The notes beneath the pieces are model-generated. The model saw only the letters and a list, made by a program, of their open reading frames with translations, searched no databases and was not told the DNA's origin. Source: a virus. Taken from it: a stretch of 30,272 nt of DNA. Shown here piece by piece: positions 1-30,272 of this stretch (the stretch's first letter is position 1; the number at the start of each line of letters is the position of its first letter). A program made the translations under genes and the position numbers. The stretch covers positions 1 through 30,272 of the IMG/VR virus record IMGVR_UViG_3300044730_000681. One strand, 5' to 3'.

Positions 1-309
1 GCCGGCGCTGCGGCGGCGTCGTGAACCGGCTGTCGTGCACACCCCCCAGACAGGCAAGACCGGACATGAGTACATGGCCCGGTCGGGGCGCCTCCGGCGG
101 CCTGGCAGGGGCCTCAGATCTGAAGATCAATCCAACCCCAAGACCAGCCCCAGTACGACCCTGGAGGGAGCGCGTTTCAGGCTGATCGTGGACGGTTGGG
201 CTACATTCGATCCCGGTACTTGCGCGCCTCCCCGGCGGGCCCTCGACGAGGCCGTTTCACCGTCCACGATCAGACTGAAACAGGCGTCCACGATCGCTGA
301 AATACGCAC
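1..309. other. Leading intergenic stretch, no convincing gene
   Basis: I see no well-supported gene here. In frame 1 the first 24 bases read as an alanine-rich tail ending in TGA (22-24), which could be the end of an upstream gene. A 39-codon ORF (66-185) and a longer ORF in another frame (35-565) cross the stretch, but neither has a clear ribosome binding site at its start. The second half carries a three-copy repeat (175-302), described separately. It may hold the promoter or control region for the polyvalent-protein genes; I could not find a clear -35/-10 pair. Confidence 0.4.
175..302. repeat. Three-copy 18-20 bp repeat, one copy inverted
   Basis: The sequence CGTCCACGATC followed within 3 bases by CTGAAA occurs at 261-280 and again at 285-302 in direct orientation. 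An inverted copy lies at 175-194 (19 of 20 positions match the 261 copy). The inverted pair is separated by about 66 bp and the direct pair starts 24 bp apart. Directly upstream of a large late gene, this fits a protein-binding or recombination site, or a foldback structure. The function is inference. Confidence 0.6.
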
Positions 310-2184
310 ATGCCAACTAACGACTGGGAGGCAAACCCCAATGGGCAAACTTACGTACAAAGGATTGGTGCCGCGGGACGATCCGATGTTCTCGACTGGG
401 CCAGAAGTGTTCTCGCGCCTCGGGTCCAGCGAGTCTTCGAGGACTTCGCCGAAAAGTACCAGTGGGGAGACCCCGGCCGAATCCAGTTCAGCAACCGAGG
501 CGGATCTGATGCAGCCGGCGGTGGACGCGATCGAGGAGTGGGGCCGCAAGACGTTCAAGCGGTAACCCCTTCCTACGGCACCCCTCGAGAGAGCGCCGCT
601 TCCGCGGTCGCCTACCACTACAGCACCCAGCCCCGCACGACCCTCGACAGCGTGATGTATGGCACCGGCCTGCGCGGGGCCGAGATGGCGCGCCTGCAGG
701 GCGCAGATCCGCGCCTGAAGCAGCGCGTCTACTTCTACATCGATCGCGGCACTGGCATCAATCCTGAGGCCGGCGTGGGCGGCCAGGCTCACCGCGTTAA
801 TCTGCAAAACCTGTACGACGTCGACGAGGACGCGCTGCGTCTGCGCCGCGACAACGAGGCCTTCAACGACTTCGAGTCTGCGGTCATCGACGCCGGCTTC
901 GACGGCTACATGGTGCGCGACGCCGGGCCGTCAGGCAACGCGGTGCTGCTGGGTCGGCACGCCGTGCCCGTCGAGCAGCTCGGCGCTCGCAGCCGCATGG
1001 CAGGCGAGCCTGTCGCACCGGCCCGCGAGCGAGTGCTGAGCGACGCTGAGAAGATCTCGGCCAACAAGATGCTGCCGGCCGGGCAGGTGTCCGGCAAGCG
1101 CTGGGCGGAGCTCATCTCTCGCAGCATGCCGGAGGTCTACGAGCGCCTGGCTGGCAGCCCGGTGTGGCAGTCCGACAAGGTCATGTACCGAGGCGAGCTG
1201 GCTCGCGAGCTTCGCGCTCAGCCGATGTTCAGCAACCGCCAACTGCCGAAGGTCTCACCGCAGAGCGCGCTGGACGCGGACATCAAGGTTGCGTCGGAGA
1301 GCCTGCAGCGCTACATCCGGGCTGCAGAGCAGGGACGCCAGTTGCCCAAGCTCACGATCGGCCGCCTGCCCCATGTGCTCAACATGCTGGGCGCACGCAC
1401 GCAGGATTTCGACATCGCCACCAGCATTGTCACGAAGGTGTTTGTCAGGACCAAAGCAGAAAAAGGACACGCGGACGAGCTTCCCGACATCACGCCCAAG
1501 CAGCTCATCGAAGGCATCTACCGCCCGGCCATGGTGCTGAAGTCGAAGGACGGCAACCCCCGCGAGTTCGAGCTGGTGCTGCCGATCACCAGCGACAAGG
1601 GCGCGCTGATCGTCCCGATCAAGGTGTCGGTGGACAACACCGATCCGACGGGCGCGGTGTTGTCGATCTACGCCAAGGGCGTGTCGATCTCCGGCGGCAA
1701 GCCGAACGAGCAGGTGCTGATGAAACGCATCAACGACGGCAACCTGCTGTACCTGGACCCCGGCCTGGCCAAGCAGGCGCTGACTGGTCGCAAGGCTGGA
1801 GATCCTAAGGCTGACGTCAAGCTCAATGGCAACTTCGTGTCTTGGCCTGGGGTGTGGCCCAAGCTGGCGGAGATGATCTCTGCGCGCACGGTCAAGACCG
1901 ACATCAACCTAATGGGCTGGATCGGCAAATACTACACGCCGAGCTCGTCGCCGCAGGGCTGGGAGGATGCGCCCGCATTCAGCCAGCGCGCCCGCGCTGA
2001 GGACAAGGAAGTGGCCAGCCTGTTCCGCGATCTGCAAGATGCCCGCGGCCTTGGGCGCGTGCGTGCGCTCGAGCGGGTTGACGCGCACCCGATGGCTGAG
2101 ACAATCCGCCGCATCGACCAAGAGTTCATGGACATACTGGAGCGGCTCGACGACGCCGGCCTGGTGAAGATCAACTGCAAGTGA
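310..2184 (+). CDS. Polyvalent phage protein, ART-like plus MuF-C nuclease-like
   Basis: A 624-residue protein of the large polyvalent type, thought to be packaged in the virion and delivered to the host. Residues ~102-225 (start AYHYST, then YGTGLRGAE and RVYFYID) resemble an ADP-ribosyltransferase-like polyvalent domain. Residues ~345-490 resemble the MuF C-terminal domain, a BECR-fold putative RNase: a GRLPHVLNMLGA start, a LPDITP segment, a beta-rich core with SIYAKG, and NLLYLD at the end. The motif FS[NQ]R occurs near residues 60, 307 and 557, at apparent domain edges. The gene runs into the ferritin-like gene 9 bp later. The start is uncertain: ATG 310 has no clear Shine-Dalgarno, and between ~480 and 565 the other plus frame has better third-position GC, so a frameshift or a separate small gene is possible. 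Domain calls are by eye. Confidence 0.7.
   Translation: MPTNDWEANPNGQTYVQRIGAAGRSDVLDWARSVLAPRVQRVFEDFAEKYQWGDPGRIQFSNRGGSDAAGGGRDRGVGPQDVQAVTPSYGTPRESAASAVAYHYSTQPRTTLDSVMYGTGLRGAEMARLQGADPRLKQRVYFYIDRGTGINPEAGVGGQAHRVNLQNLYDVDEDALRLRRDNEAFNDFESAVIDAGFDGYMVRDAGPSGNAVLLGRHAVPVEQLGARSRMAGEPVAPARERVLSDAEKISANKMLPAGQVSGKRWAELISRSMPEVYERLAGSPVWQSDKVMYRGELARELRAQPMFSNRQLPKVSPQSALDADIKVASESLQRYIRAAEQGRQLPKLTIGRLPHVLNMLGARTQDFDIATSIVTKVFVRTKAEKGHADELPDITPKQLIEGIYRPAMVLKSKDGNPREFELVLPITSDKGALIVPIKVSVDNTDPTGAVLSIYAKGVSISGGKPNEQVLMKRINDGNLLYLDPGLAKQALTGRKAGDPKADVKLNGNFVSWPGVWPKLAEMISARTVKTDINLMGWIGKYYTPSSSPQGWEDAPAFSQRARAEDKEVASLFRDLQDARGLGRVRALERVDAHPMAETIRRIDQEFMDILERLDDAGLVKINCK
341..565 (+). CDS. 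Possible small ORF overlapping start of polyvalent gene
   Basis: Read in the frame +1 to the polyvalent gene, ATG 341 has an excellent ribosome binding site (GGGAGG about 9 bases upstream), better than ATG 310. It encodes 74 residues, beginning MGKLTYKGLVPRDDPMFS and ending in a likely helix. Its last ~25 codons end almost always in G or C, typical of this genome, whereas the middle is serine/threonine-rich and less gene-like. It may be a real small gene, or the true N-terminus of the polyvalent protein joined by a frameshift near 490-570 (programmed or an assembly error). I cannot decide between these. Confidence 0.3.
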   Translation: MGKLTYKGLVPRDDPMFSTGPEVFSRLGSSESSRTSPKSTSGETPAESSSATEADLMQPAVDAIEEWGRKTFKR

Positions 2185-2193
2185 GGTATCACA

Positions 2194-2685
2194 ATGCCTG
2201 TTTCCAATCTGCTCGACAAGCCCACCGAGGACATGCTGAACAAGGCTGTCCACGCCGAGCTCTACGCCTCGCACCTGTACAAGCACATCGCCAACCAGAT
2301 GCAGCGCGTCGGGTTCTTCGGCACACAGAAGTTCTTTGCCGGCGAGAGTGCTGACGAGCTCAAGCACTACCAGCTCATCGCCGACTACATGAACGACCGC
2401 GGCACCAGCGCGAAGGTGCCGGCGCTCGAGGCCTGCACTGAGGTGGTCACCGACATCGCCGACGCCATCGAGCTGGGCTACGAGACCGAGCTGCAGCTCA
2501 TGCGCGACTACGAGAAGTGGTATCGCGAGTGCAAGTGCGTGACGACCCAGCAGTTCATGCTGCAGTTCCTCGAGACCCAGCGCAAGAGCGTGGGTGAGTA
2601 CGGCGACCTGATGTCGCGCCTGGGCCTGGTGAGCGGCGACAAGGCGGGCATGTTGATGATGGACCAGGAGCTGGGCAATGGCTGA
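2194..2685 (+). CDS. Ferritin-like diiron protein
   Basis: A 163-residue protein that reads like a non-haem ferritin: helix A with HAELYASHLYKHIA, helix B with FFAGESADELKHYQ, a turn DYMNDRGTSAKVPALE, then helices C and D. By comparison with bacterial FtnA, E22, E55, H58, E99 and Q129 sit where the ferroxidase ligands are expected; the last ligand (FtnA Glu130) is less clear, E135 being the nearest. The length matches ferritins (~165). Ferritins oxidise and store iron as cages of 24. It lies between two polyvalent-protein genes and overlaps the second by 8 bp, so it is probably expressed late. The start is set by GAGG in a stop-RBS-start junction shared with 28511. Expression in the virion or an iron-scavenging role is inference. 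Confidence 0.82.
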   Translation: MPVSNLLDKPTEDMLNKAVHAELYASHLYKHIANQMQRVGFFGTQKFFAGESADELKHYQLIADYMNDRGTSAKVPALEACTEVVTDIADAIELGYETELQLMRDYEKWYRECKCVTTQQFMLQFLETQRKSVGEYGDLMSRLGLVSGDKAGMLMMDQELGNG

Positions 2686-5600
2686 TTGCACCTACACGTT
2701 CAAGACTGCGGAGGGCGAGGTCACCATCAAGGGGATGGCCGAAATGAAGGCCTTTCTCGCATTGAACGGTGTGGGTGCCATTGATGGCGCCAAGGCGCCT
2801 ATGTTCAGCCAGCGCGCTTTTCACGGTACACCGCACCGCGGCATCAACAAGTTCAGCACCGACAAGATCGGCACCGGCGAGGGAGCCCAGGCCTACGGCT
2901 GGGGGCTGTACTTCGCGGGGCGCAAGGAGATCGGGGAGTTTTATCGGTCGACTTTGGCGCCAAAGAACCCGCCGACTGAGGCGCAAATTCTTGCCGACCC
3001 TGCTGTCGTCGCGGCGCAAGCCCGTGTTGACGCCGCTGGCGAAGAACTCGACAGGCTGGGCACCGACAATCAGCAAGCTGTCGCGGAGTGGACAGCGGCA
3101 AACGACGCCCTGTACTCCGCGCGCAAGAGTGTCAAGGGCGGACAACTCTACGAGGTCGAGATCCCCGAGGACAGCGAGATGCTGCTGTGGGACAAGCCGC
3201 TGAGTGAGCAGCCGGAGGCGGTGCGGGCGGCCGTTGACAAGCTATTTGAAAACGGGGCACTGGACGACGGCTCCAAAAAGCTCATTGAGTCGCAAGGCAT
3301 GCGCCAAGATTTGAAGGGCAAGACCCTTTACGAACTGCTCGCGACATCAGACAACTTGGCCATCGACGGCACGGGCCGCGCCGCCAGTCTGGCGCTGGCC
3401 GAAGCGGGCATCAAGGGTATCAAGTATCTTGACGGCACCAGTCGCGACGCAGGCGGTGGCAGCTACAACTATGTGGTGTTCAGCGGCGACGATGTGGCAA
3501 TTCAGCAAGCCTTTTACAGCAAGCGCGCCCCGGTCGTCGGCTCTCGCTTCAAGCTGCCCGGGTCCACTGCGGTGGATGTCGGACGCATCAGGCTGCAGGA
3601 CGACGTGCTGCGCATGAAGCGCGTGATCGAGGCGGTCAAGCAGCAGGGCGGTACGGTCGGCGAGGCGCAGAACTTCTACGACGCCAACACCCTGATGCCC
3701 GGCCGCATCCAGGCTGAGATCGACGACTTCAAAGACAAGGTCGTCAGGCCCATGCTGGACAAGGCGGTCAAGTACGAGATCGACCTCGACGAGCTGTCGC
3801 TGTACTCCTACGCCAAGCACGCGGAAGAGCGCAACCAGTACATCGCCAGCATCAACCCTCGCATGCCCGACGGCGGCTCCGGCATGACGACGGCAGACGC
3901 GAAGGCCATCCTGCAGCAGGTGCAGGCCGGCGGTAAGGCGCAGCAGTTCGACGAGCTGCACAAGGACCTGATGTCCATCACGTCCACCACCCGGCTGCTG
4001 ATGCTGTCCGAGGGCCTGATCACGCAGGACGAGTTCGACTCCCTCGACGGTGCGTATGCCAATTACATCCCGCTGCGCGGCCTGGAGAACGTGGACGAGG
4101 GAGGGCGTGCGCGCCCTGGCGTCGGCCGCGGTGTGAACGTCCGAGGTGGTGAGACCGTGCGGGCCATGGGCCGCCGCTCGCGCGCCAGCGACCTGATCGA
4201 GAACGTGATCCGCGACTACGAGCGGGTCATCACCCGCGTCGAGCGCAACGACGTCGGCAAGGTGCTGCTGGACTTTGTGCTGTCGAACCCTGACCCCGAC
4301 CTGTGGGGCGTGGACATCGAGCGCAACAAGCCCTCCTTCAACAAGGCCACGGGCCTGGTGCAGTACACCAAGCAGGTCGAGAAGGGCGAGGACACGATCG
4401 GCGTGAAGGTCGGCGGCCAGCAGGTCTACATCAAGCTGGTGGACAAGGACCTGACCCGGGCCCTGCGCCAGGCCTGGAAGGACGAGGTCAGCGGCCTGGA
4501 GCGCGCAGTGGTTGCGACCACCGGATGGTGGAACAACTGGATGCGCAACGTGCTGACCCGGTACAACCCTGCGTTCGCGGCCATCAACATCCCGCGCGAC
4601 GCCCTCTGGTCGGGCACCACAGCCGCTCTGGCAGAGCTTGGACCGAAGGGGCTGGTCAGGTACTTGGCAGCCTACGGAAAGGCCACCATGGCCTCAACGC
4701 GGGCCGAGGCGGGGGTGTCTGGCACGACCAATGTCATGTTCGGCAACCCGCAGATCGACAAGCTGTACCAGGAGTTCCGCGCAGCGGGCGGCATCACCGG
4801 CGGGTTCTACATGCGCGACCTGGACACCATCCAGCAGGAACTGCGCGACGAGATGCTGCTGGCCGGCGCAAAGGCGCGCAACCCATGGGAGATGGTCAAG
4901 ACTTTGCCGCCCTACAAGGCGGCCAAGCTGACCCTGCGAGGGCTGGAATTCCTCGGCTCGGCAAGCGAGAACGCGACCCGGTTCGCCCTGTTCATGGCGG
5001 CGAAGGAGTCCGGCAAGTCGTCTGCCCAGGCAGCCATCCTGGCCAAGGACGGTACGACCAACTTCAACCGCAAGGGTGAGTTCGGTGGCGTGCTGAACAA
5101 CATGTACCTGTTCTTTAACGCCGGTGTGCAGGGCACGACGCAGCTCGTCAAGGTGCTGCGCAGCCCGGCCGTGCAGGCGTCTATGGCAGGCGTGGCCGGC
5201 GTCGGCATGATGCTGGCCCTGTATGGTGCGGCCGGTGGCGGCGAGGACGAAGACGGCGAGAAGTACTGGGACAAGATCCCCAGCTACGTCAAAGAGCGCA
5301 ACCTGGTGATCATGCTGTCACCAGGTGAGCCATTGGCCGACGGTATCCAGCGCGTGGGCAAGCGCGGCCGGTACATCACGATCCCGGTGCAGTACGGCTT
5401 CAACATCTTCCCCAACATGGGGTACATGATGGCCGACGTGTTCCGCAACTCAGAGGACCCCAAGCGTGGCGTGACGCCGACCAAGGCTGCGCTGCACATG
5501 ACCTCGGTCATCTTCGGCTCGGTCAACCCCTTCGGTGGTTCGGTGGACGTGAGCGACGGCGTGCAGGTGCTTCTGGCGGCCTCCCCCACACTGGTCGACC

Positions 5601-6358
5601 TGCCGATCCAGATCATCAACGAGCGCGGTACGTTTGGCCGCCCGTCTGCGCCAATGGCTTGGGATCGCCGGCCGGACTCCGAGCGCATGTTCGCCTCGCA
5701 GCAGGGCACCGTGCCTGCCAAGATCGCCAAGACGCTCAACGAGCTGGGCGGTGGCGACGAGGCCAAGGCCGGCAGCATTCTGGGCATCGAGACATCGATT
5801 ACGCCAGGCACCATCGACACGCTCATCCGCGGCACCACCGGCGGCCTGGGGGCGTTCGTCGAGCAGACGGCCACCTCGGTGTCTGCCATGGCAGGCGACA
5901 AGGACATCAAGGCCGGCAAGGTGCCGTTCCTCAACAAGTTCTACGGCGAGGTGGACGAGGACGCCAACATCCGTTCAGCCGGCGAGCGCATGCGCGAGGT
6001 CAAGCGCGTTGTCAACGAGGACAAGGATCGGAAGAGATTTGAGAAAACTCAGTCGGAAGAAAAGTCGACTGCTGTCGATCGCATGACTGCTGTTCGGGAC
6101 CTTGTTGACGCTGTTTCCACGGATCTTGATTCAGACCTCAAGATGCAAGACGGCGAAGCCAAACTGCTTGCGCTAGCAAAGACCCAAAAGGGTTACGAGA
6201 AGGCGCAGACGGAAATGCGCAAGCTGGAGATTTCTTTGGTGAGCGACGATTCGCTGACAGACGCAGAGAAAAGGCTGTATCGCCAGCGCATCCAGGCTGA
6301 GCGGGATAGGCTGGCGACCAAGGTCAACAAGGCGTATCTCAATCTGCCCGGTCAGTGA
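2678..6358 (+). CDS. Large polyvalent protein, ART-like N-terminus and LPD38-like body
   Basis: A 1226-residue protein. A short N-terminal segment (1-41) is followed by the junction motif MFSQR (42-46) and an ADP-ribosyltransferase-like domain (~47-275) with FHGTPHRGINKFSTDKIG and QAYGWGLYFAG, typical of ART domains in phage polyvalent proteins. A second junction motif, YSKR (280-283), precedes a long helical region. Residues ~610-900 (GWWNNWMRNVLTRYNPAFA, NNMYLFFNAGVQGTTQL, KIPSYVKERNLVI) resemble the LPD38 polyvalent domain; ~832-854 is a glycine/alanine-rich hydrophobic stretch that could cross a membrane. The C-terminus (~1080-1220) is charged and likely coiled coil. Such proteins are thought to be ejected with the DNA. 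Host-protein modification is known for the domain class, not shown here. The gene end overlaps the convergent gene by 20 bp. Confidence 0.8.
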   Translation: MADCTYTFKTAEGEVTIKGMAEMKAFLALNGVGAIDGAKAPMFSQRAFHGTPHRGINKFSTDKIGTGEGAQAYGWGLYFAGRKEIGEFYRSTLAPKNPPTEAQILADPAVVAAQARVDAAGEELDRLGTDNQQAVAEWTAANDALYSARKSVKGGQLYEVEIPEDSEMLLWDKPLSEQPEAVRAAVDKLFENGALDDGSKKLIESQGMRQDLKGKTLYELLATSDNLAIDGTGRAASLALAEAGIKGIKYLDGTSRDAGGGSYNYVVFSGDDVAIQQAFYSKRAPVVGSRFKLPGSTAVDVGRIRLQDDVLRMKRVIEAVKQQGGTVGEAQNFYDANTLMPGRIQAEIDDFKDKVVRPMLDKAVKYEIDLDELSLYSYAKHAEERNQYIASINPRMPDGGSGMTTADAKAILQQVQAGGKAQQFDELHKDLMSITSTTRLLMLSEGLITQDEFDSLDGAYANYIPLRGLENVDEGGRARPGVGRGVNVRGGETVRAMGRRSRASDLIENVIRDYERVITRVERNDVGKVLLDFVLSNPDPDLWGVDIERNKPSFNKATGLVQYTKQVEKGEDTIGVKVGGQQVYIKLVDKDLTRALRQAWKDEVSGLERAVVATTGWWNNWMRNVLTRYNPAFAAINIPRDALWSGTTAALAELGPKGLVRYLAAYGKATMASTRAEAGVSGTTNVMFGNPQIDKLYQEFRAAGGITGGFYMRDLDTIQQELRDEMLLAGAKARNPWEMVKTLPPYKAAKLTLRGLEFLGSASENATRFALFMAAKESGKSSAQAAILAKDGTTNFNRKGEFGGVLNNMYLFFNAGVQGTTQLVKVLRSPAVQASMAGVAGVGMMLALYGAAGGGEDEDGEKYWDKIPSYVKERNLVIMLSPGEPLADGIQRVGKRGRYITIPVQYGFNIFPNMGYMMADVFRNSEDPKRGVTPTKAALHMTSVIFGSVNPFGGSVDVSDGVQVLLAASPTLVDLPIQIINERGTFGRPSAPMAWDRRPDSERMFASQQGTVPAKIAKTLNELGGGDEAKAGSILGIETSITPGTIDTLIRGTTGGLGAFVEQTATSVSAMAGDKDIKAGKVPFLNKFYGEVDEDANIRSAGERMREVKRVVNEDKDRKRFEKTQSEEKSTAVDRMTAVRDLVDAVSTDLDSDLKMQDGEAKLLALAKTQKGYEKAQTEMRKLEISLVSDDSLTDAEKRLYRQRIQAERDRLATKVNKAYLNLPGQ

Positions 6359-7001
6359 CCTCCACCCGCTCGTCGTAGGTCACCGTCGAGGTGTCGCCCA
6401 GGCGCCACTTCGCGGTGTTCTCCACGCGGTAGGTTTGCGTGCAGACCTTGAAGTCGGGCATGCGCAGCTCGCTGTGGGTGATCGCCGGGTCGAAGAACCT
6501 GCAGCGGTTGTTCGGCTGCAGGGCGAACTGGCCGTTGTCCAGGCGCAGCATGTTGAACGACTTGTGCTCCTCCGGCGTCTCGGCAAAGCCGAAGTCTGGG
6601 ATCCGCGGGTCGGGGTTGCACGAGTCAATCGTCAGCATGAACTCGCCCTGGTGAAGCTGCTTGTCCTTGCCGAAGAACTCAGCGCGCAGTCCCTTGAGGA
6701 AAGGCTTGTCGATCACCTCGATGTGGTAGCTCATGCAGTCCCATATCTGGAGCACGTCCAGCGGTAGCTGGTCATCCTCCTCGAGGACGTCGTGCCACAC
6801 GAACGCGCTCAGGGGCAGCTTGTCATACAGCGCGCCGAACTCCGGGAGGTAGGTCTCGAAGCGGAAGGCCTGGCCGCGGATGGACTTGGCGCTGACCCAG
6901 ATCCCTTCGATGAGCTGGCCGACCCGGGATGGGTCGTGGTCGTAGAGGTACTCGGCGCGCACGAAGACTTTCTCGGGCGGCAGTGGACAGACAAAGCTCA
7001 T
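6339..7001 (-). CDS. Conserved phage protein of unknown function
   Basis: A 220-residue soluble, acidic protein with no membrane segment. It starts at ATG 7001 behind a strong AAGGAGG; the longer upstream reading lies inside the preceding gene. The segment RCRFFDPAITHSELRMPDFKV, near the C-terminus, looks like one I associate with a family of phage hypothetical proteins, but I know no function. It is the last gene of the long minus-strand operon, overlaps the MazG-like gene by 4 bp (ATGA), and converges on and overlaps the polyvalent gene end by 20 bp with no terminator visible between them. Confidence 0.75.
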   Translation of the reverse strand: MSFVCPLPPEKVFVRAEYLYDHDPSRVGQLIEGIWVSAKSIRGQAFRFETYLPEFGALYDKLPLSAFVWHDVLEEDDQLPLDVLQIWDCMSYHIEVIDKPFLKGLRAEFFGKDKQLHQGEFMLTIDSCNPDPRIPDFGFAETPEEHKSFNMLRLDNGQFALQPNNRCRFFDPAITHSELRMPDFKVCTQTYRVENTAKWRLGDTSTVTYDERVEVTDRAD

Positions 7002-7315
7002 GCTGCCTCCTTGACGAAGACGCCAGATGGCAGCAGTGTGCCCTTGCGGTTCTTGATTTCGTCGTATGCGCCGGCCAGACAGTCGACCATGTCGATGTCT
7101 AGCAGGGCACACATGTTGATCAGGCACACCAGGGTGTCGCCGACGGCGTCCTTGGTGGCGGCCAGATCCTTCTTGTTGATGGCGTCGGCCAGCTCGCCCA
7201 TCTCCGACACAGCCTTCAGGAACTGAGCCTGCGCCGTGCTGTTCGGGATGATGCGCCTGGCCTCAGCCCAGCGGATGACATCCATCTCGACTTCGCGGTA
7301 GTTGGGGCGGTTCAT
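6998..7315 (-). CDS. MazG-like nucleotide pyrophosphohydrolase
   Basis: A 105-residue protein of the phage MazG-like type. MazG enzymes hydrolyse nucleoside triphosphates to monophosphates and, in phages, have been proposed to lower (p)ppGpp or clean the nucleotide pool. The first metal motif ExxE is present (SEMGELADAI, residues ~36-45). The second, usually ExxD, appears as DAVGD in TKDAVGDTLVCLINMC, so one acidic ligand is shifted; this form is common in short phage members. The end DEIKNRKG is also typical. The start is ATG 7315, not the longer upstream reading. It overlaps both neighbours by 4 bp in the replication operon. Confidence 0.8.
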   Translation of the reverse strand: MNRPNYREVEMDVIRWAEARRIIPNSTAQAQFLKAVSEMGELADAINKKDLAATKDAVGDTLVCLINMCALLDIDMVDCLAGAYDEIKNRKGTLLPSGVFVKEAA

Positions 7316-7533
7316 GATTCCCTCGCTTCCAGCATGGCGTCGGCCATCTTGTAGGCGGCCTTGGCCGCCCAGCGCTCCGTCATCCCCATGGCTCTGGGCA
7401 AGCAGATTCCAGCGAAATAATCGCGCAGGGTCATGCCGTCGCAGACCACCATTGACTTGGCGTATGTCGTGCCTTCTGGCACCTCCGGTCGGTGAACCGG
7501 AAATGCCGGCCCGCCTGTCTTGGGTTCGCTCAT
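7312..7533 (-). CDS. Small phage protein with GMTLRDYFAG motif
   Basis: A 73-residue protein. Small proteins with a GGPAFP start and a GMTLRDYFA motif are common in phages and prophages of proteobacteria; the function is unknown to me. The C-terminal half is helical (RWAAKAAYKMADAMLEARES). It overlaps its neighbours by 4 bp on each side in the minus-strand operon, so it is translationally coupled. Confidence 0.75.
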   Translation of the reverse strand: MSEPKTGGPAFPVHRPEVPEGTTYAKSMVVCDGMTLRDYFAGICLPRAMGMTERWAAKAAYKMADAMLEARES

Positions 7534-7841
7534 ACCTCACCCCCCTCGCTGTCGGCCGCGGACTTGGCGCGCAGCCACTGCGGCAAGATCGGGTAGACCT
7601 TGCCGTCGTGGTCGATCAGCGCCGGCTCGGTGACGTTGTCGTTCCGGGTGACGTGGCAGCCGTGGATCTCGCCAGGCTCGAACCCGGGCGCGACGCCCAG
7701 CTCATTGCGGACCTCCTCCATCCACCAGCCGGGCGCGGCGATGACGGGCAGCGGGGTCTCGCTCCATCTCTCCGGTGGAATCTTCTCCTTCAGCGCCTGC
7801 AGTGCGTGCTGCACGTTGGCGATGGCGTAAGTGGCGCTCAT
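7530..7841 (-). CDS. Hypothetical phage protein
   Basis: A 103-residue protein with no recognised domain. The N-terminus is helical (YAIANVQHALQALKEKI), followed by a PGWWMEEVRNELG segment and a segment that looks like a small beta sheet (ALIDHDGKVYPILPQWL). It overlaps the DUF3310 gene upstream and the GMTLRDYF gene downstream by 4 bp each, which supports it as a real, coupled gene. Confidence 0.65.
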   Translation of the reverse strand: MSATYAIANVQHALQALKEKIPPERWSETPLPVIAAPGWWMEEVRNELGVAPGFEPGEIHGCHVTRNDNVTEPALIDHDGKVYPILPQWLRAKSAADSEGGEV

Positions 7842-8113
7842 GTTTTCTCCAAAAAATCCTTACGGGGGTTGTGCCCAGCATTGATGCGGCCCGCTGGGTG
7901 ATGGGCGTCTTTGGTCTCCAACTCGATCAACTTATCGAGGTAGTGTCTGGCCTTGCGCAGGTCCTCCACGCCGGCCTTGTCGCGCCAGCGACTGACGTAC
8001 TTCACGACGTTGCCCTCGAAGAAGCCCAGGCCGTTGGCCGCGATGTAGTCCCATGGCTGGATGGGTTGGTGCTGGTAGTGGTCGCCGCCCACTTGGGTGT
8101 CGTTTGCGTTCAT
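7838..8113 (-). CDS. DUF3310-family protein
   Basis: A 91-residue protein. The start VGGDHYQHQPIQPWDYI and the later FFEGNVVKYVSRWRDK...GVEDLRKARHYLDKLIELE match the pattern of DUF3310 (SaV-like) phage proteins, usually 60-150 residues and often near nucleotide-metabolism or replication genes. The molecular role is not settled in the family. ATG 8113 lies two bases after the stop of the upstream gene; the longer reading upstream would run through that gene. Confidence 0.85.
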   Translation of the reverse strand: MNANDTQVGGDHYQHQPIQPWDYIAANGLGFFEGNVVKYVSRWRDKAGVEDLRKARHYLDKLIELETKDAHHPAGRINAGHNPRKDFLEKT

Positions 8114-8115
8114 GT

Positions 8116-8310
8116 TTAGAAGGGGATGAAGTCGTAGGTCCATTCGTCGCATCCGTTCGCAATCACCTCTTGCGGTGGCGTTGCGTCGAACTTCTTGCAG
8201 TAGTTGCTCATGTAGTACTCGCAGCTCTGGCAGTTGATCCTGATCGACTGCAGCCTCTTCAGCTCGCGGCCGTGAAGCTCGAGGCGGATGTTCAGTTCGG
8301 TCTTGGTCAT
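8116..8310 (-). CDS. Small four-cysteine protein, putative zinc binder
   Basis: A 64-residue protein with the pattern C-x2-C-x7-C-x15-C (CQSCEYYMSNYC ... NGCDEW), which could bind zinc or another metal. The N-terminus is helical and basic (LELHGRELKRLQSIRI). It overlaps the helicase stop by 4 bp and precedes the DUF3310 gene. Small proteins of this kind often sit beside phage helicases; whether it works with the helicase is inference. Confidence 0.7.
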   Translation of the reverse strand: MTKTELNIRLELHGRELKRLQSIRINCQSCEYYMSNYCKKFDATPPQEVIANGCDEWTYDFIPF

Positions 8311-9923
8311 ACTGATGCCGCACCTTCTGTCCACTGATGAGAGACGATGGTCGGGTACTTGCCGGATCGGTTGACGATCACGGATACCGGCCTGCGCAAG
8401 ATCTGGTCGTCGTACTCCAGCCACTCAATAGCCTGCTCAGAGTCGGCTGGTATCGCATCGATCTTGGCTCGCATCTCCCACCAGGACTCGGCCTTTTTGC
8501 GTGCGTAGCCGTCATGGCTGAGGCACACCCACTCGCGGACCGCGCACATCATCACGTCGTAGTACTCGACGAGCAGGCTGTTTTCGCTGCCGGGCTTGCG
8601 ATGCAGTCGATACCGCACATCGGTCACAGTGACCACTTCAAACGAGCTGCGCTGCTGGCTGAGGATCGCCGCGCTTGATGCTTCAATGCCGTGCTTGATG
8701 CGCTCGGGCTCCGGGAACTTGAAGTTGCAGTCGACGCACTGCGTCGCGGCCGCCAGGTTCTTGCTGCCGCAATTAGGGCACAGCTTGCTGGGCGCCTCGC
8801 CCTTGCGCTTGGTGCTGGGCATGCGTCCTTTGACCTCGTCGACCGGGCCCATCTCGATCGTGGTGTCGGTGAAGTCGGCCCACAGGCAGTCGGTCTTCCC
8901 GTCGGCGATCCGCATCCCGCGGCCGGCGATCTGGACGTACAGCACCGGGCTCTTGGTGGCGCGCAGCAGCGCGATGAAGTCCACCTCCGGGACGTCGAAA
9001 CCTGTGGTCAGCACGGCCACGTTCACCAGGCAGCGGATCCTGCCCCCGCGGAAGGCCGCAATCAGGGCTGCACGCTCTTGTTTCGGGGTCTCCGAACTCA
9101 CCACCTCAGCCGCCACTCCGCGGCGCTGTAGCGCGTCCCTGACGTGCTCGGCGTGGGCGATCGTCACGGCAAACACCAGCCACCGCTTGCGGGCGCGGGC
9201 GAGCTCGACGATCTCCTTGCAGGTGGCCTCCACGAGGCCGGGCCTGTCGGTGACCTTGGCCAGCTCGCTGACGACGTAGTCATCGCCCGACATCCGCACG
9301 TCCCGTGCGTCCACCCTGGCCACGGTCGGGGCTGGCACCAGGGGAGACAGGAACTTCAAGCCCAGCAGTTCCTTCATCGTCACCCTAGTGGCGACGTTGG
9401 TGAACAGCGGCTCTTCTCCGGCCGTGGCCCACACGCCGTTGCCGCGGAATGGGGTTCCTGTCCAGCCGATCACGCGGGTGTGCGGGTTGTACTTGGTCAG
9501 GTCAGCCAAGAATGTGCGCCACATCCCAGTCTGTTTTGGGTTGATCAGGTGGCACTCGTCGGCCAGCACGATGTCGATGCGGCCGAGGCGGTGCGCCTGC
9601 TTGTAGATGCTGCCGATCGTGGCGTAGGTGAGCTGGTGACCCATCTGCTTCTTGCCGATGGCCGCCGAGTACAGGCCCACGTCCGCGGTCGGCCAGATGC
9701 GGACCAGCTTGTCGATGTTCTGCTCGAGCAGCTCCTTCTGGTGGACCAGCACCAGCACCCTGGTGCCCGGGTGTTCGGCGTCAGCGCGCTGCGCCAGGGC
9801 CGCGATCATCAGGCTCTTGCCGGCACCGACGCAGGCCTCGACGATGGGGTTGCCGCCCTCGTGCCTGCCGAACCACATCCAGAGCTCGTCAAGCGCCCGG
9901 GTCTGGTAGTCGCGCAGCTTCAT
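8307..9923 (-). CDS. Superfamily 2 DEAD/DEAH helicase with zinc ribbon
   Basis: A 538-residue helicase. Motif I (GAGKS) is at ~34-38, motif II as DECH at ~126, motif III TGTPFRG at ~154, and motif VI as QIAGRGMR at ~335, so both RecA-like domains are complete. A CPNC...CVDC zinc ribbon follows at ~385-402 and a C-terminal domain of ~130 residues after it. It resembles phage UvsW/RecG-neighbouring SF2 helicases that act on replication forks or recombination intermediates. The gene overlaps the exonuclease gene upstream by 4 bp, suggesting the two proteins are made together. Confidence 0.9.
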   Translation of the reverse strand: MKLRDYQTRALDELWMWFGRHEGGNPIVEACVGAGKSLMIAALAQRADAEHPGTRVLVLVHQKELLEQNIDKLVRIWPTADVGLYSAAIGKKQMGHQLTYATIGSIYKQAHRLGRIDIVLADECHLINPKQTGMWRTFLADLTKYNPHTRVIGWTGTPFRGNGVWATAGEEPLFTNVATRVTMKELLGLKFLSPLVPAPTVARVDARDVRMSGDDYVVSELAKVTDRPGLVEATCKEIVELARARKRWLVFAVTIAHAEHVRDALQRRGVAAEVVSSETPKQERAALIAAFRGGRIRCLVNVAVLTTGFDVPEVDFIALLRATKSPVLYVQIAGRGMRIADGKTDCLWADFTDTTIEMGPVDEVKGRMPSTKRKGEAPSKLCPNCGSKNLAAATQCVDCNFKFPEPERIKHGIEASSAAILSQQRSSFEVVTVTDVRYRLHRKPGSENSLLVEYYDVMMCAVREWVCLSHDGYARKKAESWWEMRAKIDAIPADSEQAIEWLEYDDQILRRPVSVIVNRSGKYPTIVSHQWTEGAASV

Positions 9924-10975
9924 GCCACGACCCTCGCCGTGGTGATGCCGTGCGCTCGCAGCGCGGCCGTCATGGCCGCCGCATCGGCGAGCATCTCCTT
10001 CTGCTTGCAGGCCTTGATCTCCAGCGAGCTCAGCGCGCCGTCGCCCTGGCCGTTGGCGAATGTGCCGTGCTTTTGCTCGTACACGACATCACCATTGACA
10101 TAGTCCTTCTGCGTCGCGAAGCGCTCGAGCAGGATGGGGATGTAGCGGTGCGTGCTGCACTGGTGCGACTCGCGCTGGGCGATCAGGCCCACCTGGCCAA
10201 ACTCTTTGCAGTCCCACCCGCCGTCCTCGCCATCGACCACGGGCGTGCTGTGCGCGCAGGTGCGGCAGTTGACGTCTGGCGCCTCCTCGCCGTGGCACAG
10301 GCTGTGGAAGTCGCACATCTTGCAGACGTACCAGCTCGGGTCGTTTGAGCAGCGAAGCGGTGGCTCGGCCGCAGTGATCACGCGCTCGGCGCGGGCCATG
10401 ATCTTGGCGAACTCGACCTCGTCGAAGTGGACCCATTCAGCATAGAGCTCGCTGGTGTCCTTGTTCTCCGCGATGTACATGGCGCGGGCCATGCCGGTCA
10501 TGCCCATGTAGGTTTGCATCTGAGCCCAGTGCTGCGGCTTGGACTTCTGCACGCCATCCTTCAGGGCCGCGAACGACTTCGCGTTGTGCGTCTTGAACTC
10601 GACGACGGCCCAGGACTTGGGCGCCTCGGGGAAGCCTCGTGCGGCGCCGTCCATGCTGCCTCCGAAGTGACCGCCGACAGCGGACACGCGCCACTGCTTG
10701 CCGTCGGGCGCGGTCTCGTGGACCTCGACTCCGATGCGGCGCAGCTCGGCCACGATGCGGGGCTCGAAGTCCTGGCCCGCCTTGAACAGGCGCAGCATGC
10801 GGCCTGAATGCTTCTTTGATCCGGCCCAGCGGAAGGTCAGCCACAGGTAGCGCTCGCAGGTGTGGCCGATCAGGGATGCGCCCAGGTGCGGGCGGTGGCC
10901 GTCGTCTGCGTCGGACTCGTAGGACCGGTAGATCGTCGCGACGGTCGTGTGTATAGGTTCGGGCACTGTGGCCAT
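9920..10975 (-). CDS. PD-(D/E)XK exonuclease with Cas4/AddB-type iron-sulfur cysteines
   Basis: A 351-residue nuclease. Catalytic residues are visible as GGSMDG (metal-binding Asp, ~110) and VVEFKTHN (E-x-K, ~127). One cysteine near the N-terminus (C40, in GHTCERYLW) and three later (C218-x2-C221-x5-C227, in CKMCDFHSLC) match the four-cysteine arrangement that holds a 4Fe-4S cluster in Cas4, AddB and related RecB-family nucleases. A second cysteine group (VNCRTC, WDCKEF, HQC) follows at ~235-275. It probably resects DNA ends for the ATPase and DUF669 protein encoded upstream in the same operon. Cluster binding is inference from spacing. Confidence 0.85.
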   Translation of the reverse strand: MATVPEPIHTTVATIYRSYESDADDGHRPHLGASLIGHTCERYLWLTFRWAGSKKHSGRMLRLFKAGQDFEPRIVAELRRIGVEVHETAPDGKQWRVSAVGGHFGGSMDGAARGFPEAPKSWAVVEFKTHNAKSFAALKDGVQKSKPQHWAQMQTYMGMTGMARAMYIAENKDTSELYAEWVHFDEVEFAKIMARAERVITAAEPPLRCSNDPSWYVCKMCDFHSLCHGEEAPDVNCRTCAHSTPVVDGEDGGWDCKEFGQVGLIAQRESHQCSTHRYIPILLERFATQKDYVNGDVVYEQKHGTFANGQGDGALSSLEIKACKQKEMLADAAAMTAALRAHGITTARVVA

Positions 10976-10998
10976 GTGGGGACACTCCTCGTGTCGTT

Positions 10999-11028
10999 GC
11001 AGGGGTAAGCCTCGGGGCTTACCGCTGC
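10999..11028. other. Strong hairpin in the replication operon
   Basis: An 8-bp perfect stem GGTAAGCC / GGCTTACC (11004-11011 with 11016-11023) closes a 4-base loop, and GCAG/CTGC flanks extend it. A second short stem (GGCCC-ttgc-GGGCC) follows at 11030-11043. The two lie between the 66-residue gene and the exonuclease on the minus-strand transcript. There is no T run on either strand, so I do not call it an intrinsic terminator; it may be an RNA processing or stability element. Confidence 0.5.
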
Positions 11029-11051
11029 AGGCCCTTGCGGGCCCACACGGA

Positions 11052-11252
11052 TCAGGACGTGGCCTGGCTCTCGTCGGCGCCTGCCGTCTCGATCTGCACG
11101 CCGTCCTTCATGGCGGCCACCAGGGTCTTCTGGTTGGCCACCGAGACGGTGAAGTGCTTCTCTGCGACGTGGCGCAGGGCGCCGACCTTGGTGCCGGCCT
11201 CCACGAGGTGGAAGCCCTGCGGGCCCTCGACGGCGTAGATACGGGTGCTCAT
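11052..11252 (-). CDS. Small hypothetical protein
   Basis: A 66-residue protein. It starts with a beta-like segment (TRIYAVEGPQGFHLVEA) and continues with a helix, the look of small phage proteins that bind nucleic acid or other proteins, but I do not recognise the family. ATG 11252 overlaps the preceding stop as ATGA. It sits between the DUF669-type gene pair and the exonuclease, so a role in replication or recombination is possible. Confidence 0.65.
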   Translation of the reverse strand: MSTRIYAVEGPQGFHLVEAGTKVGALRHVAEKHFTVSVANQKTLVAAMKDGVQIETAGADESQATS

Positions 11253-11443
11253 TGCTGCGGTTCTCCTTCTTCAGCGGGTTGGGGTTGAGACTCCAGGGCT
11301 TGGAGCTGGTACTCGGCCTGGCCGCGGATCTCCGCGATCAGTCCAGCACTCTGGTCGTATGGCAGCTTGCCGAGGGCGGCGAGCACGAGCTCGACGCCGG
11401 CAGGCACCATCTTGATCGACAGGATGGGCGGGATCTTGCTCAT
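11249..11443 (-). CDS. Small hypothetical protein of the recombination operon
   Basis: A 64-residue protein starting at ATG 11443, two bases after the stop of the DUF669-type gene; the longer reading upstream is a shadow of that gene. The N-terminal half is hydrophobic and helical (VPAGVELVLAALGKLPYDQSA), the C-terminus proline/glutamate-rich. Family and function are unrecognised. Confidence 0.65.
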   Translation of the reverse strand: MSKIPPILSIKMVPAGVELVLAALGKLPYDQSAGLIAEIRGQAEYQLQALESQPQPAEEGEPQQ

Positions 11444-11445
11444 GA

Positions 11446-11955
11446 TCAGGCCGCCCGCTTCTGCCACGGGGGCACGGCTGCGCCAGCCGCGGGTGCGTTG
11501 GCTGCAGGCGCAGCGGGGCGGGACGGGGCGGCAGCAGCCATGGGCGCTGCACCACCGGCCGCAGGCTTGAAGCCGTTGACCTCGTTCTGGTCCTCGTACT
11601 GGCCGGTGTCGTCCTTGCGGACCTTCACCTTTACCTGCACGGGCTTGTTGTGCAGCTCGACCGTGTCGTTGAAGCGGGCCAAGCCGATGGATTCGCAGAG
11701 CTCGCGCAGTTGCTGCTGAGCGATGCTCTCGGCCTGCTGGTTGGTGTGCCGCACGTTCAGTCGGGCCCACACCTTGCGGCCGCGGTAGCCGTCCTGCAGC
11801 ACCTCGATGGTGAGCTTCAGGGCCTTGCCGTTGCCAGACTTCAGGGGCACGATCTCCGACTCGGTGACCTGTGCGGTGTACCAGCCTGCGGGCAGCAGCT
11901 CGTAGCTGTTCTCGCGCTTCTCAACGCTGTCGGTGTTGAACTCAAATTGCGCCAT
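11446..11955 (-). CDS. DUF669-family protein, probable ssDNA-binding partner
   Basis: A 169-residue protein. The start (FEFNTDSVEKRENSYELLPAGWYTAQV) and the middle (RGRKVWARLNVRHTNQQAESIAQQQLRELCESIG) match the DUF669 pattern seen beside phage Sak4-type ATPases. The C-terminal ~45 residues are an alanine/proline-rich flexible tail ending in WQKRAA, as in single-strand binding proteins, which have a flexible tail. It lies 20 bp downstream of the ATPase gene. It probably coats DNA during recombination; this is family-context inference. Confidence 0.82.
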   Translation of the reverse strand: MAQFEFNTDSVEKRENSYELLPAGWYTAQVTESEIVPLKSGNGKALKLTIEVLQDGYRGRKVWARLNVRHTNQQAESIAQQQLRELCESIGLARFNDTVELHNKPVQVKVKVRKDDTGQYEDQNEVNGFKPAAGGAAPMAAAAPSRPAAPAANAPAAGAAVPPWQKRAA

Positions 11956-11975
11956 GATGGGTGTCCTTTCAGGAG

Positions 11976-12668
11976 TTACTTGGCGGTGGTGGAAATGACC
12001 TTGGCAGCGATTGCCGACAGGTCGGGGGACTCGAACATCTCGAGGCTGCCAGAGCGGTCCTTGGCCTCGTAGTTGTAGTCGCGGCTGGTCTGCAGCCAGC
12101 GTGTCGGGTTGCCGTCCGCATCCTTCTCAATGCGCATGGCGAACACGAAGTCGAAGAAATACCCGACGCCCTGCTTGAGCATGTTGCCGGGCATGGCGGG
12201 GTAGTACAGCATCGCGCCCGACTGCTCGTCCTTGGCGCGCTCCTGCTTGCATGAGAAGTACACGTTGCGGCCGGGCAGGTCGCGGAAGGCGCGGATCAGA
12301 TCCGTCATCTTCTCGGCCAGCGCGCCGTAGGCCTGGCGCGGATCCTTCGCGACCTTCTTCTCGTGGTTGAGCACCACCTCGGCGATCTCCGAGATGGAGT
12401 CCAGGCAGACCCACTTGAAGGCCTGGCCCTGCTCGGTGTTGGTCACGAAGTCGTAGGCCTCGTAAAGCTGGTCGAGGGTCTTGACCTCGATGACCGGGAT
12501 GTCGACGCCACGCAGTGACAGCAGGCCGGACTCGGCGCTGATGATCACGGTGGGCTCGCCAGTGGTGGCGCAGAGCGAAGTCTTGCCGGCGCCCGCGGGG
12601 CCGTGGACCAGGAACTTCAGGCCGTTGAGCGCGGCGCTGTCTTTGGTGGAAGTGAGGGTGATTGCCAT
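11976..12668 (-). CDS. AAA_24/Sak4-type RecA-like ATPase
   Basis: A 230-residue ATPase. Walker A is at ~24-31 (GPAGAGKT), and Walker B as WVCLDSISEI at ~86-95. The overall layout, with a SLLSLRGV-like segment and a long insert (AGRNVYFSCKQER-like), fits phage Sak4/AAA_24 nucleotide-binding proteins, which act as single-strand annealing or strand-exchange helpers. The neighbouring DUF669 gene and exonuclease complete a typical phage recombination set. The start ATG 12668 has GGAG 8 bases upstream. Confidence 0.85.
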   Translation of the reverse strand: MAITLTSTKDSAALNGLKFLVHGPAGAGKTSLCATTGEPTVIISAESGLLSLRGVDIPVIEVKTLDQLYEAYDFVTNTEQGQAFKWVCLDSISEIAEVVLNHEKKVAKDPRQAYGALAEKMTDLIRAFRDLPGRNVYFSCKQERAKDEQSGAMLYYPAMPGNMLKQGVGYFFDFVFAMRIEKDADGNPTRWLQTSRDYNYEAKDRSGSLEMFESPDLSAIAAKVISTTAK

Positions 12669-12725
12669 GTCGTCTCCAGGCAGTTGAAAAAATGGGCAGC
12701 TAGCGCTGCCCGGGTGGGGCTGAAG

Positions 12726-13109
12726 TTAGACCGCTTCGATCGTGATCGAGGGGCTGGCTTCCTTGCTGGTGATGAACACGGCAGCGGCGGCAGCGTCGGC
12801 AGCCTCGAGCTTGCGCAGCTCAGAGACGGAGACCTCGGGCTTCCACTTGAAGGCGGCCTGGGCGCCGCCGGACAACTTGTCCCAGCCCTTGGTCAGGGCG
12901 GCGGCGTCGACCTTGCGGTCGATCTTGTAGGTCACAGTGACCTTGCAGCCTTCGGTGCGCTGGCTGATGGAGCCCTCGGGCTTGGCCGGGTCCTTCAGCA
13001 TGTCGGCGATTGCCTTGTCGACGGCGCGGCGCTCGGCGATGGCCTCGTCTTCGATCCGCTTGGCGGCGATGCGAGCTGCGATGAGCTCAGAGAGAGTGAC
13101 TGCTTGCAT
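12726..13109 (-). CDS. Conserved phage protein beside Sak4
   Basis: A 127-residue alpha-helical protein. The N-terminal half is a charged helix (AARIAAKRIEDEAIAERRAVDKAIADML), the middle a short beta part (GCKVTVTYKIDRKV) and the rest helical and acidic. Proteins of this look often precede Sak4-type ATPases in phages; I recognise the look but not the function. It is the first gene of the replication operon, 50 bp downstream of the promoter at 13160. Confidence 0.7.
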   Translation of the reverse strand: MQAVTLSELIAARIAAKRIEDEAIAERRAVDKAIADMLKDPAKPEGSISQRTEGCKVTVTYKIDRKVDAAALTKGWDKLSGGAQAAFKWKPEVSVSELRKLEAADAAAAAVFITSKEASPSITIEAV

Positions 13110-13159
13110 GATGTCGTCCTTTCGGAGTGGTTGAAAAACGTGTCGTCTCTGACGTTGTC

Positions 13160-13187
13160 AGTATATCAGTATTGTGATGCTGGTCAA
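13160..13187 (-). promoter_or_regulatory. Promoter and operator of the replication operon
   Basis: On the minus strand: -35 TTGACC (13182-13187), 16-bp spacer, -10 TATACT (13160-13165). The spacer holds TCACAATACTGA (13166-13177), one half of which matches the operator TCACA-NN-TGTGA and the other half is degenerate. The -35 overlaps the stop codon of the gene ending at 13184. Start codon 13109 follows about 44 bases after the expected transcript start. Confidence 0.75.
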
Positions 13188-13390
13188 GCGGTTTCGAACA
13201 GCTCGGGGAACTCGCTGCGCAGCATGTGCTCGACCTCCGAGAAACGCAGCGAACTGATCAGCTCGTGCAGAGCGTTTTTGATCTGGTCGTCGCTGAGGTG
13301 CAGCGTGACGTCGATGTAGCAGCCGCGGCGGTCCAGCGGGTGTCCGTGCATGACGGACATGCTGGTGGCCTTGATGTTGAGCTTGTTCAT
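13184..13390 (-). CDS. Small hypothetical protein
   Basis: A 68-residue protein. The middle is a beta segment (RRGCYIDVTLHLSDDQIKNAL) followed by a helical, acidic C-terminus (LISSLRFSEVEHMLRSEF). No known domain is recognised. ATG 13390 overlaps the preceding gene by 4 bp, and its stop codon is shared with the -35 box of the next promoter. Confidence 0.7.
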   Translation of the reverse strand: MNKLNIKATSMSVMHGHPLDRRGCYIDVTLHLSDDQIKNALHELISSLRFSEVEHMLRSEFPELFETA

Positions 13391-13818
13391 GCTGCTTCCT
13401 TCAGGTTGAAGTTGGGGCCGCCGATGCACCAAGCGCGGCTGTCTTCGTAGTCGGGCAGGGAGCGGATGGCGGACTGGGTGATGCCATCGATGATGGCGTG
13501 CGCTTCGGTCTGCTCCCAGTCGTCGGTCTCGCAGGCCTGGTAGCCGTAGCCGTGGCAGCCCTTGATCACGTCGATCGGGTTGAGCATGTTGGCCACCAGC
13601 TTGAACGCGAAGCCGTGCGCCGGGTCGTGCTCCTTGTAGCGGCTGTTGACGCTGCGCACGTTCTGCGCGTAGAGCACCGAGGCGATGCGCTTCTCGTCGC
13701 CGCGCAGGTCGCGACGGCGGCCGCCCCAGTAGTAGCTGACGGCGTTGGAGCCGTGCTTGCCGGCGGCCCAGCTCACGAGGGCGTTGATGTGGTAGTCGGG
13801 AACGAGGTATGCGGACAT
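13387..13818 (-). CDS. Hypothetical phage/plasmid protein
   Basis: A 143-residue protein starting MSAYLVPDYHINALVSWAAG. I have the impression that proteins with this start occur in phages and plasmids of proteobacteria, but I cannot name a family. There are aromatic-rich patches (SYYWGGRRRD, CHGYGYQACE) and no membrane segment. It overlaps the gene downstream by 4 bp and is in the mini-operon starting at 14292. Confidence 0.7.
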   Translation of the reverse strand: MSAYLVPDYHINALVSWAAGKHGSNAVSYYWGGRRRDLRGDEKRIASVLYAQNVRSVNSRYKEHDPAHGFAFKLVANMLNPIDVIKGCHGYGYQACETDDWEQTEAHAIIDGITQSAIRSLPDYEDSRAWCIGGPNFNLKEAA

Positions 13819-13830
13819 GGTGTGGTCTCC

Positions 13831-14010
13831 TCAGTTGGCGGGGCTGCAGATGCCTTGTTCGATCAGGTGCTGGGCCGTGCGGCCGAAGAAGCCTTGCAGC
13901 CTCCAGCACAGGCCGGTGTCGATCAGTTGCTGCCAGGCTTCGATGTACTGCTCTTCGCTGTCGGCGGGCATCGCGCCTTCGGCGATCATCACTACGTTTG
14001 CAAGGTTCAT
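13831..14010 (-). CDS. Small protein with ANVVMIAEGAMPA start
   Basis: A 59-residue protein, too short to stand out in most ORF scans. It has a clear ribosome binding site (CGGAGACCC before ATG 14010) and fits tightly between neighbours. The start MNLANVVMIAEGAMPADSEEQYIEAWQQLIDTG and the FFGRTAQHLIEQG segment look familiar from phage small proteins (DUF7417-like in my memory, not verified). The function is unknown. Confidence 0.75.
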   Translation of the reverse strand: MNLANVVMIAEGAMPADSEEQYIEAWQQLIDTGLCWRLQGFFGRTAQHLIEQGICSPAN

Positions 14011-14023
14011 GTTGGGTCTCCGA

Positions 14024-14227
14024 TCAGGCTGCGAGCAGCTCAGGCTTCAGGAAGGACGCTGCGTCGACGTAGTCGATCTCAAAGCCGAGCTGCGTGTAGG
14101 CCATCTGCAGGTCTTTCGCCGAGAACGTCTTCTTGCCGGCGATACCGGCGAGTGCGCGGGCTGCGTCGTTGAAAGGGTAGTACAGCGTGTTGCCGTACAC
14201 GTTCTTGATCAGGATTGCCAGCTTCAT
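14024..14227 (-). CDS. Small hypothetical phage protein
   Basis: A 67-residue protein starting MKLAILIKNVYGNTLYYPFN, with a helix (AARALAGIAGKKTF) and a C-terminal beta/helix part. Similar VYGN.L..P starts occur in phage small proteins, in my memory, without known function. It is the first gene after the promoter-leader at 14247-14319. Confidence 0.7.
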   Translation of the reverse strand: MKLAILIKNVYGNTLYYPFNDAARALAGIAGKKTFSAKDLQMAYTQLGFEIDYVDAASFLKPELLAA

Positions 14228-14246
14228 GTTGCGTCCTTCTGGAGCG

Positions 14247-14261
14247 CCCGGTGCCGCCGGG
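14247..14261 (-). promoter_or_regulatory. Leader hairpin of the 14227 mini-operon
   Basis: CCCGG (14247-14251) and CCGGG (14257-14261) form a 5-bp GC stem with 5-base loop, in the transcript leader just upstream of the ribosome binding site. The same hairpin, with related flanks, lies in the leaders at 15330 and 16579. Confidence 0.6.
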
Positions 14262-14291
14262 TCGGTGTCGACTGCTCCGTCGACAAGAGAG

Positions 14292-14319
14292 ATTTCATCA
14301 CAGTTGTGAAGTCTGTGAA
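14292..14319 (-). promoter_or_regulatory. Operator and promoter of the 14227 mini-operon
   Basis: The perfect palindrome TCACAGTTGTGA lies at 14298-14309. On the minus strand the -10 is TGAAAT (14292-14297), directly next to it, and a -35-like TTCACA (14314-14319) is 16 bp upstream. The operator starts inside the coding sequence of the HD gene, so the last residues of that protein are encoded by it. Confidence 0.75.
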
Positions 14320-14774
14320 AGAGTAAGTCCCAGTGCTTTTGTCAACTTCTCCTTTGCCGCCTGGTAGCGGGGCTCGAGCTTGGCGCGGCGTGCGGCCGGC
14401 AGGCCGTCGATGCGCGACAGGTTGTGCTCCAGGTCGGCGAGCTTGATCACGATCGCGACAGGGCCCGTGTTGGCCACGCGGTCGATGAACTGTTCGTAGG
14501 TCTCGTCGGGCTTCCTGGTGACGGCCTCGACCAGGCTGACGGCGCGGTAGCTGACGCCGTGAATCAGCAGCAGGCTGGGCGCCCTGATGCTGGTGTCCTC
14601 GAGCACGTCGTGCAGCACCGCGGCCATCTGGGCGTCGGTGTCCTTCGGCAGCTTCTTGGCCACCGTGCGCAGCACGGCCAAGGAGTGCAGGAGGTACTGC
14701 CTGCCAGCGCCGTCGACCTGGCCTCTGTGCGCGATCGCGGCGATCTCGATGGCGTTGAGTAGGGCTTCGTTCAT
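14298..14774 (-). CDS. SpoT/MESH1-like HD-domain hydrolase
   Basis: A 158-residue HD-type metal enzyme. Expected metal and catalytic residues are in place: H30 (QYLLHSLAV), H55-D56 (VLHDVLEDT, with E59-D60) and a later Asp in KLADLEHNLS (~115). The pattern H..Q.D..G.QY..H is that of the (p)ppGpp hydrolase domain of SpoT and the small MESH1-like enzymes; there is no synthetase domain. It could remove host alarmones. The gene starts one base after the upstream gene's stop. Its last six residues (SQTSQL) are encoded by the operator of the next promoter. Substrate choice is not shown; nucleotide hydrolysis of another kind is possible. Confidence 0.82.
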   Translation of the reverse strand: MNEALLNAIEIAAIAHRGQVDGAGRQYLLHSLAVLRTVAKKLPKDTDAQMAAVLHDVLEDTSIRAPSLLLIHGVSYRAVSLVEAVTRKPDETYEQFIDRVANTGPVAIVIKLADLEHNLSRIDGLPAARRAKLEPRYQAAKEKLTKALGLTLSQTSQL

Positions 14775-14775
14775 G

Positions 14776-15075
14776 TCACCCTTCGTACACGGCCAGGCGG
14801 CCGGGGTTGACCCACTCGGCGTACAGGCCGCGCTTCTGCAGCTCGCGCTCGAGGTCGATGTGCACACCGAACACGAGCTCTTCGCGCATCGGGTTGCCGT
14901 AGTAGTCGACCCACCGCTCGGCGTCAGACGCCTCGGCGTCGATCGAGAAGTTGCGACTGTCGTCGGGGTGCTGGTAGACGGGCACGCCCATCTTCTTGAA
15001 GGCAGCGAAGGCGCTGCGGAACTTGGCAGGCATGGGCTTCATGGCGTCGTGGTGCATGGGGTTGCTGTAGGACAT
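14776..15075 (-). CDS. Hypothetical phage protein
   Basis: A 99-residue protein starting MSYSNPMHHDAMKPMPAKF. It has a charged C-terminus (RELQKRGLYAEWVNPGRLAVYEG) and no recognised domain. ATG 15075 is preceded by ACCGGAGA, part of a ribosome binding site cassette repeated at other genes in this block. It is the middle gene of a three-gene operon ending in the HD gene. Confidence 0.65.
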   Translation of the reverse strand: MSYSNPMHHDAMKPMPAKFRSAFAAFKKMGVPVYQHPDDSRNFSIDAEASDAERWVDYYGNPMREELVFGVHIDLERELQKRGLYAEWVNPGRLAVYEG

Positions 15076-15095
15076 CGTCGTCTCCGGTTGGTTGA

Positions 15096-15311
15096 TCAGG
15101 TGCCGCGGGTGCCCCACTCGGGCATCTCTTGGCGGAACTGGCGGACGCCGTAGGGGACCTCGCTCCAGGGCAAGCGGCCGGCGAAGCACTCGACGGCAGC
15201 AGCGCGGCCGGCGATCAGCTCGGCAAGCACGGACTTGGCGTGCTCGCTGGTGTAGGTCTTGAACATCGCGATGTTGCTGTCGACGATCGCAAGGAACTGT
15301 TCGTTGGTCAT
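15096..15311 (-). CDS. Small hypothetical protein
   Basis: A 71-residue, mostly helical protein (MTNEQFLAIVDSNIAMFKTY, EHAKSVLAELIAGRAAAV), with an aromatic C-terminus. The family is unrecognised. It is the first gene after the promoter and leader hairpin at 15330-15382. Confidence 0.65.
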   Translation of the reverse strand: MTNEQFLAIVDSNIAMFKTYTSEHAKSVLAELIAGRAAAVECFAGRLPWSEVPYGVRQFRQEMPEWGTRGT

Positions 15312-15329
15312 CTCGGTCTCCAGTCACGT

Positions 15330-15344
15330 CCCGGAACTGCCGGG
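15330..15344 (-). promoter_or_regulatory. Leader hairpin of the 15311 operon
   Basis: CCCGG (15330-15334) and CCGGG (15340-15344) form a 5-bp stem with 5-base loop, just upstream of the ribosome binding site of the 15311 gene. The flanks (GGCCCGG... and ...CGGGACG) match those of the hairpin at 16579. Confidence 0.6.
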
Positions 15345-15354
15345 CCAGGTCTGA

Positions 15355-15382
15355 ATCATATCACAGTTGTGATACTTGTCAG
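15355..15382 (-). promoter_or_regulatory. Operator and promoter of the 15311 operon
   Basis: On the minus strand: -35 CTGACA (15377-15382), 16-bp spacer, -10 TATGAT (15355-15360). The spacer holds the perfect palindrome TCACAGTTGTGA (15361-15372), directly next to the -10. The -35 overlaps the stop codon of the gene ending at 15379. This is the best -35/-10/operator combination along with the one at 17363. Confidence 0.82.
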
Positions 15383-15765
15383 AAGTTGTAGTCGTGCTTG
15401 TTGACGGCGCCGTTGGCGATGAACTCGCGGCCCTTGCTGCCCCAGAGCTTGTCCGAGCCGTAGAAGCGGCTCTTGACGAGGCGGACGCGCAGGGTGCGTT
15501 GGCCCAGGCCGGCGTACAGCCACGTCTGCTCGTTCTGGTTGGTGCAGTGGCCGACGAAGCCGCCGGGAATGATGTTGGGCTTCCACTCGGGGTCGCGATC
15601 GACCAGCACCTCTTGCAGGGTGACGGTGGCGGCCGTGCGGCCGACGACCTTGTAGGGGACGGTGTCGCTGTACATGGTCTCGGTCATGTACTCGCCGTCG
15701 GGCAGGTTCTTCAGGTTGGTCGTGAACGTCTCGTAGGCGCGGATGCTTTGCTCTTGCTTAGGCAT
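15379..15765 (-). CDS. Conserved phage/plasmid protein, unknown function
   Basis: A 128-residue protein, starting MPKQEQSIRAYETF behind AGGAGA. The middle (VPYKVVGRTAATVTLQEVLVDRDPEWKPNIIPGGFVGHCTNQNEQTW) is aromatic- and beta-rich and looks like a small domain I associate with plasmids and phages; I know no function. It is the last gene of the mini-operon starting at 16618, and its stop codon lies within the next promoter. Confidence 0.72.
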   Translation of the reverse strand: MPKQEQSIRAYETFTTNLKNLPDGEYMTETMYSDTVPYKVVGRTAATVTLQEVLVDRDPEWKPNIIPGGFVGHCTNQNEQTWLYAGLGQRTLRVRLVKSRFYGSDKLWGSKGREFIANGAVNKHDYNF

Positions 15766-15781
15766 GGTGATGTCTCCTGGG

Positions 15782-16006
15782 TTACTTGGTCTTGGGGTAG
15801 ATGGTGGTGAGGAACACAGCGCCATCAACCTTGGGCGCGTAGTTCTCGATGTCGTAGTCTTGCTCTATGGCAGTGGGTACATACCAGAGGCTGAAGGGCA
15901 GTGTGAACTTCTTCATCTTGCGGATGAGGCGCTCGATGTCCTGATCGACGCGCCAATCTCCCATGGACGCGGCAAAGAAGTGTTTTCTGGCTGGCTTGGT
16001 GGTCAT
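15782..16006 (-). CDS. Small hypothetical protein
   Basis: A 74-residue protein starting MTTKPARKHFFAASMGDW, basic at the N-terminus and helical (VDQDIERLIRKMKKFTL), then aromatic (SLWYVPTAIEQDYDIENY). ATG 16006 is preceded by ATCAACAGGAGCCCA, a variant of the repeated ribosome binding site cassette. The family is unrecognised. Confidence 0.65.
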   Translation of the reverse strand: MTTKPARKHFFAASMGDWRVDQDIERLIRKMKKFTLPFSLWYVPTAIEQDYDIENYAPKVDGAVFLTTIYPKTK

Positions 16007-16028
16007 GGTGTGGGCTCCTGTTGATGGG

Positions 16029-16238
16029 TTAGGCGTTGCGATTGGACAGAGTGATTTCCACGGTGGTAACACCGATGCGGTGAGAGCAATCCCACATAAT
16101 CCGAGCGCCCCTGTCGGCGGCGATGCGTTCCGCTTCTGCGAGGGTCACGCGGGAGGCCACGCGGGTCGGCCAGTTCAGGCCTTGCATGACGTCATAGCGG
16201 AAGTCCGGGGAGCGCAGGTCAGGTGCGGTGTAGCGCAT
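16029..16238 (-). CDS. Small hypothetical protein
   Basis: A 69-residue protein starting MRYTAPDLRSPDFRYDVMQG; the middle is a helix with alternating charge (TLAEAERIAADRGARIMW). The family is unrecognised. It follows the 100-residue gene after a 19-bp gap. Confidence 0.65.
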   Translation of the reverse strand: MRYTAPDLRSPDFRYDVMQGLNWPTRVASRVTLAEAERIAADRGARIMWDCSHRIGVTTVEITLSNRNA

Positions 16239-16257
16239 GATGGTCTTTCGTAGTGGT

Positions 16258-16560
16258 TCAGATGGCGTCGAAGTCGAACACGGTGCCGTCAGGCAGCTCG
16301 ATGACGGCGTCGCTGGGGAAGAAGTCGTTGCACTCGCGCTCGTCGAACAGGGCGTAGGCAAGGTTTCTAAGCGCACTCTCGCGCTTGGCTTTGCCGCGTG
16401 GCAGCGGCCACGAGATCGTGTCGAAGTCGCCGTCGTCGTAGCGGCGAGCGAGGATGGAAGACACGTCACGACTGGCAGGGCAGCCGGGCTTGTCGAAGTC
16501 GGTGCCGCCGTGCGGAAAGCTCAGGCAATTGTGCTCGACGATCAATCGAACTGTGGTCAT
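16258..16560 (-). CDS. Hypothetical protein, first gene of a mini-operon
   Basis: A 100-residue protein, acidic, with beta-like segments (TTVRLIVEHNCLSF, AVIELPDGTVFDFDAI) and a charged centre (ARRYDDGDFDTISWPLPRGKAKRES). The family is unrecognised. It lies directly after the leader hairpin at 16579. Confidence 0.65.
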   Translation of the reverse strand: MTTVRLIVEHNCLSFPHGGTDFDKPGCPASRDVSSILARRYDDGDFDTISWPLPRGKAKRESALRNLAYALFDERECNDFFPSDAVIELPDGTVFDFDAI

Positions 16561-16578
16561 ATCGGACTCCTGTCGCGT

Positions 16579-16594
16579 CCCGGGATCCGCCGGG
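16579..16594 (-). promoter_or_regulatory. Leader hairpin of the 16560 operon
   Basis: CCCGG (16579-16583) and CCGGG (16590-16594) form a 5-bp stem with 6-base loop, just upstream of the ribosome binding site. It shares flanking sequence with the hairpins at 14247 and 15330. Confidence 0.6.
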
Positions 16595-16617
16595 CCGGTG
16601 TCATCTCTGACGAAGTG

Positions 16618-16646
16618 ATTACATCACGTTTGTGAAGTCACGACAA
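16618..16646 (-). promoter_or_regulatory. Operator and promoter of the 16560 mini-operon
   Basis: On the minus strand: -10 TGTAAT (16618-16623), then the operator TCACGTTTGTGA (16624-16635, one mismatch to the consensus half-site) directly upstream, and a -35-like TTGTCG (16641-16646) with a 17-bp spacer. The distance operator to -10 equals that at 13160, 14292, 15355, 17363 and 17892. Confidence 0.7.
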
Positions 16647-16658
16647 TAACCAACGTGA

Positions 16659-17045
16659 TTACTCGGGTTTTTCCCAGATTGCAACGGACCACTCGCCCAC
16701 CCACGGGTCGTAGGCGCCGTCGCTGAAGTCGCGCAAGCTGGCCGCGTAGTCGACGCCGCCCTCGAGGAACAGGGCCACGGCCTTGGGCTCGCCGAACCTG
16801 GTCTCGTTGATCGCGGCGATGAGGGACTTCAGCGTGCCGTCCCACTCCCACGAGTCGCAGTCGCCGGCCAGGAGGTTGCCGTTGGCGTCGATCGCCTTGA
16901 GCCACTTGCCGCGGCTGCGGTAGCAGCCGGCGCCGATCTCGCGCTTGGACCACCGCAGTGCGTCCTGGTAGGCGCCGCTGACGGCGTTCTTGACGTCGTC
17001 GAAGCGGGAAAACTTGGATCCGTTGGGGAAGGTGAGGTTGCGCAT
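16659..17045 (-). CDS. Hypothetical phage protein
   Basis: A 128-residue protein starting MRNLTFPNGSKFSRFDDVKNAVS. It is aromatic-rich, with a helix (GAYQDALRWSKREIG) and an acidic beta part. The family is unrecognised. ATG 17045 is preceded by TCAACCGGAGACCCA, one of four near-identical ribosome binding site cassettes. It is the second gene of the operon from 17363. Confidence 0.65.
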   Translation of the reverse strand: MRNLTFPNGSKFSRFDDVKNAVSGAYQDALRWSKREIGAGCYRSRGKWLKAIDANGNLLAGDCDSWEWDGTLKSLIAAINETRFGEPKAVALFLEGGVDYAASLRDFSDGAYDPWVGEWSVAIWEKPE

Positions 17046-17063
17046 GTGGGTCTCCGGTTGATG

Positions 17064-17330
17064 TCAGTTGGGAAGCAGCGCGTACCACTGCCAGGTCGTG
17101 TCGGTGCCGGCGGTCATCTTGCCGAGGCAGAAGCACACCGGCCGGTCGAACTCGATCCGCTCGTTGTTGCGGCCGAAGGCCTCAGTGGCCACGGCCCACT
17201 GGGTGTCGCGGGCAGCGCGGGGTAGGGCGCACTTGGTCATGCCGAGGTTGCGCAGGAATTCGGGACGCTGGATGTCGGCGATCTGGTCGCCACGCTTGCC
17301 GGTGGAGGGATCGAATTCAAAAACCTTCAT
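17064..17330 (-). CDS. Small hypothetical protein
   Basis: An 88-residue protein starting MKVFEFDPSTGKRGDQIADI, with a C-terminal VCFCLGKMTAG and DTTWQWYALLPN. The family is unrecognised. It is the first gene after the promoter at 17363, with TCAACCGGAGA before its start codon. Confidence 0.65.
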   Translation of the reverse strand: MKVFEFDPSTGKRGDQIADIQRPEFLRNLGMTKCALPRAARDTQWAVATEAFGRNNERIEFDRPVCFCLGKMTAGTDTTWQWYALLPN

Positions 17331-17362
17331 GCTGCTCTCCGGTTGATTGCTGGGACAAGAGG

Positions 17363-17391
17363 ATTACATCACAAGTGTGAAGTCATGTCAA
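17363..17391 (-). promoter_or_regulatory. Operator and promoter of the 17330 mini-operon
   Basis: On the minus strand: -35 TTGACA (17386-17391), 17-bp spacer, -10 TGTAAT (17363-17368). The spacer contains the perfect palindrome TCACACTTGTGA as read on the minus strand (17369-17380), directly next to the -10. This is a consensus-like promoter. The leader is short (~33 bases), with no CCCGG hairpin. Confidence 0.82.
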
Positions 17392-17406
17392 CAGCAATGT
17401 GATACA

Positions 17407-17754
17407 TCACTCTGCTGCGTGGCGCTCGGCAATCGAGCCCCAGTCGCGGACGTAGTAGTTGCCGCGCATCCGCACGATCGTCGGCGTGTAGGTGTCGCCG
17501 GCGTTCAGATACATGACGTTGCTGCCGTCGCGCAGGCGGAATGCTTCTACGCCGTGAGTGCAAAGCAAGTCATCGAGTACGGTCATGCGCAGGTCCGGCG
17601 TGCTCGGCGGGTTGTAGCACTCGCGGATGCGTGCGGCCGCAGCGGGCAGGACTTCGAGTTCTGCTCGAGACATGTTGAGAATGGCTTTTGCGCGGCGCGC
17701 AGCAGTCAGGTCGGAAGTGATGGTGCGCAGGGCTTTGATGCTGGGAGTGATCAT
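17407..17754 (-). CDS. Hypothetical protein, divergent to the regulator
   Basis: A 115-residue protein starting MITPSIKALRTITSDLTAARRAKAILNM, with a helical N-terminal half and a beta-rich C-terminal half (VEAFRLRDGSNVMYLNAGDTYTPTIVRMRGNYYVRDW). The family is unrecognised. It occupies the place where a CI repressor might be expected next to Cro, but I see no helix-turn-helix. The start ATG 17754 has TCAACCGGAGACCC upstream. Confidence 0.68.
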   Translation of the reverse strand: MITPSIKALRTITSDLTAARRAKAILNMSRAELEVLPAAAARIRECYNPPSTPDLRMTVLDDLLCTHGVEAFRLRDGSNVMYLNAGDTYTPTIVRMRGNYYVRDWGSIAERHAAE

Positions 17755-17891
17755 GCTGGGTCTCCGGTTGAGTGGTTCGTGGTGTCGGCTGAGGATCAGT
17801 TCGGAACTATCTTGCCGGTGCTCCTGTGTGCCGTGAGGCCAGAAGACTTACCCAACTCACTCCGTGCTATTGATCTCCAACCGACAGAATC

Positions 17892-17920
17892 ATTACATCA
17901 CAGTTGTGAAGTCCATAAAC
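17892..17920 (-). promoter_or_regulatory. Operator and promoter of the 17754 gene
   Basis: The perfect palindrome TCACAGTTGTGA (17898-17909) has TGTAAT (-10, minus strand, 17892-17897) directly downstream. The -35 is weak (TTTATG or GTTTAT around 17914-17920). The leader is ~130 bases and contains no good start codon with a ribosome binding site before 17754. Confidence 0.65.
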
Positions 17921-17967
17921 GAATACCCGACTGCGTTGTATGGGCATTGTGATGTTGATGTTGGCTT

Positions 17968-17997
17968 TTGTGAGGCGAACATCACAGGCCCTATACT
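17968..17997 (+). promoter_or_regulatory. Promoter of the Cro-like gene with operator half-sites
   Basis: On the plus strand: -35-like TTGTGA (17968-17973), 18-bp spacer, -10 TATACT (17992-17997). The -35 itself contains TGTGA and the spacer contains TCACA (17982-17986), an order opposite to the palindromes at other promoters. GAACATCACA...TATACTC is shared with the promoter at 21523. It drives the regulator and probably the primase-helicase. Confidence 0.68.
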
Positions 17998-18027
17998 CCG
18001 TTGATCCGCAACTTCACACCAAACAAA

Positions 18028-18225
18028 ATGGACTACGACGAACTCATCTCGCACTTTGGCAGTCAGGTCGCAGCATCCGCCAAGCTGGGGGTCACCCAGC
18101 CCACGCTGTCAAACTGGAAAGCGCGCGGGCGCATCCCCGAGCTGCAGCAGCTCAGGATCCAGCACATCACCAGGGGAAGGCTCAAGGCAGCACCCGACAT
18201 CCTGGGGAAGAAGACCACACAATGA
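18028..18225 (+). CDS. Cro-like helix-turn-helix regulator
   Basis: A 65-residue protein (start ATG 18028; a TTG at 18001 would add nine residues). The sequence DYDELISHFGSQVAASAKLGVTQPTLSNWKARGRIPELQQLRI matches the layout of P22-type Cro/YdaS proteins: helix-turn-helix with QPTLSNWK as recognition helix, then RGRLKA. There is no clear Shine-Dalgarno before the start codon. It lies next to two divergent promoters with TCACA/TGTGA motifs and no CI is found, so it is the best candidate to bind the operator palindromes found across 13-22 kb. Binding is inference. Confidence 0.82.
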   Translation: MDYDELISHFGSQVAASAKLGVTQPTLSNWKARGRIPELQQLRIQHITRGRLKAAPDILGKKTTQ

Positions 18226-18384
18226 CGGTCTGACAAGATTGGGCCTCGGCTAGGGTAGCTCCCGAAAAGCGGTTCCCACACCCGCCTGCCGAAGGTTTCA
18301 CAGTGTGGCGTTCTCAGTGGAAGAACAAGATGGCAGCACCTTACTCGGCCGCCGGGCACACTTCCCCCTACAGGGAGGCCCCAG

Positions 18385-20427
18385 GTGGTCATGTCCAACT
18401 CTGAAAATCACAATGGTGACGGTGCTCGATTGAGCGTCACCAACTCCGAGTTCCTGCAGCATGTCCTGGCTGGCGCCCCTCGAGGGTCGACTACATGGGT
18501 GTGCGGGTTCATCGGCAACCCCAACTCGGACCAGGCCAACTGGTCAGGCAAGGCCTACAACCCAGCCCTGCATGCGGCCGAAGTCGACGGGTGGGGCAGG
18601 CAGAACACCTACTTCTCGGTGGGCGCGGTCAGACCCCTCGAGGGCGTCATGCACCGGCGCAAGAGCCACTTCACGCGCCTGCTGGCGCTGGTGGCCGACG
18701 ACGTCAATCCAGAAGACCTGCAGGGGATTCCCTCGTGGGGCATCGAGACCAGCCCGGGCAAGCGACAGATCGGCATCCTGCTCGACACCAAGGACCCCGA
18801 CTGCGCAAACCTCGAGCTCGTCACCCGGCTCGTCACCGCGATGGCCGACAGGGGCTACATCAAGGCCGACAAGTCGGGCAACAACGCAGTGCGGTACGTC
18901 CGCCTGCCGGTGGGCCAGAACCAGAAGCCCCGCGACTCGGGACCGTTCAACCACTTCGTGGAGTACTGGAACCCCAGCGCACGCTACACGCTCGAGGACG
19001 CCGCTGCCATCTTCGGCATCGACCTCGAGACCCTGCGCACAGAGCATGCGCATGAAGCACAGGCACCGTCCATGCACATGGGCGAGCAGGACGAGCGGCT
19101 GCGCATCCTGACGACCAACATCATCCGCGGCGAGAACCTGCACGACAGCCTGAACATGGTGGCCGCATCGATGGTGGCCTCAGGCGCCAAGGGCGGCTCG
19201 ATCGTCAACCTGCTGCGTGGCCTCATGGACGCCAGCCTGGCACCAAAAGACGACCGCTGGCTCGCCCGCTACAACGACATCCCGCGGTCAGTCAGCACGG
19301 CGCAGGAGAAGTTCCGGCCCACGCAGATCCAGCAGGCGATCGACCAGGAGACGGGCGAGATCCTGCCCGACAAGCCGCTGTTCACGCCGGTGCACGAGCT
19401 GCTGGACACCATCAAGGCCATCGAATGGATCATCGAGGGGTACGTCGAGTCAGACGGACTGGGCATGCTGTACGGGCCGTCAGGCGGCGGTAAGAGCTTT
19501 GTGGCCGTGTCCATGGCCTGCAGCGTGGCCACAGGCACGCCGTGGTTCGGCTGCCCAGTCAAGCAGGGCGCCGTGTTCTACATCGCAGGCGAGGGCCACC
19601 AGGGCCTGGCCAGGCGCTTCGCAGCATGGTCCAAGGCCACCGGCATCAAGATCGGCAAGGACACGCCCCTGTTCAAGTCCAACCACGCCGTGCAGATGCT
19701 GGACCCCGACGCGCCAGCCAAGCTCATGGCCGAGATCAGACGCATGATCGCCGACACCGGCCAGATCCCGGCGCTGATCATCATCGACACCCTGGCCCGC
19801 AACTTCGGCGACGGAGACGAGAACAAGCAGCAGGACGCCAACCGGTTCATCGAAGCGATGGACGAGATCAGGCGCGAGTTCCATTCGCACAACCTCGTCG
19901 TCCACCACTCAGGCCACGAGATGGACCGCGCACGGGGCTCCAGCGCCTTCAAGGCGGCCATGGACCAGGAGTTCCAGGTCAAGGGCTCCGGCGGCATCCT
20001 GGAGCTCAAGGTGACCAAGATGAAGGACGCCGAGATGCCTGAGTCCAAGCGATTCAAGATCACCCAGATCGGCCTGGGCGTCGTGGACTCGTGCGACGTC
20101 GAGATCACCGGCGCCTACATCGAGTTCGACGGCAACCCGCTCGAGGTCAAGGTCGGCTCGCGCCTGAACGGCCAGCCCATCAATGCCATCGACGTGGTCA
20201 GGCTGATGCAAAAGGGCTGGCCTGGCGCGCCTGTCATGGCCACCAGCCTGGGCTGCTCTGAGCGGGCTCTGAGCAACATCATGAAGGCCATGAAGGACAA
20301 CGGAATGGCCGTCCAGGGGGCCAACCGCAAGAACGGATGGGAGCTCACAGAGCAGGCGATCGACCACCTTTCGATGACCGCGGAGCTCGCGATCGAGGCG
20401 CAGGAAACGTCTAGATCGGTTGACTGA
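18385..20427 (+). CDS. Primase-helicase (AEP/RepB-like plus RepA-like ATPase)
   Basis: A 680-residue replication protein. The N-terminal part (~1-230) has features of an archaeo-eukaryotic type primase/RepB domain: ALVADDVNP (~95-105) as acidic motif, ETSPGKRQIGILLD (~115-130), and AVRYVRLPVGQNQKP (~170-185). The middle has Walker A GPSGGGKS at ~364-371 and a Walker B in ALIIIDTL (~465), the pattern of RepA-like/AAA_25 hexameric helicases. The C-terminal ~90 residues look like a winged helix. Probably it unwinds and primes at the neighbouring repeat region. GTG 18385 has GGGAGG 6 bases upstream, ATG 18391 is the alternative. A 24-residue ORF (18330-18404) overlaps its start. Confidence 0.85.
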   Translation: MVMSNSENHNGDGARLSVTNSEFLQHVLAGAPRGSTTWVCGFIGNPNSDQANWSGKAYNPALHAAEVDGWGRQNTYFSVGAVRPLEGVMHRRKSHFTRLLALVADDVNPEDLQGIPSWGIETSPGKRQIGILLDTKDPDCANLELVTRLVTAMADRGYIKADKSGNNAVRYVRLPVGQNQKPRDSGPFNHFVEYWNPSARYTLEDAAAIFGIDLETLRTEHAHEAQAPSMHMGEQDERLRILTTNIIRGENLHDSLNMVAASMVASGAKGGSIVNLLRGLMDASLAPKDDRWLARYNDIPRSVSTAQEKFRPTQIQQAIDQETGEILPDKPLFTPVHELLDTIKAIEWIIEGYVESDGLGMLYGPSGGGKSFVAVSMACSVATGTPWFGCPVKQGAVFYIAGEGHQGLARRFAAWSKATGIKIGKDTPLFKSNHAVQMLDPDAPAKLMAEIRRMIADTGQIPALIIIDTLARNFGDGDENKQQDANRFIEAMDEIRREFHSHNLVVHHSGHEMDRARGSSAFKAAMDQEFQVKGSGGILELKVTKMKDAEMPESKRFKITQIGLGVVDSCDVEITGAYIEFDGNPLEVKVGSRLNGQPINAIDVVRLMQKGWPGAPVMATSLGCSERALSNIMKAMKDNGMAVQGANRKNGWELTEQAIDHLSMTAELAIEAQETSRSVD

Positions 20428-20801
20428 GGTGTAAACGGAAAGTGTCAACTAAAGTTGACGCGGACGACAATTCTCATCCGCACGGGGCCTTGCGGATGAC
20501 ATTTACAGTTGTGAAGTAGTTGGAGAAAAAAAATGTGGTGTGACAAGGACTTGCGAGAAAAAAAGTCATCGGCGGGGGCCGTGCGGATGAGACCTGTTTT
20601 TGGGGGTCATCCGCACGGGGTTCTCATCCGCATCTCATCCGCAAGTCAAGCGTCTAAGTTAGTGGGCACTACGCTGGAAAGCAAGCAAATACGCGGGTTC
20701 TCATCCGTGCGGATGAGATGCGTAAGAGAATCGGGCCGGCTTCATCCGCTCATCCGCAACCCTCTAAGAGGTTGCGGATGCTGAGCGGAAGGGGGTTGCC
20801 G
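20428..20801. repeat. Repeat-rich intergenic region, candidate replication origin
   Basis: A 374-bp stretch with no gene. CATCCGC or its reverse GCGGATG occurs ten times exactly (20475, 20492, 20583, 20608, 20625, 20636, 20709, 20743, 20751, 20774) and once with one change (20702). The copies form inverted repeats: 20474-20499 (9-bp arms), 20579-20618 (12-bp arms), 20699-20718 (9-bp arms, 2-base centre) and 20751-20780 (11 bp, more if extended). Runs of eight and seven A (20526-20533, 20558-20564) stand out in GC-rich DNA. A GTCAAC/GTTGAC palindrome is at 20444-20459 and a variant operator TTACAGTTGTGA at 20503-20514. Iteron-like repeats, A-tracts and an adjacent helicase suggest an origin. 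Confidence 0.6.
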
Positions 20802-21185
20802 ATGACCAAAATGCCTGGTGAGCAGACACTAACTTTTGACCTGGATCTGCCCTGGCCGTCACCCAAGTTGTCCCCCAACGCTCGCCAGCACTGGGCTGCC
20901 GCAGCCAAGGCCAAGAAGGCCTACAGGGCCCGCTGCAGGGCTATCGCGACTGCGGCAGGGGTAGGGGCTGTCTTGGCCGGAAAAACGAGCCTAGCGGTCG
21001 ATCTGACCTTCTTCCCGCCCGACCGCCGCGGCCGGGACATGGACAACATGCTGGCCAGCATGAAGTCCGGCCTGGACGGCCTGGCCGACGCCACCGGCAT
21101 CGACGACCGCCACTGGCGCCTGTCGTTCGAGGTCGGCAAGCCGGTCAAGGGCGGCCAGGTTCTCGTGCGGATGAGCTGCCGATGA
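20802..21185 (+). CDS. RusA-like Holliday junction resolvase
   Basis: A 127-residue protein. The segment RGRDMDNMLASMKSGLDGLADATGIDDRHW contains the acidic residues expected for the RusA active site (two Asp in RDMDN, and two Asp in GIDD). The N-terminus is basic and helical (NARQHWAAAAKAKKAYRARCRAIA), and FFPPDRR precedes the catalytic part. RusA proteins cut four-way junctions made during recombination and replication. I choose ATG 20802 over the ATG at 20718, since the longer reading would cross the repeat region. Confidence 0.88.
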   Translation: MTKMPGEQTLTFDLDLPWPSPKLSPNARQHWAAAAKAKKAYRARCRAIATAAGVGAVLAGKTSLAVDLTFFPPDRRGRDMDNMLASMKSGLDGLADATGIDDRHWRLSFEVGKPVKGGQVLVRMSCR

Positions 21186-21532
21186 GGCTTCAACCCGACT
21201 GGCTGGGGGAGCTCGTGAGCATCTGCGTCAGCGACGACTGGCGCGGGGCCCAGACCGAGCTCACCTGGGGCGAGGTCAGCCCCATGTTCCGCCGCCTGCT
21301 GCCTGAGCTGGCGCAGTCCGAGGACGCAGACGGCTACAGCAGCCTCGAGGTGCGCGCCTGCCGCGAAGGCATCGAGTGGCTGTCCACCAACCACCCGGCC
21401 GAGTTCGGCGCCCTGTGCTGGCAGTTCTGGGACTGGAAGCGCAAGCACCTCACACGCGCCGAGAACCACGACGAGCTGCTGCAGCGCGCCGGCAAGCTAT
21501 TGGCAGACTACGTCGACAGGGCTTGCGACTGA
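21182..21532 (+). CDS. Hypothetical protein after RusA
   Basis: A 116-residue acidic, tryptophan-rich and mostly helical protein (starting MRLQPDWLGELVSICVSDDW). In lambdoid phages the gene after RusA is often the antiterminator Q; this one is too short and I see no zinc finger or Q-type pattern, so I leave it unnamed. It overlaps RusA by 4 bp (ATGA). Confidence 0.65.
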   Translation: MRLQPDWLGELVSICVSDDWRGAQTELTWGEVSPMFRRLLPELAQSEDADGYSSLEVRACREGIEWLSTNHPAEFGALCWQFWDWKRKHLTRAENHDELLQRAGKLLADYVDRACD

Positions 21533-21551
21533 ACATCACAATGTTTATACT
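21523..21551 (+). promoter_or_regulatory. Promoter of the plus-strand small-gene chain
   Basis: -35 TTGCGA (21523-21528), 17-bp spacer, -10 TATACT (21546-21551). The spacer ends in an operator half TCACAATGTT (21536-21545) directly before the -10. The stretch GAACATCACA...TATACTC is shared with the promoter at 17968. Confidence 0.7.
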
Positions 21552-21586
21552 CGGAGTGTGCGCTTTTGCACGCATCGGAGACGACG

Positions 21587-21730
21587 ATGAAAGAGTTCAA
21601 CCCTCACTGGCCGTTCCCTCAATACGACGAGGATGGCCGCCAGCTTCTGCCGCCTGGATTCAACGCCAGGCCCACGCCCGCCCAGCGCGCCGCTGAGCTG
21701 ATCGACAACGTCGGGGAGGCGCTGCTGTGA
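21587..21730 (+). CDS. Small hypothetical protein
   Basis: A 47-residue protein, MKEFNPHWPFPQYDEDGRQL in front, then PPGFNARPTPAQRAAELIDN. It has a GGAG ribosome binding site 8 bases upstream, follows the 21523 promoter by ~30 bases, and its stop overlaps the next start (GTGA). The family is unrecognised, but coding context and third-position GC support it. Confidence 0.7.
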   Translation: MKEFNPHWPFPQYDEDGRQLLPPGFNARPTPAQRAAELIDNVGEALL

Positions 21731-21927
21731 AGGCTCTCACCGACATCCTGCGCAAGCCTGCGCCGGCCACGATGATGGCCACCGAGCTGGACGACGCGCG
21801 CCGGGCACTGCTCGAGGCGCAGTCTGCCCGCGACTACGCCACCGCGATGGTCGCCTACCACGAGACACGCATCGATCGCCTGCGCGCCATGCTGGAGATC
21901 GAGGCTCATCAGGGGGGCGAGCAATGA
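21727..21927 (+). CDS. Small helical hypothetical protein
   Basis: A 66-residue protein (GTG start) that is nearly all helical and charged (DDARRALLEAQSARDYATAMVAYHETRIDRLRAMLEI), probably a short coiled coil. It overlaps its neighbours by 4 bp. The function is unknown. Confidence 0.68.
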   Translation: MKALTDILRKPAPATMMATELDDARRALLEAQSARDYATAMVAYHETRIDRLRAMLEIEAHQGGEQ

Positions 21928-22184
21928 GCAGAGCCCTTACCGAAGCCCTCGCAGCGGCTGCAGCGCCGCCGTGCACCGGGTACTCATGCCCTAAGCAGAG
22001 TGATTGCGCGAGCGAGAAGCTGGCGTGCGAGTCGTTCGTCTACTACGTCAATTCCGGCAGGGCAGCACATCCATTGATGATGTTCCGTACCAACAAGAGC
22101 GGCTTGAAGGCGTTGCATATGCTGAAGCAGGAGCACGCTCCTACGAGAGCGTTGTACGACCGTGTGTTTAAGGAGGAAGCATGA
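21924..22184 (+). CDS. Small cysteine-rich hypothetical protein
   Basis: An 86-residue protein. Four cysteines (CTGYSCPKQSDCASEKLACESF, cut here to its spacing: C-x4-C-x5-C-x6-C) come after an alanine-rich start. The C-terminal part (MMFRTNKSGLKALHMLKQEH) is basic. It could bind metal. It overlaps both neighbours by 4 bp. Confidence 0.65.
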   Translation: MSRALTEALAAAAAPPCTGYSCPKQSDCASEKLACESFVYYVNSGRAAHPLMMFRTNKSGLKALHMLKQEHAPTRALYDRVFKEEA

Positions 22185-22372
22185 AAGACGGGCAATGCAA
22201 CGGACCCTGCGATCAGGGCCGCAAGAACTGCCCGACGCCTGAGGCGTGCGAGCTGGCAGCGACCGATGCGGCGGAATCAGACGGCCTGGAAGCCTTTGGG
22301 ATGCTGGCGGTTGCCATCGTCGTTGTGCTGGTCATCGGCCTGGTGGCCGCTTCGGTGTGGAGGTTTGCATGA
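22181..22372 (+). CDS. Small membrane protein with cysteine-rich head
   Basis: A 63-residue protein with cysteines near the N-terminus (C6, C10, C17, C23) and one strong C-terminal membrane segment (MLAVAIVVVLVIGLVAASVW, ~41-60). It is probably anchored in the inner membrane. It overlaps its neighbours by 4 bp; the function is unknown. Confidence 0.7.
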   Translation: MKDGQCNGPCDQGRKNCPTPEACELAATDAAESDGLEAFGMLAVAIVVVLVIGLVAASVWRFA

Positions 22373-23010
22373 CTGACACGATTACCCTGCCCCGCGCCGT
22401 CGTCCAGCAGGCGCTGGAGGCGTGGGAGTACATCAACAAGTACGGCTTTGTCTTGGCCGACTATGAAGGCCCGATGGAGCAAGCCATCACCGCCTTCAAG
22501 GCCGCGCTGGAGCAGCCGGAGCAGGAGCCGCAATGCAACCCGCACCCCAATGCACCGCACGGATTTTTGCGAAACGCCAGCCACACCGAGGGCCGCTACG
22601 TCTGCGCGTGTGAATATTGGCAGCCCTACGAGGCCGCGCTGGAGCAGCCTGAGCCGGAGCAGGCCGAGCCGGTAGTACCGCCTGAATTGGAAGCGCATTT
22701 CCGGCACCTTGATGCGCAGATGGAGCAGCCGGTGCGGGCCGAGTCGGTGACGACCCCGCCCTGTAAAGGCATGAACTGCGGGGCTATTGATGGCCGGTCG
22801 CACTCGCTGGAGTGCCACGCGGAGCATTCGGCAGCAATAGCTGGTGGACGGTTTGTGCCCTTGCCCCGCCGCGAGTGGCGAGGGTTGACGGAGGAAGAAG
22901 TGTTTCATGTGGAGAACAACGTGCCAGACAGCGTTATCTCCGACCGCCAATGGACGGTGTATTTTGCCCGCGCCATCGAGGCCAAGCTGAAGGAGAAGAA
23001 CCATGAGTGA
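22369..23010 (+). CDS. Phage protein with ALEQPE repeats and LTEEE motif
   Basis: A 213-residue protein starting MTDTITLPRAVVQQALEAWEYINKYGF; the true start is ATG 22369 (overlap ATGA), the longer upstream reading being a shadow. Repeats of ALEQPE(Q/P)E occur at ~45-55, ~85-100 and, more weakly, ~118, in a proline/glutamate-rich linker. A REWRGLTEEEVFHVEN segment at ~165-180 matches a motif common in small phage proteins. The function is unknown. The repeat part probably is a flexible linker between short modules. Confidence 0.68.
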   Translation: MTDTITLPRAVVQQALEAWEYINKYGFVLADYEGPMEQAITAFKAALEQPEQEPQCNPHPNAPHGFLRNASHTEGRYVCACEYWQPYEAALEQPEPEQAEPVVPPELEAHFRHLDAQMEQPVRAESVTTPPCKGMNCGAIDGRSHSLECHAEHSAAIAGGRFVPLPRREWRGLTEEEVFHVENNVPDSVISDRQWTVYFARAIEAKLKEKNHE

Positions 23011-23242
23011 ATCTACCGCCCTGCGGCTGGCTGATGCGCTGAACTGCGCAACAGACGACGATTGCGGGTACTGCCAACCATGCGTCATCGCCGCCGAACT
23101 GCGCCGGCTGCACGCCCTGAACAGGGAACTGCTGGGGGCGTTGAAACAGATGCTGGAGGTCTGGGAGGAAGACCCTGCGTATGGTGCAACGCACGCAGAC
23201 AAAGCCCGCGCAGCAATAGCCAAAGCGGAGGGGAAGGTATGA
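23003..23242 (+). CDS. Small hypothetical protein
   Basis: A 79-residue protein starting MSESTALRLADALN, with CGYCQPC near residue 22 (C-x2-C-x2-C) and a helical remainder (AAELRRLHALNRELLGALKQML). It overlaps upstream by 8 bp and downstream by 4 bp. The family is unrecognised. Confidence 0.65.
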   Translation: MSESTALRLADALNCATDDDCGYCQPCVIAAELRRLHALNRELLGALKQMLEVWEEDPAYGATHADKARAAIAKAEGKV

Positions 23243-23466
23243 CCCGCGAAGACATCACCCGCATGGCGCAGGAGGCTGGGTGGCCTGACAGCCTTATTGC
23301 GCCGGTCATCATGGCAAAGCTGGCCGAGTTCGCCGCCCTGGTCGCCGCTGCCGAGCGCAAGGAGTGCGCTGACCTTTGCAAGTACGTTTACACCGAAGTG
23401 CTTGACGACCGAGACGGCATTGCCAAGCTGTGCGAAGGCTACATCCTCGGAAGGGGGCAGGCATGA
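23239..23466 (+). CDS. Small helical hypothetical protein
   Basis: A 75-residue protein starting MTREDITRMAQEAGWPDSL; helices with CADLCKYVY near the middle. The start ATG 23239 is in the overlap chain; an upstream reading is a shadow of the gene before. The function is unknown. Confidence 0.65.
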   Translation: MTREDITRMAQEAGWPDSLIAPVIMAKLAEFAALVAAAERKECADLCKYVYTEVLDDRDGIAKLCEGYILGRGQA

Positions 23467-23699
23467 GCATCGTCACCCACGTGGCGGTGTTCTTCGCCAC
23501 CAACCCTGACGAGGAGCTGACCAGCGAGGACATCGGCATCAAGTGGGGCGTCGACCCGAACAACGTGGGTAAGTCGCTGCGTTACGCCGAGCACAAGGGC
23601 TGGGTGCAATCGACCAAGAAGCCCAACCCTTCGAGGCCCAGCAAGCAGATCCTGTTCTACACCGCAGGCCCGCGCTTGCTCAAGGAGATTGGACGATGA
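23463..23699 (+). CDS. Small winged-helix DNA-binding protein
   Basis: A 78-residue protein. EELTSEDIGIKWGVDPNNVGKSLRYAEHKGW (residues ~17-47, given here to its motif) forms a helix-turn-helix with a following wing (STKKPNPSRPSKQILFY). It is probably a DNA-binding protein; the target is unknown. It overlaps both neighbours by 4 bp and may regulate the late genes next door, which is only inference. Confidence 0.72.
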   Translation: MSIVTHVAVFFATNPDEELTSEDIGIKWGVDPNNVGKSLRYAEHKGWVQSTKKPNPSRPSKQILFYTAGPRLLKEIGR

Positions 23700-23899
23700 T
23701 CACGGCAAGCAACCTCTACAAGTTCCAACCGCCAAACTTCCCACGCTGCGCAGGCTCGGGCCGATCGGAGTGCGACACATGCAAGAAAAACGTCCGCAAC
23801 AGCCCCGTGCATCCAAGCGCGACGCGCCAGATCTGGATCGGAAGATGGGAGCTGGAGACGCCCTGCGAGTCTCGCGTGCCGTTGCACACGCAGTCGTAA
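23696..23899 (+). CDS. Small cysteine-rich hypothetical protein
   Basis: A 67-residue protein starting MITASNLYKFQPPNF with CDTC (~26-29) and two more cysteines (C18, C57). Its codons end mainly in G or C up to the stop at 23899, which supports it as the true frame there. It overlaps the previous gene by 4 bp. Confidence 0.6.
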   Translation: MITASNLYKFQPPNFPRCAGSGRSECDTCKKNVRNSPVHPSATRQIWIGRWELETPCESRVPLHTQS

Positions 23900-24183
23900 A
23901 GAGCCCCCACTTCCTTGCCCGCGCAATGGCCGCGGAGTTCGCCGACCCGCTCGAGAAGGCCAAGCTCCCGCTGACCAACCGCGACCGCCAGCGCAAGCAC
24001 CGGACCAACAACAGCGAGCGGGTCTTCACGCTCGACGTGGGCAGCGACGGCTACGCTGACCTGGTCTACCTCATGCAGGCGTGGGGCTTTCCCAGCCGCA
24101 GGCGCACCATGATCGTGGCCTTGAGACACCTGGCCCAGGCCACCCGAAACGGCCTCGAGCGCATCGACTTGACGAACGCTTGA
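23779..24183 (+). CDS. Hypothetical protein, start uncertain
   Basis: The C-terminal ~85 residues (MAAEFADPLEKAKLPLTNRDRQRKHRTNN..., then ERVFTLDVGSDGYADLVYLMQAWG and TMIVALRHLAQ) look like a small basic DNA-binding or ribbon-helix-helix type domain. ATG 23779 has GGAG 8 bases upstream; but the frame up to 23899 has poorer third-position GC than the overlapping gene, so ATG 23846 or 23926 may be the true start. If 23779 is right, it is translated inside the preceding gene in another frame. Confidence 0.6.
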   Translation: MQEKRPQQPRASKRDAPDLDRKMGAGDALRVSRAVAHAVVKSPHFLARAMAAEFADPLEKAKLPLTNRDRQRKHRTNNSERVFTLDVGSDGYADLVYLMQAWGFPSRRRTMIVALRHLAQATRNGLERIDLTNA

Positions 24184-24209
24184 CCGTGTTGTAAGGGCCG
24201 GTGTATATT
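24180..24209 (+). promoter_or_regulatory. Late promoter before terminase genes
   Basis: -35 TTGACC (24180-24185), 18-bp spacer, -10 TATATT (24204-24209). The -35 overlaps the stop codon of the gene before. The expected transcript starts near 24216, and a terminator follows within about 45 bases, as in the lambda pR'/tR' arrangement. Confidence 0.7.
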
Positions 24210-24236
24210 CCGCCCCGGGTAAGTGTCTCCAAATCC

Positions 24237-24259
24237 AGCCGGCCGCGAGCCGGCTTTTT
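24237..24259 (+). terminator. Intrinsic terminator just downstream of late promoter
   Basis: A perfect 7-bp GC-rich stem AGCCGGC / GCCGGCT (24237-24243 and 24249-24255), 5-base loop, followed by TTTTT (24255-24259) and TTT a little further on. It points in the plus direction and lies between the promoter at 24180 and the first late gene, so read-through would be needed for late transcription. Confidence 0.8.
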
Positions 24260-24288
24260 GCTTTCTGAGCCCGGGTGAGCTGAACGCG

Positions 24289-24816
24289 GTGACCTCGTCT
24301 CCCACTGCTGGATGCCTCCCGGGTTCAACCCCTGATGCCGTGGACAAAGCTGAATACCAACGAATCGCCGATGAACGTGAGGCCACCAAGCACCATGTGC
24401 TGGCCATGGCCGAAGACATCTTCGAGCGCTACATGGCGGGTGAGTCCATGCGCCTGATCGCCGAGTCGATGCCGTTCAAGATCAGCGGCAACCGCCTGCG
24501 CGACATCCTGCTGAACAACCCCGACACCCGGGAAGCCTACGCCGACATCCACATCCACCGCTCGCACAGCCTCGTCGAGGCCGCGGTGGACTACGCCCGC
24601 GAGGCGGGGATGCTGGGCGATGCGGCCGGCCTGCGGGTGGCGATCGACGCCAACCTCAAGGTGGCGGCCAAGATCAACGGCCGCGACTACGGCGACAAGT
24701 CCAAGGTGGAGCTCACCGGCAAGGACGGAGGGCCCGTCAAGATGGTGGCCCTGACCGACGAGCAGCTCATGGAGATCGCCGCCCAAGGCGTGGTGAAGGG
24801 GGCGGCAGGTGCTTGA
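24289..24816 (+). CDS. Terminase small subunit
   Basis: A 175-residue protein in the position of the small terminase, overlapping the large terminase by 8 bp. The N-terminal half has a likely helix-turn-helix (GESMRLIAESMPFKISGNRLRDILL), in keeping with DNA binding at the packaging site; the middle is coiled coil-like and the C-terminus carries KVELTGKDGGPVKMVALTDEQL. The reading continues upstream to 24223, through the terminator, so I prefer GTG 24289 (GGTGAG upstream); GTG 24340 is the next choice. Confidence 0.8.
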   Translation: MTSSPTAGCLPGSTPDAVDKAEYQRIADEREATKHHVLAMAEDIFERYMAGESMRLIAESMPFKISGNRLRDILLNNPDTREAYADIHIHRSHSLVEAAVDYAREAGMLGDAAGLRVAIDANLKVAAKINGRDYGDKSKVELTGKDGGPVKMVALTDEQLMEIAAQGVVKGAAGA

Positions 24817-26305
24817 TCCATCGCAGGCTGCGGCTGAGCTGCTGGCGCGCAAGAAGGCGCGCGAGTCGTTCTCGCACTACTGCGCCTACCGACTGCCAGA
24901 CGACATGCGCCTGGCCGAGCACCACGTCCTGCTGACCGAGGCCCTGGACAAGATTGAGAAGGGCGAGATCGACCGGCTGCTCGTGATGATGCCGCCAGGC
25001 TCTGCCAAGTCCACCTACGGCTCGGTCTACTTCCCCGAGTACTTCGCAGGCCGCAACCCGCAGCTCAGCGTCATCGCCGCTTCGCACACCGCAGAACTGG
25101 CCGAGCGCTTCGGCCGCCGGGTGCGCAACGGCGTGGACGACGAGCAGTTTCGCGCCCTGTTCCCGCAGGTGGCGCTGGCCGCCGACAGCACGGCTGCTGG
25201 CCGATGGGGCACGAACCACGGCGGCGAGTACACCGCGGTGGGCGTGGGCGGATCCATCACCGGGCGACGCGGCGACCTGATCGTGGTCGACGACCCAGTG
25301 CGCAGTCGCGAGGACGCCGACTCCGAGCGCGTGCGCGAGAAGACCTGGGAGTGGTGGACCAACGACCTGCTGACCCGCTTGAAGCCTCATGGCCGCGTGG
25401 TGGTCATCATGACCCGCTGGCACGAGGATGACCTGGCCGGCCGCCTGCTCGAGCGTGAGCCGCAGCGGTGGACCGTCATCAAGCTGCCGATGATCGCTGG
25501 CGACAACGACCTGCTGGGACGCAAATCAGGTGAGCGCCTGTGGAAAGAGTGGTTCACCGACGAGATGGTGCGCCAGGCGCAGTCCGATCCACGCTCGTGG
25601 ATCTCGCTGTACCAGCAGGAGCCCAGGCCCGTCGAGGGTGCGGAGTTCAAGCGCTCGTGGATCGTGCGCTACAACAACGCGCCCAAGAAGATGAACAGGG
25701 TCATCCTGGTCGACCCGGCGGGTGACCCGCAGACGGCCAAGGAAGGCACCAAGCGCAAGCGCAGCGACCGCACCGTGATGTGGGTCGTGGGCCTGGCGCA
25801 CGACGGCAACGCCTTCCTCGTGGACGGCATCATCGATCGGCTGACGCTGACGCAACGCGCCGATGCGCTGTTCGCCCTGCACAAGAAGCACAAGCCGATG
25901 CAGGTGCGCTACGAGCGCTACGGCATGCAGGCCGACATCCCGCACATCCAGGCCGAGATGGAGCGGCGCCAGTACCGCTTCAAGATCACCGAGGTGGCTG
26001 GTGCGGTGGAGAAGAACGCCCGCATCCGCAGGCTCATTCCGTGGTTCGAGGGCGGCCGCATGTGGCTGCCTCAGCAGCTCAACTACACTGACGTGCAGGG
26101 CAACCCGCATGACTTGGTTCAGGAGCTCCTCGAGGTCGAGTACGCCACCTTCCCGGTGGGTCGATTCGACGACGGCATGGACTGCCTGGCCCGCATCGAC
26201 GAGCCTTCGCTGACTCTGCCGTGGCCGGACGAAGAGGAAGAGTGGGAAGTCCCCCGGGGCGCCGAGGCTGCGTGGCAGGTCCTCGACGAAGTGACCGGCT
26301 ACTAA
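24809..26305 (+). CDS. Terminase large subunit
   Basis: A 498-residue packaging motor. Walker A lies at ~60-68 (MPPGSAKST), Walker B at ~157-163 (LIVVDDP). A C-terminal RNase H-like nuclease follows with acidic residues in VILVDPAGD (~298), in VRYERYG and in RFDDGMDCLARI (~455). These proteins cut and translocate phage DNA into the head. GTG is the start; the overlap with the small subunit is 8 bp. Confidence 0.92.
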   Translation: MLDPSQAAAELLARKKARESFSHYCAYRLPDDMRLAEHHVLLTEALDKIEKGEIDRLLVMMPPGSAKSTYGSVYFPEYFAGRNPQLSVIAASHTAELAERFGRRVRNGVDDEQFRALFPQVALAADSTAAGRWGTNHGGEYTAVGVGGSITGRRGDLIVVDDPVRSREDADSERVREKTWEWWTNDLLTRLKPHGRVVVIMTRWHEDDLAGRLLEREPQRWTVIKLPMIAGDNDLLGRKSGERLWKEWFTDEMVRQAQSDPRSWISLYQQEPRPVEGAEFKRSWIVRYNNAPKKMNRVILVDPAGDPQTAKEGTKRKRSDRTVMWVVGLAHDGNAFLVDGIIDRLTLTQRADALFALHKKHKPMQVRYERYGMQADIPHIQAEMERRQYRFKITEVAGAVEKNARIRRLIPWFEGGRMWLPQQLNYTDVQGNPHDLVQELLEVEYATFPVGRFDDGMDCLARIDEPSLTLPWPDEEEEWEVPRGAEAAWQVLDEVTGY

Positions 26306-26314
26306 AGGATCACG

Positions 26315-28513
26315 ATGGACCCCAAAGACCTACCGACCGACGTTGCCTACATGGTTGGCGACGAGGTGCTGACCCAGGAAGAGTTCGAAGGCCGCCAGAA
26401 GGGCGAGATCGAGCGCCTGTACGCCGTCTTCGCCAAAATGCGCGACCATTGGGTTCAGGGGCGAGCCACCAACACTGACCTTGAAAAGCGCTGGCGCAAG
26501 AACGCGCAGCTCTACTTCGGCGAGCACACCAACAGCACCGGCGAGTTCGAGAACACCCTGCGCAACGGCCCGCCATCACGCAAGGCGCAGGACGGCACCC
26601 GCTCGAGGGTGGTGATCAACATCGTGCGCCCGAAGGTCGACCAGGCCGTGGCGCGCATGTGCGAGATCCTGTTCCCCGTGGACGACCGCAACTGGGGCAT
26701 CCGGCCCACGCCGATGCCTGAGCTGGCCGACATGATGGGCAGCAACGCCCAGACCGTCGACCCGGCCACTGGCCAGCCCACCGGCTTCACCGCCAACGAG
26801 GAAGCCAACGCGATCATGGAGGCTGCCAAGCAGGCGGCTGAGGCCATGGAGCGCTCCATCGACGACAGCCTGACCGAGTCCAAGTACAACGGCGAGAGTC
26901 GCAAGGGCATTGAGGATGCCGTGCGTCTGGGCACGATGGTGCTGTACGGCCCGTTCCCTGCACGTCAGACCAGCAAGGTCTGGCTGCCTCAGGGCGACGG
27001 CACGCAGCAACTGCAGATCAACGAGTCGATCGTCCCGGCCAGCATGCGCATGGACCCGTGGGACTGCTTCTTCGACCCGAGCTGCGGCAACGACCACCAG
27101 GCCGGCCGCGGGTTCTTCATGCGCCGCATGGTCACTCGCAAGCAACTGCGCCAGCTCGTGGGCCTGCCCGGCTACGACGAGGACGCCATCCGCGAGGTGC
27201 TGCGCTCGCCGCCGCAGAAGCTGCGCGTGGCCGAGGGCCGGGTCATCCGCGACATGATGAACGAGGACGCCTACGAAATGTGGACGTACCACGGCGAGAT
27301 CGAGCCCGAAGAGATGGAGATGCTTTCGAGCCGCACGGGCGACCCGCTGACCGACGTGGACTTCGGCGTGCTCGTGATCGTCAACGACAAGGTCGTGGGT
27401 GCAATGGAGTCGTGGGTTGTGGACCGCACGCTGCCGGTGGACGTCTACTGCTGGCGCAAGGCAGACGACAGCCCGTTCGGCTATGGCCTGCCCGACGAGC
27501 TTGAGCACCAGCAGCGAGTGGTCAACAGCGCCTGGCGCCAGGTGATGGACAACGGCCGCACCTCGCTGGGCGGACAGATCGTCATCAAGAAGGGCATGAT
27601 CATTCCGCAGAACGGAAGCTACGAGATCACGCCCAACAAGATCTGGCTGGCCAAGGACGAGCTCGACGACGTGCGTGCTGCCATGACGGTGTTCGAGTTC
27701 AACTCGCACCTGCAGGAGCTGCTGGCCATCGCCCAAGCCGCCATGCAGTTCGCAGACACCGAGTCCAGCATGCCCCAGATCATGGGCGGCGAGCAGGGCA
27801 GCGCGCCCGAGACCGTCGGCGGCATGGTCATGCTGTACAACAACGCCAACGCTGTGCTGCGCCAGCGCGTGAAGCTGTACGACGACAGCATCACCAGGCC
27901 ACACATCGGTCGGTACTACGACTGGAAGATGGCCAACGACCCGGATCCAAAGATCAAGGGCGACTACGAGATCGACGCACGCGGGTCGACTGCGCTGATC
28001 GAGCGCGACATCCAGAACCAGGCCCTGCTGAACCTGGCCAACATCACCAACAACCCGCGCTACATCCCGCACCTCAAGGAGCGCGAGGAGCTCAAGGCGA
28101 TCCTCAAAGCGTTCAAGGTCAACCCCGAGGAGCTGCTCAAGCCTGAGGACCAGGTCAAGCAGGAGATGGAAGCGCAGGCTCAGCAGGGCGCGCCGCAGGA
28201 TCCTCGCATTGCGGCCGCTCAGATCAAGGCCGAGGTCGACATGGCCAAGATCGCGGACAACAAGGAAGTCCGCGCCCAGCAGGGCCAGCAGATCGAGTAC
28301 AACCGCCAGCGCGAGCAGGCAGAGTACGAGATCGCGATGACAGAGGCCGGCATCGAGCGCGACCTGTCGCTGACCAAGCTCGGCCAGGACGCCCAGCTCA
28401 CCCGCGAGCAGATCGCCGCGAAGGAGCGTCTCGAGGCACTGAAAATTGACAACCAGCGTCAGATCTTCAACGCCGAGGCGGCGCTGCGCGTCAACACGGG
28501 CGCCGGCATCTGA
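26315..28513 (+). CDS. Portal protein (P22-like)
   Basis: A 732-residue protein, close to the length of P22 portal (725). The N-terminal half contains RVVINIVRPKVDQAVARMCEILFPVDDRNWGIRP, typical of large-podovirus portals; the middle has YGLPDELEHQQRVVNSAWRQVMDN and GGEQGSAPETVGGMVMLYNN, typical of the same proteins. Residues ~590-720 are a long glutamine/glutamate-rich helical tail, similar to the barrel helices of P22 portal. It forms the ring through which DNA enters the head. It follows the terminase by 9 bp. Confidence 0.88.
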   Translation: MDPKDLPTDVAYMVGDEVLTQEEFEGRQKGEIERLYAVFAKMRDHWVQGRATNTDLEKRWRKNAQLYFGEHTNSTGEFENTLRNGPPSRKAQDGTRSRVVINIVRPKVDQAVARMCEILFPVDDRNWGIRPTPMPELADMMGSNAQTVDPATGQPTGFTANEEANAIMEAAKQAAEAMERSIDDSLTESKYNGESRKGIEDAVRLGTMVLYGPFPARQTSKVWLPQGDGTQQLQINESIVPASMRMDPWDCFFDPSCGNDHQAGRGFFMRRMVTRKQLRQLVGLPGYDEDAIREVLRSPPQKLRVAEGRVIRDMMNEDAYEMWTYHGEIEPEEMEMLSSRTGDPLTDVDFGVLVIVNDKVVGAMESWVVDRTLPVDVYCWRKADDSPFGYGLPDELEHQQRVVNSAWRQVMDNGRTSLGGQIVIKKGMIIPQNGSYEITPNKIWLAKDELDDVRAAMTVFEFNSHLQELLAIAQAAMQFADTESSMPQIMGGEQGSAPETVGGMVMLYNNANAVLRQRVKLYDDSITRPHIGRYYDWKMANDPDPKIKGDYEIDARGSTALIERDIQNQALLNLANITNNPRYIPHLKEREELKAILKAFKVNPEELLKPEDQVKQEMEAQAQQGAPQDPRIAAAQIKAEVDMAKIADNKEVRAQQGQQIEYNRQREQAEYEIAMTEAGIERDLSLTKLGQDAQLTREQIAAKERLEALKIDNQRQIFNAEAALRVNTGAGI

Positions 28514-28522
28514 GGTATCACA

Positions 28523-28825
28523 ATGGCAATACTGGACATCACCGAGTACCAAGAGCTGGCGTTTGCCGGCCGCGGTCACTTGATTCCGGCCGGCCAGGAG
28601 CCGGCCATCCTGAATCAGCAGGTCGCCATCGGCGCCTCGTCGGTCCAGTCTTCCGCTCTCTCCGACACGACTCGTTTCGTGCGTCTGCACGCCGATGTGG
28701 CATGCCGCATCGCCATCGGCGCAAGCCCCACGGCAGCCTCCACGTCGATGAGAATCGGTGCTGGCGGCACCGAATACCTGGGCGTTCGCCCTGGCCTGAA
28801 GATCGCGGTCATTTCCACTACCTAA
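28523..28825 (+). CDS. Small structural protein candidate
   Basis: A 100-residue beta-rich protein. The pattern IGASSVQSSALSDTTRFVRLHADVACRIAIG, PTA..., then EYLGVRPGLKIAVIST looks like small proteins found beside portal genes in podoviruses; these are probably small virion or decoration proteins. The function is not known to me. The start codon lies in a stop-RBS-start junction identical over 15 bases to that at 2182. Confidence 0.7.
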   Translation: MAILDITEYQELAFAGRGHLIPAGQEPAILNQQVAIGASSVQSSALSDTTRFVRLHADVACRIAIGASPTAASTSMRIGAGGTEYLGVRPGLKIAVISTT

Positions 28826-28835
28826 CGGAGCCCCC

Positions 28836-29375
28836 ATGAACATCAACATCACCCCCTCTGCCGTGGCGGTCGACACCGCGGCAAACCTCCTGGCCTTCCT
28901 CGAGATGGCCAAAGAGCCGAGCAAGCTCAAGGCAGTGCTCGACCAGATCAAGTCTGCGCAGGATGCGGCGGCCGCTGAGGCTGCAGCAGCTCGCGGGGCT
29001 AAGGCCGAGGCCGACGCCACCAACGCGGCTGCTCAGCTCGCCGCGGCCGATGCCAACGCTGCTCTGGCCAAGGCACGCGAGGAGTCTGCACGCGCTGCGC
29101 AGGCATCTGCCGACGCCGATGCCGTGCGCGCTGCGACGAAGGCCGAGCGCGAAAAGTTTGATAATTGGATGGCTGGCGAGCGCGAGGCGCTGGCTGCTGC
29201 CAAGGCCAAGGTCGAGTCTGATGCCGCGGCCAACGTCAAGCGCTCTACCGAGGCCGACATGCGCGAGGCGCAGGCCGACAGCGAGCTGGCCAGCGCTCGC
29301 AACTTGCAGGCCGCTGCCGAGAAGCTGCGCTTCGAGTACGAGCAGAAGATTGCGGCTCTAAAGTCGATGATCTGA
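28836..29375 (+). CDS. Alanine-rich coiled-coil protein
   Basis: A 179-residue protein; residues ~35-170 are alanine/glutamate/arginine-rich and read as one long coiled coil. The N-terminus is hydrophobic and ordered (ITPSAVAVDTAANLLAFLEM). It could be a scaffold or an internal virion protein, but no such family is recognised. It lies 10 bp after the preceding gene and 13 bp before the next. Confidence 0.7.
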   Translation: MNINITPSAVAVDTAANLLAFLEMAKEPSKLKAVLDQIKSAQDAAAAEAAAARGAKAEADATNAAAQLAAADANAALAKAREESARAAQASADADAVRAATKAEREKFDNWMAGEREALAAAKAKVESDAAANVKRSTEADMREAQADSELASARNLQAAAEKLRFEYEQKIAALKSMI

Positions 29376-29388
29376 AAGGGGACAGACC

Positions 29389-29829
29389 ATGTCAATGACC
29401 AACGCCGCCGAAGCGGCACTCCTCGACCTCTTGTTTCTCAACACTGACTGGGCCAATATCGGGGACGCTGCTGGCCTGCAGAACTCGGCCACGGCAGGCT
29501 CGTTCCACATCAGCCTGCACAGCGCAGACCCTGGAGAGGCGGGCAACCAGAGTACCAACGAGATCAGCTACACCGGCTACGCCCGCGTGGGTGTGGCCCG
29601 CACCGCAGGCGGCTGGACGCGGACAACCTCCACCATCGCCAACACCGCCCTCGTGCAGTTCGGCCAGTGCACGGGCGGCACCGCCACGGCCACGCACTTC
29701 GGCATCGGCACGGACTCCACGGGCACCGGCAACCTGCTGCTGAAGGGCGCGCTGAACGCCAGCCTGTCCATCAGCAACGGCATCCAGCCGCAGTTCGCTG
29801 CTGGTGCCATGACAGCCACGGTGGACTGA
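29389..29829 (+). CDS. Gp80-like phage structural protein
   Basis: A 146-residue protein. The start NAAEAALLDLLFLNTDWANIGD and the segments FHISLHSADPGEAG, NEISYTGYARVGVARTAGGWT and ATHFGIGTDSTGTGNLL match a family of phage proteins often annotated as tail fibre or gp80-like; the exact virion position is uncertain. It is beta-rich, with no membrane segment. Confidence 0.78.
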   Translation: MSMTNAAEAALLDLLFLNTDWANIGDAAGLQNSATAGSFHISLHSADPGEAGNQSTNEISYTGYARVGVARTAGGWTRTTSTIANTALVQFGQCTGGTATATHFGIGTDSTGTGNLLLKGALNASLSISNGIQPQFAAGAMTATVD

Positions 29830-29830
29830 T

Positions 29831-29977
29831 GTGGTGTACCGCTGCGCCCACTGCCGTGAGCTGCTGACGCTGGCCGACACCGAGCTGTCGGCCTGCTCGG
29901 AGCATCCTGACGGGGGCGTGGAGTGGTCGCCCGACGAAGTGGAGTGGGCTTCGCTGGAGAACCCTGATGCCGTTTAG
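29831..29977 (+). CDS. Small cysteine-rich hypothetical protein
   Basis: A 48-residue protein (GTG 29831, or GTG 29834) with YRCAHCRELL (C-x2-C) and a later cysteine and histidine (SACSEH), so possibly a small zinc-binding fold. It lies one base after the stop of the gene before and overlaps the next gene. It is short, but the tight spacing and GC-rich third positions support it. Confidence 0.6.
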   Translation: MVYRCAHCRELLTLADTELSACSEHPDGGVEWSPDEVEWASLENPDAV

Positions 29978-30272
29978 GTCCGTTGCCGAGGTGGCAGATG
30001 CCGTCGAGCAAGGGCGGCGTCACATCCAGCATTTTTTTCGCACTGGCGTGCCGGGTTCTTTTGGCACCAGCAACATATTTGGGGACGCCTCCATTGGCAG
30101 TTCAGGCCCGCCCGTCTATAACCCATACCTGGGCACCGCGCTAGAGGCCACGCAACTCATCGGCCAGCGCAATCAGGGCATTTACACCGGGCCGACGTTG
30201 CCTACGCAAGAACGGTATCTGCTGTCTGTGTCCTTGACGCAAGCCGGATCGGGCGGGTTTTTTCCTTCGGTC
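29967..30272 (+). CDS. Structural protein, truncated by the window end
   Basis: The first 102 residues of a longer protein whose reading runs off the window. The pattern MPFRSVAEVADAVEQGRRHI, FGTSNIFGDASIG, NPYLGTALEATQLIG and GIYTGPTLPTQERYLL resembles minor structural proteins encoded beside portals in podoviruses. I cannot name its precise function. It overlaps the small gene before it by 11 bp. Confidence 0.75.
   Translation, partial: MPFRSVAEVADAVEQGRRHIQHFFRTGVPGSFGTSNIFGDASIGSSGPPVYNPYLGTALEATQLIGQRNQGIYTGPTLPTQERYLLSVSLTQAGSGGFFPSV

What the first reader, a model, noticed from the sequence alone, without database searches (positions are those of the whole stretch)
2194..2685. Ferritin-like gene among virion-type polyvalent genes
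The protein keeps most of the ferroxidase ligands and the helix pattern of a bacterial ferritin. It is nested with 8-9 bp junctions between two large proteins of a kind thought to be injected. A phage iron-storage cage could detoxify iron/peroxide in the host, supply iron to the Fe-S exonuclease of the same phage, or be carried in the virion.
Basis: partly seen in the sequence, partly recalled or inferred. Interest (0 to 1): 0.75.

Follow-up and report, generated by a model that had tools for sequence, protein, structure and literature searches.

The report
Virus-specific ferritin in phage virion operon
Many uncultured bacterial viruses carry their own iron-oxidising ferritin, nearly always placed among the genes that build the virus head or make the giant proteins thought to be injected into the host, which suggests that the iron protein travels in or helps build the virus particle.

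Summary
Window 2194-2685 encodes a true non-haem ferritin: Pfam Ferritin E=2e-19, five-helix AlphaFold2 model (pLDDT 91), TM 0.9 to solved ferritins. All first-shell ligands of an H-type ferroxidase centre (E22, E55, H58, E99, Q129) are invariant in 27 diverse homologues; dN/dS is 0.03-0.28. It belongs to a virus-specific clade: at least 126 IMG/VR matches, 3 in 85,000 cellular genomes (small MAG contigs, probably phage), and none among 50,697 GenBank phage records.

In about 80 loci the gene lies between two giant ORFs, each carrying a conserved ferritin-facing end: a ~55-aa C-terminal tail ending in Cys, and a ~40-aa N-terminal head with Cys near residue 4. These giants are otherwise nearly cysteine-free: 3 non-terminal Cys in 204,000 aa, yet 67 of 67 pairs have both terminal ones. 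In other lineages the same ferritin follows the portal or MuF gene instead.

Best reading: a ferroxidase-active ferritin made with, and probably packaged with, head or ejection proteins, limiting iron/peroxide damage at assembly or entry. Packaging and function are inferred, not shown. The Cys pair is unexplained.

The parts
2194..2685 (+). ferritin, 163 aa, five helices (A 9-39, B 42-68, C 88-112, D 116-146, E 150-162)
   Evidence: Pfam PF00210 2.2e-19; AlphaFold2 pLDDT 90.8; Foldseek TM 0.92 to E. coli FtnA 1eum
2257..2259 (+). ferroxidase ligand E22 (human H E27, FtnA E17)
   Evidence: invariant 27/27
2356..2358 (+). ferroxidase ligand E55 (bridging; human H E62, FtnA E50)
   Evidence: invariant 27/27
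2365..2367 (+). ferroxidase ligand H58 (human H H65, FtnA H53)
   Evidence: invariant 27/27
2488..2490 (+). ferroxidase ligand E99 (human H E107, FtnA E94)
   Evidence: invariant 27/27
2578..2580 (+). ferroxidase ligand Q129 (human H Q141, FtnA Q127); S132 stands where human H has A144 and FtnA has E130
   Evidence: invariant 27/27; S/A at 132 in 27/27
310..2184 (+). C-terminal fragment of the upstream giant protein (about 2,855 aa in L002), with a sub-threshold MuF_C match
   Evidence: 99.5% DNA identity to L002 from window base 308 on; MuF_C 3.5e-4, below cut-off
2017..2181 (+). conserved C-terminal tail of the upstream giant, ending ...INCK
   Evidence: 60 distinct tails aligned; ferritin-blind search: 57 of 57 loci have ferritin sequence next to the tail
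2176..2178 (+). codon of the only Cys of the upstream giant (residue -2)
   Evidence: both TGC and TGT used among homologues
2678..6358 (+). downstream giant, 1226 aa, with LPD38 domain (residues 863-1085)
   Evidence: PF18857 2.2e-23; phrog_14770 5.8e-142
2678..2788 (+). conserved N-terminal head of the downstream giant (MxxCTYxF...G..A.KAFL)
   Evidence: 64 distinct heads aligned; 40 of 41 loci found by it have ferritin directly upstream, the other is cut by the contig end
2687..2689 (+). codon of the only Cys of the downstream giant (residue 4)
24223..26305 (+). terminase small (Sf6-like) and large subunits
   Evidence: PF20901 1.9e-8; PF03237 and phrog_38 4.5e-106
26315..28513 (+). portal / head-tail protein
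   Evidence: phrog_332 2.7e-46, phrog_1216 3.3e-7

Best explanation
The gene encodes a ferroxidase-active ferritin subunit of a virus-specific subfamily. It is translated together with head or ejection proteins and most likely becomes part of the particle-assembly or ejection complex. Shown by sequence: ferritin fold, complete H-type di-iron site, purifying selection, tight junctions that imply translational coupling, and repeated placement beside portal, MuF or giant ejection-type genes. Inferred: (a) it assembles as a ferritin cage or sub-assembly; (b) it is held with the two giants, whose ferritin-facing ends are conserved only in ferritin loci; (c) it enters the head, and subunits, not the intact cage, may leave with the DNA; (d) its work is to oxidise Fe2+ and so keep Fenton chemistry away from the packaged or entering DNA and its protein escort. 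Rough step probabilities: active ferroxidase 0.9, cage 0.75, particle-associated 0.55, protective role 0.4.
For: Fold and ligands. Virus-specific clade, separated from 11 cellular-type ferritins by a branch of 2.3 changes per site, support 100/99. Context in about 80 loci: giant - ferritin - giant with tight junctions. Tail and head co-occur with ferritin in ferritin-blind searches, 57/57 and 40/41, and are absent from the giants of ferritin-less phages. In other lineages ferritin follows the portal gene (L041, L031, L051, L109) or overlaps MuF (L050). In the near-complete relative G001 one strand runs from terminase to LPD38 with ferritin inside that run. Purifying selection. LPD38 is reported only from phage-type polyvalent proteins, a class argued to be packaged and injected (PMC5512222).
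Against: No proteomics or structure of any virion with this protein. The giants themselves are only inferred to be virion proteins. Late-operon position alone would also fit a soluble late protein. L048 has GroES, not a head gene, directly upstream. A 24-mer cage (about 12 nm, own knowledge) is far wider than a ~35 A tail channel (N4, PMC12633501), so injection as a cage is not possible.
Confidence: 0.5

Rival explanations
1. Auxiliary gene: a soluble ferritin made late in infection that lowers free iron and peroxide in the infected cell and protects replicating DNA. It sits in the late operon only for high expression and is not packaged.
For: Phage Dps and Mn-catalase genes are already read this way (PMC8008677); the ferroxidase site is intact.
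Against: Stress genes acquired as extras usually wander; this one keeps to portal, MuF or giant neighbours in unrelated phages, with conserved flanking protein ends.
Confidence: 0.3
2. Structural part: the ferritin oligomer is a scaffold or core that organises ejection proteins or the portal vertex; iron chemistry is secondary.
For: Neighbours are portal, MuF, neck and giant ejection-type proteins.
Against: A pure scaffold need not keep all five metal ligands in sequences of 42-45% identity.
Confidence: 0.12
3. A neutral hitchhiker: an acquired bacterial ferritin that merely sits in a tolerant gap.
For: None beyond the fact that ferritin is a cellular family.
Against: dN/dS 0.03-0.28, long separate clade, invariant ligands, no close cellular relative in 85,000 species genomes.
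Confidence: 0.03

Closest known systems
Non-haem ferritins (PF00210; Archaeoglobus fulgidus ferritin 1s3q, E. coli FtnA 1eum, human H ferritin)
   Same: Five-helix fold including helix E; ferroxidase ligands E, E/H, E, Q in the same places; the conserved Tyr (Y29 = human Y34).
   Different: Only about 20% identity; lacks the bacterial third-iron C-site (FtnA E126, E129, E130 are mostly I/T, K/T, S/A), so the centre is H/M-type; the aligned human 3-fold channel Asp is Gln.
Phage Dps-like proteins and Mn-catalases (Lactobacillus phages, 'Gratiaviridae', PMC8008677)
   Same: Ferritin superfamily enzymes in phage genomes, read as iron/peroxide protection.
   Different: Different families; read there as cytosolic protection; not reported there as tied to portal, MuF or giant ejection-type genes.
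Encapsulins with ferritin-like cargo (EncFtn, IMEF)
   Same: A ferritin-like iron oxidase associated with an HK97-type shell; encapsulin shells have the viral HK97 fold (PMC8346489).
   Different: Here the genome is a phage's; the protein is a classical five-helix ferritin with no conserved C-terminal targeting extension; packaging is not shown.
Phage polyvalent / LPD38 proteins, DarB-like giants, N4 vRNAP
   Same: Flanking giants share LPD38 and mosaic modules with phrog_14770, 616, 10691 and DarB-like phrog_10089; almost no cysteine.
   Different: In MW202426 and Vibrio phage 252E42.2 the LPD38 giant is one chain of over 3,000 aa with no ferritin beside it, no Cys, and no tail/head cassette.
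Ferrojan Horse hypothesis; 'ferritin' gp217 of Vi01-like phage Sajous1 (PMC10892097)
   Same: Proposes iron in phage particles.
   Different: That call is a Phyre match covering about 22% of the protein, in tail context; not shown to be this family.

Membership tests
Non-haem ferritin (PF00210) | Four-helix bundle plus short helix E | tested here: met
   AlphaFold2 helices 9-39, 42-68, 88-112, 116-146, 150-162; TM 0.92 to 1eum
Non-haem ferritin (PF00210) | Intrasubunit ferroxidase di-iron ligands | tested here: met
   E22, E55, H58, E99, Q129 invariant in 27
Non-haem ferritin (PF00210) | 24-subunit cage with iron core | not testable with these tools
   needs biochemistry; helix E, typical of 24-mers, is present
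Bacterial FtnA-type ferritin | Third-iron C-site (E49, E126, E129, E130) | tested here: not met
   aligned residues D54, T128, K131, S132; NCBIfam FtnA model scores 32.7 against a cut-off of 178
Dps | 12-mer, inter-subunit ferroxidase site, no helix E | tested here: not met
   intrasubunit ligands and helix E present
Encapsulated ferritin (EncFtn) | Two-helix subunit of about 100 aa with C-terminal encapsulation peptide | tested here: not met
   163 aa, five helices, chain ends just after helix E
Phage virion protein | Present in purified particles | not testable with these tools
   only genomic context available
Polyvalent / LPD38 phage protein (downstream neighbour) | LPD38 domain above curated cut-off | tested here: met
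   83.8 bits against 27
MuF-C protein (upstream neighbour) | MuF_C domain above curated cut-off | tested here: inconclusive
   21.1 and 19.1 bits against 27.6

The most novel reading that the evidence does not exclude
The cassette is a redox-linked device: the two otherwise cysteine-free giants are joined end to end through their single terminal cysteines (disulfide or iron-thiolate), rebuilding one ejectable chain, and the ferritin encoded exactly between them supplies the iron-driven oxidation or the iron. The link would open in the reducing host cytoplasm after entry.
Probability: 0.17. Interest if true: 0.88.

Novelty: new variant of a known kind. Interest (0 to 1): 0.72.

Why it matters
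Ferritins in phages have been treated as rare auxiliary genes. Here is a long-diverged, virus-only ferritin clade with an intact ferroxidase site, held among head and ejection-type genes in several unrelated phage lineages and missing from the GenBank phage records searched. If packaged, it would give a concrete protein for iron in phage particles and a natural parallel to encapsulins, which combine a phage-type shell with ferritin-like cargo. The single terminal cysteines of the two giants also give a sharp, cheap test of how giant ejection-type proteins are joined and released.

Tried and rejected
Ferritin fused to another domain: all ~97 viral copies examined are stand-alone chains of about 161-171 aa, apart from copies cut by a contig end. 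Covalent bond from the giants' cysteines to ferritin: rejected, because about half of the distinct ferritins in split loci have no Cys in the matched region, L087, L098 and L106 among them, and the window's own Cys are not conserved. Conserved terminal Cys as a DNA-level artefact (ribosome site): disfavoured, since both TGC and TGT occur and the Cys codon lies outside the Shine-Dalgarno-like stretch. The three GenBank phage records with a ferritin (MT838721, MT836766, MT839617): they group with cellular ferritins and are marked UNVERIFIED. Structure of the upstream giant's last 270 residues: model too poor to use (pLDDT 37). The first tail-profile scan failed for lack of conserved blocks and was repeated with closer sequences. 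Paper searches found no report of a ferritin tied to portal or MuF genes.

Full report
What is there. Window 2194-2685 (+) encodes a 163-aa protein, 9 bp after the stop of one large ORF and overlapping the start of the next by 8 nt. It is a ferritin: Pfam PF00210 E=2.2e-19, solved ferritins by sequence, an AlphaFold2 model with five helices at mean pLDDT 90.8, and Foldseek TM 0.91-0.93 to archaeal and bacterial non-haem ferritins.

Active site. Aligned with E. coli FtnA and human H ferritin (both sequences checked against PDB entries), the phage protein has E22, E55, H58, E99 and Q129, the complete first shell of the ferroxidase centre, plus the conserved Tyr (Y29). All six are invariant in 27 homologues chosen for diversity. 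The bacterial C-site glutamates are gone: E126, E129 and E130 become mostly I/T, K/T and S/A. Position 132 is Ser or Ala, as in H/M-type ferritins. Pairwise dN/dS is 0.03-0.28.

Who has it. Profile scans of IMG/VR gave 126 confirmed matches (80 kept), identity to the window down to 42-45%. The scan of one genome per species for 84,980 prokaryotes found only three matches, all on 6-8 kb MAG contigs; two show the same giant-ferritin-giant cassette and the third holds the ferritin end and the downstream giant. In 50,697 GenBank phage records the only three hits are 22-25% identical, UNVERIFIED, and group with cellular ferritins. In a maximum-likelihood tree the viral copies form one side of a branch of 2.3 changes per site, support 100/99, against 11 cellular-type sequences; the sampling of cellular ferritins was small, so the nearest cellular relative is not settled.

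Main context. In about 80 loci the ferritin lies between two large ORFs, the upstream one mostly 1,500-3,000 aa where complete, the downstream one mostly 850-2,000 aa. The window's downstream giant has LPD38 (2e-23) and matches phage giants. The bodies of the giants are mosaic: parts of L002's upstream giant match the downstream giant of L038. What stays constant is next to the ferritin: a ~55-aa C-terminal tail ending INCK/INCD or C, and a ~40-aa N-terminal head beginning MxxCTYxF. Ferritin-blind scans with the tail and the head returned 57 and 41 loci; ferritin sequence is adjacent in 57 and 40 of them (one of the 57, L186, has only an inverted partial copy at a contig end), and the missing one starts at the contig edge. 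These scans were seeded from ferritin loci, so close relatives were expected to share it. The tail and head are not found in the giants of ferritin-less relatives MW202426, Vibrio phage 252E42.2 or Limnohabitans phage DC33; in the first two the LPD38-type giant is a single chain.

Cysteines. Across 67 distinct giant pairs, every upstream chain has a Cys in its last three residues and every downstream chain a Cys in its first ten (mostly residues 3-5), while the remaining 204,000 residues hold three Cys in all. Many of these chains are related, so the 67 are not independent. Single-chain giants of ferritin-less phages have zero (two cases) or one. Elsewhere in these loci 6 of 258 ORFs have Cys in the last four residues and none has the head motif. 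Both Cys codons are used, so selection is on the residue. About half of the distinct ferritins in these loci have no Cys in the matched region, so a bond to ferritin is unlikely; a bond or shared metal between the two giants is the simplest idea, not tested.

Other contexts. The same clade sits after terminase-portal (L041), after a portal-like ORF with a scaffold-like gene next (L031; the upstream gene there is assigned by position only), directly after portal (L051) or one small ORF after it (L109), overlapping MuF after a Mu-type portal and before a neck protein (L050), and next to a GroES-like gene with a virion structural protein further on (L048). The label 'portal/MuF' needs at least two changes on the tree. 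Terminases differ: only two of 16 ferritin-bearing records, one of them by a 41-residue end piece, have a relative of the window's terminase. In the 57.9-kb relative G001, whose ends overlap, one strand runs terminase, portal, tail fibre, giant, ferritin, LPD38 giant, with most of the remaining genes on the other strand.

Interpretation. The best-supported account is a ferroxidase-active ferritin made with, and likely built into, the head or ejection apparatus, protecting DNA and escort proteins from iron/peroxide chemistry. Packaging is inferred from position; the polyvalent-protein paper argues that such giants are packaged and injected (PMC5512222), and P1 DarA/Hdf are shown inside the head (PMC12810830). 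An intact cage could not pass a ~35 A channel (PMC12633501), so it would leave as subunits or stay behind. The main rival is a soluble late protein with an auxiliary role, as proposed for phage Dps and catalase (PMC8008677).

Novelty. Ferritin is known, and ferritin-superfamily genes in phages are known. A virus-only ferritin clade tied to portal/MuF/ejection-type genes, with a two-cysteine cassette at giant-protein ends, was not found in the papers searched.

Noticed in passing
1-307: These bases match none of the close relatives, while 308 onward matches L002 at 99.5%; the contig end looks chimeric and truncates the upstream giant.
   Followed up: yes
310-6358 and ~67 related loci: Giant ejection-type proteins almost free of cysteine except one at each ferritin-facing terminus; other virion-strand genes of G001 (676, 938, 965, 394 aa) also have none.
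   Followed up: partly
9920-10975 (-): PD-(D/E)XK nuclease with C40 and C218-x2-C221-x5-C227, the layout of a Cas4/AddB-type Fe-S cluster.
   Followed up: partly
L048 9126-9989: GroES-like domain at the C-terminus of a 287-aa phage protein overlapping the ferritin ORF.
   Followed up: no
BFVD entries A0A6J7XDU5, A0A6J7WPK9, A0A6J7WIS1: Proteins named prohead protease from uncultured phages give weak fold matches to the ferritin model; possible Dps/ferritin-like domains fused to head proteases.
   Followed up: no
MT838721, MT836766, MT839617 (L065-L067): UNVERIFIED GenBank phage records carrying cellular-type ferritins; likely bacterial sequence.
   Followed up: partly
L009 about 8874-9780: Roughly 900 bp in the upstream giant, at the place matching window base ~1980, absent from the window: an example of module insertion in the giant.
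   Followed up: no
L186 3365-3541: Ferritin fragment in reverse orientation just after a tail at the contig end; probably an assembly fold-back.
   Followed up: no
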